Assembly (NCBI RefSeq): GCF_009759685.1
Contig: NZ_CP046654.1
Location: 3,348,001 to 3,412,000, forward strand
Source of the DNA: Acinetobacter baumannii
GTDB lineage: Bacteria; Pseudomonadota; Gammaproteobacteria; Pseudomonadales; Moraxellaceae
Direction of reading: 5' to 3'
DNA: 64,000 bases
The notes below the pieces were generated by a model. The model ran no database searches, was not told the DNA's origin, and worked only from the letters and a program-made list of their open reading frames with translations. Below, one piece after another: positions 1-64,000 of this stretch; position 1 is the first letter of the stretch; the number at the start of each line of letters is the position of its first letter. The position numbers and the translations under genes were made by a program.

Positions 1-6
1 CATTTA

Positions 7-1194
7 ATGAACCAGTCTGATGATTTAGAATACCAACTTGATACTTTAGCCATTCGTACCGGACACACTCGTAGTTTTGAAGGTGAACATGGCGAACCAA
101 TTTTTTTGACTTCATCTTTTGTATATGAAAACGCTGCTGAAGCAGCTGCAAAATTTTCTGGTCAGGTTCAAGGAAATATCTATTCTCGTTTTACTAATCC
201 GACTGTATCGATGTTCGAAAAACGTTTAGCGGCTTTAGATGGGGCTGAACGTGCCGTGGCTACAAGCTCAGGTATGGGAGCAATTCTATCGATTGCTATG
301 GCGTATCTAAAAGCAGGTGATCATGTTATTTGCTCAAGAGCAGTTTTCGGTTCTATTGTCGCTTTATTTGAAAAATATATTGCCAAATTTGGTGTAGATA
401 TCACATTTGTGGATCTACGCGATTTAGATGCATGGAAAAATGCAGTACGTCCAGAAACTAAACTATTATTTGTTGAGTCACCGTCTAATCCATTAGCTGA
501 AATCGCAGATATTCAAGCACTTGCAGATATTGCGCATGCAAATGGCGCATTACTTGCTGTTGACAATAGTTTCTGTACACCTGTTTTACAGCAACCGTTA
601 AAGTTGGGTGCAGATCTCGTGATTTACTCTGCGACTAAATATTTAGATGGCCAAGGCCGTGCGTTAGGTGGTGCAGTGGTAGGTAACCATCAACTCCTAG
701 AAGAAGTTTTTAGCGTAGTGCGTACTTTAGGGCCATCTATGAGTCCGTTTAATGCATGGATTTTCTTAAAAGGATTAGAAACTTTACGTTTACGTATGAA
801 AGCGCACTGTGAAAATGCTCAAAAACTTGCCGAGTGGTTGTCTACCCATGAAAAAGTAGAAAAGGTCTATTATGGCGGGCTTCCAACTCATGAAGGTCAT
901 GAACTTGCAGCAAAACAGCAAAATGGCTTTGGCGGGATTGTTTCTTTTGTAGTTAAAGGTGAGCGTGAAGGCGCATGGAAGGTTATTGATAACACCAAAT
1001 TTATTTCTATCACGGGTAATTTAGGTGATGTGAAATCAACAATTACGCATCCTGCTACAACCACACACGGCAAACTTTCTGCTGAAGCAAAACAAGCTGC
1101 TGGTATTGAAGAAGGCTTAATCCGCGTTTCGGTTGGCTTAGAAGATATTAACGATATTATTGGTGATATCTCACGTGGATTAGATTTGATCTAA
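7..1194 (+). CDS. metZ: O-succinylhomoserine sulfhydrylase (MetZ)
   Basis: PLP enzyme of the Cys/Met metabolism (gamma-family) fold that makes homocysteine from O-succinylhomoserine and sulfide, in the cytosol. The 395-residue protein is full length. It carries the PLP lysine in SATKYLDGQG (K211) and a C-terminal substrate region with ITHPATTTHG. The family also includes MetB and MetC; the DGQGRALGG stretch after the lysine and the overall style favour MetZ. The ATG lies only 7 bases into the window, so no promoter is visible. A strong hairpin with a T-rich tail follows, so it is probably transcribed separately from the next gene. Confidence 0.9.
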   Translation: MNQSDDLEYQLDTLAIRTGHTRSFEGEHGEPIFLTSSFVYENAAEAAAKFSGQVQGNIYSRFTNPTVSMFEKRLAALDGAERAVATSSGMGAILSIAMAYLKAGDHVICSRAVFGSIVALFEKYIAKFGVDITFVDLRDLDAWKNAVRPETKLLFVESPSNPLAEIADIQALADIAHANGALLAVDNSFCTPVLQQPLKLGADLVIYSATKYLDGQGRALGGAVVGNHQLLEEVFSVVRTLGPSMSPFNAWIFLKGLETLRLRMKAHCENAQKLAEWLSTHEKVEKVYYGGLPTHEGHELAAKQQNGFGGIVSFVVKGEREGAWKVIDNTKFISITGNLGDVKSTITHPATTTHGKLSAEAKQAAGIEEGLIRVSVGLEDINDIIGDISRGLDLI

Positions 1195-1217
1195 TAAAAT
1201 TTATATATTTAAGAATT

Positions 1218-1247
1218 AAGCCACACTCATTTTAGTGTGGCTTTACT
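1218..1247 (+). terminator. Rho-independent terminator after metZ
   Basis: A 10-bp perfect stem (AAGCCACACT with AGTGTGGCTT) around a 6-base loop, followed by a short T-rich tract, 23 bases after the metZ stop. Confidence 0.75.
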
Positions 1248-1371
1248 TTAAGGTAAGTTACTCACAAACAACGATTGAAATAAAAAAGCTACATTTTGTT
1301 GTAAATGAATTAAAAATCACAACGTATAAAAGTTCTAAATTTAATAAAAATAACAAAGTGAGTTTTTAACC

Positions 1372-1608
1372 ATGCTTAAGCCTATAATTATTTTAGTTGC
1401 TATAGGGGCAATTGGTTTGGTTGGATACAAAGTATTTGCCCAAAAGGATGAACCGACTCAAATTAATGAAACTGTTCTATTGATTAATGACGCAAACAAA
1501 TCAGTTGAAGAAGCTGATCATACAATAGAAAAAGCGAATGCCTCTTTTCAGAAAATTCCTTTAAATGAATATAAACCCGACAATAGCACCCTCCAAGCCT
1601 CGCAGTAG
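1372..1608 (+). CDS. Small single-pass membrane protein, unknown function
   Basis: I do not recognise this 78-residue protein. Residues 1-23 form a hydrophobic helix (PIIILVAIGAIGLVGYKVF) with a lysine next to the start, typical of an inner-membrane anchor or uncleaved signal. The rest is hydrophilic, with a heptad-like stretch (NDANKSVEEADHTIEKANAS) that could form a short coiled coil, then a proline-containing tail. The window holds a second protein of the same design at 42787-42972. A free-standing gene with a 120-bp AT-rich upstream region. Nothing around it indicates a job. Confidence 0.6.
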   Translation: MLKPIIILVAIGAIGLVGYKVFAQKDEPTQINETVLLINDANKSVEEADHTIEKANASFQKIPLNEYKPDNSTLQASQ

Positions 1609-1826
1609 CTTAACTTACATTTTAGAACTGGCCTTCGCAGTAAAAAGTTTCGTATAGAAAGCTTTAAATGGATGAGTTACCTAAAAGAGTTTCATAGATA
1701 CCAATAGAAAACATTAATTTATTGTGTCAGAATTGCGGATTAATTTTGATTTAAACGTACTGACCTCAATGATCTTACTGATCGATAGGGGCGTTCAAAG
1801 AGTTTAAGTTCCGAAGTGTTATATGA

Positions 1827-1855
1827 CTATCAATAATACTTGAAATATTTGATAG
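1827..1855. promoter_or_regulatory. Inverted repeat upstream of ybaB
   Basis: CTATCAA and TTGATAG form perfect 7-bp arms separated by 15 bases, ending 18 bases before the ybaB start. It could be an operator or a leader hairpin. No regulator is identifiable from the sequence. Confidence 0.3.
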
Positions 1856-1873
1856 AGATACGGAGTTAGGTTT

Positions 1874-2203
1874 ATGAATATCAATATGCTCATGCAGCAA
1901 GCGCAGCGCATGCAAAAAGATATGGAATCAAATATAAAAAAGGCTAAAGAAGAGCTTGCTCAAACTGAAGTACACGCTGAAGCGGGTGGTGGTTTAGTTA
2001 AAGTAACAATGACTGGCCGTTATATCGTAAAACGTATCGAAATTAATCCAGAATTACTTCAAGACGAACCAGACATGATTGAAGACTTAATCGCAGCTGC
2101 GGTGAATGATGCTGTGCGTCAAGCTGAAGTAGTTTCTGAAGAAAAAATGCAAAAAGCTAACTCAGGTATGGGTTTACCTCCTGGTTTAGCAGGCATGTTC
2201 TAA
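1874..2203 (+). CDS. ybaB: YbaB/EbfC family nucleoid-associated protein
   Basis: Small DNA-binding protein of the YbaB/EbfC family, 109 residues, the usual length. It has an N-terminal helix rich in Met and Gln ([14 protein letters not shown]), the central beta motif [13 protein letters not shown], and a glycine/methionine-rich tail. In many bacteria it sits directly before recR, as here (9-base gap), so the two are almost certainly co-transcribed. dnaX, often upstream, is not in this window; the preceding 265 bases hold only a leader region. The family acts as a dimer on DNA; the precise role here is inferred from the family. Confidence 0.92.
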
Positions 2204-2212
2204 GGAAAATCA

Positions 2213-2809
2213 GTGTTTAGCGATAGATTTGAACAACTCGTTCAAGCTTTACGTATTTTGCCTAGCGTTGGACCGAAGTCGGCCCAACGTATGGCTTTAC
2301 ATCTCTTGATGAAAAATCGTGAAGGTGCATTTGCTTTAGCACATGCTCTACATGAAGCATCAAGTTATATTCATGAATGTAGTGTTTGCCACTCTTTAAC
2401 AGAGCATGAAATTTGTGATATTTGCGCTTCAACAGAAAGAGATGATCAATTGCTTTGTGTAGTTGAGTCTCCGGCAGATGTTATGGCAATCGAGCAAAGT
2501 GGTAGTTTTCGTGGCAAATACCATGTGTTGGGTGGACACCTTTCTCCATTAGATGGAATCGGGCCAGAAGAAATAGGCATTCCTTATCTAATCCAACGTT
2601 TAAGCCAAGGTACGATCGAAGAAGTCATTTTGGCAACTAATGCTACTGTGGAAGGTCAGGCGACAGCGCATTATTTGGTTGAAGCGACGAAGCATTTACC
2701 TATTCACATGACACGTATTGCTCAAGGCGTACCACAAGGTGGCGAGCTTGAATATGTGGATAGTCATACCTTAAGTCAGGCTGTTCATAACCGTATGCGT
2801 ATGAAATAA
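2213..2809 (+). CDS. recR: Recombination mediator RecR
   Basis: RecR works with RecF and RecO to load RecA on gapped DNA. The 198-residue product has the standard layout: an N-terminal helix-hairpin-helix (LRILPSVGPKSAQRMALHL, residues about 12-30), a C4 zinc finger (CSVCHSLTEHEICDIC, about 57-72), a Toprim domain and a C-terminal EYVDSHTLSQAV segment. It starts with GTG nine bases after the ybaB stop, with AAGGAAAA as ribosome site. The tail of the gene overlaps a hairpin that may terminate the ybaB-recR transcript. Confidence 0.95.
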   Translation: MFSDRFEQLVQALRILPSVGPKSAQRMALHLLMKNREGAFALAHALHEASSYIHECSVCHSLTEHEICDICASTERDDQLLCVVESPADVMAIEQSGSFRGKYHVLGGHLSPLDGIGPEEIGIPYLIQRLSQGTIEEVILATNATVEGQATAHYLVEATKHLPIHMTRIAQGVPQGGELEYVDSHTLSQAVHNRMRMK

Positions 2810-2828
2810 GTACCTCGGTGCTTATTTC

Positions 2829-2870
2829 AAAGATTTTTTGAATAATATCGTATTATCAAAAAATCTTTTT
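2829..2870 (+). terminator. Long AT-rich hairpin after recR
   Basis: AAAGATTTTTTGA pairs perfectly with TCAAAAAATCTTT, extended by ATAATA/TATTA next to the loop, and is followed by TTTAAAA. Just before it, GAAATAAG (containing the recR stop) pairs with CTTATTTC. These are two stacked hairpins, probably terminating ybaB-recR. Confidence 0.55.
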
Positions 2871-3114
2871 AAAAGACAAAAACATATTTTTAAAAACGAC
2901 TCAATGAATATATAAATTAAAAAAAGCTTTTGTAAAAAATAAATATTTAGAAGGACATTAAATTTGAAAAATTTAAAATAATGATCAAAAAATTATCTCT
3001 TTTTTGGAAAATTGTTCAAAAATAGATTATTCATCAAGGATTCAGTAGCATTTTTCTAATCCTATGTTATATATACCAGAGTTTAAAGCACTCTTTGCAT
3101 TTACTTGAGAAAGC
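2871..3114. other. AT-rich gap before rnd
   Basis: The second part of the 305-base gap between recR and rnd. Very AT-rich with no convincing ORF. It presumably holds the rnd promoter, but I cannot pick clear -35/-10 boxes. A GAGAAAG ribosome site lies just before the rnd ATG. Confidence 0.5.
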
Positions 3115-3855
3115 ATGTTTCAGTTTATCCAACAGCAAACCGAATTGGTTGATGTTCTTCAACAAATGGATCAATGTTCAACTTATGGGCTTGATACAGA
3201 ATTTATTAAGGTTGATACCCTTTGGCCTAAACTTGGAGTATGTCAAGTCAATGTCAACGGAAATGTATATTTGCTGGATGGAGTGTCTTTAGATTTAAGC
3301 GAGTTTTGGAAAAAAATCTTTCTTGCTCAACAAAATATTTTTCATGCATGTGGTGAAGATATTGATTTAATCTATCACTATGCCGATGAACAAAACCTAT
3401 TAAATGTTTTTGATACTCAAGTTGGATTATCCTTTTTGGGACATGGTTTACAAGTAAGTTATCAAGGTGCATTAAAGCTTTGTTTAGAGATTGATATTGA
3501 AAAGGACCAGACTCGATCAGACTGGTTAGCACGTCCTCTATCTCCGCAACAGCTATGCTATGCGGCAAATGATGTTTTATACCTTATGCAATTGGCTAAC
3601 CATATTAAAGATCAGCTCAAACAAAAAGGGCTTTATGAGTATGTTCTTGAGGATTGTAGTAGTTTAACCAAAGAAATTATTAGTGAAACACCAACCCCGT
3701 TGTTATATACAGATGTGGGCAATTATCGTCATTCACGTCGTCAATTAATGCAATTGCAAAATTTAAGTGAGTGGCGTGAAGAGGTGGTTAGAGCAACAAA
3801 CCAGCCACGTAGTTTTATCCTTTGGAGACGCCTAAGTGGAGCGACCGACGATTAG
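3115..3855 (+). CDS. rnd: Ribonuclease D, C-terminally shortened
   Basis: DEDD-family 3'-to-5' exonuclease that trims tRNA and other structured RNAs. The exonuclease domain is intact: YGLDTEF supplies the first Asp and Glu, FHACGEDIDL the next Asp, and YAANDVLYL the last Tyr/Asp pair. Homology stops near residue 233, at the start of the first HRDC domain, with a tail of about ten unrelated residues (LWRRLSGATDD). Family members are usually about 370-380 residues, so 246 is roughly 120-130 short: both HRDC RNA-binding domains are missing. Its end overlaps the prmB start by 20 bases. Catalysis may survive but substrate binding is doubtful. Confidence 0.8.
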   Translation: MFQFIQQQTELVDVLQQMDQCSTYGLDTEFIKVDTLWPKLGVCQVNVNGNVYLLDGVSLDLSEFWKKIFLAQQNIFHACGEDIDLIYHYADEQNLLNVFDTQVGLSFLGHGLQVSYQGALKLCLEIDIEKDQTRSDWLARPLSPQQLCYAANDVLYLMQLANHIKDQLKQKGLYEYVLEDCSSLTKEIISETPTPLLYTDVGNYRHSRRQLMQLQNLSEWREEVVRATNQPRSFILWRRLSGATDD

Positions 3856-4840
3856 CCCTGAACATTTACAGGAAGCTGCTGAAAATTTATCAACAATTCG
3901 AGATTTTATTCGTTTTGGGGTGTCAGCATTACGTCAATATGATGCACATTTAGGACAAGGTACTGAAGATTATTTCGCAGAAAGCTCTGCATTAGTTTTA
4001 CAAACCTTATCTCTTGAATGGTCAGCAGATTCAGAGATTTTAGATGCGAAGCTTTTACCAAGTGAAAAAGCAGAATTCTTAAGCTTGTTGGAACGCCGTA
4101 TTAATGAGCGTATTCCGACTTCTTATTTATTAAATTTAGCTTATTTCTTTAATAAGCCATTTTATGTGGATGAGCGCGTACTTATCCCTCGCTCACCAAT
4201 TGCAGAGTTAATTGAGCAACGTTTTGCGCCATATTGTTTAGATGAAAATGGCCAAATGCGTGAAGCGCTTAATAACTTACCAGAAAATACCAAGCCTAAA
4301 ACTCCACAACGTATTTTAGATATGTGTACAGGTTCTGGCTGTATTGCGGTAGCTTTAGCTTATGCTTATCCAGATGCAGAAGTAGATGCAACAGACATCT
4401 CTAAAGAAGCTTTAGAAGTAGCATCAATTAACGTTGAACATCACAATAAACAATACCAAGTTGCATTACTTGAGTCGGATTTATTTGAAAAAATTCCAGC
4501 TGAAAACCAGTACGATTTAATTGTAAGTAACCCTCCGTATGTTGATGCCGAAGATATGGCTGACTTACCGGAAGAGTTTTTACACGAACCTGAGCTTGCA
4601 TTGGCAGCAGGCCAAGATGGTTTAGACCTCGTGCGTAAAATGCTTGCTCAAGCGGCAGATTATTTAACTGAAGATGGTTTAATTGTCATTGAAGTGGGTA
4701 ACTCTGAATGGGCAATGCGCCAAAACTTTAATACAGTTGATTTCAACTGGCTTACTTTCCAAAAAGGTGGTTCAGGTATTTTTGCTTTGACTGCTGAACA
4801 ATGTCGTCGTTATAGAAAATTATTTGAAGAACAAGTTTAA
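3836..4840 (+). CDS. prmB: Ribosomal protein L3 glutamine methyltransferase PrmB
   Basis: SAM-dependent N5-glutamine methyltransferase that modifies ribosomal protein L3. The 334-residue protein has the helical N-terminal domain (about 1-110), the marker RVLIPRSPIAELI, the SAM site DMCTGSGCIAVAL and the catalytic NPPY in IVSNPPYVDAEDM. These markers match PrmB rather than PrmC. The start is a GTG with GGAG nine bases upstream; ribosome site and start both lie inside the 3' end of the truncated rnd frame. The N-terminus aligns end to end with known PrmB, so this gene looks complete and only rnd is damaged. aroC follows 12 bases later. Confidence 0.9.
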   Translation: MERPTISPEHLQEAAENLSTIRDFIRFGVSALRQYDAHLGQGTEDYFAESSALVLQTLSLEWSADSEILDAKLLPSEKAEFLSLLERRINERIPTSYLLNLAYFFNKPFYVDERVLIPRSPIAELIEQRFAPYCLDENGQMREALNNLPENTKPKTPQRILDMCTGSGCIAVALAYAYPDAEVDATDISKEALEVASINVEHHNKQYQVALLESDLFEKIPAENQYDLIVSNPPYVDAEDMADLPEEFLHEPELALAAGQDGLDLVRKMLAQAADYLTEDGLIVIEVGNSEWAMRQNFNTVDFNWLTFQKGGSGIFALTAEQCRRYRKLFEEQV

Positions 4841-4852
4841 GGAGTTGGACAT

Positions 4853-5944
4853 ATGGCAGGGAACAGTATTGGACAACTCTTTCGTGTGACTACATGCGGT
4901 GAATCGCATGGGGTTGGTTTAATGGCAATTGTTGATGGAGTGCCACCAGGCCTTGCATTAACCGAAGAAGATTTGCAAAAAGATCTGGATCGCCGTAAGC
5001 CGGGAACCTCGAAATTTGCGACTCAGCGTAAAGAGCCTGATCAGGTTGAAATCATTTCTGGTGTGTTTGAGGGTAAAACTACTGGTACGCCAATCGGTTT
5101 ACTCATTCGCAATACAGACCAAAAATCGAAAGATTATGGAAATATTGCACAAACTTTTAGACCGGGTCACGCAGATTACACTTATACGCAAAAGTATGGT
5201 TTCCGCGACTATCGTGGTGGTGGCCGTTCAAGTGCTCGTGAAACTGCTATGCGTGTTGCAGCTGGTGCTATTGCGAAGAAATATTTAGCAGAAAAATTTG
5301 GTGTTCTGATCCGCGGTCATGTGACTCAAATTGGTAATGAAGTTGCTGAAAAACTAGATTGGAATGAAGTTCCAAATAATCCATTTTTCTGTGGCGATGT
5401 AGATGCTGTTCCTCGTTTTGAAGCATTAGTTACATCTTTACGTGAGCAAGGTACAAGTTGCGGTGCTAAGTTAGAAATTTTAGCCGAAAAAGTTCCTGTA
5501 GGTTGGGGTGAGCCTGTCTTTGACCGTTTAGATGCTGATATTGCACATGCAATGATGAGTATTAATGCAGTTAAAGGCGTTGAAATTGGTGATGGTTTTG
5601 CTGTAGCAGGACAGTTCGGACATGAAACACGTGACGAATTGACTAGTCATGGTTTTCTAGCAAATCATGCTGGTGGTATTTTAGGTGGTATTTCAAGTGG
5701 CCAGACCATTCGTGTGGCGATTGCACTAAAACCAACAGCAAGTATTACTACTCCGGGTAAAACGATTAACTTAAATCGTGAAGATACTGATGTGTTAACT
5801 AAAGGCCGTCATGACCCGTGCGTAGGCGTTCGAGCAACTCCAATTGCGGAAGCAATGTTGGCAATTGTACTAATGGATCATTTCTTACGCCACCGTGCTC
5901 AAAACGCGGATGTTGTTCCTCCATTTGCGCCAATTGAACCATAG
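4853..5944 (+). CDS. aroC: Chorismate synthase
   Basis: Last step of the shikimate pathway: EPSP to chorismate, needing reduced FMN. The 363 residues are full length with the family signatures [18 protein letters not shown] near the N-terminus, [10 protein letters not shown] with the [11 protein letters not shown] motif in the middle, and [17 protein letters not shown] near the C-terminus. Twelve bases separate it from prmB (GGAG ribosome site), so the pair is probably one transcript. A bidirectional terminator follows. Confidence 0.96.
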
Positions 5945-5966
5945 TTAGTTCTAATCAGCGTATTAA

Positions 5967-5998
5967 AAAAGCCACATAAGCAAAATTATGTGGCTTTT
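5967..5998. terminator. Bidirectional terminator between aroC and the GGDEF gene
   Basis: AAAAGCCACATAA and TTATGTGGCTTTT form a 13-bp stem with a 6-base loop. A and T tracts on both sides let it serve both converging genes. Confidence 0.85.
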
Positions 5999-6040
5999 CT
6001 ATTTTTATTGAAATCACATGATTACCTTAAAAATAAATCA

Positions 6041-7270
6041 TTAAGTTAGATCTACAATTTGTTCTTCATTCAAAGCAATTTGATATTGATTGCGGCCATT
6101 TGTTTTTGCCTGATAGAGCGCATGATCAGCACGACTAACAAAAGCAGAAATTGAATCATTTAAACGTGGAATTGTGGTCGCCACGCCAACACTAATAGTT
6201 ACGTATGGTGAAACACTACTACATGGATGAACAATAGCAATTTTCTTAATTGCATTCATTAATCTTTCGGCCTGAATTTTGGCTTGTTGTGCATTTGTCA
6301 TCGGGAACAAAAGTAAGAATTCTTCACCGCCATAACGGGCAACCAAATCGCCACTACGAGCAGCAATTGAGGAAATTGCAGTCGCAATATCTTTTAAACA
6401 CTGATCACCCTTGAGATGGCCTAAGCTATCGTTATATGGTTTAAAGAAGTCAATATCAACCATCATAATAGTAAGAGGGGTCTCATGGCGTAATGCGCGT
6501 CGCCATTCATTATCAAGTGTTTCATCAAGATAACGTCGGTTAGCAAGCCCGGTTAAAGCATCTTGTTGAGAAAGCAGTGAGAGTTGTTGAGCTTGTTGCA
6601 TGAGTTCAATACGGTTGAGCTCAATCATACAGTTTTGTAAATAGTTTTCACGGTGCTGACGATCCGTAGCATAGGCAAGGGTCATGCCTAAGAAACTACT
6701 AAACGTATATGTACGGTTTAAGAAGGTCCAGTCTATGTCTCCGTTCAAATAGGTACTTACCAAAATACCAATAAGACCGCCGACCCATCCTGCAATAATG
6801 GCAGTATAAAAACGCATGCCTACCGCACCATAAATAATCACAATGGCATACATCATTGCTGCATGAAAAAGTACATTATCTTGGCCATTTTCTAAAACGT
6901 TAATTAAGATAAATGTTATGGCAACGGCAGCGGAAGAACCAATTCCGACATAATAATCAAACCACTGATTTAATTTTTTAATAAATGATAAAATCCAGGC
7001 GATTAAAACAATTATGCCTACCCAAGAATAATAGCTTAACCAGGATAAAACTTGTTCGGTTGGTAAAACTTGGTATATACCAAAGCTTAAAAATAAATAT
7101 AATATTAAAATAATAGGTGCTCTATAGCGAAACTCATAGGCTGCACCATTTTGATATTGAAAACGATATATCGTTTCAAGTTGCTTTGGAAACCATACGA
7201 AATTTAATCCGCGTGTGGTTAATAAATCTATTTGTTCCTGTCCCAATATATTGGAACCTTGCAACTTCAT
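6041..7270 (-). CDS. Membrane-bound diguanylate cyclase (GGDEF)
   Basis: Makes the second messenger cyclic-di-GMP from two GTP. Residues about 45-210 contain five or six membrane helices (for example APIILILYLFLSFGIYQVL), and the C-terminal about 170 residues are a GGDEF domain. The active-site motif is RYGGEEFLLLF, preceded by RSGD at the spacing of a product-inhibition I-site, so it should be active and feedback-inhibited. No periplasmic sensor domain is obvious; the membrane bundle itself may sense. It stands alone, converging on aroC, with a free 320-bp region upstream. What it regulates cannot be told from here. Confidence 0.88.
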   Translation of the reverse strand: MKLQGSNILGQEQIDLLTTRGLNFVWFPKQLETIYRFQYQNGAAYEFRYRAPIILILYLFLSFGIYQVLPTEQVLSWLSYYSWVGIIVLIAWILSFIKKLNQWFDYYVGIGSSAAVAITFILINVLENGQDNVLFHAAMMYAIVIIYGAVGMRFYTAIIAGWVGGLIGILVSTYLNGDIDWTFLNRTYTFSSFLGMTLAYATDRQHRENYLQNCMIELNRIELMQQAQQLSLLSQQDALTGLANRRYLDETLDNEWRRALRHETPLTIMMVDIDFFKPYNDSLGHLKGDQCLKDIATAISSIAARSGDLVARYGGEEFLLLFPMTNAQQAKIQAERLMNAIKKIAIVHPCSSVSPYVTISVGVATTIPRLNDSISAFVSRADHALYQAKTNGRNQYQIALNEEQIVDLT

Positions 7271-7590
7271 AATTAATGCTCTCTATATTGGAAGTTGGCA
7301 TAAAATGAGACTTGTTTTATTAAAGTTCCATCTAAAAGTATTGGTTATATAATGTGTGGTTTATTTAAAATAATAATACAGATTTTTTAAAAAAGTAATG
7401 ATTTTTACGCCCCCTAATTGTGATAAAAATCACGACATTTCAATGATTAGCGTCACAATTATCTAAAGATTCGAAACCTTTGAGAAAAAATTACAAATGG
7501 TCGATTAAAGATTGTATCTTTATCATTTTCGGATAGACTTATAGCCGTGAAGTACAGATGATTGCTGTCATATAAATAGGAAAATTAGCA
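7271..7590. other. Shared upstream region of the GGDEF and TenA-like genes
   Basis: A 320-base AT-rich gap between two divergent genes. It includes GTGATAAAAATCAC at 7421-7434, a short palindrome-like stretch (GTGAT and ATCAC arms) that could be an operator. The ribosome site of the downstream gene is probably AGGAAA before the ATG at 7591. Confidence 0.35.
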
Positions 7591-8343
7591 ATGACTGCTC
7601 TAAATCAATATGGAATGAGTTTAGAAATTACGCCGCATAATGGATGGTCTCAGCGGTTTTGGGAGGATCTTTTACCAGTGAAGGAGCGGGTGAGTAAACA
7701 TCCGTTTTTTACTGAAATGGCCAATGGGGGATTGAGCCTAGAAAGTTTCCGTTATGCTTTACTTAATTTCTATCCATTAGTAGCGCATTTCCCGTCCTAT
7801 ATGGCTGGTGCGTTAGCTAAAGCAACTGCTTTTGCAGAACCTGGCGTTACTGAAACAAGAGATTGGTTAATTCAAAATATTAAGGTCGAAGAGCGCCATT
7901 TACAGTGGTATCGGGATTGGGCTAAAGGTTTTGGGTTAACGGTAGAACAACTCGATAGTGTTCGTCCGCCAGCTTCGATGAATGCGGTGAATCATTTTCT
8001 TTGGAATATGAGTCACCGTGGCAACTTGGCTGAATGTCTGGCTGCGACTAATTTGGCAATTGAATGGGCGACAGGTGACTGGTCTATTCAAGTCTATAAA
8101 GGCATACACGCTTATACGGATCATCCGGAAGTTACCATTGATAAGCGTTCTTTAGCTTGGTTGCGCGCTCATGCACATTACGATGATCTTCATCCATATG
8201 AAGCTATGGAGTTGATTAAGCGCTTATGTAATGACCGTCCTGACTGGCAGCAAAAAGCATTTCATGCTGCTGAAGAAGGGCTGCGGTATTATGAATTAGC
8301 TTTAGACGATTGCTATAGAGTACAGCTTCAAGCCTCTGCTTGA
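7591..8343 (+). CDS. TenA/PqqC-like (haem-oxygenase-fold) protein
   Basis: A 250-residue all-helical protein of the TenA/PqqC group, whose members include thiaminases, PqqC and di-iron oxidases. Candidate metal or catalytic residues are in KVEERHLQW (about residue 92) and in RAHAHYDDLHPYEA (about residue 190), consistent with the Glu/His pattern of the haem-oxygenase-like di-iron oxidase branch. There are no thiamine genes nearby, so a role in thiamine salvage is not supported. It is a single gene with a terminator behind it. Family membership is firm; the substrate is unknown. Confidence 0.7.
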   Translation: MTALNQYGMSLEITPHNGWSQRFWEDLLPVKERVSKHPFFTEMANGGLSLESFRYALLNFYPLVAHFPSYMAGALAKATAFAEPGVTETRDWLIQNIKVEERHLQWYRDWAKGFGLTVEQLDSVRPPASMNAVNHFLWNMSHRGNLAECLAATNLAIEWATGDWSIQVYKGIHAYTDHPEVTIDKRSLAWLRAHAHYDDLHPYEAMELIKRLCNDRPDWQQKAFHAAEEGLRYYELALDDCYRVQLQASA

Positions 8344-8353
8344 TCTCAACTTA

Positions 8354-8386
8354 AAAAGGGAGAATATTCTACATATTCTCCCTTTT
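8354..8386. terminator. Bidirectional terminator
   Basis: AAAAGGGAGAATAT and ATATTCTCCCTTTT form a 14-bp stem with loop TCTAC between two converging genes. Confidence 0.88.
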
Positions 8387-8389
8387 ATT

Positions 8390-9529
8390 TTATTCGAGCA
8401 ATTTTAAGAGCTTTGCCCGATACGGTGTTTCTTCGGGCAGAAGTTCAAGTAAGCGTTCAACGGCATCAACACGGTCGGGAACACGGCTAACCACACGTAA
8501 TAGTTGGTCTACATCATCAATTTGATAGATAACATGACTCAAGCGGGCGTCAAAGCAATCTCTCCAAGCACACAAAAACGGACTTTCTGACTTGGCTAAA
8601 AAACTACCTCTATACAGCGTTAAAGTGGTTGCAGTAAAACCTAAGTTTAGTGCTTGCTCAGCCATGAGAAAGTCACATTGAATTTCACAGTTAAGTCTAT
8701 ATGGTCGTGACTCGATCACATCGGGAATCAGGTTTCGAAGCTGTGAGAGCTCAGCTTTTAGTGTAGTGGTACTCACTGGTCGATCGCCATATAAGGCATA
8801 GTGAAGCTCTTCTAAGTTTATGCCTTCCGGACATAAAGCAAGAATACATAAAATTTCGATTTGGCGCTGCGTGAGTGTCAAGCCATGTTGATTGTATTGA
8901 ACCTTAGGCGTGCCTAGCGCCTTAATATATAAAATGTTCTTTTGATGAAGTTGAATGGCTTGTTTTACAATATCAGCACAGCGTTCAACAGCTAAAATTC
9001 CAAGTGAGTTATGCTTTTGATATTTAGTTGATAAGTTCATAATGCCGTAAAACTGGCCTGTGTTTGCATCGGTGATAGGCGCTGCATAACATACCCAGTC
9101 TCTAACGCTGTTCATCTGATTTTCATGTGAATAAACACAACTTGCAGAATGTGTATTTAGTGCAAGACCAATTGCATTTTGACCAACTGCTTGGGTTGAC
9201 CATTGTCCACCTTCAATAAAATGGACTTGTTCGGCAGATGAACGCATAGGCGTACTACTCCATGTCCAGAGTAAAGTACCGTGAGGGTCAGTCACCCCAA
9301 TTGCCATATCCGCATCTTCAGCAATATGCATCAAATTTCTATGGCACTCTTGGATTGAACGACCAAATAAGGAATGTTGCCATTCATGATCTAGATCAAA
9401 TATAGGAGCCGCATCTAGATCGAGTGACGGCTTTTTTCCTAAACAAGGTGTTTCAGAGATTGTTTCCGGTCTAAAGAAAGACGGAAGGTTGTCTGTAGAA
9501 GGCAATAATAATTGTTTTGACATATCCAT
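8390..9529 (-). CDS. GAF-domain regulator with C-terminal winged helix, AcoR-like sensor
   Basis: Likely regulator of the acetoin cluster. Residues about 50-205 form a GAF-type sensor of the kind found at the N-terminus of AcoR (RDWVCYAAPITDANTGQFYG, then NLSTKYQ). Where AcoR carries an AAA+ domain and a Fis helix-turn-helix, this 379-residue protein instead has a segment at about 215-300 (LTLTQRQIEILCILALCPEG; then TTTLKAELSQLRNLIP) that reads as an OmpR/SARP-style winged helix, and a short helical tail. It therefore should not drive sigma-54 promoters. It lies downstream of lipA on the same strand (157-base gap). Sensor similarity and position support an acetoin role; this is inference. Confidence 0.65.
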   Translation of the reverse strand: MDMSKQLLLPSTDNLPSFFRPETISETPCLGKKPSLDLDAAPIFDLDHEWQHSLFGRSIQECHRNLMHIAEDADMAIGVTDPHGTLLWTWSSTPMRSSAEQVHFIEGGQWSTQAVGQNAIGLALNTHSASCVYSHENQMNSVRDWVCYAAPITDANTGQFYGIMNLSTKYQKHNSLGILAVERCADIVKQAIQLHQKNILYIKALGTPKVQYNQHGLTLTQRQIEILCILALCPEGINLEELHYALYGDRPVSTTTLKAELSQLRNLIPDVIESRPYRLNCEIQCDFLMAEQALNLGFTATTLTLYRGSFLAKSESPFLCAWRDCFDARLSHVIYQIDDVDQLLRVVSRVPDRVDAVERLLELLPEETPYRAKLLKLLE

Positions 9530-9686
9530 ATCGAAGTTCCTTTATCGTTGAAATGGCGTATCCGTGGCCGCTCAACAGGTTTAGCTTTCTTATTGTGACT
9601 ATTTCCTCGTTATTTCATTTACCTTAAATAATTTTAAACGGTTTGACTATTATCCTATTGGGTAAGTTTTGTTATTTCGCCTCGCC

Positions 9687-10673
9687 CTATGACAAAACAT
9701 CCTCTCTTGAAAATGGCTTTGGGGCAGGTTCTCCGAAATATTGCCGATCGGCAAAATAGCTAGAACGGACCATCGGCGCACTCCAGATATTTTTAAAGCC
9801 TAAACGCTGACCATGCTGAGTGTATCTTTCAAATTCTTGTAAATTCACAAACCGGTGAATAGGGGCATGTGATTTAGAGGGCTGTAAATATTGTCCAATA
9901 GTCACTAAATCTACATCATGATCTTTTAAATCGTTGAGTAGAGCAATAACCTCAGCTTCAATTTCTCCTAGCCCTACCATTAGGCCGCATTTAGTTTTGA
10001 TATCAGGACAGTATTTTTTAAAACGTTTTAATAAATTTAACGAATGCTGATAGTCCGAACCGGGGCGCATCGCTTTATATAAACGCGGCACTGTCTCAAT
10101 ATTATGATTAAACACATCGGGTGGTGATAAGCTTAATGTAGAGAGTGCTGTTTCTAAACGGCCACGAAAGTCCGGAACTAAAATTTCAATCAGCGTATCT
10201 GGACAACGGTTTCTGATTTCTTCAATACACTTCACAAAATGTGCTGCACCACCATCGTGTAGATCATCACGGTCTACAGAGGTAATGACTACATATTTTA
10301 AGTTTAGGTTAGCGACCGTCTCAGCTAGATGTTTAGGTTCATTTTCATCTAAAGGCATTGGACGACCATGTGCTACATCGCAGAAAGGGCAACGTCTTGT
10401 ACAAATATCTCCCATAATCATAAATGTTGCCGTACCACCGCCAAAACATTCAGGTAGATTTGGACATGCGGCTTCTTCACAAACACTATGTAGCTTTTGT
10501 TGGCGTAATAAATTTTTGATACGTTGAATTTCTTCGAAATCAGTTATTTTTGCTCGAATCCATTCAGGTTTTTTAGGTAGTTCTTCGGTAGGTAAAATTT
10601 TAATAGGAATACGAGAAACTTTATCTATTCCTCTTAACTTAATACCTGTCTCTATTTGCCTTTTTAAGTCCAT
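9687..10673 (-). CDS. lipA: Lipoyl synthase (acetoin-cluster copy)
   Basis: Radical-SAM enzyme inserting two sulfurs into octanoyl groups on lipoyl domains. The 328-residue protein has both iron-sulfur sites: [12 protein letters not shown] (auxiliary cluster) and CTRRCPFC (radical-SAM cluster), and ends with the VRSSYFAD signature that supplies the conserved serine. It is divergent from acoA across a 364-base gap. Its obvious client is the lipoyl domain of AcoC next door. Acinetobacter would be expected to carry another lipA for its other 2-oxoacid dehydrogenases, so this looks like a dedicated copy, but that cannot be checked here. Confidence 0.92.
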
Positions 10674-11037
10674 ATATAAAATTCCATTTTATATTAAATA
10701 AATTTGCAACTAGACTGGTTATAATAAAAAACCTTATTTCTATAAATAAGAAATAAAGAATTTATTAATGCGTATAGTGCACAGCAAATATTATAAATTA
10801 ATAAAGGTTGGTTAAAGGTTTGTTTTACAAGTATATGAAATTAATTAAAATTTTTTAATTTTATTTTTGCGGTGTAAGCTTGTGATAAATAAAAATTAAT
10901 AGCTAAAAAACTTATTTAAAACTTTTTAGTCTAATAGCATATTAAATTAAATTGAGCTTTATTATTTATAGCGAAATATATAACACTCGCTGAAACTTGG
11001 TTGATTTTTAATAATCAAGATAATAAAGGAAAAGGAT
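10674..11037. promoter_or_regulatory. Divergent lipA / acoA control region
   Basis: A 364-base AT-rich region between divergent lipA and acoA, so it must hold promoters for both. It contains an inverted repeat CTAAAAA (10903-10909) and TTTTTAG (10923-10929), a candidate operator. I found no GG-N10-GC pair fitting a sigma-54 promoter, in keeping with the non-AAA+ regulator nearby. AAAGGAAAAGG directly before acoA is a strong ribosome site. Confidence 0.5.
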
Positions 11038-12000
11038 ATGCAATTAACGGAAGAGCAATTACTCGCAGCGTATAAACGCATGCGTGATATTCGTGAATTT
11101 GAAGATCGACTTCATGAAGAAAATACCAATGGTGATATTCCAGGCTTTATTCACTTATATAGCGGAGAAGAAGCTGTAGCAGTCGGGATTTGCGAAAACT
11201 TAACCGACAAAGACTATATCACTTCAACACACCGTGGACATGGACACTGTATTGCAAAAGGTTGTGATATTCACGCCATGATGCTGGAAATTTTCGGTAA
11301 AGATGACGGGCTATGCCGTGGAAAAGGCGGTTCTATGCATATTGCCGATTTAGATAAAGGTATGCTCGGTGCCAACGGGATTGTGGGTGGTGGGCCTCCT
11401 TTAGCAATTGGTGCAGCGTTGACAGCGAAAACTTTAAAGACTGGTGGCGTCGGTCTGTCTTTTACAGGTGATGGTGGTTCAAACCAAGGCCTTACTTTTG
11501 AAGCGATGAACATGGCTGTTGTTCTTAAACTTCCTGTGATTTTCGTTTTTGAAAATAACGGTTTTGGTGAGGGGACTGGTCATGATTACGCTGTAGGAAG
11601 CAAAGACATTGCTGGTCGTGCAGCAGGCTTTGGTTTACCGGCAGTTAAAGTTGATGGTACAGACTTCTTTGCCGTCTATGAAGCCGCTCAAACTGCCATT
11701 GAACGCGCGCGCCGTGGTGAAGGTCCAAGCGTGATTGAAACCATCACAAACCGTTTTTATGGCCACTTCGAAGGTGATCCTGGCTTGATTCGTTCTAAAG
11801 AAGAAGTCGAGTTCATCAAAGAAAATAAAGATCCTTTGAAAATTTTCCGAGAAAAAGTCAAAGGCAAAATTGATGAAGCCAAACTAGACGAGATTGATGC
11901 AGCTTCAAAGGCAAATGTTGATGATGCCGTTGCTAAAGCCCGTGCTGCGGCATATCCGAAACCAGAACAACTCCTTACTGACGTCTATGTCTCTTACTAA
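11038..12000 (+). CDS. acoA: Acetoin dehydrogenase E1 alpha subunit
   Basis: Thiamine-diphosphate half of the acetoin-cleaving enzyme complex (acetoin to acetaldehyde plus acetyl-CoA). The 320-residue protein has the TPP motif GDGGSNQGLTFEAMNMA ending in FENNGFGEGT, and the phosphorylation-loop equivalent YGHFEGDPGLIRSKEE near the C-terminus. Compared with pyruvate dehydrogenase E1 alpha it is short, as usual for AcoA. First gene of acoABC-lpd-budC-bdh, with 13 bases to acoB. Confidence 0.93.
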   Translation: MQLTEEQLLAAYKRMRDIREFEDRLHEENTNGDIPGFIHLYSGEEAVAVGICENLTDKDYITSTHRGHGHCIAKGCDIHAMMLEIFGKDDGLCRGKGGSMHIADLDKGMLGANGIVGGGPPLAIGAALTAKTLKTGGVGLSFTGDGGSNQGLTFEAMNMAVVLKLPVIFVFENNGFGEGTGHDYAVGSKDIAGRAAGFGLPAVKVDGTDFFAVYEAAQTAIERARRGEGPSVIETITNRFYGHFEGDPGLIRSKEEVEFIKENKDPLKIFREKVKGKIDEAKLDEIDAASKANVDDAVAKARAAAYPKPEQLLTDVYVSY

Positions 12001-12013
12001 AGGAATAGTAAAG

Positions 12014-13033
12014 ATGCCAAATAAAAGTTTTCGTAATGCAATTAAAGAAGCCATTGAATCAGAAATGCGTCGTGATCCAACCGTATTTGTTGTTGGTGAA
12101 GATGTTCGTGGTGGGCACGGCGGTAAAAACACTGAAGAAAACCAGTTAGAAGGTTTCGGTGGTGTATTGGGCGTAACCAAAGGTTTATGGACAGAATTTG
12201 GTTCGGAACGTGTTATTGATACCCCAATTACCGAGTCTGCAATTATCGGTATGGCTGCTGGTGCTGCAGCAACAGGTTTACGTCCTGTTGCCGATTTAAT
12301 GTTTATGGATTTCTATGGCGTGTGTCATGACATGCTCTATAACCAAGCCGCTAAATTCCGTTATATGTTTGGCGGAAAAGCAAAAGCGCCAATGGTTGTA
12401 CGTGGCATGATTGGCGCAGGTTTCTCTGCGGCAGCTCAGCATTCTCAGTCACCGTACAACGTATTTGCTGCGGTTCCGGGCTTAAAAGTTGTGGTTCCAT
12501 CTAGCCCATATGATGTGAAAGGGCTATTAATTCAGGCTATTCGTGATGATGACCCTGTAGTGTTCTGTGAACATAAAATGCTTTATGACATTAAAGGCGA
12601 AGTTCCAGATGATGCATATACCATTCCTTTTGGTGTAGCAAATTACACCCGTGAAGGAACAGACGTGACCATTATTGCTTTAGGCCTGATGGTACACCGT
12701 GCCAATGAAGTAGCAGATAAACTAGCAAAAGATGGCATTTCGGTTGAAGTGGTCGACCCTCGCACAATTTCACCTCTGGATGAAGAAGGAATTTTAGAAT
12801 CTGTTGCATCGACTGGGCGTGTGGTTATTGTGGATGAATCAGCGGCACGCTGTGGCTTTGGTCATGATGTTGCTGCCCTGATCGCGCAAAAAGGTTTCCA
12901 CTATTTGAAAGCACCTGTTGAACTCGTAACGCCACCACATACGCCTGTTCCATTCTCTCCAGTTTTAGAAAAAGAATGGATTCCAAGTGTAGAGCGTATT
13001 GAGCAAGCTGTGCGAAAAACATTGGAGGCTTAG
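12014..13033 (+). CDS. acoB: Acetoin dehydrogenase E1 beta subunit
   Basis: Partner of AcoA in the E1 heterotetramer. I set the start at the ATG at 12014 (MPNKSFRNAI), with AAAGGAA overlapping the acoA stop as ribosome site; the longer reading that begins inside acoA has no support. This gives 339 residues. Visible landmarks: GEDVRGGHGGKN, the DTPITESAIIGMAAGAA stretch of transketolase-like beta subunits, and a C-terminal transketolase domain (EVVDPRTISPLDEEGI). One base separates its stop from the acoC start, so translation is probably coupled. Confidence 0.93.
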   Translation: MPNKSFRNAIKEAIESEMRRDPTVFVVGEDVRGGHGGKNTEENQLEGFGGVLGVTKGLWTEFGSERVIDTPITESAIIGMAAGAAATGLRPVADLMFMDFYGVCHDMLYNQAAKFRYMFGGKAKAPMVVRGMIGAGFSAAAQHSQSPYNVFAAVPGLKVVVPSSPYDVKGLLIQAIRDDDPVVFCEHKMLYDIKGEVPDDAYTIPFGVANYTREGTDVTIIALGLMVHRANEVADKLAKDGISVEVVDPRTISPLDEEGILESVASTGRVVIVDESAARCGFGHDVAALIAQKGFHYLKAPVELVTPPHTPVPFSPVLEKEWIPSVERIEQAVRKTLEA

Positions 13034-13034
13034 G

Positions 13035-14570
13035 ATGAGCGAAATTAAAACGCTGGAGATCCCGAAATGGGGATTATCCATGGAAGAAGGCACGATCGCC
13101 CAATGGTTGATTAAAGAGGGTGATAGCTTTAATAAAGGCGATGAAATTTGTGAAATTGAAACCACAAAAATCGTCAATGTGTTAGAAGCGCCTTTTGCTG
13201 GAACGCTCCGTAAAATTTTAGCGAAAGATGGTGATACTTTACCTGTTGGTGGTCTTATTGCCGTATGTGCTGATAGTGAAGTTTCTGATGCAGAAATTGA
13301 AAAGTTTATTGCATCACTAGGTGGTTCAGCAGCTCAAGCCCCGGAAGCACCTTCGGAGCAAAGTAAAGCGGAAACATCTGCACCTGTTGCTGAAAAAACA
13401 GAACAACCACAGACTGTAGCAGCTAGTGCTTCAGCTCCTGCAAAGGTAGCGAAAGAGGACTACGCTGTACCAGAGTCATTACAAGGCTATCAAACATCTA
13501 ATGAGTTGTTTGCAACGCCGCATGCATTAAAGCTTGCAGAAAAACACAATGTAAACTTGGCAAAAGTCACAGGTTCTGGTCGTGAAGGACGTATTAGTGT
13601 TCAAGACATCCAGAAGGCTGTACAGGCTGCTGGTGGTCAGTGGCCTGATGTTAAGCAGCAAACTCAAGCTAAAGTGGTTAAATCTACGGCCGATGATAGC
13701 CAAGTTTTAGCAACGCCTGTAGCACGTCGTTTAGCAAAGCAGTGGGGCATTAACCTAAATGATTGCCGTGTTTCAGGTACTCGTGGCCGTGTCTGTAAAG
13801 AAGATGTTGAGGCAGTTTACTATCGTAATAACCCAACGCCAGTAAATGAACAACCTTTGCAATGTGCAACTCAACCACAATCAACCGTTACGACGGTGGC
13901 AATGAATGGAATGCGTAAAGCGATTGCTTCACGGTTACAGGCTGCAAAACGTAACGCACCGCATTTCCGCTTAGTGGTCGATCTCAACGTAGAGGCTTTG
14001 CAAAAATTACGTAAGCAGATTAATGAGACTGTTCCACAAGTGAAACTTTCTATTAATGACATGCTAATTAAGGCAGCTGCCGCCGCACTGATTAAAGTAC
14101 CTGAGGTGAATGTTCAATTTGATGAAGCGACTCAATCAATTTTACAGTTCTCTCAAGCGGACATTTCGGTAGCCGTAGCGATTCCAAACGGTTTAATTAC
14201 ACCCATTGTGAAAGCTGCGAATCAAAAATCGTTGGCACAAATTTCCGATGACATGCGTGATTTGGCAACTCGTGCTAAGACTGGCAAGTTACAACCTGAC
14301 GAGTTTCAGGGAGGCAGCTTTAGCATTTCAAATTTAGGAATGTTAGGCATTAAACAGTTCGATGCCATTATTAACCCACCGCAAGGTGCAATTATGGCAT
14401 TAGGTGCTTCGGAATCTCGCGCTGTTGTCGAAAATGGCAATGTAGTGGTTCGTGAGATTGTCACAGCGACGTTGTCATGCGATCACCGAGTTATTGATGG
14501 CGCAGTTGGGGCGAAATTCTTGGCCAGCTTTAAGCAGTTTGTTGAAAACCCTGCTTTAATTTTGGTGTAG
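13035..14570 (+). CDS. acoC: Acetoin dehydrogenase E2 (dihydrolipoyl acetyltransferase) with two E3-binding domains
   Basis: Core acyltransferase of the acetoin complex. The start is the ATG at 13035 with GGAGG six bases ahead, giving 511 residues. Order of domains: lipoyl domain (about 1-80, PKWGLSMEEG and lipoyl-lysine K45 in EIETTKI); Ala/Glu/Pro-rich linker; a subunit-binding domain near 155-195 (ATPHALKLAEKHNVNLAKV, GREGRIS); a second one near 225-265 (ATPVARRLAKQWGINL, GTRGRV); catalytic domain to the end with the acyltransferase motif CDHRVIDG. One such binding domain is usual, so two in tandem is notable. lipA and the E3 gene flank the operon. Confidence 0.93.
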   Translation: MSEIKTLEIPKWGLSMEEGTIAQWLIKEGDSFNKGDEICEIETTKIVNVLEAPFAGTLRKILAKDGDTLPVGGLIAVCADSEVSDAEIEKFIASLGGSAAQAPEAPSEQSKAETSAPVAEKTEQPQTVAASASAPAKVAKEDYAVPESLQGYQTSNELFATPHALKLAEKHNVNLAKVTGSGREGRISVQDIQKAVQAAGGQWPDVKQQTQAKVVKSTADDSQVLATPVARRLAKQWGINLNDCRVSGTRGRVCKEDVEAVYYRNNPTPVNEQPLQCATQPQSTVTTVAMNGMRKAIASRLQAAKRNAPHFRLVVDLNVEALQKLRKQINETVPQVKLSINDMLIKAAAAALIKVPEVNVQFDEATQSILQFSQADISVAVAIPNGLITPIVKAANQKSLAQISDDMRDLATRAKTGKLQPDEFQGGSFSISNLGMLGIKQFDAIINPPQGAIMALGASESRAVVENGNVVVREIVTATLSCDHRVIDGAVGAKFLASFKQFVENPALILV

Positions 14571-14580
14571 GAGAACCCGC

Positions 14581-15984
14581 ATGTCAGCAGCTCAATTTGA
14601 TTTAATTGTGATTGGCGCGGGACCAGGTGGGTATGTGGCTGCAATTCGTGCAGCCCAGCTCGGGTTAAAAACCGCAATTGTAGAAGAGCGACATTTAGGC
14701 GGAATTTGTCTAAATTGGGGCTGTATTCCAACCAAAGCTTTGCTTGCAGGCGCAGAGCTTGCAACCCAGTTTAAACATGCCGGACAGTTTGGTTTTCAGG
14801 TATCCCAACTCGATTTTGATATTCAAAAGCTTGTGCAACATAGCCGACAAGTGTCAGCTCAATTAGTACAAGGCATCGATTACTTACTGAAAAAGAATCA
14901 GGTGACCGTGTTTAATGGTCGTGCTCAGCTTACGGCAAAAGAAAAACTTGAAGTGACAGATGCTCAAGGTAATAGTCAGGATTTGAGTGCACCACATATC
15001 ATTTTGGCAACTGGAGCTAAAGCTCGACATGTTCCTCAACTTCCTGTCGATGGAACATATGTCTGGAGCTATAAAGAAGCGCTTGTTCCAGAGCAGTTAC
15101 CGAAAAGTTTACTGGTTGTAGGTTCAGGTGCAATTGGTAGTGAGTTTGCCAGTCTTTATCAAGACTTGGGTTGTCAGGTGACCCTTATTGATTTGGCTAA
15201 ACAAATTTTACCGACCGAAGATGCAGAAGTTGCTCAATTTGTTAGAAAACAATTTGAACAAAAAGGTATGAAAGTCATAACCAATGCTGTCGTTCAAAGT
15301 ATTCAGATTGAAAATGAGCAAGTCCACTGTGTGGTTGAAACGGCAAATGATGTTCAAACGCTTGTTTTTGATCGCGTGCTTTCGGCAATTGGTGTACAGC
15401 CGAATACCACAAGGATAGGACTAGAACGTTTAGGTGTAGAACTCAATCCACAAGGTTTTGTGGCAATTGATGACTATTGTAAAACCAACGTAGCAGGGCT
15501 TTATGCCATTGGTGATGTTGCTGGAGCACCTTGTCTCGCTCATAAAGCAAGCCATGAAGCCATAATATGTGTCGAGAAAATCGCTGGTGTGGCAAACGTC
15601 CATTCACTCGACCGTAGCCAGATACCTGGTTGTATTTTTACACATCCACAAGTGGCGAGTATTGGTTTAACGGAAAATGCAGCAAAAGCTAAGAATCTAC
15701 CTATACGTATTGGTAAGTTTTCTTTAACTGCAAATGGTAAAGCTTTAGCAATTGGAGATGCGTCAGGTTTCGTTAAAACGGTGGTACATGCAGAAACGGG
15801 TGAATTACTTGGTGCACATATGGTGGGTCATGAAGTGACCGAACATATCCAAGGATTTGCCATGGCGAAATATCTAGAAGCAACTGATGAAAGTTTAGCT
15901 CAAGTGATTTTCCCGCATCCAACATTATCAGAAGCCATGCATGAATCCATTTTGGCTTCAATGCAACGAGCGATTCATATGTAG
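14581..15984 (+). CDS. acoL: Dihydrolipoamide dehydrogenase (E3) of the acetoin complex
   Basis: FAD enzyme that reoxidises the AcoC lipoyl group using NAD+. The 467-residue protein shows the FAD site [13 protein letters not shown], the redox disulfide in [13 protein letters not shown], the NAD site [15 protein letters not shown] and the catalytic His/Glu pair in [17 protein letters not shown] precedes the ATG; acoC ends 10 bases upstream. Probably dedicated to acetoin oxidation, given its place in the operon. Confidence 0.94.
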
Positions 15985-16010
15985 AAATTCTACATTTACA
16001 GGAGTTGAAC

Positions 16011-16796
16011 ATGGTTAAGGGATTAAAAAATAAAGTCGCTTTAGTGACGGGGGCAGCTCAAGGCATTGGCCGTGGGATTGCCCTGCGCTTAGCGCAAGAA
16101 GGGGCACATATTGCATTAGTTGATATGAAACAAGATCGACTGAACGATGTGCAGCAGGAAATTCAGGCTTTAGGTGTAAATGCTAGCACATTTATTGCTG
16201 ATGTAAGTGACCGCGAGCAAGTGTATGCTGCTATAAATCATGCAGAAGAGACTCTTGGTGGGTTTGATGTCATGATTAATAATGCTGGAATAGCTCAAGT
16301 TCAGGCGATTGCGGATATCACACCTGATGAATTCCAAAAAATTGTTGATATTAATATTGGTGGAGTGCTGTGGGGAATACAGGCTGCTGCCGCAAAATTT
16401 AAGCAGCGGCAACATAAAGGAAAAATCATTAATGCTTGCTCAATTGCAGGCCACGATGGATTTGCTTTACTCGGTATTTACTCGGCAACCAAATTTGCGG
16501 TACGAGCACTTACCCAAGCTGCGGCAAAAGAATATGCCAGTCACGGTATTACCGTAAATGGATATTGTCCCGGAATTGTCGGAACTGACATGTGGGTTGA
16601 AATTGATAAACGTTTTGCTGAAATTACCGGTGCCGCTATAGGTGAAACTTATAAAAAATATGTGGAAGGCATTGCTTTAGGTAGAGCCCAAACACCAGAT
16701 GATGTAGCTGCATTAGTTGCTTTTCTGGCAAGTGAAGATTCGGACTATATAACGGGTCAATCCATTTTAACGGACGGCGGAATTGTCTATCGCTAA
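16011..16796 (+). CDS. budC: Acetoin(diacetyl) reductase, SDR family
   Basis: Short-chain dehydrogenase interconverting acetoin with 2,3-butanediol or diacetyl. The start is the ATG at 16011, with AGGAG six bases upstream; a TTG six bases earlier is in frame but overlaps the spacing region. The 261-residue protein has [10 protein letters not shown] (cofactor site), NNAGIAQ, and the catalytic Ser and Tyr-x-x-x-Lys in [10 protein letters not shown] and YSATKFAV. The C-terminal [13 protein letters not shown] and GQSILTDGG fit the budC/butA branch. Within the aco operon it would feed butanediol into acetoin. Confidence 0.85.
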
Positions 16797-16825
16797 AACA
16801 ACATCCTGATTTGAGGGAGATAATA

Positions 16826-17884
16826 ATGAAAGCAGCGCGTTTTTATGACAGAGGCGATATTCGTATTGAAGATATTCCTGAACCAGAAGTCACTCCCGGC
16901 ACTGTAGGCATTAAGGTGGCTTGGTGTGGAATCTGTGGTACAGATTTGCATGAGTTTATGGAAGGACCAATTTTTATTCCACCATGTGGACATCCACATC
17001 CTATTTCAGGTGAATCTGCACCGATTACTATGGGACATGAATTTTCAGGTGTGGTCTATGCTGTAGGTGACGGTGTTGATGATATTGAAATTGGCCAGCA
17101 TGTCGTCGTAGAGCCTTATATTGTGGCCGATGATGTACCGACTGGACCGGGCGATAATTATCATCTTTCCAAAAATATGAACTTTATTGGTTTAGGTGGC
17201 CGTGGCGGAGGTTTATCGGAAAAAATTGCAGTTAAACGCCGTTGGGTGCATCCAATTTCCAATAAAATTCCGCTAGATCAGGCAGCCTTAATTGAACCTT
17301 TATCGGTGGGTCATCATGCTTTCGTACGTAGTGGTGCAAAAGCTGGAGATATTGCTTTGGTTGGCGGTGCGGGGCCAATTGGTTTATTGCTTTCGGCAAT
17401 TTTAAAAGCGAAAGGGCTTAAGGTCATCATTACCGAACTAAGTGCCAAACGTAAAGAAAAAGCCAAAGAGTCGGGTGTTGCAGATTATATTTTAGACCCG
17501 TCAGAAGTTGATGTTGTTTCTGAGGTCATGAAAATTACTAATGGCGATGGTGTTGATGTTGCGTTTGAATGTAGTAGCGTTAACAAGGTGTTAGATACTT
17601 TGGTCGCGGCAGTGAAACCAACAGGCGTTATAGTTATTGTTTCGATTTGGAGCCACCCAGCATCAATTAATGTGCACAGTGTTGTAATGAAAGAGCTCGA
17701 TGTAAGAGGCACAATTGCCTACGTAAATGACCATCAAGAAACCATTAAACTGGTCGAAGAAGGTAAAATAAATCTGGAACCTTTTATTACCCAGCGCATT
17801 CAACTTGATGATTTGATTTCACAAGGTTTTGAAACCTTAATTCATAACAATGAATCAGCCGTTAAGATTATTGTACATCCATAA
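16826..17884 (+). CDS. bdhA: 2,3-Butanediol dehydrogenase, zinc-dependent MDR family
   Basis: Medium-chain zinc alcohol dehydrogenase oxidising 2,3-butanediol to acetoin. The start is the ATG at 16826, with AGGGAGA ahead; 352 residues. Catalytic zinc ligands are visible in CGICGTDLHEF and MGHEFSGVV, the NAD site in GGAGPIGLLLSA. The insertion PIFIPPCGHPHPISGESAP between the first zinc ligand and GHE is typical of butanediol dehydrogenases. The usual four-cysteine structural zinc loop is absent in this branch. Last gene of the acetoin operon, followed by a terminator. Confidence 0.9.
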   Translation: MKAARFYDRGDIRIEDIPEPEVTPGTVGIKVAWCGICGTDLHEFMEGPIFIPPCGHPHPISGESAPITMGHEFSGVVYAVGDGVDDIEIGQHVVVEPYIVADDVPTGPGDNYHLSKNMNFIGLGGRGGGLSEKIAVKRRWVHPISNKIPLDQAALIEPLSVGHHAFVRSGAKAGDIALVGGAGPIGLLLSAILKAKGLKVIITELSAKRKEKAKESGVADYILDPSEVDVVSEVMKITNGDGVDVAFECSSVNKVLDTLVAAVKPTGVIVIVSIWSHPASINVHSVVMKELDVRGTIAYVNDHQETIKLVEEGKINLEPFITQRIQLDDLISQGFETLIHNNESAVKIIVHP

Positions 17885-17902
17885 ATAGACACTTAAGCCT
17901 AT

Positions 17903-17930
17903 AAAAAAGAGCGATGATTCGCTCTTTTTT
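17903..17930. terminator. Bidirectional terminator after the acetoin operon
   Basis: AAAAAAGAGCGA and TCGCTCTTTTTT form a perfect 12-bp stem with loop TGAT, serving the acetoin operon and the converging bestrophin gene. Confidence 0.92.
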
Positions 17931-17931
17931 A

Positions 17932-18843
17932 TTAAAGTAAATTGTTGTCTTGGGCTTCAATAATGGGGGGTAATGGCTGCCCTAAAGAGCTTAGAGACTC
18001 CCGTTCAATTAAACGAACAATAGAATCGAGCGGTAAATCATTTTCTTGCAAACCGAAAGGCTCTTCAATTTGAGCACTTAGAGCATCTAAACCTAAAAAC
18101 ATATAAGCGATTAAGCCGACAATAAGCGGTGTCCAAATACCTAAAGCTGCTTCAAGGCTAAACGGTAATATGAAACAGAAACAATAAACAGCACGGTGCA
18201 AAAGTACTGAATATGAGTAGGGCAAAGGCGTACCAGCAATTCGGTCACAACCTGCTTGGATATTGCCTAGCTCAACAATATGTCGATTTAAGGTGCTATA
18301 GATAATGTCACTAATTTCGCCGTCTTTTAGTATTTTAACTAAATCTTTTTGAATATTTTCGAGTACAAACTGAGGTGCATTAATATGCTCATTTAAATAA
18401 TTAAGTGAAGAGTTATTTAAATAGGCATGCTCAAGAAATTTGGTGGGTTCGACTGTTTGTTGACGCAGTCGATCACGCAACAAGTTACTAAAAATTAAGA
18501 CCTGATGAATTAAATGTTCACGTTGTTCATTAGATAAAATATGGCTATCTCTAACAATATGTCTGGCATTGGCAATTAAAGCACCCCAGAGCTTGCGGCC
18601 TTCCCACCAACGGTCATAACATGCGTTATTTCTAAAGCCTGTACAAATGGACAGAATCACACCAAAGATGGTAAATCCGATCGCGGGTACGGTGGGAATT
18701 TGAATCCAATGGTAATAAGAGAGCCAGACCACACAGGCTGAAATAAGTACAACAAAACTCAGTGCAGGCAAAACCTTCGGCAAAATTGTTCCTTTCCAAG
18801 CAAATAAGAGTTTAAATACATTGCTTTTATCACGAACAATCAT
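17932..18843 (-). CDS. Bestrophin-family channel protein
   Basis: A 303-residue integral membrane protein of the bacterial bestrophin (UPF0187) family, ion channels related to eukaryotic chloride channels. Features: an N-terminal amphipathic start (IVRDKSNVFKLLFAWKGTILP), two closely spaced membrane helices, the conserved RNNACYDRWWEGRKLWG, and C-terminal helices with PFGLQENDLPLD. Same strand as the sigma-54 regulator gene upstream (69-base gap), so possibly co-transcribed with it, though a functional link is not evident. Ion selectivity cannot be predicted. Confidence 0.85.
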   Translation of the reverse strand: MIVRDKSNVFKLLFAWKGTILPKVLPALSFVVLISACVVWLSYYHWIQIPTVPAIGFTIFGVILSICTGFRNNACYDRWWEGRKLWGALIANARHIVRDSHILSNEQREHLIHQVLIFSNLLRDRLRQQTVEPTKFLEHAYLNNSSLNYLNEHINAPQFVLENIQKDLVKILKDGEISDIIYSTLNRHIVELGNIQAGCDRIAGTPLPYSYSVLLHRAVYCFCFILPFSLEAALGIWTPLIVGLIAYMFLGLDALSAQIEEPFGLQENDLPLDSIVRLIERESLSSLGQPLPPIIEAQDNNLL

Positions 18844-18912
18844 ATAAAGCCTTTGAACTAACGAACCTAACCAAGTGCAATATGATACGCCTTAGACGAG
18901 CTAAATACCTAG

Positions 18913-20184
18913 CTAAAGCTTATGCTTTTGTCTGTATCGCCAAAGAGTAGTGCGGCTAATTCCAAAAATATTCGCGACCATATTCAGGTTATGGTTATAT
19001 TTTTCTAAAGCTGCTTGTACATTTTCTGGACTAAGCTCTGCATTTGTCTCGGGTAATTTAACGTAATCATCTGCATTTAAGAGCTCATTTGGTAAGTCTT
19101 CAACTTCAATTTCATCTTTACCATTTGCCATGGTTAAAGCATAAAGCAGAGTGTTTTTAAGCTCACGAACATTTCCTGGCCAGTCATAATTCAATAAAAC
19201 TTGCATGGCTTTTTGATTGACATGACGGGGCATTGTGTCGAGTTGAGTTGAGCTTTCTTTTAAAATCTGATCGACAATGAGTGGAATATCGACTTTTCTC
19301 TCTCTGAGTGGTGGTATGAAAATTGGAATTACGCGTAGACGGTAGAGTAGATCATGACGGAAACGCCCAGCCTTAGCCTCTTCGCGTAAAGCTTTATGTG
19401 TTGCTGTAATAATGCGGATATTGGCCTGAATCGGTTTTTCACCACCAACTGGCGTAAATTCACCTGTTTCTAACACCCGTAATAATTTAGCTTGAAGCTC
19501 TAAAGGAATCTCGGCAATTTCATCCAGAAACAGCGTTCCGCCTGCGGCACGTTCAAACACGCCTTTATGGTCGCGAATTGCTCCGGTGAAAGCACCTTTC
19601 ACATGCCCAAATAGTTCACTTTCTAGAATATTGGCATTGAGGGCCGCACAGTTAATCGCTACAAAAATCTTATTTTTACGTTGGCTATAATCATGAATTG
19701 CTTTTGCCACAAGTTCTTTACCGCTACCAGATTCGCCGCGGACGAGCACTGGAAACTCAGTAATTGCCACTCTTTGAATAATTGAAAACATACGAGTCAT
19801 TTCTGGTGAACAACTATTGAAAATTTTAGCCAAGTCTTGCAATTGTTCTGTGAGCTCTACTTGATTAGCAATATCATTCTCTATGCTAACGGGCTGTAGA
19901 ATATGCAATTTCCCGATAATGCGATGCTCTGCGATGTAAATATCATGTTCTTGATAGATAAATCGCTTTCTCATTTTAGGAGTATTAATTTCGAGATATT
20001 GATTGTGATGGTCTTGAGTAAGCGCTGCCATACTCTCTACAGAAATATCGTCTGTATTAAATTTATAGTGAATTGCTTGAGTCGTTGTGTCTGCTAAAAA
20101 CAGACTCGCATTTGGGAATAGAGCTTTAAGCTGCTCAAATAAAATAAAAAAATCCTGTTCTGACTCAAAATTTAACTTTGCCAT
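18913..20184 (-). CDS. Sigma-54-dependent activator (FisR-like), probable regulator of persulfide genes
   Basis: NtrC-type enhancer-binding protein, 423 residues. About 1-125 is a sensor domain without clear family signature; the AAA+ domain follows with Walker [15 protein letters not shown], the sigma-54 contact loop GAFTGA, Walker [10 protein letters not shown] and [11 protein letters not shown]; the C-terminal about 40 residues are a Fis helix-turn-helix ([18 protein letters not shown]). Divergent from persulfide dioxygenase across 191 bases containing a -24/-12 promoter. FisR in Cupriavidus controls the same kind of genes and senses sulfane sulfur through N-terminal cysteines; here the sensor domain has none (first Cys near residue 128), so sensing must differ. 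Confidence 0.85.
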
Positions 20185-20190
20185 TTCATA

Positions 20191-20236
20191 TGTTTCACAA
20201 TCGTTTCATTGAAACATACTTGAGTTTCATAGGAAC
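20191..20236. promoter_or_regulatory. Upstream activator sites for the sigma-54 promoter
   Basis: A perfect palindrome GTTTCA-T-TGAAAC (20203-20215) is followed by a degenerate copy GTTTCA-T-AGGAAC (20224-20236) with centres 21 bp apart, two helical turns. A GTTTCA half-site at 20192-20197 precedes them. They lie about 95-130 bp before the -24 element, where sigma-54 activators bind, and next to the regulator's own start, so autoregulation is possible. Confidence 0.7.
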
Positions 20237-20322
20237 ATCAAGCTGAGTTCATTTTCTAAGTTTAGTTTTAATTATTGTTTTAAGTGTTTGATTTTTATAT
20301 TTATTATTTAATTTTAAATAAT

Positions 20323-20338
20323 TGGCATCTTATTTGCA
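20323..20338 (+). promoter_or_regulatory. Sigma-54 (-24/-12) promoter
   Basis: TGGCATC-TTAT-TTGCA: GG and GC dinucleotides are exactly 10 bases apart, and flanking bases match the TGGCAC-N5-TTGC consensus closely. It lies 38 bases before the ATG of the persulfide dioxygenase gene and faces it. Confidence 0.88.
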
Positions 20339-20375
20339 AAATATAGGAAAGAAATAAATTATTAGGGTATAAATC

Positions 20376-21071
20376 ATGTTCTTTAAGCAGTTTTTTGAAA
20401 AAGAAAGTTCGACTTATACATATATGCTTGGATGTGAAGAAACACGAGAGGCTGTTTTAATTGATCCAGTCGCATCAGATATAGAGATTTATGCAAAAGA
20501 ATTAGAGCAGCATCAATTTACGCTCATCTATACCTTAGATACTCATGTTCATGCAGACCATATTACCGCTGCAAATTTACTTCGTGAACGTTTCCATTGC
20601 AAATCGGTTTTACACCGAAACTCAGAAGTAAGTTGCGGAGATATTTTAATTACTGATGGTTGCATGCTTAAAGTTGGCAATCTCAGTATTGAAGCGCGTT
20701 ACACACCAGGTCATACCAATGCTTGTACGAGTTACCTAGTTGGAAACATGATTTTCACTGGTGATGCATTATTAATTGACGGTTGCGGTCGAACTGACTT
20801 CCAGCAAGGTAATGCAGGTACACTTTATGACAGTATTCATAAACAACTTTTTAGCCTGCCTGACGAGACTATTGTGTATCCGGGACACGATTATAAAGGT
20901 CGTTTGTCTTCAACAATTGGTTATGAACGCTTAAATAATTCACGTCTAGGTCAGAATCGCTCGCGTGAAGATTTTATTGAATTAATGAATAACTTAAATC
21001 TGCCATATCCAAAACAAATCGATAAAGCACTTCCTGCTAATCAGGCTTGCGGCTCAATTTCACAATTATAA
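20376..21071 (+). CDS. Persulfide dioxygenase, ETHE1-like metallo-beta-lactamase fold
   Basis: Oxidises glutathione persulfide to sulfite, using mononuclear iron. The 231-residue protein has the fold signature THVHADH (His57, His59, Asp61, His62), a downstream metal ligand in YTPGHTNACTSY, and GDALLIDGCGRTDF plus YPGHDY, which mark the ETHE1/persulfide dioxygenase branch rather than glyoxalase II. First gene of a three-gene operon driven by the -24/-12 promoter just upstream; the following gene begins 9 bases later. Confidence 0.9.
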   Translation: MFFKQFFEKESSTYTYMLGCEETREAVLIDPVASDIEIYAKELEQHQFTLIYTLDTHVHADHITAANLLRERFHCKSVLHRNSEVSCGDILITDGCMLKVGNLSIEARYTPGHTNACTSYLVGNMIFTGDALLIDGCGRTDFQQGNAGTLYDSIHKQLFSLPDETIVYPGHDYKGRLSSTIGYERLNNSRLGQNRSREDFIELMNNLNLPYPKQIDKALPANQACGSISQL

Positions 21072-21080
21072 GGTGGCAAT

Positions 21081-22736
21081 ATGGAACTTAAACGAATTAA
21101 TCAAGATTTTTATGTTGCTGGCCAGATTACTGCCGACGATATTGCGAAAATTGCAGACCAAGGAATAAAAACTCTGATATGTAACCGTCCAGATGGAGAA
21201 GGTGCAGATCAACCCAATGTGATTGAAATTGAAGAAGCAGCTCAGCGACATGGCCTAAACGTAATCTACCAGCCCGTTATCAGTGGCAAAATTACCGATC
21301 AACAAGTTACCGAGTTTAAGCAGCTTTATCAGAATGCTCAGAAGCCCGTTTTAGCATATTGTCGCTCTGGTATGCGTGCAATCAGTTTGTGGGCTTTGGC
21401 TGAAGTTGCTCCACAAGATGCAGCACTGTTAGTTGAGTCGGGTAATAAGCTTGGGTTTAACTTAAAAGGCTTAGTGCCACGTATTTTAAAACGTGATCAT
21501 GAACCAGCCACAATTCCTTGTTATAGCGTTGTGATTGTTGGCGCTGGGGCAGCAGGAATTTCTGTAGCGTCTAGTCTTTTATGTCGTGAACCTCATTTAG
21601 ATATTGTCATTATTGATCCCGCAGATACACATTATTATCAACCGGGCTGGACCATGGTTGGTGGCGGTATTTTCAAACCACAAGTAACCGCACGCTCAAT
21701 GACAAGTGTGATACCTTCAAAAGTAAAATGGATGAAAGCTGCGGTTGCTGGATTCGACCCAGAGCATAATCAGGTTATTTTGGAAGGATGCCAACCTATT
21801 CAATATAAAGCTTTGGTCGTCTGTCCTGGTTTAAAACTCAATTGGCATGGCATTGAAGGCTTAGTTGAAACCTTAGGTAAAAATGGGGTGACGTCTAACT
21901 ATCGTTATGATTTAGCGCCGTATACATGGGAACTGGTGCAACAGCTAAACGGTGGAAAGGCAATCTTTACCCAGCCACCTATGCCGATTAAATGTGCCGG
22001 TGCTCCTCAAAAAGCAATGTACCTTTCAGCGGACTACTGGTTAAAGCAAGGCAAACTTAAAGATATCTCTATCCATTTTTATAACACTGGTGCTGTTTTA
22101 TTTGGTGTGAAGGAATATGTACCTGCACTAATGCAATACGTTGAAAAATATGGTTCAGAACTTCATTTTAACCATCAACTTGTCAAAGTAGACGGGCCTG
22201 CAAAGAAAGCATGGTTCAAAGTGGTGAATGATGAAAATGCAGCATTGGTCGAAACAGATTTCGATATGTTGCATGTTGTTCCACCACAACAAGCGCCCGA
22301 CTTTATTCGTGCAAGTACTCTTACTGATGAAGCCGGCTGGGTGAGTGTGAATCCTCAAACCCTACAACACACACAGCACGCCAATATTTTTGCTTTAGGT
22401 GATGTGATGAATGCGCCTAATGCCAAAACTGCTGCTGCGGCACGGGCACAAGCTCCGATCGTTGCGGTTAATGTTATAGCCCAGCTCAAAGGTGAGCAAA
22501 ACTTCTGCGAGTACAACGGCTATGGCTCATGTCCACTTACGGTAGAACGAGGAAAAATCGTTCTGGCTGAGTTTGGCTACGGCGGCAAATTACTTCCAAG
22601 TTTTCCAAAATGGGTGATTGATGGACAAAAACCATCTCGTTTGGCATGGCTACTTAAAGAGCAAATTTTACCGCCGATTTACTGGCAAGGCATGCTCAAG
22701 GGCCGTGAGTGGATGGTCAAACCTGAGCGAGGATAA
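21081..22736 (+). CDS. Fused Blh/DUF442 sulfurtransferase-like domain and sulfide:quinone oxidoreductase
   Basis: A 551-residue two-domain protein. About 1-130 is a tyrosine-phosphatase-like Blh (DUF442) domain with reactive Cys94 in AYCRSGMRAISLW. About 145-545 is a flavoprotein of the sulfide:quinone oxidoreductase family: FAD site VIVGAGAAGISVASSL, PGWTMVGGG, and candidate redox cysteines in VVCPGLKL and PIKCAGAPQKA. It would oxidise sulfide at the membrane, pass electrons to quinone and hand sulfane sulfur on to the persulfide dioxygenase encoded just upstream. The last residues (PERG and stop) are encoded by the first copy of a tandem repeat, suggesting the natural C-terminus was altered. 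Confidence 0.87.
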   Translation: MELKRINQDFYVAGQITADDIAKIADQGIKTLICNRPDGEGADQPNVIEIEEAAQRHGLNVIYQPVISGKITDQQVTEFKQLYQNAQKPVLAYCRSGMRAISLWALAEVAPQDAALLVESGNKLGFNLKGLVPRILKRDHEPATIPCYSVVIVGAGAAGISVASSLLCREPHLDIVIIDPADTHYYQPGWTMVGGGIFKPQVTARSMTSVIPSKVKWMKAAVAGFDPEHNQVILEGCQPIQYKALVVCPGLKLNWHGIEGLVETLGKNGVTSNYRYDLAPYTWELVQQLNGGKAIFTQPPMPIKCAGAPQKAMYLSADYWLKQGKLKDISIHFYNTGAVLFGVKEYVPALMQYVEKYGSELHFNHQLVKVDGPAKKAWFKVVNDENAALVETDFDMLHVVPPQQAPDFIRASTLTDEAGWVSVNPQTLQHTQHANIFALGDVMNAPNAKTAAAARAQAPIVAVNVIAQLKGEQNFCEYNGYGSCPLTVERGKIVLAEFGYGGKLLPSFPKWVIDGQKPSRLAWLLKEQILPPIYWQGMLKGREWMVKPERG

Positions 22737-22926
22737 GTAAAGCAACGCTTTACCCGAGCGCAAGACGAGAACTATGTTCGAGTGGAAGAGGATAAGTAAA
22801 GCAACGCTTTGTCCTGAGAAGCGACTAAAGCTTCGCAAGAAGACGAGAGCTGTGCTCGAGTGGAAGAGGATAAACAAAGCAACGCTTTGCCGTGAGAAGC
22901 GACTAAAGCTTCGCAAGAAGACGAGA
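22729..22926. repeat. Imperfect tandem repeat between the SQR and TauE genes
   Basis: Three head-to-tail copies, each starting GAGGATAA: 22729-22787 (59 bases), 22788-22865 (78) and 22866-22926 (61, ends abruptly). Copies 2 and 3 share a block absent from copy 1 that holds GAAGCGACTAAAGCTTCGC. Each copy has AAAGC-AAC-GCTTT and other small hairpins (GAAGC/GCTTC, CGAG/CTCG). The first copy supplies the stop codon of the upstream gene. Reading frames across the repeat exist on both strands but look like shadows. It resembles a REP-type dispersed element; I cannot search the rest of the genome. Confidence 0.85.
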
Positions 22927-22989
22927 TCAACTCACTCATTAACCAGCAGTCTACTGCAAACGATGTATATGCAATTTTAGGCTTTTAAT

Positions 22990-23781
22990 ATGTTATTACT
23001 TGTCGTTGAAGGCATTGTGATTGGCTTTTTACTTGGTCTTACCGGTGCGGGTGGTGGCATTCTTGCTGTACCCGCGCTTATGACCAGTCAAGGCTGGAGC
23101 GTGGCGCAAGCTGCACCGATTGGATTATTGGCGGTTGCGCTATCTACTCTCATAGGAACTATTGAAGGCTTATTTAAAAAGATTGTTCGTTATCGTGCTG
23201 CGATCTGGATTGCCTTAATTGGTGCTCCTATGGCACATATCGGCATTTTAATAGCTAACACGATTTCATCTATTTGGCTCATGTTAATGTTTAGCTTGGT
23301 CATGTTTACTGTAGGCTATCGACTTATCAGTAACCGAGTTTCAGATTTTCATAACCCGCCGTGTCAGGTCAACCCAAGTACGGGACGCTTTATCTGGAAT
23401 TTTAAAACTGGTGGTGTGCTTGCAAGCATCGGGATTATTGCTGGGCTTTTAACTGGTATGTTAGGGGTTGGAGGCGGCTTTGTAATTGTACCCGCGCTTA
23501 GAAAAGTCACAAATTTGGATATGCATAGCATTGTTGCAACCTCACTTATGATTATTTTCCTTATTAGTGGCATGAGTATTGTGATGCATATTGCAGAGGG
23601 CTTTCACTATCCAGTCGCCATTACTAGTGCGTTCGCGCTTGCATGTGCATTTGGTATGTTATTAGGACGCCGAGCTATTCGGTTTATTCCGTCTGCAATT
23701 GTACAAAAGGTCTTTGCTTTAATGGTTTTTGCTGTTGCAATTTATATGGTTATTAAGATTGTTAATCTAACAAATATCTGA
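22990..23781 (+). CDS. TauE/SafE-family sulfite/anion exporter
   Basis: A 263-residue membrane protein of the TauE/SafE family, built of two homologous halves; each begins with a glycine-rich motif (GLTGAGGGILAVPAL and GMLGVGGGFVIVPAL). About eight membrane helices. As the third gene after persulfide dioxygenase and SQR, it most plausibly exports sulfite or thiosulfate produced by persulfide oxidation. It sits 253 bases after the SQR stop with the tandem repeat between. Family is clear; the exported ion is inferred from context. Confidence 0.87.
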   Translation: MLLLVVEGIVIGFLLGLTGAGGGILAVPALMTSQGWSVAQAAPIGLLAVALSTLIGTIEGLFKKIVRYRAAIWIALIGAPMAHIGILIANTISSIWLMLMFSLVMFTVGYRLISNRVSDFHNPPCQVNPSTGRFIWNFKTGGVLASIGIIAGLLTGMLGVGGGFVIVPALRKVTNLDMHSIVATSLMIIFLISGMSIVMHIAEGFHYPVAITSAFALACAFGMLLGRRAIRFIPSAIVQKVFALMVFAVAIYMVIKIVNLTNI

Positions 23782-23890
23782 GCAATATAGTATTTTAACC
23801 TTCTCTATAAATAGCAATTTTTCCAAGATGAGATATTAAAATTATCTTTGGAAAATTGATTTAAACCATTTAAATCTTTGAGAAAGTGAA

Positions 23891-24895
23891 ATGAAGCGAA
23901 TTAACGTGGCAATTTGTGGTTTTGGACGGATTGGGCAACAAATTGCAGAGCTTCTTTTAAATCGGTCGACATACTATAAACAAAAATATCAAATTGATGC
24001 CCGTTTAGTGGGTGTTTGTAACTCATCATCAGGCTTAATTGATCAAGAAGGTTTACAAGCTTCAAAGTGGCTAGATAAAACACAATATCAAGCAGGCCTA
24101 ACTGAGCAAAAGTTTTTAGAACAGGTTCAAGCAGATGTCATTATTGAAACTGGACCAAGTGATTATGTGACAGGTGGGAAAGGCCTATTTTATTTAAATT
24201 ATGCTTTAACACATAGCATGCATGCGATTGCGGTATCTAAAGGTGCTTTAGTCGTAGAAGGTAAAAAACTAATTAACTTGGCGCATCAGCACAATAAAAA
24301 ACTATTTTTTAGCGGTGCCACTGCTGCAGCTTTACCGACTGTTGATTTGTTTGAATATAACTTGGCTGGTTGCCAAATTTTAGAAATAGAAGGTGTGTTT
24401 ACAGGTACCACAAATTTTATTTTAAATAATATGTTGCAACACGAATGCGCATTTACAGAATCTCTTGAAAAAGCTCAAGCAAAAGGTATTGCTGAACCGA
24501 ATAGTTCTTTCGATGTAGATGGATGGGATACTGCTGCAAAAATTACGATACTAGTCAATACTGTTTTGGGAGCTGATATAAAAATTCAAGATATTCCACG
24601 ACAAGGAATTAGTCATGTCACAGCCGACCATATTCGTGATTGGAAAAAAGAAAATATAATTCCTCGTCTGGTTGGTTTTATCCATATTAAAAATCAGCAA
24701 ATTCAAACAGGTGTTGAATTAAGGTTAGTCCCAGCAAATCATCCGTTTGCTCATCTGCAAGGTTCTAATAAATGTATTCGGGTGTTAACGCGAGAAATGG
24801 GGGAATTTGTTGTCAGTGGAGGGGCATCTGCGCCATTAGCCACAGCCGCTGCAGCTTTAAAAGATTTCGAGTTGATACTAAAAACGGGCTGCTAA
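23891..24895 (+). CDS. Homoserine dehydrogenase-like oxidoreductase without ACT domain
   Basis: A 334-residue NAD(P)-binding protein. The nucleotide site is ICGFGRIGQQIAEL; the catalytic domain has GVFTGTTNFILNNM, AKGIAEPNSSFDVDGWD and an Asp/Lys pair in DVDGWDTAAKITIL, as in homoserine dehydrogenase. The C-terminal ACT regulatory domain of ordinary bacterial Hom (about 430 residues) is missing, so threonine feedback would not apply. It stands alone, away from thrB/thrC. It may be a second, unregulated homoserine dehydrogenase or a relative acting on another substrate. Confidence 0.72.
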   Translation: MKRINVAICGFGRIGQQIAELLLNRSTYYKQKYQIDARLVGVCNSSSGLIDQEGLQASKWLDKTQYQAGLTEQKFLEQVQADVIIETGPSDYVTGGKGLFYLNYALTHSMHAIAVSKGALVVEGKKLINLAHQHNKKLFFSGATAAALPTVDLFEYNLAGCQILEIEGVFTGTTNFILNNMLQHECAFTESLEKAQAKGIAEPNSSFDVDGWDTAAKITILVNTVLGADIKIQDIPRQGISHVTADHIRDWKKENIIPRLVGFIHIKNQQIQTGVELRLVPANHPFAHLQGSNKCIRVLTREMGEFVVSGGASAPLATAAAALKDFELILKTGC

Positions 24896-24911
24896 AATTA
24901 ATTATGATTTA

Positions 24912-24938
24912 TAAAAAAGCAGGCTTTTATGCCTGCTT
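24912..24938 (-). terminator. Terminator of the EamA gene, overlapping its last codons
   Basis: On the minus strand AAGCAGGC and GCCTGCTT flank ATAAAA and are followed by six T. The left arm contains the last codons and stop of the EamA gene. It may also stop the converging dehydrogenase transcript. Confidence 0.8.
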
Positions 24939-25844
24939 CTCACAATTTTTTTGACTGCTAAATAACTTCTTTCCAATTTCAAACTTACTAAACATTAAGT
25001 AGTTACCAAGTAAGATGAGTAAAATTCCAAATACGGCATTTAAAGTCCACTCATATCCTTCAAAGAAAGTAGAAACTGTTAAAGCAACTAAAGGAAAGAG
25101 CAACGTGCTATAGGCTGCTTTGGCTGCGCCAATTCGTCCGACTAGAGAAAAATAAGCAGAGAATCCAATAACCGTACCAAATACAGCTAAGTATAGTACC
25201 GAGCTTAAGAATGGGAAATTCATCGGCGGCATTAAATCTTGTCCTGTAAATAAAGCCAGAATTAACATCACCAATGCGCCGTAAGTCATGGCATAACAGT
25301 TTGTTGAAAAGATATTTAGACCACGTTTTTGGTGTCTAACACTAATCATGTTCCCTAAAGAAAAACCGTAAGTGCCTATTGCACATAGCCCAATACCCAT
25401 TAATAACTGTGCATTAAACTGGCTATTAATCAGGTCATGCCAAAACAGTAAAACAATACCACTTAGACCCAAAAGTGCAGCTGGTGCAAAGTTTGGGGAA
25501 GGTTTCTGCTTAAAAAAGATAAGCGCATTAATGGCATTAAAGAAAACCGCCATCGAAAAAATGACAGACTCTAAACCGCTATTTACATATTTAACCGCAG
25601 TATAAAAACAAATAAAGTTTAGGCCAAAAACACAAAGTCCTTGCAGCATACAGAACAAATGATCTTTTAAAGCAATTCGCTGTAATTTTCCTGAAAATAG
25701 TAAAACAACCCAAAGTAATAAGGCTGAAATAGCAAAACGCCATAAAATTGCGACAACGGGTGTTGCATAATGGCTTTGAACGGCAATTCCAATCCATGTT
25801 GTTCCCCAAATCAACACCACCGCAACATAGAGTAAAATATTCAT
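24927..25844 (-). CDS. EamA-family (DMT) metabolite exporter
   Basis: A drug/metabolite transporter with two EamA repeats and about ten membrane helices. I place the start at 25844 (MNILLYVAVV) because GAGG lies eight bases before it; the longer frame adds seven residues with no better site. This gives 305 residues. Motifs: VLIWGTTWIGI at the N-terminus and LFPLVALTVSTFFEGYEW in the second repeat. It is divergent from an AraC-type regulator 166 bases away that may control it. Substrate (amino acid, purine or toxic compound) cannot be predicted. Confidence 0.82.
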   Translation of the reverse strand: MNILLYVAVVLIWGTTWIGIAVQSHYATPVVAILWRFAISALLLWVVLLFSGKLQRIALKDHLFCMLQGLCVFGLNFICFYTAVKYVNSGLESVIFSMAVFFNAINALIFFKQKPSPNFAPAALLGLSGIVLLFWHDLINSQFNAQLLMGIGLCAIGTYGFSLGNMISVRHQKRGLNIFSTNCYAMTYGALVMLILALFTGQDLMPPMNFPFLSSVLYLAVFGTVIGFSAYFSLVGRIGAAKAAYSTLLFPLVALTVSTFFEGYEWTLNAVFGILLILLGNYLMFSKFEIGKKLFSSQKNCEKQA

Positions 25845-26010
25845 AACTTCATCCTCGATTACCAAGCTTAAGTATCTAGGAATGCTTCATTTTTCACGTA
25901 TATATTCTTGTGTTGTACATGCAAGATCTTGCGTTTTTTATAGATCTAAACTAGCTGAATTTTGCTGAATATGGTTAACTTAAGCTCAATCATATTCGTT
26001 TTAATTTTGC

Positions 26011-26865
26011 ATGGCTTATCAAACTTTAGAACAGCTGCAGCAGTCTAAAGCCAAGCTTCACGAAACTGTGGTGCTTGATGAAAATATGCAACTTGCATTT
26101 TGGTCTAATCAGCAAGATCGTGTAAGTGTCTGTAGCGATCACCACACTTTAAGTCTTTATATTCAAGATGGTTATGAAAGCTATCAAAAAACACCTGTGG
26201 GCTGGAAAAATGGTGGTGGGCCGGGACGTTTTTGCCTATTGCCCGAACATCAGGAGTCAACTTGGGACATACGTGGGGGGCTTAAATTTGTCCACTTGTA
26301 CTACACCGACCAACATTTGCGTGATGTTGCTGAAAAAATATGGGACAAAGAGCCGAATCAAATTGAACTAAACGAAGTTGTATTTAATGATGATGAACGG
26401 ATTCGGGCGTTATATCAATTCTTCTTGTTAGATTGCGATTGGCAAGATTCTTCAAATCATTTGCAAATGAGTACAACGGCAAGTTTATTGTTGAATCACT
26501 TAATTCGAAAATATAGCAGTGTTCAATGGCAACAGCCTACTATCAAGGGTGGGCTGGCACCTCATAAACTCAAATATATTCAGGAATGGATTGAAGATCA
26601 TCTAGATCAGGCACTCACTTTGTCTGATTTGGCACATGTTGTGAATTTAAGCGAATACCATTTTGCTCATATGTTTAAACAGTCCATGAATATGGCGCCT
26701 CACCAATATGTTATGCAAAGACGCTTAACCAAGGCCAAGGGGCTAATTCAGTCATCTCAGCTTTCCTTACAAGATATTGCCCTAGTATGTGGGTTTAGTT
26801 CAGCAAGCCATTTAAGTCATCGCTTTAAACAATTTTATGGTATGAGTCCTTCGCAGTTACGTTAA
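26011..26865 (+). CDS. AraC-family transcriptional regulator
   Basis: A 284-residue regulator. The C-terminal about 100 residues hold the double helix-turn-helix (LTLSDLAHVVNLSEYHFAHMFKQ and LSLQDIALVCGFSSASHLSHRF) ending in the usual GMSPSQLR. The N-terminal about 180 residues are an AraC-type ligand-binding segment of unknown specificity. Divergent from the EamA exporter, which is its most likely target. The ATG has no obvious Shine-Dalgarno sequence. Its last four bases overlap the end of the converging HxlR gene. Confidence 0.82.
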   Translation: MAYQTLEQLQQSKAKLHETVVLDENMQLAFWSNQQDRVSVCSDHHTLSLYIQDGYESYQKTPVGWKNGGGPGRFCLLPEHQESTWDIRGGLKFVHLYYTDQHLRDVAEKIWDKEPNQIELNEVVFNDDERIRALYQFFLLDCDWQDSSNHLQMSTTASLLLNHLIRKYSSVQWQQPTIKGGLAPHKLKYIQEWIEDHLDQALTLSDLAHVVNLSEYHFAHMFKQSMNMAPHQYVMQRRLTKAKGLIQSSQLSLQDIALVCGFSSASHLSHRFKQFYGMSPSQLR

Positions 26866-27257
26866 GTGTCTAATGTAATTGGTTTCTCCTGAGCTGCGTC
26901 AAATGCAGCTCTTGCCGCATCAATATCCGCAATATGCTGCTGAGCCCATTGGCCTAAAGCAATTACAGGCTCTGTAAGTGAATGGCCCAATGGAGTTAAT
27001 TCATATTCAACATGAGGTGGAACTACAGGATAAACCGTACGTTTAACCAACCCATCTCGTTCTAAACCACGCAAACATAAGGTAAGCATACGCTGCGATA
27101 TTCCATTGATACGTCTCTTTATTTCAGAAAAGCGATGAGGATGTGATGCAAGTGTCATTACAATGAGTATACTCCATTTCTCTCCAACTCTAGCCAACAC
27201 TTGACTGACTCTTTGGCAATCTGAACTCTGGATATCATGAGGTATGGTTACAGTCAT
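26862..27257 (-). CDS. HxlR-family transcriptional regulator
   Basis: A 131-residue winged-helix repressor of the HxlR type: C in DCQRVSQVLARVGEKWSILIV near the N-terminus, the recognition region FSEIKRRINGISQRMLT, and the wing with VPPHVEYELTPLGHSL. HxlR proteins often sense electrophiles, quinones or azo compounds through that N-terminal cysteine. It is divergent from the azoreductase gene, as in several known azoreductase loci, so it probably represses it. Confidence 0.87.
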   Translation of the reverse strand: MTVTIPHDIQSSDCQRVSQVLARVGEKWSILIVMTLASHPHRFSEIKRRINGISQRMLTLCLRGLERDGLVKRTVYPVVPPHVEYELTPLGHSLTEPVIALGQWAQQHIADIDAARAAFDAAQEKPITLDT

Positions 27258-27258
27258 A

Positions 27259-27348
27259 TTACTTGGTTCCCTAAATGTGCCTTCTTGTGCATAAGAATAA
27301 TAGTAGTAACATAATTAGCTCAAGTAACAATTTTATACTGTAGGTATA
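27259..27348. promoter_or_regulatory. Candidate operators between the HxlR and azoreductase genes
   Basis: TATAC-TGTAG-GTATA (27334-27348) is a perfect inverted repeat ending five bases before the azoreductase ATG, covering its ribosome site. TTACTTG (27259-27265) and CAAGTAA (27321-27327) form a wider pair. Either could bind the HxlR protein. Confidence 0.4.
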
Positions 27349-27352
27349 AGCG

Positions 27353-27961
27353 ATGAAACTACTTCAAATTGACACAAGTATTTTAGGTGAGCAGTCTGTT
27401 AGCCGCCAACTCACCTCATCTGTTATTCGTCAGCTCAGCACAGCTTATCCAGATGCAGAAATTATTCATCACGATTTTGCTTTAGAGCCAATTCCTCATT
27501 TGTCTGATGCTGAGTTTTTAGCATGGCAAGGTGTTGAACCTAATAATGAAATAGCGCAACAACGTGTTGCAAGAAACACCCAATATTTGGATGAGTTCTT
27601 ATCGTCAGATATCATTGTAATTGGCGCACCTATGTATAACTTTAGCTTCCCATCACAGTTAAAAGCGTGGCTTGACCGTCTATCTGTTGCTGGTAAAACA
27701 TTCCGTTACACGGAAAACGGTCCTCAAGGTTTAGTAGAAGGGAAACGTGTCATTATTGCTTCTTCGCGTGGTGGTGTGTATTCAGAAGGTTCACCAGCCG
27801 AAGCTTTAGACTATCAAGAAACTTATATCAAAGCGTTTTTCAATTTTATTGGGGTGACTGATATCACTTTTGTGCGCGCCGAAGGAATCGCTTTCGGACC
27901 AGAGGCACGTCAAGCTGCCTTAGATAATGCAGCAGCGCAAATTGCCCAGTTAGCGGGTTAA
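27353..27961 (+). CDS. azoR: FMN-dependent NADH-azoreductase
   Basis: A 202-residue flavodoxin-fold quinone and azo-compound reductase of the AzoR family. It shows the FMN phosphate region (IDTSILGEQSVSRQLT), the cofactor motif GAPMYNFSFPSQLKAWLDR and ASSRGGVYSEGSPAE. It reduces quinones by two electrons and cleaves azo bonds, protecting from electrophile stress. It is divergent from, and probably repressed by, the HxlR gene. Confidence 0.92.
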   Translation: MKLLQIDTSILGEQSVSRQLTSSVIRQLSTAYPDAEIIHHDFALEPIPHLSDAEFLAWQGVEPNNEIAQQRVARNTQYLDEFLSSDIIVIGAPMYNFSFPSQLKAWLDRLSVAGKTFRYTENGPQGLVEGKRVIIASSRGGVYSEGSPAEALDYQETYIKAFFNFIGVTDITFVRAEGIAFGPEARQAALDNAAAQIAQLAG

Positions 27962-27971
27962 AAATATAAAT

Positions 27972-28003
27972 AGCCGAACAGTAAAGGAACTGTTCGGCCT
28001 TAT
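27972..28003. terminator. Terminator after azoR
   Basis: GCCGAACAGT and ACTGTTCGGC form a 10-bp stem with a 6-base loop, between the converging azoR and chrA genes. Confidence 0.82.
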
Positions 28004-28044
28004 TGAGATTATGATTTTAAGAAATTAATTCAATCAGTAAATAA

Positions 28045-29394
28045 CTAAAAGAAAGTGACTGCGAGCCCAACCAGTGCCGAAGCAAAAATGACATACAGCA
28101 CGTTAATGTTAAATCGGAATAAAGCAATAAATGCAGCTACAGTAATGAGGGCCGCGACAATAACAAAATGGCCTGAAAAACCCTGTGGCCATAACACGTG
28201 ATAACTAAAAAATAGTGCTAAATTTAAAATGACACCGACCACAGCCGCGGTAATTGCAGTGAGGGGTGCAGTAAATTTAATTTCGTTATGTGTAGATTCA
28301 ATAATCGGTGCACCCGCAAAAATAAAGACAAATGAAAATAGAAAGGTAAACCAAGTCACAATAACAGCACCGAGTGCTCCAGCAAAAAATAAATGCTCAG
28401 AGCCAAGTAATGAATGATTAACGCCTCCTAAAAAACCAACAAAGGCAACGACCATAATTAGTGGACCGGGTGTAGTTTCACCAAGTGCCAATCCATCAAT
28501 CATTTGTGTAGGTGAAAGCCATCCAAAATGATTGACAGCCCCTTGATAGACATAAGGTAAAACCGCGTAAGCGCCCCCAAACGTAAGCAGCGCAGCTTTA
28601 GTGAAAAACCAAGCCATTTGGGTATAGGAATGATGCCATCCAAAATATGCGCCTAAAGCTAAAATTGGCAATAGCCATAAAGCGATTGCCACAAAAATAA
28701 GTCTGGCTAACCGTGACCAATGGAATTTAGCGTGCTCTGGTGTCGGAGTATCATCATCAATATATGCCGGACCATAATCTTTTTGACTAGCTTTATGCCC
28801 ACCCGCGGAGGAAAATAGTTCTGGGTACTTTTTACTCGCTAAATAGCCAGCAATACCTGCTGATAAAACGATAAGCGGGAAAGGAAGCTTTAAGACAAAA
28901 ATGGCAAAAAACGCTGCAATTGCGACGACCCATAAAAACTTATTTTTAAGCGAACGACTGCCTATGCGGTAAGTTGCATGAAAGACAATTGCAGTGACGG
29001 CAGGCTTTATCCCGTAAAAGATACCTGCAATAACAGGCACATCTCCAAATTTTATATAAACCCAAGATAGTCCAATCAAAATAAATAAAGAGGGCAATAC
29101 AAATAGAATACCTGCAACTAATCCTCCCGCAGTTCTATGCATAAGCCAACCAATGTAGGTTGCTAACTGCTGCGCTTCAGGTCCGGGTAACAACATGCAG
29201 TAGTTCAGTGCATGTAAAAATCTTTTTTCGGATATCCAGCGCTTTTGTTCAACCAGTTCCTGATGCATCACAGCGATTTGTCCAGCTGGCCCCCCAAAGC
29301 TAATAAAACCAAGCTTGAGCCAAAATAAGAAGGCTTGCCAGAAGGTGACTTGTTCCACTGAATCATCAGGGGTATTTAATTGTTTTTGTTGCAT
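28045..29394 (-). CDS. chrA: ChrA-family chromate transporter
   Basis: A 449-residue member of the CHR superfamily with two homologous halves. The first half has FGGPAGQIAVMHQEL and MLLPGPEAQQLATYIG; the second has LTFGGAYAVLPYVYQ and ALGETTPGPLIMVVAFVG. The bidomain length matches proteins that expel chromate using the proton motive force. About ten or more membrane helices. No chromate-responsive chrB is nearby. It is a single gene; the 241 bases to the divergent GntR gene are AT-rich. Confidence 0.87.
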   Translation of the reverse strand: MQQKQLNTPDDSVEQVTFWQAFLFWLKLGFISFGGPAGQIAVMHQELVEQKRWISEKRFLHALNYCMLLPGPEAQQLATYIGWLMHRTAGGLVAGILFVLPSLFILIGLSWVYIKFGDVPVIAGIFYGIKPAVTAIVFHATYRIGSRSLKNKFLWVVAIAAFFAIFVLKLPFPLIVLSAGIAGYLASKKYPELFSSAGGHKASQKDYGPAYIDDDTPTPEHAKFHWSRLARLIFVAIALWLLPILALGAYFGWHHSYTQMAWFFTKAALLTFGGAYAVLPYVYQGAVNHFGWLSPTQMIDGLALGETTPGPLIMVVAFVGFLGGVNHSLLGSEHLFFAGALGAVIVTWFTFLFSFVFIFAGAPIIESTHNEIKFTAPLTAITAAVVGVILNLALFFSYHVLWPQGFSGHFVIVAALITVAAFIALFRFNINVLYVIFASALVGLAVTFF

Positions 29395-29614
29395 ATTATC
29401 CCCTAAAAAATAATATTAATTTTTACGTTTATGGCATAACGGAGTATGTTTTATAGCATAACAAACACAAATGTATTTTTTATGATAACCATTTAACTTT
29501 TATAGATAACTATTTATTAATTTATTGATATTAAATGAAATTATTTTTTTAACTAAAGTTATCGCTTTAAATTATTTCCAAAGCTGAAACATTTTAAACA
29601 TTATTTGCTCAAGT

Positions 29615-29624
29615 TGTTATAACA
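29615..29624. promoter_or_regulatory. Palindrome before the GntR gene
   Basis: TGTTATAACA is a perfect 10-bp palindrome 11 bases before the GTG start of the GntR gene, a plausible autoregulatory operator since HutC-type regulators bind short AT-rich palindromes. Confidence 0.4.
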
Positions 29625-29635
29625 GGTTGTGAGCC

Positions 29636-30379
29636 GTGAGCCAGCTACCCCAAGATCCCAAAAATCACAAGCCTCTTTACGATCAGTTAAGGGAACTCAT
29701 CCTTAACAAAATTGTAAATGGTGAATATGCCGTGTTGAGTCAAATTCCATCTGAAAACGAGTTTGCTGAACAGTTCGGTGTAAGCCGAATCACAGTTCGC
29801 CAAGCACTTAACCAATTACAGTTGGAAGGCTATATTTTTAAGGTGCCAGGTAAAGGGACCTTTGTAAGTAAGCCAAAAACGTTCCAGAACATCTCAAGTT
29901 TGCAAGGTTTTGCAGAAGCAATGTCATCTGCTGGTCACGAAATTTTAAACCGTGTCATATCGGCCGAGCTTAAGCAGATCCCGATGCACGTTGTGCCCAA
30001 ATTAAAGTTACCTGTTAAAGCCAATGTGTATGAAATTCAACGTGTCCGTTTACTCAACCGTCAGCCAGTGTCGTATGAGTTGACTTATTTGCCTGAACAT
30101 ATTGGTTTGAAACTTAAAGAGAAAGCGATTGATTTACGTACAACCGATATTTTCAAGGCATTAGAGCAAGAGTGCGATATTCCTTTAGGACATGCGGATT
30201 TAAGTATTGATGCCACGGTAGCGGATGAAGAATTAGCGGCTTTGTTACAAGTCGAAATCGGAACTCCGGTATTACGGGTCGAACGTTTGACTCATGACGC
30301 AAATGGCCAACCGATTGACTATGAATATCTCTATTTCTCGGGCGATACCTTCCAGTACCGTTTACGTATTCATCGTTAA
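29636..30379 (+). CDS. GntR/HutC-family regulator with UTRA domain
   Basis: A 247-residue repressor-type regulator. An N-terminal GntR winged helix (PLYDQLRELILNKIVNGEY, FAEQFGVSRITVRQALNQL, PGKGTFVSKP) is followed by a UTRA ligand-binding domain (about 85-245). The GTG start has AGG nine bases ahead. It begins 28 bases before the flavoprotein gene, at the head of the AprBA-like/ABC cluster, so it likely controls it in response to the imported substrate or a product. Ligand unknown. Confidence 0.87.
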   Translation: MSQLPQDPKNHKPLYDQLRELILNKIVNGEYAVLSQIPSENEFAEQFGVSRITVRQALNQLQLEGYIFKVPGKGTFVSKPKTFQNISSLQGFAEAMSSAGHEILNRVISAELKQIPMHVVPKLKLPVKANVYEIQRVRLLNRQPVSYELTYLPEHIGLKLKEKAIDLRTTDIFKALEQECDIPLGHADLSIDATVADEELAALLQVEIGTPVLRVERLTHDANGQPIDYEYLYFSGDTFQYRLRIHR

Positions 30380-30407
30380 TAACTCAAATAAAAATAGGGA
30401 ATATTCA

Positions 30408-32141
30408 ATGGAAACTAAATATCTTGAGTTTGATATTGTGGTGATTGGTGGTGGAACTGCTGGGCCAATGGCTGCGATTAAAGCCAAACAAGAAAACCCG
30501 AATTTAAAAGTCTTGCTCATTGAAAAAGCGAATGTAAAACGTAGTGGGGCGATTTCAATGGGAATGGATGGACTGAATAATGCTGTCATTCCGGGCTACG
30601 CAACACCTGAGCAGTACACCAAAGAAATTACGATTGCCAATGATGGGGTAGTTAACCAAACCACTGTATATGCATATGCGAAGCATAGTTTCAAAACCAT
30701 TCAACAGCTCGATCAATGGGGTATTAAGTTTGAAAAAGATGAGACAGGCGAATTTGCAGTAAAAAAAGTACATCACATGGGTGCATATGTTTTACCAATG
30801 CCCGAAGGTCATGATGTTAAAAAAGTTTTATATCGTCAGTTAAAGCGTGCTCAAGTCAAAATTAATAATCGCATTGTCACTACAAAGCTTTTAAAAAATG
30901 AACAAGGTGCAATCAATGGTGTACTCGGTTTTGATTGTCGTAGTGGTGACTTTTATGTCATTAAAACGAAAGCTGCCATTTTATGTTGTGGTGCCGCAGG
31001 GCGTTTAGGTTTGCCAGCTTCCGGCTATTTAATGGGCACTTATGAAAACCCAACCAATGCAGGTGACGGCTATGCAATGGCATACCATGCAGGTGCTGAG
31101 CTTGCTAACTTAGAATGCTTCCAGATTAATCCATTGATTAAAGACTATAACGGTCCGGCTTGTGCCTATGTGACTGGTCCTTTAGGAGGTTATACCGCTA
31201 ACAGTAAAGGTGAACGTTTCATTGAATGTGACTACTGGAGTGGTCAAATGATGTGGGAGTTTTACCAAGAACTGGAAAGTGGTAATGGTCCTGTTTATTT
31301 AAAAGTAGATCATCTGGCCGAAGAAACCATTCAAACCATCGAAGAAATCTTGCATACCAATGAGCGCCCAAGCCGTGGACGTTTTCATGAGGGCCGAGGA
31401 ACCAATTACCGTCAAGATATGGTGGAAATGCATATTTCAGAAATTGGTTTCTGTAGCGGGCACAGCGCTTCTGGCGTATGGGTCAATGAAAAAGCTGAGA
31501 CTTCAGTTAAAGGATTATACAGTGCTGGCGATATGGCGGCTGTACCTCATAACTATATGCTTGGTGCATTTACCTACGGATGGTTTGCGGGTGTAAATGC
31601 CGCGCAATATGTGAATGCAATTGAAGATAGCGAATTAAACCAAAGTGAAATAGAAGCAGAAAAAGCTCGAATATTTGCGCCACTGGATTGCTCAGAAGGT
31701 TTACCTCCAGAACAAGTGGAATATAAGCTGCGCCGTTTTGTAAATGACTATTTGCAACCGCCTAAAACTCGCCAAAAAATGGAAATTGGGCTCAAGCGTT
31801 TTGAAGAAATTAAACAGGATATTAAGCGAATTTCTGCAAGAAACCCACATGAGCTGATGCGTGCCACTGAAGTTTCTTTTATTCGAGACTGTGCTGAAAT
31901 GGCAGCAAGAGCTTCACTGTTTAGAGAAGAAAGCCGCTGGGGACTGTACCACTATAGAGCAGATTTCCCTCAAAAAAATAACTCGGATTGGTTCTGTCAC
32001 GCGCATTTGAAAAAAGATGAACACGGCAACATGGTCAGTTTCAAAAAGCCAATCGAGCCTTATGTGGTTCCGATTAATCAAGATGAAGCTGTGTCGTATG
32101 ACCGTTTACGCATTCAAAAAGATGTTGCTCTAGCAGACTAA
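30408..32141 (+). CDS. AprA-like FAD flavoprotein (fumarate reductase / APS reductase alpha family)
   Basis: A 577-residue flavoprotein. I start it at the ATG at 30408 (METKYLEFDIVVIGGG); the longer frame runs into the GntR gene. It has the FAD site IVVIGGGTAGPMAAIKA, RSGAISMGMDGLNNA, the second FAD segment in GLYSAGDMAAVPHNYM and the helical C-terminal domain of succinate dehydrogenase-type flavoproteins. The MGMDGLNNA region and pairing with an AprB-like ferredoxin 20 bases downstream favour the adenylylsulfate reductase alpha branch over fumarate reductase. No sat or dsr genes are present, so sulfate respiration is excluded. The substrate is unknown. Confidence 0.78.
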   Translation: METKYLEFDIVVIGGGTAGPMAAIKAKQENPNLKVLLIEKANVKRSGAISMGMDGLNNAVIPGYATPEQYTKEITIANDGVVNQTTVYAYAKHSFKTIQQLDQWGIKFEKDETGEFAVKKVHHMGAYVLPMPEGHDVKKVLYRQLKRAQVKINNRIVTTKLLKNEQGAINGVLGFDCRSGDFYVIKTKAAILCCGAAGRLGLPASGYLMGTYENPTNAGDGYAMAYHAGAELANLECFQINPLIKDYNGPACAYVTGPLGGYTANSKGERFIECDYWSGQMMWEFYQELESGNGPVYLKVDHLAEETIQTIEEILHTNERPSRGRFHEGRGTNYRQDMVEMHISEIGFCSGHSASGVWVNEKAETSVKGLYSAGDMAAVPHNYMLGAFTYGWFAGVNAAQYVNAIEDSELNQSEIEAEKARIFAPLDCSEGLPPEQVEYKLRRFVNDYLQPPKTRQKMEIGLKRFEEIKQDIKRISARNPHELMRATEVSFIRDCAEMAARASLFREESRWGLYHYRADFPQKNNSDWFCHAHLKKDEHGNMVSFKKPIEPYVVPINQDEAVSYDRLRIQKDVALAD

Positions 32142-32161
32142 ATAAATCTGGAATTCAAATC

Positions 32162-32407
32162 ATGGCTTTTATTTTTAAAGAAGTACAGCACCGTACTGTC
32201 GCACCCGTCATTATCGATGAAGATAAATGTATTGCTGATAAAGGATGCACTGTCTGTGTAGATGTTTGTCCAATGGACTTATTGGCAATCGATCCAACAA
32301 CTCAAAAAGCTTTCATGCAGTTTGATGAATGTTGGTACTGCATGCCTTGTGAAAAGGACTGCCCAACAGATGCAGTCAAAGTAAATATCCCATACCTACT
32401 CAAATAA
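32162..32407 (+). CDS. AprB-like 2[4Fe-4S] ferredoxin subunit
   Basis: An 81-residue ferredoxin carrying two cluster motifs: CIADKGCTVCVDVCPMD and CWYCMPCEKDCPTDA. The Cys pattern and the tryptophan/tyrosine next to the second motif are those of the adenylylsulfate reductase beta subunit, but the long AprB C-terminal tail that wraps the alpha subunit is absent. Presumed electron partner of the flavoprotein encoded 20 bases upstream. The ABC binding-protein gene follows 19 bases later in the same operon. Confidence 0.82.
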   Translation: MAFIFKEVQHRTVAPVIIDEDKCIADKGCTVCVDVCPMDLLAIDPTTQKAFMQFDECWYCMPCEKDCPTDAVKVNIPYLLK

Positions 32408-32426
32408 TTAATTTGGAATACTCAAC

Positions 32427-33857
32427 ATGAGACAAAATAAATTGATCAATAAAAAACTATTACTCAGTAGCTTAATTGGTGCCATGGTACTTGGCACTTT
32501 GGGGTGCGGCAGTAAAACAGAAACTGTTCGTGTAGCGATTGGTACACAAGACACGACCATTAACTGTGCAACAGGTGGGCTGCTGATTCGTGAATTGAAT
32601 TTATTACCCAAATATTTGCCTAAAGATGGTAAATACAGACACGTTAAATATGACATTCAATGGAAAAACTTTACCTCTGGTGCACCACTTACCAGTGAAA
32701 TGGTGGCTGGACGTCTAGATTTGGGAGCAATGGCAGACTTTCCTGCTGTTAATAATTTAGCAGCATTTAAAAAAGCTGGAAAAGAAAGCATATTTTTAGC
32801 ACCGTTATCAGGCAGTATTAATGGTAGCGGTAATGCGATTGTTGTTCCAATTGATTCAAAAGTCACTTCACTTAAAGAGCTAAAGGGGCAGACTATTTCT
32901 GTAGCTTTTGCCTCAACTGCTCATGGACTTTTGCTACGAGCAATTCAAGCTGAAGGTTGGCAACTTGATAAAGATATTAAAGTGATAGCTCAGGCACCAG
33001 AAGTGGCGGGACCTGCATTAAAAAGTCATAAGATCGCTGCGCATGCTGACTTCGTACCATTTGGAGAGTTATTTGCTTACCAAGGTTTTGCCAAAAAAAT
33101 CTATGATGGTTCACAAGCAAAATCACCGACATTTCATGGTTCGCTTGCCAGCAAGGATTATGCACAGCAGCATCCCGAAGTCATAAAAGCTTATTTACAA
33201 GCAACTATTGAAGCGAATCGTCTGATTCAGGAACAACCAGAAAAATATAGTGAACTTATTGCTGAAAAAACAGGTATTCCTGCCGAAGTTGTTTATCTAT
33301 TTCATGGCCCTTTAGGTCTGCAAACTCGTGACTTAACGTGGAAACCTGAATATCGAAAAGCGACTCAAATTGCGATAGATACCTTAAAAGTTTTAGGCAA
33401 AAACGACGGTACGCTTGATGTAAATAAATTTATTGATGATCAATACATTAAGGATGCATTTCAGGCATCTGGACTTAATTACAGCCAGCAACTTGCTGAC
33501 TATGCAAAATCACCTTTGGTTGCCAATGATGCTTTAACGGGCCAACCCATCAAGACATTTGATCGGGTAACTCAAATTTGGGTAAAGGGTGAAGAAAAAG
33601 TTCGTAGCTATGAAACGCCTGAGCATGCTTTTTCTGATTTAAAGAAAATACAAGCCGATGGAAAAAAGGTGCGTGTGGTTTATAGCCAAGATCATCAGTC
33701 CGACATTAAGTTACTTGCCAATTTGGCATGGTATGCCACAGACAAAACAGGACAAATTCAGGCTTTTTTATTAAAAGATGATGCTGAAAAATGGGCTAAA
33801 CAACAGGGCGGAAAAGTATATGACTTTAAAGCTATTCAGCTTGTAACACAGAGCTGA
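32427..33857 (+). CDS. ABC transporter substrate-binding lipoprotein with NosL-like C-terminal extension
   Basis: A 476-residue binding protein of the NitT/TauT/SsuA type. The signal ends in MVLGTLGC, a poor lipobox but with a cysteine at the right place. About 35-350 is the type-2 periplasmic-binding domain (RVAIGTQDTTINCATGG; MVAGRLDLGAMADFP). SsuA/TauA proteins are near 320 residues; the extra about 120 here end with a segment (FLLKDDAEKWAKQQGGKVYDF) that resembles the C-terminal pattern of NosL copper-binding proteins. It is followed by permease and ATPase genes. Substrate unknown; the family handles sulfonates, nitrate and thiamine precursors. Confidence 0.8.
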   Translation: MRQNKLINKKLLLSSLIGAMVLGTLGCGSKTETVRVAIGTQDTTINCATGGLLIRELNLLPKYLPKDGKYRHVKYDIQWKNFTSGAPLTSEMVAGRLDLGAMADFPAVNNLAAFKKAGKESIFLAPLSGSINGSGNAIVVPIDSKVTSLKELKGQTISVAFASTAHGLLLRAIQAEGWQLDKDIKVIAQAPEVAGPALKSHKIAAHADFVPFGELFAYQGFAKKIYDGSQAKSPTFHGSLASKDYAQQHPEVIKAYLQATIEANRLIQEQPEKYSELIAEKTGIPAEVVYLFHGPLGLQTRDLTWKPEYRKATQIAIDTLKVLGKNDGTLDVNKFIDDQYIKDAFQASGLNYSQQLADYAKSPLVANDALTGQPIKTFDRVTQIWVKGEEKVRSYETPEHAFSDLKKIQADGKKVRVVYSQDHQSDIKLLANLAWYATDKTGQIQAFLLKDDAEKWAKQQGGKVYDFKAIQLVTQS

Positions 33858-33891
33858 TGTGTTGTCTTACCTAATGAGCAGGAGGTGACAA

Positions 33892-34746
33892 ATGAGTAGT
33901 TTAGCCCAGACAAAACCTAATAACCAAAGTACATTTTTGACTAAATTTTTTCAGCAGTTGAGATCATATCCGGCGCGTTTAAAAAGCTACGTGATTGCTT
34001 TTACATCCATAGCTTTTTGGATAGTCATTTGGCAAGGACTTGCTCAGTTTAAAGTAAATTTAGGCTTTGTGAACTTTGGCAATGTACCAACACCTTTAGA
34101 TGTCATTCATGCGCTATGGGCTTTTTTTCAACTCAGCGCTGCATTTGAACATGTTGAATCTAGTGTGTTTCGTGTAGTGATTGGTTTTGTGCTTGCGGCT
34201 CTAATTGGTGTAGGTATTGGTTTGTTGGCAGGACGTTACCAAAAACTGGCTGCCTTTCTAATGCCACCATTAGAAGTATTACGTCCAATACCAGCAGTTG
34301 CATGGATTCCTTTAGCAATTCTAATTTTTCCCTCATCAGAAGCTTCCATGATTTTTATTACGTTCATTGGGGCTTTATTTCCAATTTTATTAAACACGGT
34401 ACATGGGGTTGGTGCAGTTGACCCAAGGCTCGTTGCATCTGCAAAAAGTTTAGGTGCTTCTGATCTTGCCATTATTCATGAAGTCATTATTCCGGGGGCA
34501 TTACCGAATATTATTACTGGTTTATCCATTGGAATGGGTACTTGCTGGTTCTGTTTAGTGACTGCCGAAATGATTTCGGGGCAACATGGAATTGGTTACT
34601 TCACATGGGAATCTTTCACCTTGCAAAACTATAGCAATATCGTGGTTGGCATGGTGCTGATCGGAGCGTTAGGTATGTTTAGCAGTACATTGGTGCGTGT
34701 GATTGGAAACCGATTTACTCCATGGTATCAACTAAGGAAGTCTTAA
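33892..34746 (+). CDS. ABC transporter permease, SsuC/TauC type
   Basis: A 284-residue inner-membrane permease with about six helices after a short cytoplasmic head. It has the ATPase-contact EAA loop (VASAKSLGASDLAIIHEVIIPGALP) and the family signature VLRPIPAVAWIPLAILIF, seen in sulfonate, taurine and nitrate permeases. GGAGG precedes the ATG. It ends one base before the ATPase gene, so the transporter genes are translationally coupled. Confidence 0.9.
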   Translation: MSSLAQTKPNNQSTFLTKFFQQLRSYPARLKSYVIAFTSIAFWIVIWQGLAQFKVNLGFVNFGNVPTPLDVIHALWAFFQLSAAFEHVESSVFRVVIGFVLAALIGVGIGLLAGRYQKLAAFLMPPLEVLRPIPAVAWIPLAILIFPSSEASMIFITFIGALFPILLNTVHGVGAVDPRLVASAKSLGASDLAIIHEVIIPGALPNIITGLSIGMGTCWFCLVTAEMISGQHGIGYFTWESFTLQNYSNIVVGMVLIGALGMFSSTLVRVIGNRFTPWYQLRKS

Positions 34747-34747
34747 A

Positions 34748-35587
34748 ATGTCAATTACACAAGGCCATGTAAGTATTCAAAATCTATCTCTACATTTAGG
34801 GCAAACTAAAAATCGTTTTCAGGCATTAGATCGAGTTAACTTCGAAATACAACCGGGCGAGTTTATATGTCTACTTGGCCCGTCGGGTTGCGGTAAATCA
34901 ACATTATTAGGTGCATTGGCAGGGCACTTACCAATTAGTTCTGGGTCTTTAAAGGTCGATGATGAATCGATATTTGAACCGCATCCAGACAGAGGTTTGG
35001 TGTTCCAGCAACATACCTTATTTCCATGGAAAAGCGTGCTTGAAAATATTGCTTTTGGTTTGAAAATGAAGGGCATTGCTAAGCAAAAGCGTATTGAACA
35101 AGCTCAGAAAATGATTGATCTGGTCGGACTTAAAGGCTTTGAACATAAATTTCCAGCCGAACTTTCTGGTGGTATGCAGCAACGGGTTGAAATTGCGAGA
35201 GTACTGATTAATCAACCTCGCATTTTATTAATGGATGAGCCTTTTGGTGCCTTAGATGCTCAAACTCGTTTAAAAATGCAAATGCTATTACTCGAAATTT
35301 GGCAAGAAATCCAAACGTCGGTTTTATTTATTACCCACGATATTGATGAGGCACTTTTTTTAGCCGATCGAGTGTTGATTATGAGCCATCGCCCAGGACG
35401 AATTATTGAAGAAATTCCACTTAAGTTTGAATGTCCACGAGATGTTGAGCTTGTAACAAGTAGTGAATTTACAGCCATTAAAAAACATTGCATCCAGACT
35501 TTAAAAGAAGCCACTCAACAAGAAGAGTTAAGACGTTTAAATCCATTAGGGCTTGGAAAGAAATCACAAATTAAGGAATACGAATGA
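34748..35587 (+). CDS. ABC transporter ATP-binding protein, SsuB/TauB type
   Basis: A 279-residue ATPase: Walker A GPSGCGKSTLLGALAG, Q-loop VFQQHTLFPW, signature LSGGMQQRVEIARVL, Walker B ILLMDEPFGALD and the switch histidine in FITHDIDEAL. All catalytic residues are present. The C-terminal about 50 residues after HRPGRIIEEIP are charged. It overlaps the HEAT-repeat gene by four bases (ATGA). Confidence 0.92.
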   Translation: MSITQGHVSIQNLSLHLGQTKNRFQALDRVNFEIQPGEFICLLGPSGCGKSTLLGALAGHLPISSGSLKVDDESIFEPHPDRGLVFQQHTLFPWKSVLENIAFGLKMKGIAKQKRIEQAQKMIDLVGLKGFEHKFPAELSGGMQQRVEIARVLINQPRILLMDEPFGALDAQTRLKMQMLLLEIWQEIQTSVLFITHDIDEALFLADRVLIMSHRPGRIIEEIPLKFECPRDVELVTSSEFTAIKKHCIQTLKEATQQEELRRLNPLGLGKKSQIKEYE

Positions 35588-36582
35588 GTTTTTATTATCA
35601 AGCTTTAGATGACCTCGATGAATATAATCAGGAATTTCTCACACAGCTCAATCATGCAGATGAAAAGATACGCTTTGTCGCTTTAATGAATATTGGCGAT
35701 GAAGAAAGTCCGGATTTACTTCCTTGGTTGCATACAGCACTACAACACGACTCTTCAGCTTTAGTCCGTGAAGAAGCAGCAAAAAAACTAGAAAGTTGGG
35801 AAGATCCAACCAGTTTGCAGGTATTAGCTCAAGCCTTATTTGATGCTGATCTGAATGTGAGACAAGCTGCCAGCCAGAGTTTAAGTGAAGTCAAAAATGC
35901 TGCATCGGCCCAGATACTTGCACCGTATTTAAAGCATACGGATACTTTTGCTCTCAGTGCAATTTTACGTGCTTTAAAACCTTTACGACCACAGCAATTA
36001 TTTGAAGAGATATCTGCTTTAGTACATCATGAAGATGTTCTTGTGCGCCGTGAGGCAGTCAGTGCATTAAGTTGGTTACAACAAGACCAAGCGATTAAGA
36101 TATTGGCAAAAACTGCTGAAACAGATATAGATGATGAGGTTCGCCGTATTGCAACAGGTGGTTTGGCCTATAGTCAGAGCATATCAGCTGAGGTTATCCA
36201 AGCACTTCAACATTCATTAACTTCGGAAAGTTGGCAACTAAGAGTGGAAGCTGCACTCACGATTGGAAAATTACGTATTGTTCAGCTCGAAGCTCCTTTA
36301 ATTCATGCTGTATCAGACCTGTATTGGCAAGTACGAATTGCAGCAGTACGGAGCTTGGGACTACTTAAATCACATCTGGCAGTTGCTCATTTGACTGATA
36401 ACTTTAAGCATGAAATTAGTAACTTGCGTAAAGAAGTCGCTTTAGCACTCGGTGAAATTGGTACAGCAGAAGCTCAGAAGCTATTGGAACAACATCAAAA
36501 TGATCCAGATCCTGAAGTACGAAAAGCGATTCGTATTGGATTAAATCAAATTGGTGAGGTGAAGTATGCAAATCAGACCTGA
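35584..36582 (+). CDS. HEAT-repeat protein
   Basis: A 332-residue protein made almost entirely of HEAT repeats of about 30 residues (for example [77 protein letters not shown]), roughly nine copies. No signal peptide, so cytosolic. HEAT solenoids act as scaffolds or bind cofactors and partner proteins. It overlaps both neighbours (4 bases with the ATPase, 17 with the DUF971 gene), which ties it firmly to this operon. I infer an assembly or docking role for the flavoprotein-ferredoxin pair. Unproven. Confidence 0.8.
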
Positions 36583-36847
36583 TATCCGTGTCGACACTAT
36601 AAATAAGCAGGTTCACTTTATATGGACCGATGGCTCAAGCATATGTCTGAGTCATCAAAGTTTAAGGGAAATTTGCCCATGTGGCTTTTGCCGAGCGAAG
36701 CGGATTAAACAAATTAAAATAGAGCATCAAAATGTTGAAGTGACAGCTATGTTTGATCAAGGTTATGGTGCCCAAATTTGCTTTAGCGATGGGCATGATA
36801 AAGGGATTTTTCCGTGGGCTTTTTTAAAAGAATTTGCTAAGAGCTAA
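36566..36847 (+). CDS. DUF971 / GBBH-N-like zinc-binding small protein
   Basis: A 93-residue protein of the DUF971 family, equal to the N-terminal domain of gamma-butyrobetaine hydroxylase. It keeps the zinc ligands of that domain: three cysteines in [13 protein letters not shown] and a histidine in [12 protein letters not shown]. Such small proteins also occur beside iron-sulfur assembly factors. GAGG lies before its ATG inside the HEAT gene. Last gene of the operon; a strong bidirectional terminator follows at once. Possible role: metal or cluster handling for the AprBA-like pair (inference). Confidence 0.8.
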
Positions 36848-36884
36848 AAGATGCCTTCTGCTTGGGACAGAAGGCATCTTATTT
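36846..36884. terminator. Bidirectional terminator after the AprBA-like operon
   Basis: AAGATGCCTTCTG and CAGAAGGCATCTT make a perfect 13-bp stem with a 7-base loop, followed by a T-rich stretch, between converging operon and MFS gene. Confidence 0.9.
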
Positions 36885-36886
36885 AA

Positions 36887-38173
36887 TTAATGATCATGTT
36901 CTAAATAATCTGGTTTTTTAGGAAGCGCAAGGCTACACAAGAAACAGATAATCAGCATGACAATAACATATATAAAGAAGGTATTTTCAATTCCTGCAGC
37001 TTTAAACTGTAAGGCAACTGAAGGTGCAGAACCACCAAACAGCGCATTACCTACTGCATACGAAAAACCTACGCCTAAAGCTCGCACATGAGGTGGGAAC
37101 ATTTCAGCTTTTACCAATCCACTAATAGAAGTATAGAAGCTGAGTAACATCATCATAAAGATGAGTAGCAAGGTAATGATGATCGGAGAATCTATATAGG
37201 CACGCATCCCGATCACCATGACGGGATAAATAAAAATGGCGGACAATAAGCTAAATGCCAACATTGAGGAGCGTCGCCCAATACGGTCGGAAATTGCACC
37301 AAATATAGGTTGAGCACACATATAGACAAATAGGGCGAAGGTCATGATATAACCAACTGTTTTTCCGTCCATCCCTAAGTTGGTTAAATAGGTTTTTGAA
37401 TAAACAGTCTCTACATAAAATGTTAATGAACCAGCAGAAGTGTATCCAACCACCAATAAAAAGGTTTTCCAGTGTTTTTTAAAGAGTTCTCTTAAGCTAC
37501 CAGACTCTTTTCGTTCGCTGTCTTGATGAGAAAGCGTTTCTTCTAAACGACTACGTGCAAGCAAAGATAAGATTGCTGCGATACCACCAATAACAAATGG
37601 AATACGCCAACCGCCATCATGTAATTGTTGTTCACTTAAGAACGTCAATAAAATAACGCCCAGTAAGCTTGCAAGCAATTGACCACCAGAGAGGGTGACA
37701 TATTGGAAAGATGAGTAAAAACCACGCTGACCTTTTAAGCCTAATTCACTCATATAAGTGGCAACGGCGCCATATTCACCACCCACTGATAAGCCTTGAA
37801 GTAAACGAACAAGGAGCAATAGAAAAGGGGCAAATAAACCGACTTGATCATAAGTAGGCAAAGCTGCAAATAAAAAGGAGCTTAAAGCCATCAGACAAAT
37901 TGATATGATCATCGACTTCTTTCGGCCATGTCGATCTGCAATACGACCAAATAGCCAGCTTCCAATCGGACGCATAAAGAAGCTTGCTGCAAACACCCCC
38001 CAAACATAAATAGACTTGGTTGTGCTATCCATATCTGGCGCGGTTAAAGCTTGAGTAAAGTAAGCAGCAAATACTGCATAAATATAAAAATCAAACCATT
38101 CGACTAAATTACCAGAGGCTGCGCCTACAATCCCACGTATCCTGCTATGTTTTTCTTCCTGAGTATATGTCAT
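36887..38173 (-). CDS. MFS transporter, metabolite:H+ symporter (MHS) type
   Basis: A 428-residue major facilitator with 12 membrane helices. It shows GNLVEWFDFYIYAVFAAYF near the N-terminus, GRIADRHGRKKSM between helices 2 and 3, and LLVRLLQGLSVGGEYGAV, all marks of the MHS family (ShiA, KgtP, ProP relatives). Such proteins import small carboxylates, shikimate or osmolytes with protons. It lies between the AprBA-like operon and the TonB receptor, facing the operon, so it could belong to the same pathway, but its strand and the terminator argue for separate control. Confidence 0.85.
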   Translation of the reverse strand: MTYTQEEKHSRIRGIVGAASGNLVEWFDFYIYAVFAAYFTQALTAPDMDSTTKSIYVWGVFAASFFMRPIGSWLFGRIADRHGRKKSMIISICLMALSSFLFAALPTYDQVGLFAPFLLLLVRLLQGLSVGGEYGAVATYMSELGLKGQRGFYSSFQYVTLSGGQLLASLLGVILLTFLSEQQLHDGGWRIPFVIGGIAAILSLLARSRLEETLSHQDSERKESGSLRELFKKHWKTFLLVVGYTSAGSLTFYVETVYSKTYLTNLGMDGKTVGYIMTFALFVYMCAQPIFGAISDRIGRRSSMLAFSLLSAIFIYPVMVIGMRAYIDSPIIITLLLIFMMMLLSFYTSISGLVKAEMFPPHVRALGVGFSYAVGNALFGGSAPSVALQFKAAGIENTFFIYVIVMLIICFLCSLALPKKPDYLEHDH

Positions 38174-38718
38174 ATTACTTCCATCACTTTGTAGACAAAA
38201 ACTAGGAACTTTTTAGGTGGGCTAAACAGAAAATAGAATGAACTTTTTAAAAATCACTCAACCCTGAGCACGTCCTTAGAATTCCTAACCATTCATTTTT
38301 TCTAATTTTAAAATTCGATTCTAGTGAGATTACTTCCTTTTGTTCGATTTAAAGATTTTTTTACCAATGATCGAACACTTCCTTTTATTTAACTGAATAA
38401 TTAATTGTTTTTAAAATCAGTAAGCTAATTTAATACCAGTATTTTTCTATTCTGTTTCTCCTTTTAAGTGCCATTTTGAGCTTAAGTGTATTTTGAATAT
38501 TTGATAATACTTAAAAAGTTATAGTATCAATTCCCAAGAAAATAAAGGAAATTCATAGAATGATAAGTTGAAAAAGTCGAACTAAATTCACTTAATCGAA
38601 AAAATACAGAATATGTTGTTTCTCAATATATGTAGCTGTATTCTTGCGTGGCTAAAAATCGGCTCAGCACTTATTTCTAGCGCTTCAAATTATGCACGGT
38701 ATGGCAGGTAGTTATTCA
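38174..38718. other. Divergent control region, MFS and TonB receptor genes
   Basis: A 545-base AT-rich region between divergent genes. I find no convincing Fur box (no GATAAT-type triple hexamer), although the downstream receptor belongs to the siderophore receptor family. A weak GG-N10-GC pair at 38650-38663 does not fit the sigma-54 consensus. No ORF of note. Confidence 0.45.
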
Positions 38719-40899
38719 ATGGAAAGACGTTCGTTAAATCTTCACTTTATGACATGCTCTAAAACAGCATTGGCTTCATCTATTGCACTCATAACATCTG
38801 TCGTTTATGCAAATGAAGCGGAGGTTTCGCAGCTCCCAACCATTACTGTGAACGCTACACAAAATAGTGATGCACTATACACATCAAAAAAAGTGAGTTT
38901 ATCTGGTTTTCAAACTGGTGATGTAAAGAAAGTACCTGCATCTATTACCACCATTACATCTGAACGCATAGCAGATCAACACGCAAAAACACTGACCGAT
39001 GTGATTAAAAATGATTCATCCTTAGGCGATGGTTATGCTGCAATTGGCTACTATCCAAATTTTGTAGCACGTGGTTTTGCGCTTGATTTAGGCTCAAGCT
39101 ATCTCATTAATGGCCATACCATACGTGGCGAACAAAATGTAGCTTTAGAAAATAAAGAACAAGTTGAAATCTTAAAAGGCATTTCTGCAATTCAAAGTGG
39201 AATGTCGACACCAGGTGGTGTGATTAACTATGTAACCAAAAGACCAGCCGATGTTAAAAACATTACAGTCGATGCAAATTCAGAAGGTGGTTATACACTG
39301 GCAACGGATGTAGGCGGCTTTGTTAATGATAGTTTTGGTTATCGAATCAATTTAGCCCATGAAAGCATCCATCCAAATGTTGATCACGCAAATGGTAAGC
39401 GTGAGTTTGGTTCAGTAGCTTTAGACTGGAAAATTAATGAGCGTTCTAAATTACTGTTTGATATTGAAGCTCAGCATCAAAGTCAACGTTCAGTACCCGG
39501 TTATCAACTGCTTGATGGGCAAGAAGTACCAACAAATGTAGATCAAGACCGTTTATTGGGTTACCAGTCTTGGAGTAAACCTGTTGTAAATAACAGTCTA
39601 AATGCGAGTTTGAAATATCAATATGCATTTAACGATCAATGGAATGGTAGCTTAAGTGCATCTCAAAGCCGTGTTGTGATTGATGATAATAGTGCTTTCC
39701 CATGGGGATGTTATAGCAGCATTTGTGAAGTTACCGGTTTGGGCAATACTTTTGATAAACACGGTAATTATGATATTTACGATTTTCGTAGTCCAGATGA
39801 CACACGTATAACTAATCAGTTTGCAGCTGGGTTAAATGGACAATTCAACACTGGCAACATTCAGCATCAAATCGCTTTCGAATTACAACGTACATATAAA
39901 ACCTTAAAGCACCATACACCACTGAATGTAGCGGTAGGAACAGGCAATATCTATGAAGATACGGTCGACTACAGTCCTTCATCGGAAAGCCCTGGCGATC
40001 GTTACAAAGCTCTAGAGAGTGATCAGACTGCACTTACTGTATCTGACCGAGTTCAATTTAATGATCAATGGTCAACTCTACTCGGTGGAAAACTGATTCA
40101 CCTTGATGAGCAAGCTTATAATTCAGATGGGCAGCAAAGCCGTGATACCGATTTAAACAAGTTTCTGCCGCAATTAGCGCTCATGTATAGCCCAACTGCT
40201 ACGACTAATCTTTATGCTTCATATGCCAAAGGTTTATCGGATGGTGGCGAAGCTCCGTGGTATGCAGAAGCGAATGCTTATCAAGTCCTATCACCTAGAA
40301 ATTCTGAACAATATGAACTTGGTGTTAAGCAACAAATTCGCAACTTCTTGGTAACAGCAGCTATTTTTGATTTAAAACAAGACAATCAATATACGACTAC
40401 AAATTCTGCAGGAGAATTAGAATTTGTTGAGCAAGGTGAACAGCATAATCAAGGTATTGAGTTAGGTTTAACTGGTGCCCTAACCGATACACTCGACGTA
40501 AGCTCTGGCATTACCTATACCAAATCTCGTCTTGTTGATATTGATAATGACAGCTACAAAGGTCATCAAACTCAAAATGTACCGAAAGTACGCGCAACTG
40601 CACAGTTATCTTATAAAGTACCTTCAGTTGAAGGGTTAAGATTATTGAGTGGTATGCAATACAGTAGTAGTAAATATGCAAACAAAGAGGGAACTGCAAA
40701 AGTAGGCGGCTATAGCGTCTTTAATATTGGTGCTGCCTATAAAACAAATTTTGCTGGGCATGACACAACTTTTAGATTCAATATTGATAACTTATTTAAT
40801 AAGAAATATTGGCGTGATGTAGGGGCATTTATGGGAGATGACTATCTGTTCTTAGGTAATCCTCGCACAGCTCAATTTTCTACAACTTTTAGCTTTTAA
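38719..40899 (+). CDS. TonB-dependent outer-membrane receptor
   Basis: Outer-membrane gated channel of the siderophore receptor family. I choose the ATG at 38719 (MERRSLNLHFMTCSKTALAS), giving 726 residues; the in-frame ATG 27 bases earlier has no ribosome site. A signal peptide ends near VVYANEA, then a TonB-box-like LPTITVNA, the plug domain (VPASITTITSERIADQ, MSTPGGVINYVTKRP) and a beta-barrel ending in aromatic Phe (STTFSF). The YPNFVARGFALDLGSSYLI plug segment is typical of siderophore-type receptors. It sits beyond an MFS gene from the ABC operon and may bring that system's substrate, or a siderophore, across the outer membrane. Confidence 0.87.
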   Translation: MERRSLNLHFMTCSKTALASSIALITSVVYANEAEVSQLPTITVNATQNSDALYTSKKVSLSGFQTGDVKKVPASITTITSERIADQHAKTLTDVIKNDSSLGDGYAAIGYYPNFVARGFALDLGSSYLINGHTIRGEQNVALENKEQVEILKGISAIQSGMSTPGGVINYVTKRPADVKNITVDANSEGGYTLATDVGGFVNDSFGYRINLAHESIHPNVDHANGKREFGSVALDWKINERSKLLFDIEAQHQSQRSVPGYQLLDGQEVPTNVDQDRLLGYQSWSKPVVNNSLNASLKYQYAFNDQWNGSLSASQSRVVIDDNSAFPWGCYSSICEVTGLGNTFDKHGNYDIYDFRSPDDTRITNQFAAGLNGQFNTGNIQHQIAFELQRTYKTLKHHTPLNVAVGTGNIYEDTVDYSPSSESPGDRYKALESDQTALTVSDRVQFNDQWSTLLGGKLIHLDEQAYNSDGQQSRDTDLNKFLPQLALMYSPTATTNLYASYAKGLSDGGEAPWYAEANAYQVLSPRNSEQYELGVKQQIRNFLVTAAIFDLKQDNQYTTTNSAGELEFVEQGEQHNQGIELGLTGALTDTLDVSSGITYTKSRLVDIDNDSYKGHQTQNVPKVRATAQLSYKVPSVEGLRLLSGMQYSSSKYANKEGTAKVGGYSVFNIGAAYKTNFAGHDTTFRFNIDNLFNKKYWRDVGAFMGDDYLFLGNPRTAQFSTTFSF

Positions 40900-40915
40900 A
40901 AGTTATGGAACAAAT

Positions 40916-40946
40916 AAAAAAGGAGCTTTTAAAGCTCCTTTTTTAT
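40916..40946. terminator. Bidirectional terminator
   Basis: AAAAAAGGAGCTTT followed by AAGCTCCTTTTTT, a nearly perfect palindrome with A and T tracts, between the converging TonB receptor and aspA genes. Confidence 0.88.
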
Positions 40947-40954
40947 TTCAGGAA

Positions 40955-42373
40955 TTAAGCCGACATTTTTGGTTTAACCATATTATTAATCGACAAGATA
41001 TCATCAAGCACTTGGGCTGATAATAAACCTTCATTTTGAACTAAAGCCAATACGCTTTGCCCAGTTTCGTTTGCAGTTTTAGCAATACGAGTTGTAGTTT
41101 CATAACCTAGGTATGGGTTAAGTGCAGTCACAATACCAATTGAATTTTCAACCAAAGCTTTACAGTGTTCAGGGTTCGCCGTAATCGTATCAATACACTT
41201 AGTTTGGAACATTGCCATTGCTTTACCAAGCAAGTCCATCGATTCAAACAGTTTGAATGCAATAAGTGGTTCCATTGCATTTAACTGTAATTGACCAGCT
41301 TCAGCAGCTAACGTTACAGCCAAATCATTTGCAATGATCTGGAAGCAAGCAAGGTTCATTGCTTCAGGAATAACTGGGTTTACTTTACCTGGCATAATCG
41401 AGCTACCTGGTTGACGTGCTTCTAAGGTAATTTCATTAATGCCAGTACGTGGACCACTTGAAAGTAAACGCAAGTCATTGGCAATTTTTGAAAGTTTAGT
41501 TGCAGTACGTTTTAATAAACCAGATAAAAGAACAAAGTCACCCATATCAGAAGTGGCTTCAATCAAATCTGGAGCTGACTTAATTTTCTTACCAGAGATT
41601 TTTCCAAGTGCTTGAATCGCGAGTTCACGGTAACTATATTCAGTGGTAATTCCCGTACCAATCGCTGTACCGCCAAGATTCATATAAGCTAAAACATTTG
41701 GAATAAGCGTATTAATTTGCTCAAGGTCTTTTTGTAGAGTTACCGCAAAAGCACCAAACTCTTGACCTAATGTCATAGGCACAGCGTCTTGTAACTGAGT
41801 ACGACCCATTTTTAAAATGTGTGCAAACTCTTGAGATTTATTCAAGAAGCTAAGAATCAAATTGTTAAATGGAAGATTTAACTCATCTAGGCTAAGTAAT
41901 AAACCTAAACGAATTGCAGTAGGGTATACGTCATTTGTTGACTGCGACATATTAATGTCGTTATTTGGATGCAAGTATTGATATTGACCTTTAGAATGGC
42001 CCATATATTCTAAAGCAACGTTTGCCAATACTTCATTTGCATTCATATTGGTTGAAGTGCCAGCACCGCCTTGCATCATGTCGATTGGGAACTGGTCATG
42101 GAAATTACCACGAATAAGCTGATTACAGCTGTATTCAATCGCTTCAAATTTAGTTTGATCTAAGTTTTTAAGATTATAGTTTGCTTCAGCACAAGCTAGT
42201 TTAACCATAGCTAATGCTTTAATTAAATTAGGGAAATTTCCAACTTTGCTATTTGTTAAGTTGAAATTTTCTAAAGCACGTAATGTTTGAACTCCGTAAT
42301 AATGGTCATTGTTGATTTCTCGATGACCAATAAGATCCTTCTCAATACGGGTAGTAATATCAGCGTTCATCAT
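40955..42373 (-). CDS. aspA: Aspartate ammonia-lyase
   Basis: Converts aspartate to fumarate and ammonia. The 472-residue protein belongs to the fumarase/aspartase family: signature GSSIMPGKVNP (about 320) with the catalytic serine, TSTNMNANEVLANVAL (about 100) and MSQSTNDVYPTAIRL (about 140). Aspartase rather than class II fumarase is favoured by KVGNFPNLIKALAMVKLAC and by FQTKCIDTITANPEHC near the end. Single gene with a LysR-type palindrome 75 bases upstream. Confidence 0.9.
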   Translation of the reverse strand: MMNADITTRIEKDLIGHREINNDHYYGVQTLRALENFNLTNSKVGNFPNLIKALAMVKLACAEANYNLKNLDQTKFEAIEYSCNQLIRGNFHDQFPIDMMQGGAGTSTNMNANEVLANVALEYMGHSKGQYQYLHPNNDINMSQSTNDVYPTAIRLGLLLSLDELNLPFNNLILSFLNKSQEFAHILKMGRTQLQDAVPMTLGQEFGAFAVTLQKDLEQINTLIPNVLAYMNLGGTAIGTGITTEYSYRELAIQALGKISGKKIKSAPDLIEATSDMGDFVLLSGLLKRTATKLSKIANDLRLLSSGPRTGINEITLEARQPGSSIMPGKVNPVIPEAMNLACFQIIANDLAVTLAAEAGQLQLNAMEPLIAFKLFESMDLLGKAMAMFQTKCIDTITANPEHCKALVENSIGIVTALNPYLGYETTTRIAKTANETGQSVLALVQNEGLLSAQVLDDILSINNMVKPKMSA

Positions 42374-42786
42374 TAAACTTCGAATTAGTTAAGATGATTC
42401 ATCTTAGAATTCGAAATGCTTCACTTCTAATGCATTTATTAAAGCAATTATGCATTTTTTGCATAACAAAAAAGAGGGTAGTCGAGAAATAATCGTTGGT
42501 ATATGAGCGTATATAGAATGAATACTTGTTCTAAAGTTTAATATATTCAAATATTTATTTAATTTTATAGATTGGTCAAAGGTGTGAAAATGTAAGTAAA
42601 TCAAAATTTATACAGAAAACTAAGCAATCATTTCCGTGTATTAAAATCAAAAAAATATTTGATTTTTCATGTGAAAGTTAATTTATATAAGCAAATAATG
42701 AGTTTTGTTTAATAAATTTTAATAAAATTGTGATGCATTTCACATAAAAATATTTATAATACAGAAAATTTTGATTTATTAAGTTT
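42374..42786. other. Upstream region of aspA and the small membrane protein gene
   Basis: A 413-base AT-rich divergent gap. The notable element is a palindrome near aspA, listed separately. The rest is low-complexity AT sequence that presumably includes promoters for both genes; I cannot assign boxes with confidence. Confidence 0.4.
42448..42466. promoter_or_regulatory. LysR-type palindrome upstream of aspA
   Basis: TTATGCA-TTTTT-TGCATAA, perfect 7-bp arms, which contains a T-N11-A core. It lies 75 bases before the aspA start, a normal distance for a LysR-type activator site. Confidence 0.5.
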
Positions 42787-42972
42787 ATGTTAAAAGTAAC
42801 TGCTGCTTTATTAATATTGGGAAGTTTTGCTTGTTATCTCCTTTGGGGTAATGAAGAAAAAGCTGAAACTAAAAGTTCGCACATGCTTAAAGAAGCTGAG
42901 CAATCAATTAAGAATGCTGAGTTATCTATTCAAAAAGCTAAACAAAATATCCCTACTGCATCGTATCAATAA
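42787..42972 (+). CDS. Small single-pass membrane protein, paralogue of the 1372-1608 product
   Basis: A 61-residue protein. Residues 1-21 are a membrane helix starting MLK (VTAALLILGSFACYLLWG), followed by a charged segment with a heptad pattern (MLKEAEQSIKNAELSIQKAK). Layout and the repeated motif of Asn/Ala, Ser, Glu/Gln, Ala, Ile match the 78-residue product at 1372-1608, so I regard the two as one small family. Function unknown. Another small gene follows 85 bases later. Confidence 0.55.
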   Translation: MLKVTAALLILGSFACYLLWGNEEKAETKSSHMLKEAEQSIKNAELSIQKAKQNIPTASYQ

Positions 42973-43057
42973 TTTAGGCATTCAAGATTATTGTCTGTTA
43001 AATAATCTTTTGACTGAAATTTTATAAGGTGTAAGCACGCTGTAAAGAGACAAATGC

Positions 43058-43285
43058 ATGAGAATGAAGTTTATTGCATATGATCCTAACTCTGGTGAGA
43101 AACTCAGCTTAAAAGAGCATATTCATCACATGGATAAATACACAACTTATGTTTTTTTTAGTGATGAAAAAGACAATATGGTTTTCAATCCACAGAAAAA
43201 ACAGATATTTGAAATCAGTCAATATACTTCTAATATGATGGTTGAAATTTCAAGAAAGTTATACTACTTGATTGGTGAATATTAG
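43058..43285 (+). CDS. Small hypothetical protein
   Basis: I do not recognise this 75-residue protein. It is soluble and charged, with no signal or membrane segment (MKFIAYDPNSGEKL near the start; ISQYTSNMMVEISRKLYYL at the end). AAGAGA eight bases before the ATG is an acceptable ribosome site; an ATG six bases on is an alternative start. It may share a transcript with the small membrane protein gene upstream. Coding status is likely but not certain. Confidence 0.45.
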   Translation: MRMKFIAYDPNSGEKLSLKEHIHHMDKYTTYVFFSDEKDNMVFNPQKKQIFEISQYTSNMMVEISRKLYYLIGEY

Positions 43286-44063
43286 GTCATTTTGATCAAC
43301 CCGTCTGCGAAAATCGTCACCGCTTTTAAAGGGGACTCAATACGTTTGAGTACACCCAAATAGATACTTTAGTATAATAGTCGGGATTATCTTTTTATCT
43401 TATACTCTTTTCAAATATTGTATTTAAATCCAATCAATTATTATGACTGCTTAAATCCTGAAATGAGGTAAGGTAATCATTTTCTTATCAATTATTACTT
43501 TACCAACCCATTGAGTGAGTAAAAAAATCATTTTTCATATTTTTTGGGTTAGGCAAAGTAAAAAGGGTATGAAAATAGATTTTTTAACTACCTTTTATAG
43601 TGGAAAAGTATCTTAATTAAGATTCTGAAAAATTTAATCAATAACATAAGGATTGGTTATTGAAACAGTTTACAGTCCGCATTCTTCCCCAAGGTGCGGA
43701 CTTTTTTTATCAAAAAATGTACAAATATAAGTTCGTGCTTATTTCTAAAAGTTATCTTGTTAAGATCGCTTATTTATTTTTATGATGGGTTTTTATTGTT
43801 TGATTTAAATAATTTTTTTTAGCTGAATTGTACTTATGTTCATCTCTTGTCTCGTGAAAACAAAACCTATTATTTTCTTATCTTCTTTTCTATGTCAGAA
43901 TTATTAAATACTTAATTTTATAGATTGGCTTTGTCCTTTCACTTCTCGCATTTTTGCAGGTACTCCCTATGTTTTATCATTCTTTCTCATCACTAAATTT
44001 ATTTATGCTACTTCCCAAAAATATCAATTAATAAAATTACAAATCTAAAAGGGAATAGATAAG
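43286..44063. other. Long AT-rich gap with a stand-alone terminator
   Basis: A 778-base gap without a convincing ORF on either strand. It contains a hairpin ACTCAA-TACGT-TTGAGT (43335-43351), a TATAAT at 43373-43378 whose upstream -35 is unclear, and a strong terminator at 43674-43708 that no gene explains. A small RNA ending at the terminator is possible. Confidence 0.5.
43674..43708 (+). terminator. Orphan Rho-independent terminator
   Basis: AGTCCGCA and TGCGGACT form an 8-bp GC-rich stem around a 13-base loop, followed by seven T. It lies 390 bases after the nearest upstream gene. Confidence 0.85.
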
Positions 44064-44960
44064 ATGAATTTAGAAGTCCGTTGGGTAGAGGATCTCCTCA
44101 CATTAGAACGTGAACGTTCAATCTCAAAAGCAGCAGAGAAAAGATTTATTAGCCAGTCTGCATTTACTCGAAGAATTCAACAAATTGAAGAAATGATTGG
44201 TGCTGAAGTCATTATTAGGAACAACAAAAACAACATCGAATTTACAGACATTGGTCGAATTTTATTAGTGATGTCTAAAAATATTGAAAAACAGGTAGAG
44301 GAGACCGCAAAACTCATTAAAAATATTAAAAATGAAACTGAATCGACCATTCGTTTCTGCGTTGTTCATTCTTTAGCTTCTGGATTTTTAACTACTTTTT
44401 TAAAGAAATTTCCTACACTTATTCGTGATTTAAAAATTGAAATTGTCGCAACGAATAGTGGAGAAGGCCTGTCTTTGTTAAAAGAAGGTGCTTGTGACTT
44501 TATGATTTGCTATGCAGATAAAAGCAATATTAGAAAAGTTGGGGATGATATTTTAAGTGGTATCAAAATTGCTGAAACGGTTATTGTACCGGTTTCTGCA
44601 ACTGAACCTGACCACAGTCCTAAACATACAATACAAAGTAATTTTGCTCTGCTAGCGTATAGTAAACACGCGTACTTAAGAAAATTGGTAGATCAACTGA
44701 TTGAAGGTAAGCTTGTATATAAAACGTTATATGAAACAGATAATGCCACTAATTTAAAAGAGCTGGTTTTACAAGGTCTAGGAGTTGCTTGGATTCCAAA
44801 AATTAATGTTGAAGAAGACCTTGCAGCCGGAAAATTAGTCATTTTAGACCAACAAGAATATTGCCTTGCTCAAGATATTTACATCTTCAAAAATAATTTG
44901 AGTGATAATAAGTCGGTACAGAAAATATGGAATGGTTTTAAAGGCCAGCAAGACCAATAA
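44064..44960 (+). CDS. LysR-family regulator, HypT-like
   Basis: A 298-residue LysR-type regulator: N-terminal helix-turn-helix (LERERSISKAAEKRFISQSAFTR is the core; residues about 12-35) and a C-terminal effector domain. Several landmarks follow the pattern of HypT/YjiE (WVEDLLTLE, VVHSLASGFL, LLAYSKHAYLRKLV, VLQGLGVAWIPK), so I place it in that branch. HypT responds to hypochlorite through methionines; whether this one does is not known. No obvious partner gene adjoins it: aspA is 1.7 kb away. Confidence 0.78.
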   Translation: MNLEVRWVEDLLTLERERSISKAAEKRFISQSAFTRRIQQIEEMIGAEVIIRNNKNNIEFTDIGRILLVMSKNIEKQVEETAKLIKNIKNETESTIRFCVVHSLASGFLTTFLKKFPTLIRDLKIEIVATNSGEGLSLLKEGACDFMICYADKSNIRKVGDDILSGIKIAETVIVPVSATEPDHSPKHTIQSNFALLAYSKHAYLRKLVDQLIEGKLVYKTLYETDNATNLKELVLQGLGVAWIPKINVEEDLAAGKLVILDQQEYCLAQDIYIFKNNLSDNKSVQKIWNGFKGQQDQ

Positions 44961-45197
44961 CGTCTACTCATTTGAAATGATGAAGTACACGATATTTATA
45001 TATAAATTAAGCAAATAAGTAGATTATGCTTTGGCCTTTACGATGAAAGGCAGTATAAAGCATTGCCCCTTGTCTAAATTCTTTGATAATTTAGAGTAAA
45101 TTTCAATAAGTCAAAAGTAGAGTATAGGAGTATTTATCTCTTTCATACCTACTTTGAACTTATTTCAATGGATTATTGAGTCCAAGCGGAGACAATT

Positions 45198-46094
45198 TTG
45201 TTTGATCTAGACAGTAGATTATTAAATATTTTTTATCATATTTATCGGTTCAAAAGTGTTTCAATGGCTGCAGATGCCATTGGTTTGACACAGCCGAGCG
45301 TTAGTAATGGTCTAAACAAAATCCGCCAACATTTTAATGATCCTTTGTTTATTCGAGTCGGTAATGAAATGATTCCGACTGAACTGGCAAAGCAAATTTT
45401 TCCACTCATTAGCGAAGTTATTGATAAGGTTGAAAGCATTAATAATTTTAATGTGAACTTTGATCCGTTGACCTCAGATCAGTTGTTTACGATTGCGATG
45501 ACTGATGTATCTCATTTGGTTTTATTGCCGCAACTGACCAATTATTTAAAAGAAAAAGCTCCTTTGATTCGTTTAAATATTAGGCCGATTACACCAGAAA
45601 CTAGCTATCAAATGGCAAACGGTGAAATTGATCTAGCCATAGGTTTTTTACCGCAGTTAGAAGAAGGTTTTTATCAGCAGAAGTTTTTTCGTCAACACTA
45701 TGTCGTAATTAGCTCAAAAAGCCATCCACGTTTAGACCCAAATAATTTCACTTTAGAGGATTATATGCGTGAATCTCACATCGATATTGATGCGGGTATT
45801 GGGCATTATCACATTAAAAATGAGCTGCAGAATAAAGGGCTGGACCGAAATATTTTAATTCGCTTACCAAGTTATTTAGGTGTGGGATTGGTCGTTCAGG
45901 AAACAGATGCTATTGCCACTGTGCCATATTATTTAAGTCAGGTTTTATTGGTTAGAGAGAACTTACAGATTTTACCGGCACCGCTTGATTTTCCAACTTA
46001 TGATGTTAAGCAACATTGGCATATGTCTTGTCACCACAAGAGTAGCCATAAATGGTTCCGTCAAACCTGTTATGAACTATTTAAAACTGCTTAA
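45198..46094 (+). CDS. LysR-family regulator, NahR/NodD-type
   Basis: A 298-residue LysR-type regulator whose N-terminus (LDSRLLNIFYHIYRFKSVSM, AADAIGLTQPSVSNGLNKI, FNDPLFIRVGNEMIPT) follows the NahR/NodD/LeuO-like pattern, often regulators of aromatic or accessory catabolism. It starts with TTG, supported by GGAG six bases ahead. It converges on the thiolase gene; a bidirectional terminator separates them. The effector domain gives no substrate clue. Confidence 0.8.
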   Translation: MFDLDSRLLNIFYHIYRFKSVSMAADAIGLTQPSVSNGLNKIRQHFNDPLFIRVGNEMIPTELAKQIFPLISEVIDKVESINNFNVNFDPLTSDQLFTIAMTDVSHLVLLPQLTNYLKEKAPLIRLNIRPITPETSYQMANGEIDLAIGFLPQLEEGFYQQKFFRQHYVVISSKSHPRLDPNNFTLEDYMRESHIDIDAGIGHYHIKNELQNKGLDRNILIRLPSYLGVGLVVQETDAIATVPYYLSQVLLVRENLQILPAPLDFPTYDVKQHWHMSCHHKSSHKWFRQTCYELFKTA

Positions 46095-46109
46095 GAGTTT
46101 TAATTATAA

Positions 46110-46145
46110 AAAAGAAGATGTAAGAAAATCCTTACATCTTCTTTT
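46110..46145. terminator. Bidirectional terminator
   Basis: AAAAGAAGATGTAAG and CTTACATCTTCTTTT make a 15-bp perfect stem with a 6-base loop between the LysR and thiolase genes. Confidence 0.9.
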
Positions 46146-46154
46146 AATTTTAAA

Positions 46155-47327
46155 TTAAATTTCAATCGCAACGGCTGTTGCTTCACCACCACCAATACAA
46201 AGGGCAGCGACACCTTTCTTTTTACCTAAGCGTTTTAATGCATAAATAAGAGAAAGAATAATTCTTGAACCTGTAGCACCAATTGGATGGCCCAATGCAC
46301 ATGCACCACCATGGACGTTTACTTTTGCTTCATCAATTCCTAGCTCATGAATTGGTGCCATTGCCACCATTGCAAAAGCCTCATTAATTTCCCAAGCATC
46401 TACTTCATCAACAGACCAACCAGCACGCTCAAGTACTTTTTGAATTGCACTAATTGGAGCAATTGTGAATTCGCTTGGATGCTGAGAGTGAGTCGAAGTT
46501 GCCACAATTTTTGCTAAAGTATTTAACCCGTGACTTTGAGCATATTCTTCAGTGGTAAGTACTAATGCAGCAGCACCATCAGAAATAGAGCTTGAGTTAG
46601 CGGCTGTAATTGTGCCGTCCTTGCTAAAAGCAGGGCGTAAAGTCGGAATTTTCTCAAGATTTGCTTTTAATGGTTGCTCATCTTGATCAATAACTTCGAC
46701 ACCTTTACGGGTTTTTACTTCAACAGGAACAATCTCTTCTTTGAAATAACCTTCCGTAATCGCAGTTTGCGCTTTTTTAAGTGAAGAAATTGCAAAGTCA
46801 TCCATTTGCTCACGGGTAAAGCCTTTGGTATTTGCCATGTCTTGAGCAAAAGACCCCATTAAACGACCTGTTTCTGCATCTTCGAGGCCATCTAAAAACA
46901 TATGATCCTTAATTTCGCCGTGTCCCATACGATAACCACCGCGAGCTTTAGGCAAAATATAAGGTGCATTCGTCATAGATTCCATGCCGCCAGCCACAAT
47001 AATATTGGCACTGCCTGCTTTTAAGGTATCTGATGCCATTAACACCGCTTTCATTGCAGAGCCGCAAAGTTTATTAATGGTCACAGCTCCGACATGATCA
47101 GGCACGCCAGCTTTACGCATGGCTTGACGAGCAGGGCCTTGACCAATACCTGCACTGAGTACACAACCGAAAATCACTTCATCTACTTGTTCAGGCTTAA
47201 CACCTGCACGTTGGATCGATTCGCGGATGACAGCAGCGCCAAGTTCTGGAGCAGTTAGAGAAGATAAACTACCCTGAAAACCACCCATTGCAGTACGGCT
47301 ACCTGAAACTATAACAATTGAACTCAT
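46155..47327 (-). CDS. atoB: Acetyl-CoA acetyltransferase (thiolase)
   Basis: A 390-residue thiolase that splits acetoacetyl-CoA into two acetyl-CoA. It has the acyl-accepting cysteine in INKLCGSAMKAV, the NEAFA motif in WEINEAFAMVA and the C-terminal catalytic cysteine in ALCIGGGEATAVAIE, plus GGACALGHPIGATGSR. Length and motifs suit the acetoacetyl-CoA (biosynthetic-type) branch. It is the last gene of a minus-strand group scoA-scoB-atoE-atoB. Confidence 0.92.
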   Translation of the reverse strand: MSSIVIVSGSRTAMGGFQGSLSSLTAPELGAAVIRESIQRAGVKPEQVDEVIFGCVLSAGIGQGPARQAMRKAGVPDHVGAVTINKLCGSAMKAVLMASDTLKAGSANIIVAGGMESMTNAPYILPKARGGYRMGHGEIKDHMFLDGLEDAETGRLMGSFAQDMANTKGFTREQMDDFAISSLKKAQTAITEGYFKEEIVPVEVKTRKGVEVIDQDEQPLKANLEKIPTLRPAFSKDGTITAANSSSISDGAAALVLTTEEYAQSHGLNTLAKIVATSTHSQHPSEFTIAPISAIQKVLERAGWSVDEVDAWEINEAFAMVAMAPIHELGIDEAKVNVHGGACALGHPIGATGSRIILSLIYALKRLGKKKGVAALCIGGGEATAVAIEI

Positions 47328-47392
47328 CTTAATATCTCTTATTGGTGTATTTGCTAAATTTGCCTTTAGCCTAAACTAAAGGCGCCACTAAA

Positions 47393-48802
47393 TTAAAAAG
47401 TTGGAGGGGTATAGCTGAGCGTTCTACCAAAGAACCACAGCAAGAATAAAACTAAAGGAAAATGCACAACGAGCTGTGTCACTGTAAAACCAATCACATC
47501 TTTTGCTTTTAGTTTTAAAATGCCTAACATTGGAAGCATAAAGAATGGATTGATTAAGTTTGGTAAAGCTTCGGCTGCATTATAAATTTGTACAGACCAG
47601 CCTAAATGAACCTTTAAATCATTTGCTGCTTGCATAACATATGGGGCTTCAATAATCCATTTTCCACCACCTGAAGGTACAAAAAATCCAAGTACCGCAG
47701 AGTAAATTCCCATCACAATTGCAAAGGTTTCTTTTGAAGCGATTGAAACGAAAAATTCGGCAATATAATGTGACAGCGATAAGTCTTGGCTATTTAAAGC
47801 TTGGGTCATAATAAAGGCGATGCTTCCGTACAGTGGAAATTGGATTAAGATTCCCGATACTGCCGGAACTGCTTTTGCAACAGCATTTAAAAAGTTCCGT
47901 GGTGTGCCATGTAAAGCTAACCCAAGCATTAAAAACACGAAGTTGTAGGTGTTGAGACTTGAAATGGCAATGATGGGATTGCTTTTTGAAAATTCAAAAA
48001 ACATCCAGATTAAGCCTAAAACCACCACAATAATCGTTAAGATAGGCGAATTTTCTAACCAGTCACCTGGACGAGTAGATTTTGCTTCATTTGTTTTTTC
48101 TTCTTCAAATTGCACATCAAAACTATCAATGGTTTTAACGCTATTGCCTTTTGGGGCAGACCAATATGCAATAGCGATTGAAACAATCACTAAAATAATG
48201 GTCATTGCAATTGATTGCCAAAGGAAAATCGTTTCGGTAAATGGAATAACACCAGTCAGGTTATAAATTGACTCAGGTAAACTGGTTTTATTTGCCTGAA
48301 GCTGTGCTGCTGATGAACTAATTCCAAGAGCCCAAGTTGCACCCATACCAATGATTGCGGCTGCCGCAGCAGCACGATAATCCATATTCAGCTCTTTACG
48401 TTTTGCTAATGCAATCACTAAAAGTGCAGTAAGAATCGTACTTATTGCCCAATTGACTAGTGAAATTAATAAACTAACGGTTGCCACCAAAACAATAGCA
48501 CCACGTCCAGAACTTGGAATACGCGCCATTTTTTGGATCAGGAATTTTACGGGCTTAGATACAGAAACGACATAACCTACAATAATGAGCATAGTCATTT
48601 GCAGGGTAAAGGGAATAAGACTCCAGAAGCCATTACCAAATGAAGTCGCTACATCATGGATTGGAGCACCAATACCCAAGGCGGCAACAGAGACAATAAT
48701 GACGCCAAGCAGAGCAAAAATATATGAATCAGGAAACCATTTTTCAGACCAGTCACTAATCCGAAGAGCAAATCTTTCAAAAATTCCTTGCTGTTTTTCC
48801 AT
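47393..48802 (-). CDS. atoE: Short-chain fatty acid transporter AtoE
   Basis: A 469-residue membrane transporter of the AtoE/YfkC family with about 12 helices. I take the ATG at 48802 (MEKQQGIFERFALRI); an upstream in-frame ATG adds seven residues and cannot be ruled out. Motifs: WSEKWFPDSYIFALLG, VNWAISTILTALLVIALAKR, and FVPSGGGKWIIEAPYVMQAA, the conserved region of this family. Expected to import acetoacetate or short-chain fatty acids for the CoA transferase. Lies between scoB and the thiolase gene. Confidence 0.88.
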   Translation of the reverse strand: MEKQQGIFERFALRISDWSEKWFPDSYIFALLGVIIVSVAALGIGAPIHDVATSFGNGFWSLIPFTLQMTMLIIVGYVVSVSKPVKFLIQKMARIPSSGRGAIVLVATVSLLISLVNWAISTILTALLVIALAKRKELNMDYRAAAAAAIIGMGATWALGISSSAAQLQANKTSLPESIYNLTGVIPFTETIFLWQSIAMTIILVIVSIAIAYWSAPKGNSVKTIDSFDVQFEEEKTNEAKSTRPGDWLENSPILTIIVVVLGLIWMFFEFSKSNPIIAISSLNTYNFVFLMLGLALHGTPRNFLNAVAKAVPAVSGILIQFPLYGSIAFIMTQALNSQDLSLSHYIAEFFVSIASKETFAIVMGIYSAVLGFFVPSGGGKWIIEAPYVMQAANDLKVHLGWSVQIYNAAEALPNLINPFFMLPMLGILKLKAKDVIGFTVTQLVVHFPLVLFLLWFFGRTLSYTPPTF

Positions 48803-48918
48803 AGCTGAAAAAATCCTTCTCATTCTTATTTATAGACAGCACATCCGGTGCTTGATAGGGCTAAGACTCAAGCTCACTTACTAACTTGAGTCTTGTACAG
48901 CTAACTAAGCCTTAGAAT

Positions 48919-49560
48919 TTACGCGACTAAGGTTTTATAAAACTCGACACCTGTAGCAGCTTGAATTTGTTCGAGCGTTACGTCTTTAGCAAGTTCAATG
49001 AGCTCTACACCTTGTGGCGTAATATCCATTACGCCTAAGTCTGTAATCACGCGGTGAACAACACCTTTACCTGTTAAAGGCAAACTACAGTTTTTCACGA
49101 TTTTTGGTGTACCGTCTTTTGCGCAGTGTTCCATTAGAACAACAACTTTTTGAACACCAACAACCAAGTCCATTGCACCGCCCATACCTTTGACTTTTTT
49201 ACCCGGAATCATCCAGTTCGCTAAGTCTCCTTTTTCAGAAACTTCCATTGCACCTAAAATTGCAATGTTGACATGGCCACCACGAATCATGGCAAAAGAT
49301 TCTGAGCTTGAGAAAAAGGCTGCACCAGGGCGAGCAGTAACCGTTTGTTTGCCGGCATTAATTAAATCGGCATCGACAGTTTCTTCAGTCGGGAATTCAC
49401 CAATACCTAATAAGCCATTTTCAGATTGAAGCCAAACATTAATATTCTCAGGAATATAATTGGCAACAAGGGTAGGTAAGCCAATACCTAAATTGACATA
49501 AAAACCATCTTCAAGTTCTTTTGCAGCACGTTGTGCCATTTCATTACGTGACCAAGCCAT
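48919..49560 (-). CDS. scoB: 3-Oxoacid CoA-transferase subunit B
   Basis: Beta subunit of succinyl-CoA:3-oxoacid CoA-transferase, 213 residues. The catalytic glutamate is in [12 protein letters not shown] near residue 43, with [18 protein letters not shown] ahead and the GGAMDLVVG motif downstream. It starts one base after scoA ends. Together they convert acetoacetate to acetoacetyl-CoA using succinyl-CoA. Confidence 0.93.
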
Positions 49561-49561
49561 T

Positions 49562-50266
49562 TTATACTGCCTCCGTGCTTAAAGTTTTATGCTCAATGCG
49601 TTTTTCAGGTGATGCGTTTAATACAATGCGGTTCACATATATACCTGGTAAATGGATTTCATCCGGATCCAATTCACCAATTTCAACCACCTGTTCAACT
49701 TCTGCAATTGTAATTTTTCCAGCCATTGCGCATTCGGGATTAAAATTCTGAGCAGTTTTACGAAATACTAAATTACCTGCCTTGTCTGCCTTATATGCTT
49801 TAACAAGAGCTACATCGGCTGTTAAAGATTCTTCTAAAATGTAATTTTTGCCGTTAAAAATACGTTCTTCTTTACCTTCAGCAATGAGTGTACCTACACC
49901 AGTTTGTGTATAAAATGCTGGAATTCCAGCACCTCCAGCACGTAACTTTTCAGCTAAGGTGCCTTGTGGGGTTAGTTCAACTTCTAATTCACCATTTAAA
50001 TATTGGCGCTCGAATTCTTTATTTTCACCCACATAAGAAGAGATCATTTTTTTGATCTGTTTGGTTTGAAGCAATATACCTAAACCAAAATCATCTACAC
50101 CTGCGTTATTCGAAATACATGTGAGACCAGTCACACCACTTTGCTTAACTGCAACAATTAGTTTTTCCGGAATTCCACACAAACCAAAACCACCAACAGC
50201 AAGTGTTTGATTGTCTGCAATTACATCTTTCAGTGCTGCCTCTGCGTTGGCATAAACTTTATTCAT
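49562..50266 (-). CDS. scoA: 3-Oxoacid CoA-transferase subunit A
   Basis: Alpha subunit, 234 residues, with the CoA-binding [13 protein letters not shown] and the SCOT-type stretch [20 protein letters not shown], which distinguishes ScoA from Ato[19 protein letters not shown] follows. First gene of the scoA-scoB-atoE-atoB group; the 245 bases upstream to the LysR gene carry its promoter. Confidence 0.93.
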
Positions 50267-50511
50267 TCTGTTGTTTTCCTATATCCCTTAGTGTTTCTAG
50301 TTTTAGCATCACATTTTGTGTTATAGAAGTTAATTTTTTTAAATGATTAATAAGTATAATCAATGAATAATATCAAATTAAGAACAAAACTTAAGACGCA
50401 TACAAGCTAAAAAATTTAAAAATTACTCTGCAACATATTGAAACTTATAAAAATTAAAGAATTTAACTTATCCATAAGCTTAACTTATACTAAAAGACAA
50501 TCTTTAATTTT

Positions 50512-51393
50512 TTAAAATTTATATTGAACCAGTGCCTCAATAAATTGAGCAGAAATATTTGAAATTTCAAAGTTCTTTTTATAAACAATTCCTACTGTTT
50601 TATGAATGGCTTCATCTTTTAAATCAATCAGAACGTTATGTTCTTTATCAATGTGTTTAGCAAAATGCCTTGGAATTGCACTTACCCCAATTCCATAAGC
50701 AACGAAACTTGAAAGAGATGAAATTTGGTGGCATTCAACTTTTAAATCGAGCGTTATATTATTTCGCAAACAATTTTGCTCAACTAAATATCGAACAATT
50801 GAGGGTTTTTGCAAGGTTACAAATGGATTTGAACAAAGCTCATGCCATGTAATAGAAGATGATTGAGCGAGGGGGTGACTCTTAGGTAATAGAGCTAAGA
50901 AGTCTTCTTCAAACAACGGTTTAAACTCTAAACCTTCGGTGAGATCAGGTTCAAAACAAATACCAAGCTCAAAAATACCATCTTGTACTTTTTCTATAAT
51001 GGTCTCATTTGGAATATCGTGAATTGAAAAATTAAGATTGGGATGGACGGCTAAAAATTGATGAATCACCTCTGGCAAAATTGCATGGGTCACAAAGGGC
51101 ATTGAGGCAATACTTAATGTTCCACGATTGAGCTTAAACCGTTGTTTAACATCGTTCTCCATTTCATCCCAATTGGCAAGGAGTTTTTTTGCATATGGAA
51201 TGAGCGATTTGCCTTCTTGGGTAAGCTCAACACGGCGTGTATTACGGTTAAAGAGCTTTCCGCCTAATTCTTCCTCTAAGCTTTTAATGGTGAGACTTAA
51301 AGCAGACTGGCTGAGATGTAACTCTAAAGAAGCATTGGCATAGTTGAGTGTACGCGCAAGGGCCAAAAAAGCTTTTAGTTGTTTAAGCGTCAT
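50512..51393 (-). CDS. LysR-family regulator, probable regulator of the sco genes
   Basis: A 293-residue LysR-type regulator: helix-turn-helix AFLALARTLNYANASLELHL, SQSALSLTIKSLEEELGGKL and a C-terminal effector domain. It lies immediately upstream of scoA on the same strand (245 bases). Position suggests control of acetoacetate or butyrate use; that link is inference. Confidence 0.82.
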   Translation of the reverse strand: MTLKQLKAFLALARTLNYANASLELHLSQSALSLTIKSLEEELGGKLFNRNTRRVELTQEGKSLIPYAKKLLANWDEMENDVKQRFKLNRGTLSIASMPFVTHAILPEVIHQFLAVHPNLNFSIHDIPNETIIEKVQDGIFELGICFEPDLTEGLEFKPLFEEDFLALLPKSHPLAQSSSITWHELCSNPFVTLQKPSIVRYLVEQNCLRNNITLDLKVECHQISSLSSFVAYGIGVSAIPRHFAKHIDKEHNVLIDLKDEAIHKTVGIVYKKNFEISNISAQFIEALVQYKF

Positions 51394-51540
51394 TTCTTTC
51401 CTTTAAATTACTCAACTTACCTAGAAGAGTAATTTATACGAAAATTTACCTAATATGATGTTTTTTGACAAAAAATTATGAAAAATAAAAATCATGGACT
51501 TATTTAACAGAGAGCCAGAAATAAATGTAAAAATCTTGAA

Positions 51541-51948
51541 TTACTTTAATAAATTGTCCCAACAAAACTCGTCTCTATTATTAGAAAAATATATAAACAC
51601 GCCAATTACATGGAAAAACAAATAACCTAGCCAAATTGCTTGAGGAGCAACTTTCAAGCCTTCTAATAAAACAGTTGTTGAATAGATTGCCAATAAAAAG
51701 GTGAAGAGAATGACGTATGTAGTACTCACTACAAATTTATATTTCGGTGCTAGATGAGGGATTTTATAACCAATAAGAATTTGCATCCCGCAATTTATGA
51801 TCAATGAAATTATACCTACAAAGACTTGTGGCATATTTAGAGATGTTAAAGAGAGTTGCGTAATTATAAAAATAGCTTGCCACAGTACAAACATCCCCAA
51901 AGGATACAGTATAAATTTAATCCACATCATATTTTGTTTTCTTATCAA
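51541..51948 (-). CDS. Small hypothetical membrane protein
   Basis: I do not recognise this 135-residue protein. It has four predicted membrane helices (FILYPLGMFVLWQAIFII; VFVGIISLIINCGMQILIG; VVSTTYVILFTFLLAIYST; AIWLGYLFFHVIGVFIYF). A start at the internal double Met (residue 7) is possible. AT-rich and isolated, with no operon partner. Might be an accessory gene acquired together with the lipoprotein genes that follow. Confidence 0.55.
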   Translation of the reverse strand: MIRKQNMMWIKFILYPLGMFVLWQAIFIITQLSLTSLNMPQVFVGIISLIINCGMQILIGYKIPHLAPKYKFVVSTTYVILFTFLLAIYSTTVLLEGLKVAPQAIWLGYLFFHVIGVFIYFSNNRDEFCWDNLLK

Positions 51949-52127
51949 TATTTTACTTCGCTATTGTATTAAATATTTTAAATTAAATAAATATTATTTT
52001 TTCAAAATTTATTTTCCAAAAATATCAAGATATAAAGTCATTCTAATTTCAATTAATATATCTATGAATTTTTAAATTCTTTAAAATTTAATGTAAAAGA
52101 TAAATAAGTTATATAAGGGTATAATTG

Positions 52128-52955
52128 ATGAATAAAACTATTCTTGGCTTAATGGTAGTACCACTTGTATTGAGTGGATGTATAAAAAAAGCAGAGGAAA
52201 AACCAACAGAAAAAACGGAAAAAACCTCTACTATAAAAGCAACTGAACAGCCTCCAAAAGAAGAAAATATAATTCCTGCTATGCTAGTACGTAATTTTCT
52301 TGTGAAGTTTCAACAACCCAAAATTTGTGCTCCAAATCCAGATGTTGATGGAATTGTATGTACCTCTAAAGAAGCGATTGCACTTAAAAGTAATATTGAA
52401 TGGATTGATCAAGTAATCGATAAGGAAATCCGTAAAGATTATGCAGATGCTCTTACACCTCCTTCAGAAAAGCAAAAGCAACTAAATCAAACCCAAGCTG
52501 AAGGGTTTAATAACTGGTCACAGAGTGTGGTTTATCGCTTTAATGGACAGTTTGGCCAATATGTGCAAATTTCGAAAGTAAGTTCAGAATATTCTGGCGG
52601 GGCTCATGGTATAGCAACTTTTGAAGATTATATTTTTGACTTAAAAAGTAAAAAACGCATTGAATTAAAAGATATTGTTATCAATGGAAAGATGAATGCG
52701 CTTAAAGAAGAATTGTGGAAACAATACGGATATTGGTGTCAAGAAAAAGATATGCAGCCTTATATTAGTAAAGAAGACTTTAAAGTAAGTGAAAATTTCT
52801 ATATTAATCAATCAGGCGGGATTACATTTGATTTTCAGCTTTACGAATTGGCTCCATATGCTGCAGGTCCTGTGAGTTTAGAACTCTCTGATACAGATCA
52901 ACTGATAAAATCAGATTTTTTACCGCCAATGCCTACTTTAAAAACTGAAATGTAA
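52128..52955 (+). CDS. Lipoprotein with DUF4163/DUF3298 (RsiV-like) domains
   Basis: A 275-residue lipoprotein: signal helix ending in the lipobox LSGC (Cys17), a Lys/Thr/Glu-rich linker (about 18-45), then a globular domain with YVQISKVSSEYSGGAHGIAT and FDLKSKKRIELKDIV, the pattern of DUF3298 domains, as in the RsiV lysozyme-sensing anti-sigma factor and in uncharacterised lipoproteins. I start it at the ATG at 52128 with AAGGG eight bases ahead; a TTG three bases earlier is in frame. Attached to the periplasmic face of a membrane. Function unknown; inhibition of or binding to a cell-wall hydrolase is possible. Confidence 0.68.
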   Translation: MNKTILGLMVVPLVLSGCIKKAEEKPTEKTEKTSTIKATEQPPKEENIIPAMLVRNFLVKFQQPKICAPNPDVDGIVCTSKEAIALKSNIEWIDQVIDKEIRKDYADALTPPSEKQKQLNQTQAEGFNNWSQSVVYRFNGQFGQYVQISKVSSEYSGGAHGIATFEDYIFDLKSKKRIELKDIVINGKMNALKEELWKQYGYWCQEKDMQPYISKEDFKVSENFYINQSGGITFDFQLYELAPYAAGPVSLELSDTDQLIKSDFLPPMPTLKTEM

Positions 52956-53157
52956 AAATAACTCCTGCCTAATCCGATAAAGATAGTAGAGCAAAATTTT
53001 TATATTAATTTACAATCTCTAGTAAATGGTAATAGTCACAATGGCACAGAATTTTTTGAGGAAGAGGATTATTTGGAGTCTCTATTAAAGAGCCCTGTGA
53101 AGACAGAACTCACTATTTATGTAACACAGAAGATTTTGAGTTTTTGATTATCTCAAC

Positions 53158-53559
53158 TTATTTCTTGGTGGCTATTGCTGCTAATAGAAGCCCTCCACTT
53201 AAAGCAATATGTTCTAATACAATTTGGAAATCCTGAGTTCTTTGTGGTTCAGCTAATTTCCAAAAAGGATGTCCAATAGGAATACAAAGTAAAGTGAAAA
53301 TGGCTAGTATTCCTGCACCCAACCATGTAAGCCCTGCAAAATTTGAAATAAGTAGAATTGATCCTATAAGTTGAATGGCTATAGTTGCAAAAGCAAATAA
53401 TTCAGGAAGTGGTAAATTTGCTCCAATCATTTCATTAACAACAGTATCAAAGTTAAACACACCAAAAATACCAGCGATTAAAAAGAATGAAGATAAAACT
53501 ATTCGCCCAATAACTAATGTGTAATTACTTGATAAAGTATTATGAATTAAGGATGCCAT
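53158..53559 (-). CDS. DoxX-family membrane protein
   Basis: A 133-residue protein of the DoxX family with four membrane helices (IGRIVLSSFFLIAGIFGVFNF at the N-terminus, FAFATIAIQLIGSILLISNFAG, GLTWLGAGILAIFTLLCIPIG, and a C-terminal helix). DoxX proteins in bacteria are often linked to thiol or electrophile stress; the specific role is unknown. Divergent from a TetR gene with a perfect palindrome between, so it is most likely that regulator's target. Confidence 0.82.
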   Translation of the reverse strand: MASLIHNTLSSNYTLVIGRIVLSSFFLIAGIFGVFNFDTVVNEMIGANLPLPELFAFATIAIQLIGSILLISNFAGLTWLGAGILAIFTLLCIPIGHPFWKLAEPQRTQDFQIVLEHIALSGGLLLAAIATKK

Positions 53560-53584
53560 AAGAAGATTATTCCTATATAGAGTT

Positions 53585-53606
53585 GATGGTAATGATCGTT
53601 ACCATC
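53585..53606. promoter_or_regulatory. TetR-type operator between the DoxX and TetR genes
   Basis: GATGGTAA-TGATCG-TTACCATC: perfect 8-bp arms and a 6-base centre, 22 bases in all, 25 bases before the DoxX start. A half-copy ATGGTAA lies at 53619-53625. The symmetry and position fit autoregulation and repression of the DoxX gene. Confidence 0.75.
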
Positions 53607-53668
53607 ATACTTTTGTACATGGTAATGTCAAGAACCATGGCACGCCTTTTATTTTGTAGGAAAGAATT

Positions 53669-54283
53669 GTGATAAGTGAAAGTACCAAAACCAATCAAAT
53701 TGATAATAAAAATCGCCTTATAATTCAAACAGTAGGTGATCTTTTTCTAGAGTATGGTTACTCAAGAGTTTCTATTAATTTAATTATTTCCAAGATCGGG
53801 GGGTCTAAAAGAGATCTATATGCTCAGTTTGGTGATAAGGAGGGGCTTTTTAGGAGTGTGATTGCGGATGTGTGCCAGCAAGTACTTGATCCACTAAAAG
53901 CCTTACCAGTAGAAGGTGGCTCAATTGAGCAAGCTCTTACTTCTTTTGGAAGAATATTTTTATCAGTACTTTTATCTTCTCGCGTAATTGCTTTACAGAA
54001 ACTGGTACTTTCAGAAGCGACTCGTTATCCAGAGTTTGCAAAAACATTTGTACAATTAGGTCCAGTTAGTGCATATAACTTAGCAGCAGAACTTTTAATG
54101 AAAAGGGCTGAGGTTGGGGAGATAAGAGTTTCAAAACCGAAAGTCATGGGTGCTTTATTTTGCGATATGCTCATCTCAGATCTACAATTTAAAATTATAT
54201 CTGGTGAAATAGTTACTGATAGTCAAATAGATGAACGTGTTGAAATGGCAGTTTTAACTTTCCTAAATGGTATAAAAAGCTAA
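53669..54283 (+). CDS. TetR-family regulator
   Basis: A 204-residue TetR-type repressor: helix-turn-helix near residues 18-60 (VGDLFLEYGYSRVSINLIIS, KIGGSKRDLYAQFGDKEGLF) and a helical ligand-binding domain (TetR_C-like). It starts with GTG, preceded by AGGAAAG. Together with the divergent DoxX gene it forms a compact two-gene unit. Ligand unknown. Confidence 0.85.
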   Translation: MISESTKTNQIDNKNRLIIQTVGDLFLEYGYSRVSINLIISKIGGSKRDLYAQFGDKEGLFRSVIADVCQQVLDPLKALPVEGGSIEQALTSFGRIFLSVLLSSRVIALQKLVLSEATRYPEFAKTFVQLGPVSAYNLAAELLMKRAEVGEIRVSKPKVMGALFCDMLISDLQFKIISGEIVTDSQIDERVEMAVLTFLNGIKS

Positions 54284-54384
54284 AGTTCGGTTCAACTGAG
54301 CGAATACACTTGCGCAAAATCCGTAAAATTAATGAACAAGATCTGAAATGTTAAATTTTACACATTATTAAAGTGGATAATATC

Positions 54385-54801
54385 ATGAAAAAAAACATTT
54401 TTTTAGCTTTAGTTCTGGGCTTAGTTGGGTGCTCAACAGCTCCAGTTGTTCCGAATACAGCAAAACCGATACCTAATGAGAGAGTGTACAATCAGAACTA
54501 TTTAAAGAAACAGTCTCCTGAACAAGCAAAAGTTACTTTTTCACGAGATAAAGGTTTTCTAGGATCTGGTTGTACTCATGATATGTATGTAAATAACGAA
54601 AAAGTATTTTCAATTCGCTCAAACGAAATAGCTACAATTTATCTTGAGCCTACATATTATATCTTTAGATTAGAAACTGGTGGGGGAATGTGCCCAAATA
54701 TTGCCACTTCTCAAGAAACAGAAGTCAAATCAGGGGCAGAGATAGAATATCGAATTTTACTTCCATCTGACTTTAATTTAAGACTAACTCGAATGAAATA
54801 A
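54385..54801 (+). CDS. Small lipoprotein, DUF2846-like
   Basis: A 138-residue lipoprotein with signal helix and lipobox LVGC (Cys16). The mature part is beta-rich with FSRDKGFLGSGCTHDMYVNN and TYYIFRLETGGGMCPNI, a pattern like DUF2846-type lipoproteins; two mature cysteines may pair. The start is the ATG at 54385, four codons into a longer GTG-initiated frame, because the signal peptide begins there. Function unknown. A weak terminator follows. Confidence 0.58.
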   Translation: MKKNIFLALVLGLVGCSTAPVVPNTAKPIPNERVYNQNYLKKQSPEQAKVTFSRDKGFLGSGCTHDMYVNNEKVFSIRSNEIATIYLEPTYYIFRLETGGGMCPNIATSQETEVKSGAEIEYRILLPSDFNLRLTRMK

Positions 54802-55267
54802 GAGAGTAAGATCTTTTGTCTAAAGCAAACAAGCAATATCAGATTTTAATTAAACTCACTCGTCATTAGGTGGGTTTTTCTTATTCGCTAATAGATTATT
54901 GATCTCAACTAACAAAATATTTATTAAATTAATTTATAAAATATATTATTCAATTGGCTTTATTAAATAATATAGAAACATTAATTTAATTTACTCAATA
55001 ATTAACAAGTTTTATAAAACAATAATATTTTTTTAATAATTAAATTTTACCAAGAGAGCCAAATAAGCGCTTGTATTTTATTGGTATTTAAAAATTTCAA
55101 TAAATTACATTGTTTTTAAATATTTTAGTGATATTTTATTTTTAAGCTCATTTACCTATTACCATCCATAGATATTGTGATTTTTATCATTATAGGTTTG
55201 GGATAACCTAAATATCTTTTGGTAATTTTATTGAACCTAATATCTATTCTTTAGGGAGAAAGAATAT
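54802..55267. other. AT-rich gap upstream of the GntP permease gene
   Basis: A 466-base low-GC region. It holds a terminator for the lipoprotein gene and a long AT tract without ORFs. TTGG-TAATTTTA-TTGAA near 55219-55235 resembles a -24/-12 element but lacks the GC. The permease ribosome site is AGGGAGAA. Confidence 0.4.
54852..54880 (+). terminator. Probable terminator after the lipoprotein gene
   Basis: AAACTCACT pairs with AGGTGGGTTT using G-T pairs, loop of 7, followed by five T. Confidence 0.6.
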
Positions 55268-56689
55268 ATGTGGGAATTATTTGTAATTCTACTTTCGCTT
55301 GGGCTGTTAATGTATACAGCTTACAAGGGCTTTTCTGTCATTCTCATGGCACCAATTTGTGCCTTACTTGCAGTTTTACTCATTAACCCAGCCAATGTTT
55401 TACCGTTTTATTCGGGTGTTTTTATGCCCAAAATGGTGAACTTTATTAAAGATTACTTTCTTGTGTTTTTGCTGGGGGCAATTTTCGGTAAAGTCGTTGA
55501 AATGTCAGGAATTGCTGAGTCTATTGCTCGCACCATTGTAAGATGGATTGGGGCAAAAAAAGCAATTTTAACGGTTGTATTACTAGGTGCTATTTTAACC
55601 TATAGCGGTGTAAGTTTATTCGTTGCTGTATTTGCAATTTATCCCTTTGCAAACCAGCTATTTAGACAAGCGAATATTCCAAAACGTTTAATTCCAGGAA
55701 CCATTGCGCTGGGTGCATTTACATTTACTATGGATGCTTTGCCTGGTACACCGCAAATTCAAAATGTAATTCCAACCACATTCTTTGGCACCAATATTTA
55801 TGCCGCACCATTTCTAGGAATTATTGGTGCTATTTTTGTTCTATGCATGGGTTTGGCTTACTTAGAATGGCGTCGCCGAGCTGCTGCAAAAGCTGGCGAA
55901 GGCTTCTCGGGTTTTGGCGTAGACAATACGCCATCTCAAGAAATTGAAGCCGATATGAACTTGCAAAATAATGGAAGTACGGCTCGTCAGTTTTTAGCGT
56001 TTGTGCCTCTCATTCTTGTTGCCGTAATGAACAAATATTTGTCTAAAGCAATCAAAGAGTGGTATCCAAATGGTTTTGATTTTGCTGCAGTTGGATTAGC
56101 GGATTACACCGTAGACGTTGCAAAAACTGGTGCGATCTGGGCAGTTGGTCTTGCGCTGATTGTCGGGATTATTACTGCAATTTTGTTTGATTATCAACGT
56201 GTAGTGACGAACTTCAAAGAAGGCATTAATGCCAGTATTGGTGGCTCACTTTTAGCTGTGATGAATACAGCTTCTGAGTATGGTTTCGGTGCAATTATTG
56301 CGTCATTACCGGGTTTTGCCATGATTAGTCATGCAATGAGCAGTACTTTTACAAATCCATTAGTCAATGGGGCTGTGACAACAACTGTTTTAGCAGGTAT
56401 TACTGGTTCAGCTTCTGGGGGTATGAGTATCGCTTTAAGTGCGATGGCTGAACAATATAACGCCGCGATTTTAGCTGCGGGTATTCCACCAGAAGTCATG
56501 CACCGTGTAGTTGCGATGGCGTCAGGCGGTATGGATACGCTTCCGCATAATGGTGCCGTTATCACTTTACTCGCTGTTACAGGCTTAACCCATAAACAAT
56601 CGTATAAAGATATTTTTGCAGTCACGGTAATTAAAACGTTAGCGGTATTTGTGGTCATTACGGTCTTTACCGTAACAGGTATTGTTTAA
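55268..56689 (+). CDS. GntP-family permease, probable 3-hydroxybutyrate importer
   Basis: A 473-residue permease of the GntP family with about 12-14 helices. Residues LLSLGLLMYTAYKGFSVILMAP, FTMDALPGTPQIQNVIPTTF and VVAMASGGMDTLPHNGAVIT are typical of the branch beside 3-hydroxybutyrate dehydrogenase genes. It is followed 33 bases later by that dehydrogenase, so I assign 3-hydroxybutyrate or a related hydroxy acid as the substrate, by context. Confidence 0.82.
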   Translation: MWELFVILLSLGLLMYTAYKGFSVILMAPICALLAVLLINPANVLPFYSGVFMPKMVNFIKDYFLVFLLGAIFGKVVEMSGIAESIARTIVRWIGAKKAILTVVLLGAILTYSGVSLFVAVFAIYPFANQLFRQANIPKRLIPGTIALGAFTFTMDALPGTPQIQNVIPTTFFGTNIYAAPFLGIIGAIFVLCMGLAYLEWRRRAAAKAGEGFSGFGVDNTPSQEIEADMNLQNNGSTARQFLAFVPLILVAVMNKYLSKAIKEWYPNGFDFAAVGLADYTVDVAKTGAIWAVGLALIVGIITAILFDYQRVVTNFKEGINASIGGSLLAVMNTASEYGFGAIIASLPGFAMISHAMSSTFTNPLVNGAVTTTVLAGITGSASGGMSIALSAMAEQYNAAILAAGIPPEVMHRVVAMASGGMDTLPHNGAVITLLAVTGLTHKQSYKDIFAVTVIKTLAVFVVITVFTVTGIV

Positions 56690-56722
56690 ATCAGCACGTT
56701 ATAAGTATTAAGGAGTAAATAA

Positions 56723-57508
56723 ATGACAAAACTTTTAGACGGTAAGGTGGCTTTTATTACAGGTTCTGCAAGTGGTATCGGTCTAGAGATTGCTAAGAAA
56801 TTTGCTCAAGAAGGTGCCAAAGTTGTTATTTCTGATATGAATGCCGAAAAGTGTCAAGAAACGGCGAGCTCACTTAAAGAGCAAGGTTTTGATACCTTAT
56901 CTGCACCATGTGATGTGACCGATGAAGTTGCTTATAAACAAGCTATTGAGCTCACTCAAAAGACCTTTGGTACGGTTGATATCTTAATTAATAATGCTGG
57001 TTTCCAACATGTTGCGCCTATTGAAGAATTTCCAACGGCTGTTTTTCAAAAGCTAGTTCAAGTCATGTTAACTGGGGCATTTATTGGTATTAAACATGTT
57101 TTTCCAATCATGAAAGCTCAAAAATATGGTCGTATTATTAATATGGCGTCAATTAATGGCTTGATTGGTTTCGCTGGGAAGGCAGGTTATAACAGCGCTA
57201 AACATGGAGTAATTGGCCTAACAAAAGTTGCCGCATTAGAATGTGCACGTGACGGTATTACGGTAAATGCTCTATGCCCAGGTTATGTAGATACACCATT
57301 GGTTCGTGGGCAAATTGCAGATTTGGCTAAAACCCGTAATGTGAGTTTAGACAGCGCACTTGAAGATGTAATTTTGGCAATGGTTCCTCAAAAGCGTTTA
57401 CTCTCTGTTGAAGAAATTGCTGACTATGCGATTTTCCTTGCGAGTAGCAAAGCAGGTGGGGTAACAAGCCAAGCTGTCGTGATGGATGGCGGTTATACGG
57501 CCCAATAA
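56723..57508 (+). CDS. 3-Hydroxybutyrate dehydrogenase (SDR)
   Basis: A 261-residue NAD-dependent short-chain dehydrogenase oxidising (R)-3-hydroxybutyrate to acetoacetate. It has TGSASGIGLEIAK, NNAGFQHVAPIEEF (the NNAGFQHV stretch is characteristic of this enzyme), the catalytic Ser in NMASINGLIG and Tyr-x-x-x-Lys in YNSAKHGV, and LCPGYVDTPLVRGQI. AGGAG precedes the ATG. Co-transcribed with the permease; its product acetoacetate would feed ScoAB. Confidence 0.9.
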   Translation: MTKLLDGKVAFITGSASGIGLEIAKKFAQEGAKVVISDMNAEKCQETASSLKEQGFDTLSAPCDVTDEVAYKQAIELTQKTFGTVDILINNAGFQHVAPIEEFPTAVFQKLVQVMLTGAFIGIKHVFPIMKAQKYGRIINMASINGLIGFAGKAGYNSAKHGVIGLTKVAALECARDGITVNALCPGYVDTPLVRGQIADLAKTRNVSLDSALEDVILAMVPQKRLLSVEEIADYAIFLASSKAGGVTSQAVVMDGGYTAQ

Positions 57509-57522
57509 TTTAATTGTTTTAT

Positions 57523-57554
57523 AAAAGCCGCTTATTCTATATAAGCGGTTTTTT
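57523..57554 (+). terminator. Terminator after 3-hydroxybutyrate dehydrogenase
   Basis: CCGCTTAT and ATAAGCGG form an 8-bp stem with loop TCTAT, flanked by AAAAG and six T. Confidence 0.85.
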
Positions 57555-57779
57555 ATTCGTTAAAATTTACGATAGTCTGCTGTTCAAAATAATGCTTTAT
57601 CTCTACTATAACTTGTTATAAAAAACTAAGAAAATAAGTTCGTTAGGGTATAAATTTATACTTTAAAGGTATTTAACTTATTTCCATTTTTAAAATTTAA
57701 TAGAGTATGAGAAAGTAATATTTACGCTATTTCCTGATTAGATATTTTCAGGAAAACTCGTCAATTAAAGGGTATTAAT

Positions 57780-57795
57780 TGGCATACAAGTTGCT
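57780..57795 (+). promoter_or_regulatory. Sigma-54-like (-24/-12) promoter before the AraC/XylS gene
   Basis: TGGCATA-CAAG-TTGCT with GG and GC exactly 10 bases apart, matching the TGGCAC-N5-TTGC consensus. The GC is 36 bases before the ATG, which leaves about 25 bases of leader. Confidence 0.7.
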
Positions 57796-57830
57796 TTTTT
57801 AGCAATAAGTTTTAGCTAGGTGAAAAGGAT

Positions 57831-58817
57831 ATGATATCACTCAGCCAACAGATGGAACTCAATCATTATTCACGCAAAGCTGAATTTGCGCAGAATCTGA
57901 TGTCCACAATTTGTGGTGAACACCGTCTAGACACAATTTACAAAAATAATCTCGATTTCCACTATGACGGAATGCGTTTGCCCAATAAAAAAATGGCAAT
58001 CGGCACAATCAGTTATGGTGCAAACGTCGCTATCAACATCTCAAATTTAAAAGCTTATAGCATTAGTTTACCTATACAGGGGCGACAAGCTCTTAACATT
58101 CGTGGTGCACATTATCAATCTGATGAAAACAGAGGCCTAATTGTTTCAAATAATGATCAACAAGATCTGATTATCGATAAAGACTGTAGAAAATTTCAGG
58201 TGGTTATTCCTGAGCGAAGTATGCAGATTGTCCTTGCAGATTTACTGAATAAACCTATAGAAACGCCTATCATTTTTAACCCTGAAATGCACTTAGACTC
58301 TGAGCAACTGATTGGAGCGTGGTGGAAGAATATTCAGAATTTTTTACAGCTAAAATCGCAATATAGCAATTTTTATGGTTTACAGATGTTATCTGAAGAC
58401 TATGAAAATTTTGTAATTAAAGCCTTACTATTATCTCAAGAAAACAACTACTCTGAAGCTTTAAAGTCACTCTCACATCAAGATGAGCCAGCTTATATTC
58501 GAAAGGTTCGTAATTTTATTATTGAACATGCTCACGAAGAAATCTGTGCAGAAGACTTGCAGCGTTTGGCGGGGGTTTCAAAATCAAAATTGTATGATGA
58601 ATTTCAACAATACTACGGCACCAGCCCAATGTCGTATTTGAAAAAATATCGTCTTCAACAAATTTACAAAATCTTGAGCACTACAGGAGCAGATAGAAAG
58701 ATTTCTATTTCAAAGCTTGCCTATGACTGGGGCTTTAATCACTTAAGTCGTTTTTCTCAAGAATATCGTGAAGAGTTTGGCGAAAATCCAAGTGAGACTA
58801 AAGGCAAAATTTTCTGA
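57831..58817 (+). CDS. AraC/XylS-family regulator of the indole cluster (IifR-like)
   Basis: A 328-residue activator. The N-terminal about 200 residues follow the AraC ligand-binding type seen in AntR and CbdS-like regulators (AINISNLKAYSISLPIQGRQAL); the C-terminal about 105 residues hold the double helix-turn-helix (EICAEDLQRLAGVSKSKLYD and KISISKLAYDWGFNHLSRFS) ending GENPSETKG. It neighbours the MFS and iif-type genes and is the probable activator binding the direct repeat before iifA. A -24/-12-like promoter lies just upstream, unusual for this family. Confidence 0.82.
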   Translation: MISLSQQMELNHYSRKAEFAQNLMSTICGEHRLDTIYKNNLDFHYDGMRLPNKKMAIGTISYGANVAINISNLKAYSISLPIQGRQALNIRGAHYQSDENRGLIVSNNDQQDLIIDKDCRKFQVVIPERSMQIVLADLLNKPIETPIIFNPEMHLDSEQLIGAWWKNIQNFLQLKSQYSNFYGLQMLSEDYENFVIKALLLSQENNYSEALKSLSHQDEPAYIRKVRNFIIEHAHEEICAEDLQRLAGVSKSKLYDEFQQYYGTSPMSYLKKYRLQQIYKILSTTGADRKISISKLAYDWGFNHLSRFSQEYREEFGENPSETKGKIF

Positions 58818-58834
58818 TATTTAACTTTCGCAAT

Positions 58835-58868
58835 AAAAAACTGATTTAAGTAATTAAATCAGTTTTTT
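58835..58868. terminator. Bidirectional terminator
   Basis: AAAAAACTGATTTAA and TTAAATCAGTTTTTT form a 15-bp stem with loop GTAA between the converging regulator and MFS genes. Confidence 0.9.
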
Positions 58869-58884
58869 ATTTATTGCTTAATAT

Positions 58885-60228
58885 TTATAGACTTTCTTCA
58901 AGTTTTAACACTTGTTTGTGTTTAGATTTTTCATAGATCACTTTCAGGCTAAGTGCAGTAAATGAGATGAAAGTTGGTAAAGCGAGAATAAAGAAAATAC
59001 CGCTTAAACTTAAGTTAAAGGTGAAAATGAATGAGCCAAAGAAAGCACCTAAAATTGCACCGATACGACCAATACCATGCATCCATGAAACACCAACCGC
59101 GCGGCACACTGCTGGGTAGAACATAGCTGCAAGTGGCAGTAATGAGGACTGTGCACCAGCCAGTAATGCACCAATTAAGAAGATAGTAAGGCCTAATAAG
59201 AAAATATTTGAGCTCACTAGACCAGCAACAATAAATAGGCTGAAAGCGATGAGATATGAATATTTAATCACTGTAGTTGGGTTTAGTTTATCCATGTACC
59301 ATCCCATAATGGTTGCGCCAATTACACCGCCAAAAGGGAAAATCGCAGCAATTAAACTAAACTGTTGGGTACTAAAACCTGCTGTTTTTAAAATCGTTGG
59401 CATCCAGCTTGTTAAAAGATAGAACACCAAAAGACTGGAAAAACAGCAGATCCAAAGCATGCTTGAACCCCACAAATATTTTCCTAAAACCACTTTAACC
59501 GGATTTTCATCTGAAGGATTTTCTGCTTGAGCTAAAATAAGTTTTACTGGCTCTTGGAAGGAATGGCCTTGAATATTTTCTAAAATACGCTGCGCTTTAT
59601 CTTGTTGATGACGTGTAATTAAGTATTGAGTTGATTCAGGTAATTTAAGTAATAAAGCAACCACTAAAATTAGCGGAATACTTCCGCCAATAATAATCAC
59701 TTTGGCCCAGCCATAGCTTTCTAACAGATAAGCTGATAACACACCGCCACAAGAAATACCCAGCATAAATCCACAGCCAGCAAGCCCTGTGAGAAATGCT
59801 TTACGTTTTACAGGCATATATTCTGAGACAATGGTACTAATGTTTGGCATAGCTGCGCCTAAACCTACGCCAGTAATAAAGCGATAAATCATTAAGTCTT
59901 GAGTTGAATTAGCAAAGCCACACAAAATCGTAAATATAGAAAATAAAAGACTTGTAAAAACAATAACACCTTTACGGCCAAATTTATCGGCTAAGGGGCC
60001 AGAAATGATTGCACCAATTGACATACCGACTAAAGCAGCACTTAAAACGGGAGCAAGTTGAGGCTTGGTAATTCCCCAATCATCCAGTAATGCTGGTGCA
60101 ACAAAACCAATAATTCCTGTGTCTAGACCATCACAGAAAAAGACAAAAAAGCCTAGGATAAAAACCATCCACTGTAGTGGAGACAGTTTTTCGCGATTGA
60201 TAATCGTGTTTGCATCTATCGTTTTCAT
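58885..60228 (-). CDS. MFS transporter, aromatic acid:H+ symporter (AAHS) type
   Basis: A 447-residue major facilitator with 12 helices of the PcaK/BenK branch. It has the FFCDGLDTGIIGFVAPALL motif of helix 1, GPLADKFGRKGVIVF between helices 2 and 3, and FITGVGLGAAMPNIS. AAHS members import aromatic acids such as benzoate or anthranilate. Transcribed away from iifA, with AAGGAA six bases before its ATG; the shared 327-base region could serve both. Likely cargo is an indole-pathway aromatic such as anthranilate (inference). Confidence 0.87.
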   Translation of the reverse strand: MKTIDANTIINREKLSPLQWMVFILGFFVFFCDGLDTGIIGFVAPALLDDWGITKPQLAPVLSAALVGMSIGAIISGPLADKFGRKGVIVFTSLLFSIFTILCGFANSTQDLMIYRFITGVGLGAAMPNISTIVSEYMPVKRKAFLTGLAGCGFMLGISCGGVLSAYLLESYGWAKVIIIGGSIPLILVVALLLKLPESTQYLITRHQQDKAQRILENIQGHSFQEPVKLILAQAENPSDENPVKVVLGKYLWGSSMLWICCFSSLLVFYLLTSWMPTILKTAGFSTQQFSLIAAIFPFGGVIGATIMGWYMDKLNPTTVIKYSYLIAFSLFIVAGLVSSNIFLLGLTIFLIGALLAGAQSSLLPLAAMFYPAVCRAVGVSWMHGIGRIGAILGAFFGSFIFTFNLSLSGIFFILALPTFISFTALSLKVIYEKSKHKQVLKLEESL

Positions 60229-60555
60229 ATGTATTCCTTCTTAAAATTATTTCATTCCCTAAGTAATTCAATGTATTCGTTACAAAACCTGTGTCTTTGA
60301 TTGAACTATTTTTAACCAACCTTCACTATCCAATAAGTCCTAATCTTCATCCATTTTTTCTAAATGAGATAAAAAGCATTCATTTCACTTTTAATTTAAT
60401 CTTTTGAAATATAGGTGTTTCTTATTTTTAATTTTTTATCCAGTTTGATTGATTTTGATAATTGCGCAGAGATTGGATAGTGCTTGCAGCTTTTGGACAG
60501 TCTAAAAAATTTTCAGATAGAAGATAAAGCCATAACAATGTCAGGAGTTGACACT
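60229..60555. other. Shared upstream region of the AAHS transporter and iifA
   Basis: A 327-base divergent gap. The half next to iifA carries the XylS-type direct repeat and promoter. An in-frame extension of iifA from a TTG at 60484 runs over that promoter and is not credible. The half near the transporter gene is AT-rich with no clear sites. Confidence 0.55.
60465..60521 (+). promoter_or_regulatory. iifA promoter with XylS-type direct repeat
   Basis: Two copies of the TGCA-N6-GGNTA half-site: CGCA-N6-GGATA (60465-60479) and TGCA-N6-GGACA (60485-60499), 20 bases apart, as in XylS and AntR sites. The second copy overlaps a TTGGAC -35 (60493-60498), with a weak -10 GATAGA at 60516-60521, 17 bases on. 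A weak promoter overlapping the site is typical of activation by this family. Confidence 0.72.
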
Positions 60556-61806
60556 ATGGCTGGTCAAACCATTCAAATTCAAACTGCATCTGGAAAGCAG
60601 TTCGGTGCATATCTAGCGACACCAGAAACAGGAAAAGGTCCCGGTGTGGTGCTTTGTCAGGAAATCTTTGGGGTGAATGCAGCAATGCGGGAAAAGGCAG
60701 ATTTTCTTGCAGAAGAAGGCTATACCGTTTTAGTACCTGATTTATTTTGGCGTGTAGCACCTAATATTGAACTGGGTTACACACCAGAAGATTTTCAAAA
60801 AGCTTTTGAACTTTATCAGCAATATGACGAAAACCTCGGTGTTGAAGATATTCAAGACAGCTTAGCTTTTTTAAAGACACGACCAGAATGTGATACCTCT
60901 ACAGGTCTCGGCGTGGTGGGCTATTGTTTAGGTGGAAAGCTAGCTTACTTGGCAGGCTGTCGACTTTCGGAAGTGGCATGTGCCATAGGTTATTACGGTG
61001 TAGGCATTGAAAAAGCGTTAGATGAGTTAGCTAACGTAAAAGGGCGTTTGGTTTTACATATTGCAGAACTGGACCAATTTACACCGCCAGATGCGAGACA
61101 AGCGATTGTCGATGCAGCTAATCAATATTCAAATGTACAAGCTTATGTTTACGAAGGCGTTGATCATGCCTTTGCACGACCAAAAAGCAACCATTACCAC
61201 AAACCTTCAGCACGCTTTGCTCACGAGCGTACAGTAACAGCTCTACATGAAACGATTGGACCGAAATATGACCTAGTCGCACTCTGGGAAGAGCATATCC
61301 GTCATGAATTCGATACGCGTGACGTCCCCGCAACTATGGCAACAATGGTCGCAGAACCTTATGTCAACCATATTCCAACGTTAACTGGTGGGGTAGGCCA
61401 AAGCCAGCTTGCTCGTTTTTATCAGTATCACTTTGTTCATCAAAACCCGAAAGATATGAAGATCACTTCGATCTCTCGTACGGTTGGCTCAACGCAAGTG
61501 GTAGACGAGTTCATTATGAGCTTTACACACGACGCTGAAATTGACTGGTTATTACCGGGTGTAAAACCAACTGGTAAATACGTCGAAATTCCAATGTTAG
61601 GTGTAATTCAGTTCAGAGGTTCAAAGCTGTGTCATGAGCATATTTACTGGGACCAAGCATCGGTGCTCGTTCAAATTGGTTTATTAGACCCAACAGGCTT
61701 ACCAGTTGCAGGTGTCGAGACAGCGCGAAAACTTCTTGATGAAGATCTTCCTTCCAATACGTTGATGCCATCTTGGTCAAGTAGTGAAGGCAAGCCAGTC
61801 AGTTAA
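60556..61806 (+). CDS. iifA: IifA-like protein: dienelactone-hydrolase domain fused to SnoaL-like domain
   Basis: A 416-residue two-domain protein. The start is the ATG at 60556, with AGGAG eight bases ahead. About 1-235 is a dienelactone hydrolase alpha/beta fold: VLCQEIFGVN, the nucleophile Cys in GVVGYCLGGKLAYL, the acid in LHIAELDQF and the His in YEGVDHAFARP. About 250-390 is a SnoaL/NTF2-like domain (YDLVALWEEHIRHEFDTRD, FRGSKLCHEHIYWDQASVL). In the indole-degradation operon of Acinetobacter, as I recall it, the first gene encodes a cofactor-free enzyme converting 3-hydroxyindolin-2-one to anthranilate. Gene order supports that here. Confidence 0.75.
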   Translation: MAGQTIQIQTASGKQFGAYLATPETGKGPGVVLCQEIFGVNAAMREKADFLAEEGYTVLVPDLFWRVAPNIELGYTPEDFQKAFELYQQYDENLGVEDIQDSLAFLKTRPECDTSTGLGVVGYCLGGKLAYLAGCRLSEVACAIGYYGVGIEKALDELANVKGRLVLHIAELDQFTPPDARQAIVDAANQYSNVQAYVYEGVDHAFARPKSNHYHKPSARFAHERTVTALHETIGPKYDLVALWEEHIRHEFDTRDVPATMATMVAEPYVNHIPTLTGGVGQSQLARFYQYHFVHQNPKDMKITSISRTVGSTQVVDEFIMSFTHDAEIDWLLPGVKPTGKYVEIPMLGVIQFRGSKLCHEHIYWDQASVLVQIGLLDPTGLPVAGVETARKLLDEDLPSNTLMPSWSSSEGKPVS

Positions 61807-61818
61807 GGAGTATTTGCA

Positions 61819-62604
61819 ATGAATATAAATTTAAGAGGAAAAGTTGCTGTGGTGAGCGGCGGTGCAACACTGATTGGTAAAGCTGTTGTACAAGCCTTGG
61901 TGAGTGCAGGTGCTCATGTCGCTATCTTAGATATTGATGCCAAAGGTAAGGCGATTGCCGAAAGCTTTAACCATGGCGTGATGTTTATTCAAACCGATTT
62001 AACCAGCGATGCGGCTATTCAACAAGCTGTGGCGGATATTCACCAACATTTAGGTGAAGTGAGTTACTTGGTCAATCTGGCATGTACCTACTTAGATGAC
62101 GGTTTTAAATCTTCACGTCAGGATTGGATACAAGCACTCGATCTTAATTTGGTCTCTACAATTGAGCTGAGCCGTGCTTTATACAATGACCTAAAAAAGC
62201 AGCAAGGTTCAATTGTTAACTTTACTTCCATTTCAGCCAAAGTGGCACAAACAGGGCGCTGGTTATATCCGGTTTCTAAGGCCGCGATACGTCAACTCAC
62301 ACAAAGCATGGCAATGGATTTTGCTGCCGATGGTATTCGCGTCAATTCGGTTTCTCCGGGTTGGACATGGTCTCGTGTCATTGCAGAAGTCAGCGGTAAT
62401 AACCGTGAAAAAGCCGATAGCGTGGCAGCCGATTATCACTTACTAGGCCGATTGGGTCATCCCGAAGAAGTCGCCAATGTTGTTTTGTTTTTATTGTCAT
62501 CCGCTGCGAGTTTTGTCACCGGAGCAGATTATGCGGTCGACGGTGGCTATTCAGTAATGGGCCCTGAAGGATCACAGCCCGCTATTCCACGTTTAGCCGA
62601 ATAG
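61819..62604 (+). CDS. iifB: IifB-like short-chain dehydrogenase
   Basis: A 261-residue SDR oxidoreductase: cofactor site SGGATLIGKAVVQAL, catalytic Ser in NFTSISAKVAQTGRWLY and Tyr-x-x-x-Lys in YPVSKAAIRQL, then SPGWTWSRVIAEVSG, and the C-terminal TGADYAVDGGYSV. The expected NNAG motif is replaced by VNLAC, a mild oddity. AGGAG precedes the ATG, 12 bases after iifA. By analogy to the iif operon it would oxidise the indole dihydrodiol. Function by gene order. Confidence 0.78.
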   Translation: MNINLRGKVAVVSGGATLIGKAVVQALVSAGAHVAILDIDAKGKAIAESFNHGVMFIQTDLTSDAAIQQAVADIHQHLGEVSYLVNLACTYLDDGFKSSRQDWIQALDLNLVSTIELSRALYNDLKKQQGSIVNFTSISAKVAQTGRWLYPVSKAAIRQLTQSMAMDFAADGIRVNSVSPGWTWSRVIAEVSGNNREKADSVAADYHLLGRLGHPEEVANVVLFLLSSAASFVTGADYAVDGGYSVMGPEGSQPAIPRLAE

Positions 62605-62647
62605 CACAGCGTTTTAAAAGCACATTTAGAAAATTATGGAGAATATT

Positions 62648-63886
62648 ATGCGCCGTATTGCAATTGTTGGAGCAGGACAGTCTGGTTTACAGCTTGGTTT
62701 AGGCTTATTAGATACAGGCTATGACGTGACCATGATCACCAACCGTACTGCCGATGAAATCCGTCAAGGTAAAGTCATGTCAAGCCAGTGTATGTTTCAT
62801 ACCGCTTTACAAACTGAACGTGACTTGGGACTAAATTTCTGGGAAGAACAATGTCCAGCCGTAGAAGGCATTGGGCTAGCTTTAGTGAACCCTGAAAATG
62901 GTGGTAAAGCATTTGAATGGAGCGCTCGTCTTGAGCGCTACGCTCAATCGGTCGATCAACGCGTCAAAATGCCCTATTGGATGGAAGAATTTGAACGCCG
63001 TGGCGGTCGATTGGTGATTCAAGATGTAGGAATAGAAGGGTTAGAACAACTCGCAAACGACTACGAGCTTGTATTGCTCGCGGCTGGTAAAGGTGAAGTT
63101 GTTAAACAGTTTGAACGTGATGATGTACGAAGTGTTTTTGATAAACCGCAGCGCGCTTTGGCTTTGACCTACGTCAAAAACATGAAGCCAATTTCACCTT
63201 ATTCACGTGTGACTTTTAACATTATTCCTGAAGTCGGGGAATACTTTTCATTTCCGGCACTAACCATCAATGGGCCTTGCGACATTATGGTGTTCGAAGG
63301 TATTCCAAATGGGCCAATGGACTGTTGGCAAGATGTGAAAACACCAGAACAGCACATGCAATGTAGTCTGGACTTACTCAAGAAATTTGTGCCTTGGGAA
63401 TATGAACGCTGCTCAAATGTTGAATTAACTGATGCTGGCGGTTATTTGGCAGGGCGTTTCCCACCGACCGTACGCAAACCCGTTTTAACCTTACCGTCTG
63501 GCAAGAAAATTTTTGGTATGGCAGATGCCTTAGTGGTCAATGATCCAATTACCGGCCAAGGCTCAAATAATGCGGCTAAGTGTAGCAAGATCTATTTTGA
63601 TGCCATTTTAGCCAATGATAATCAAAGCTTTAGCGAACAATGGATGGTTCAAACTTTTGAACGCTATTGGGCTTACGCAGAAAAAGTCGTGGCTTGGACC
63701 AATAGCTTGTTATTACCACCAGAGCCTCATGTCGTTGAACTCCTAGCAGCTGCAAGCCAGAACCAGCGCATTGCTTCAATTATGGCCAATAACTTTGATG
63801 ACCCGCGCGCCTTTGCTCCGTGGTGGTTTGATGCAAATCAGGCTCAAGCATTCTTAGCTTCAAAAAACACAGCAAAAGTGGCCTAA
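62648..63886 (+). CDS. iifC: IifC-like FAD monooxygenase, StyA family (indole oxygenase)
   Basis: A 412-residue flavoprotein of the styrene monooxygenase A family. The start is the ATG at 62648 (MRRIAIVGAGQSG) with GGAG ahead; an ATG 12 bases earlier is in frame but lies at the ribosome site. FAD site AIVGAGQSGLQLGLGLLDTG at the N-terminus, GMADALVVNDPITGQGSNNA near residue 300, and the StyA-type helical C-terminus. It should take reduced FAD from the flavin reductase that begins 28 bases downstream and epoxidise the indole ring. Family firm; indole as substrate is inferred from the cluster. Confidence 0.82.
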   Translation: MRRIAIVGAGQSGLQLGLGLLDTGYDVTMITNRTADEIRQGKVMSSQCMFHTALQTERDLGLNFWEEQCPAVEGIGLALVNPENGGKAFEWSARLERYAQSVDQRVKMPYWMEEFERRGGRLVIQDVGIEGLEQLANDYELVLLAAGKGEVVKQFERDDVRSVFDKPQRALALTYVKNMKPISPYSRVTFNIIPEVGEYFSFPALTINGPCDIMVFEGIPNGPMDCWQDVKTPEQHMQCSLDLLKKFVPWEYERCSNVELTDAGGYLAGRFPPTVRKPVLTLPSGKKIFGMADALVVNDPITGQGSNNAAKCSKIYFDAILANDNQSFSEQWMVQTFERYWAYAEKVVAWTNSLLLPPEPHVVELLAAASQNQRIASIMANNFDDPRAFAPWWFDANQAQAFLASKNTAKVA

Positions 63887-63914
63887 GGTCAAAATATCAA
63901 AGGGAGATTTAAAA

Positions 63915-64000
63915 ATGGACACAATTGAAACTTTAGCTTTACAAGCGATTAATGCCGAAAACCCAAGAGAAATTCGTAATTTGCTTGGTCAGTTTGCAAC
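63915..64000 (+). CDS. iifD: Flavin reductase (IifD/StyB-like), 5' end only
   Basis: The first 28 codons of a gene cut by the window edge. The encoded start MDTIETLALQAINAENPREI is followed by RNLLGQFA, the usual opening of the flavin reductase-like domain (LGQFATGV in family members). AGGGAGA lies nine bases before the ATG. In two-component monooxygenases the reductase gene sits next to the oxygenase, as here. Confidence 0.7.
   Translation, partial: MDTIETLALQAINAENPREIRNLLGQFA

Follow-up and report, generated by a model that had tools for sequence, protein, structure and literature searches.

The window analysed here, a stretch of 64,000 nucleotides from Acinetobacter baumannii (contig NZ_CP046654.1, positions 3,348,001 to 3,412,000), carries eight genes on its forward strand between positions 29636 and 36847, all with intact reading frames and a single stop codon each. 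The unit begins with a GntR/UTRA regulator that starts at GTG (29636..30379; PF00392 and PF07702), followed by an AprA-like FAD subunit of 577 aa with an ATG start (30408..32141), an AprB-like ferredoxin of 81 aa whose eight cysteines are positioned for two 4Fe-4S clusters (32162..32407), a substrate-binding protein of the SsuA/TauA type (32427..33857), an ABC permease (33892..34746; PF00528), an ABC ATPase of the TauB/SsuB type (34748..35587; PF00005), a HEAT-repeat protein (35584..36582; PF13646) and a DUF971 (GBBH-like_N) protein (36566..36847; PF06155). In operon order the intergenic distances are 28, 20, 19, 34, 1, -4 and -17 bases: the largest gap is 34 bases and the last three genes overlap, in agreement with a preliminary description, which had noted gaps of 35 bases or less. 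Domain searches also return the gene types named there, namely GntR-UTRA, FAD_binding_2 with Succ_DH_flav_C, two 4Fe-4S, an NMT1-type binding protein, permease, ATPase, HEAT repeats and PF06155, which is DUF971. A terminator-like hairpin of 13 pairs, 6 of them GC, lies 3' of the last gene (36848..36880, +); as a class, such sites do not exceed shuffled sequences in the stretch (4 found, 5.7 expected), and neither do promoter-like sites (14 found, 20.4 expected).

The flavoprotein belongs to NCBIfam NF006131 (PRK08275), scoring 1142.8 bits over a curated cut-off of 587. This family is named 'fumarate reductase/succinate dehydrogenase', a label repeated in the annotated plasmid records examined that carry the flavoprotein, but the protein fits neither enzyme. 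Among solved structures it is closest to PAPS and APS reductases, with the best match over the full length to the alpha subunit of the Methanothermococcus thermolithotrophicus PAPS reductase (8a8o_A, E 6.7e-69), an enzyme that also consists of an FAD subunit and a two-cluster ferredoxin subunit, and whose GH motif is kept. In a 17-sequence tree the flavoprotein family forms one group (support 0.994), whose next neighbour is a PAPS-reductase-type protein from Ilyobacter (support 0.996), encoded alongside cysC, cysD and a gene for a GTP-binding protein. Thirteen members from distant phyla show 58-65% identity to the cyanobacterial one and have many invariant residues in common. With dissimilatory APS reductase (AprBA) the pair shares the fold family and the subunit pairing, but it falls below the respective cut-offs: the flavoprotein reaches 192.1 bits of 641.75 for TIGR02061, and the short ferredoxin 38 bits of 135.65 for TIGR02060 (aprB). 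At the position aligned with Arg265 of AprA (A. fulgidus numbering), presumably a catalytic active-site residue, the flavoprotein has a leucine (QINPL-I-KD; codon 31134..31136, +), as do all 111 of 111 family members longer than 520 aa, whereas 8a8o and the Ilyobacter relative keep the arginine. The operon also differs from the MtPAPSR type in sulfate activation: unlike the Ilyobacter locus, it has no genes for cysC, cysD, ATP sulfurylase or APS kinase.

The transporter is of the same type as those of Ssu and Tau, but neither SsuD nor TauD is among the eight genes. The binding protein matches 2x26 at E 3.8e-16, and the solved structures that its profile matches best bind taurine or aliphatic sulfonates; its score against the SsuA family TIGR01728 (115.5 bits) stays below the cut-off of 163.5; the ATPase is likewise below the NF008421 cut-off (259.6 of 357 bits). 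The binding protein differs further from its Ssu and Tau counterparts by an added NosL-like C-terminal domain (residues 382-471; 33570..33839, +). Its match to PF05573 (E 0.0018) lies at 19.1 bits under the Pfam cut-off of 24; PF05573 matches 20 of 22 aligned relatives at E<=1, with a best value of 2.6e-7, and the profile matches NosL 7og7 at E 5.1e-5. The HEAT protein matches the C-terminal part (positions 611-894) of the flavoprotein model NF010374 with 71.3 bits. The DUF971 protein has a solved relative in 3luu (E 2.1e-11) and contains C37-x-C39-xx-C42 and H77, which we take to bind zinc as in related proteins.

To describe conservation we used 112 loci, 70 non-cyanobacterial and 42 cyanobacterial, with one genome present twice (L064 and L137) and the A. 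baumannii near-copy L074 excluded; components were counted by tblastn, and the gene caller missed some small genes, such as the DUF971 gene of L066. The eight-component order recurs in 33 of the 70 non-cyanobacterial loci (32/69 without one duplicate), and the set is therefore more than a chance assembly. The AprB-like gene is found at 108/112 loci. Cyanobacteria keep a core of flavoprotein, ferredoxin and HEAT protein, and Tsukamurella keeps the same core with the HEAT protein fused to the flavoprotein. DUF971 was not found by tblastn in the 42 cyanobacterial loci, where a gene for an Mrp-type Fe-S carrier takes its place; this replacement and the Tsukamurella fusion bear out the earlier view of the HEAT and DUF971 proteins as parts of the system. 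GntR-like genes occur at 54/70 non-cyanobacterial loci versus 0/42 cyanobacterial ones, and other lineages have Crp-type or LysR regulators instead. In 18 of the 42 cyanobacterial loci a LysR-type regulator is fused to a copy of the operon's binding protein, with 27-35% identity between the fused domain and the latter, as if the intact ligand entered the cytoplasm. The flavoprotein is found in rhizobia, pseudomonads and two actinobacteria, in Acinetobacter, some isolates of which came from patients, and in cyanobacteria, two Prochlorococcus records included. The preliminary description would have been undone by a lack of conservation outside this strain; the neighbourhood of the AprBA-like pair and the sulfonate-type importer is conserved far beyond it. 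Our literature search found no established pathway with such a gene order; on the whole, the earlier interpretation is supported in part.

Neighbouring genes were compared between 20 loci and 40 matched control regions. Homologues of E. coli SsuD, SsuE, TauD, CysP, CysU and CysW are not enriched (2/20 loci versus 2/40 controls, p=0.59). At least one sulfur marker gene is present at 35/112 loci, a count that has no matched control and is no proof of function. YeiH-type transporter genes occur at 4/20 loci versus 0/40 controls; TauE is found at 7/42 cyanobacterial loci, and at 0/20 of the matched loci and 0/40 controls. Genes resembling SsuD lie near 15/112 loci, 8 cyanobacterial and 7 other. 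In two Methylococcales loci (L120 and L121) the core lies 3' of ssu genes on the same strand, the SsuD being 64-65% identical to that of E. coli, and the flavoprotein starts 6 bases past a gene of 274 residues, an amidohydrolase by Pfam in L120. In another locus (L123) the core lies 15 bases 3' of ssuDCB-like genes. Genes for electron supply also lie next to the core: a ferredoxin and a ferredoxin-NADP-reductase-like gene adjoin the core in several lineages. Ferredoxin-NADP-reductase-like genes are present at 9/20 loci versus 0/40 control regions and FdxA at 4/20 versus 0/40, although these families were chosen for their recurrence and the positives come from few genera, so that p-values overstate the enrichment. 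A GltD/NfnB-like oxidoreductase occurs at 6/70 non-cyanobacterial loci.

The closest described system is Asf (asfRABC), which serves aryl-sulfonate use. Asf is described as comprising a binding protein, an ABC transporter and a reductase/ferredoxin pair, as being required besides ssu for aryl sulfonates, and as having a LysR regulator (PMC4267179). Asf as annotated in Cupriavidus metallidurans CH34 (Rmet_4334/5) shares the layout of the operon: a flavoprotein of the fumarate reductase superfamily is encoded beside a small ferredoxin, and genes for an ABC transporter and a binding protein of the sulfonate type are close by. We located CH34 AsfA by locus-tag interpolation and a nearby NuoF tag, and not via the P. 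putida S-313 sequence: the megaplasmid tauD copies at 10, 710, 1004, 1263, 1813 and 1993 kb fit the published tags 4136, 4409, 4633, 5119, 5292 and 5823 at 0.87-0.96 tags per kb, if the 10 kb copy is taken as wrapped past the record start. The interpolation puts Rmet_4334/5 near 923 kb, and the flavoprotein-ferredoxin pair is at 927.9-929.9 kb; in a protein search the name AsfA is absent among the best 120 of 5039 relatives of this flavoprotein. Identity of the operon with Asf was rejected: the CH34 flavoprotein falls in a separate clade (support 1.000) and scores 56 bits against NF006131. No NF006131-like gene is present on the CH34 megaplasmid (best match 27% over 268 residues), and the HEAT, DUF971 and GntR genes have no match within 14 kb around the CH34 pair (tblastn, E<=0.01). 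New observations on the present system are the NosL-like domain, the LysR fusion, the exchange of DUF971 for Mrp, and the added ferredoxin with a ferredoxin-NADP-reductase-like gene. The preliminary description is silent on Asf, on the NosL-like domain and on the lost APS-reductase arginine.

We propose, with a probability of roughly 55%, that the operon is a sulfur-acquisition module that imports a sulfo compound and releases sulfite from it by low-potential reduction. The binding protein, permease and ATPase would import the compound, for which an organosulfonate or a similar R-SO3 donor is the likeliest candidate. Electrons would then pass in the cytoplasm from a low-potential ferredoxin to the AprB-like subunit and, by way of its two 4Fe-4S clusters, on to the AprA-like flavoprotein, whose reduced flavin N5 would attack S(VI), as proposed for APS/PAPS reductases. 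Sulfite and the desulfonated rest would result, and the freed sulfite could enter cysteine synthesis. The HEAT protein and DUF971 (or Mrp) may assist assembly of the FAD/Fe-S enzyme, and GntR, or elsewhere a Crp-type or LysR regulator, would turn the operon on. A role in sulfur metabolism is suggested by the kinship with PAPS/APS reductases, the SsuA/TauA-like binding protein, the loci joined to ssu genes, the YeiH neighbours and the cyanobacterial TauE; the adjoining electron-supply genes, the LysR fusion and a 550-residue frame in the A. baumannii genome with two NIR_SIR_ferr matches, resembling a sulfite reductase hemoprotein, point the same way. Against it stand the negative matched-control test of sulfur genes, the absence of TauE from the 20 matched loci, and the change of arginine to leucine, because of which the mechanism of APS reductase may not apply here. 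For attack by flavin N5, moreover, plain C-S bonds offer poor leaving groups, which counts against the proposed chemistry.

The flavoprotein and ferredoxin might alternatively be only an electron chain, as an Asf-like accessory, feeding a monooxygenase such as SsuD for oxygenolytic desulfonation of the imports. The preliminary description had reported no sulfonate monooxygenase, which holds for the window, where no match was found, but not for the genome, which encodes an SsuD over the cut-off (C1:1369892); together with the ssu-joined loci and the reported requirement for Asf besides ssu (PMC4267179), this favours such a role. We nevertheless regard it as unlikely: the nearest solved relatives of the family are reductases that convert substrates, many residues are invariant across distant phyla, the C. 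metallidurans AsfA lies far below the family cut-off in its separate clade, and SsuD-like genes accompany a minority of loci. Another possibility is that the imported and reduced substrate is a nitrogen compound or an oxyanion without sulfur. This would agree with the wide NMT1/SsuA/nitrate group to which the binding protein belongs and with the negative sulfur-neighbour test, but appears decidedly improbable given the solved taurine and aliphatic-sulfonate binders that the profile matches best, the ssu-joined loci and the YeiH and cyanobacterial TauE neighbours. Least probable is catalysis in the oxidative direction, by an SDH/L-aspartate-oxidase-type dehydrogenase or oxidase that passes electrons from an imported organic acid to ferredoxin: the superfamily is that of SdhA, FrdA and NadB and the database names agree, but TIGR01812 gives 159.5 of 567.3 bits, the arginines in the SdhA segments LAGRDVVAR and GANRLGG, which we assume to be functional residues, have no arginine counterpart in the aligned flavoprotein, SdhB/C/D genes are missing from the operon, and the neighbours in several lineages are ferredoxin and ferredoxin-NADP-reductase-like genes.

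Within the proposed sulfur-acquisition module, we tentatively suggest a ferredoxin-driven reductive desulfonation by an AprBA-type enzyme whose nucleotide-sulfate site has been exchanged for one accepting an organic sulfo compound. The operon's transporter would deliver this compound by means of the binding protein with the NosL-like domain, of which many cyanobacteria have a copy in the regulator. If true, this would contrast with the oxygen-dependent routes of Ssu, Tau and Asf, and the family would represent another branch of APS-reductase-like chemistry that is open to testing. The flavoprotein occurs in organisms from cyanobacteria to Acinetobacter of patients, and the compound from which sulfur is released may therefore be relevant to soils and water as well as to hosts.

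The operon at 29636-36847 comprises eight intact genes on one strand, in the order GntR regulator, AprA-like flavoprotein, AprB-like ferredoxin, binding protein, permease, ATPase, HEAT protein and DUF971 protein, separated by 28, 20, 19, 34, 1, -4 and -17 bases. Another A. baumannii record displays the identical gene order. A hairpin of 13 pairs is located 3' of the last gene (DUF971); as classes, terminator-like and promoter-like sites are no more frequent in the window than in shuffled sequences. Upstream, an FMN-dependent NADH-azoreductase-like gene (27353-27961; 120.7 bits to PRK13556, below the cut-off of 188) adjoins a separate regulator gene that lies on the opposite strand.

The flavoprotein reaches 1142.8 bits against NF006131 (PRK08275; cut-off 587), an NCBIfam family named 'fumarate reductase/succinate dehydrogenase', and remains far below the cut-offs of the AprA, SdhA, FrdA and NadB models. 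Its top solved relatives are the alpha subunit of the M. thermolithotrophicus PAPS reductase and APS reductases. All 111 members longer than 520 residues retain the GH motif, a count that leaves out two shorter pieces of one broken copy. The same 111 members all have leucine at the position of Arg265 of A. fulgidus AprA, an active-site residue with a catalytic role; by contrast, the PAPS-reductase-type protein of Ilyobacter keeps the arginine. In the alignment, the SdhA arginine segments have no counterpart in the flavoprotein. Judging by sequence, the predicted enzyme of the operon is APS-reductase-like. For PAPS reductase, the chemistry proposed in PMC10322725 is a flavin N5 attack on sulfur.

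Flavoprotein matches of at least 63% identity, full-length or split, were found in 6 of 58 genomes, five of them in the window's genus (its own genome included). Scores above the NF006131 cut-off occur in 15/119 genomes of the genus (2 of the 15 copies are broken), in 21/398 genomes of the phylum and in none of 14 control genomes; occurrence within the genus is patchy. The broken copies, found in two species (locus L065 in genome G010, and G520:C8:89443-90459), suggest a system under loss in those species or an assembly error. Among named genomes, at least 591 of 598 pattern stretches encode a relative, and the best 80 of these relatives supplied the loci compared below. Plasmid records extend the range to rhizobia, Methylobacterium, Methylocystis, Acidithiobacillus, further cyanobacteria and the actinobacteria Tsukamurella and Nonomuraea.

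We compared 112 loci: 25 genome loci, seven plasmid records picked for variety and 80 named genome contigs, with one genome counted twice. Of these, 108 have the AprB-like gene and 107 the HEAT gene. The gene neighbourhood is conserved beyond this strain: the eight-component window order recurs in 33 of the 70 non-cyanobacterial loci, counted from the top matches on the same strand in a 9-kb span with inserted genes allowed. DUF971 is found in 56 of these 70 loci and in none of the 42 cyanobacterial ones; an Mrp/ApbC-type Fe-S carrier gene is found in 36/42 cyanobacterial loci and in a single other (L066), which also has DUF971. Phylogeny confounds this exchange. A single protein of ~893 residues combines flavoprotein and HEAT protein in Tsukamurella, in agreement with what the NCBIfam model NF010374 suggests. 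In a Nostoc edaphicum plasmid (L164), the flavoprotein and ferredoxin genes are separated at 11701-14882 by genes for HAD hydrolases, a methyltransferase, a GNAT and a VOC protein. A methyltransferase-type gene family of equal length occurs at 10 loci.

The best matches of the binding-protein profile are taurine and sulfonate binders. In 20 of 22 members its last 100 residues resemble NosL with an E-value of 1 or less, the best being 2.6e-7; the profile matches NosL 7og7 at E 5.1e-5, and the window protein scores 19.1 bits against the NosL Pfam model, below the cut-off of 24. The sulfonate-type binding proteins of this system (window 33570-33839 and the aligned relatives) carry this NosL-like domain at their end. 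A LysR-type regulator fused to a binding-protein-like domain (632-686 residues) is encoded in 18/42 cyanobacterial loci on the strand opposite the flavoprotein gene, for example at L069:6670-8670. The N-terminal part matches the L069 LysR regulator (Pfam HTH_1 and LysR_substrate) over 275-285 residues in 16 proteins and over 61 in two Prochlorococcus proteins. All 18 share 27-35% identity with the window binding protein in their C-terminal part, and in each the match stops short of the NosL-like end.

Neighbouring genes at 20 loci were compared with 40 control regions, each 18 kb long; all 20 genomes contributed one, and 13 of these a further 20 in total. Ferredoxin-NADP-reductase-like genes (9/20), FdxA (4/20), Crp-type regulators (10/20) and YeiH (4/20) are all absent from the 40 controls; the p-values of such contrasts are too small, because the query families were picked for recurring in the loci and the positives come from few genera. 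TauE, Mrp and the GltD-like gene were found in neither the 20 matched loci nor the 40 controls. Independent E. coli sulfur markers are not enriched (2/20 loci versus 2/40 controls, p=0.59); across all loci, counted without matched controls, such a marker is present in 13/42 cyanobacterial and 22/70 other loci. In L120 and L121, ssu genes are followed by one gene, an amidohydrolase in L120, and then by the core of flavoprotein, ferredoxin and HEAT protein. A GltD/NfnB-like protein is encoded in 6/70 non-cyanobacterial loci. Such oxidoreductases, of 1173-1197 residues, lie downstream of the system in L117, L129, L143, L148 and L149; the L117 protein scores 584.5 bits against PRK06567, below the cut-off of 1072.

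The aryl-sulfonate system Asf is described, in reviews and a soil study, as required beside ssu for the use of aromatic sulfonates (PMC4267179, PMC9694294, PMC10441942). The annotation of Cupriavidus metallidurans CH34 in PMC2864759 gives AsfA/AsfB as Rmet_4334/5, which interpolation of locus tags against tauD positions assigns to the flavoprotein-ferredoxin pair of locus L159. With its identity taken from this interpolation, CH34 AsfA differs from the operon flavoprotein family in forming a separate clade. No HEAT, DUF971 or GntR match was found around the L159 flavoprotein, whose matches in the window's genome are all at superfamily level. The available portions of PMC4070957, PMC3506598, PMC5748707, PMC10708946, PMC8792954 and PMC4053727 contain no description of the locus. 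The module is apparently undescribed, in the sense that searches of a collection of open-licence publications, without most subscription papers, turned up no account of it. The operon is a real, conserved module, probably of the organosulfur-uptake kind, with an APS-reductase-like enzyme.
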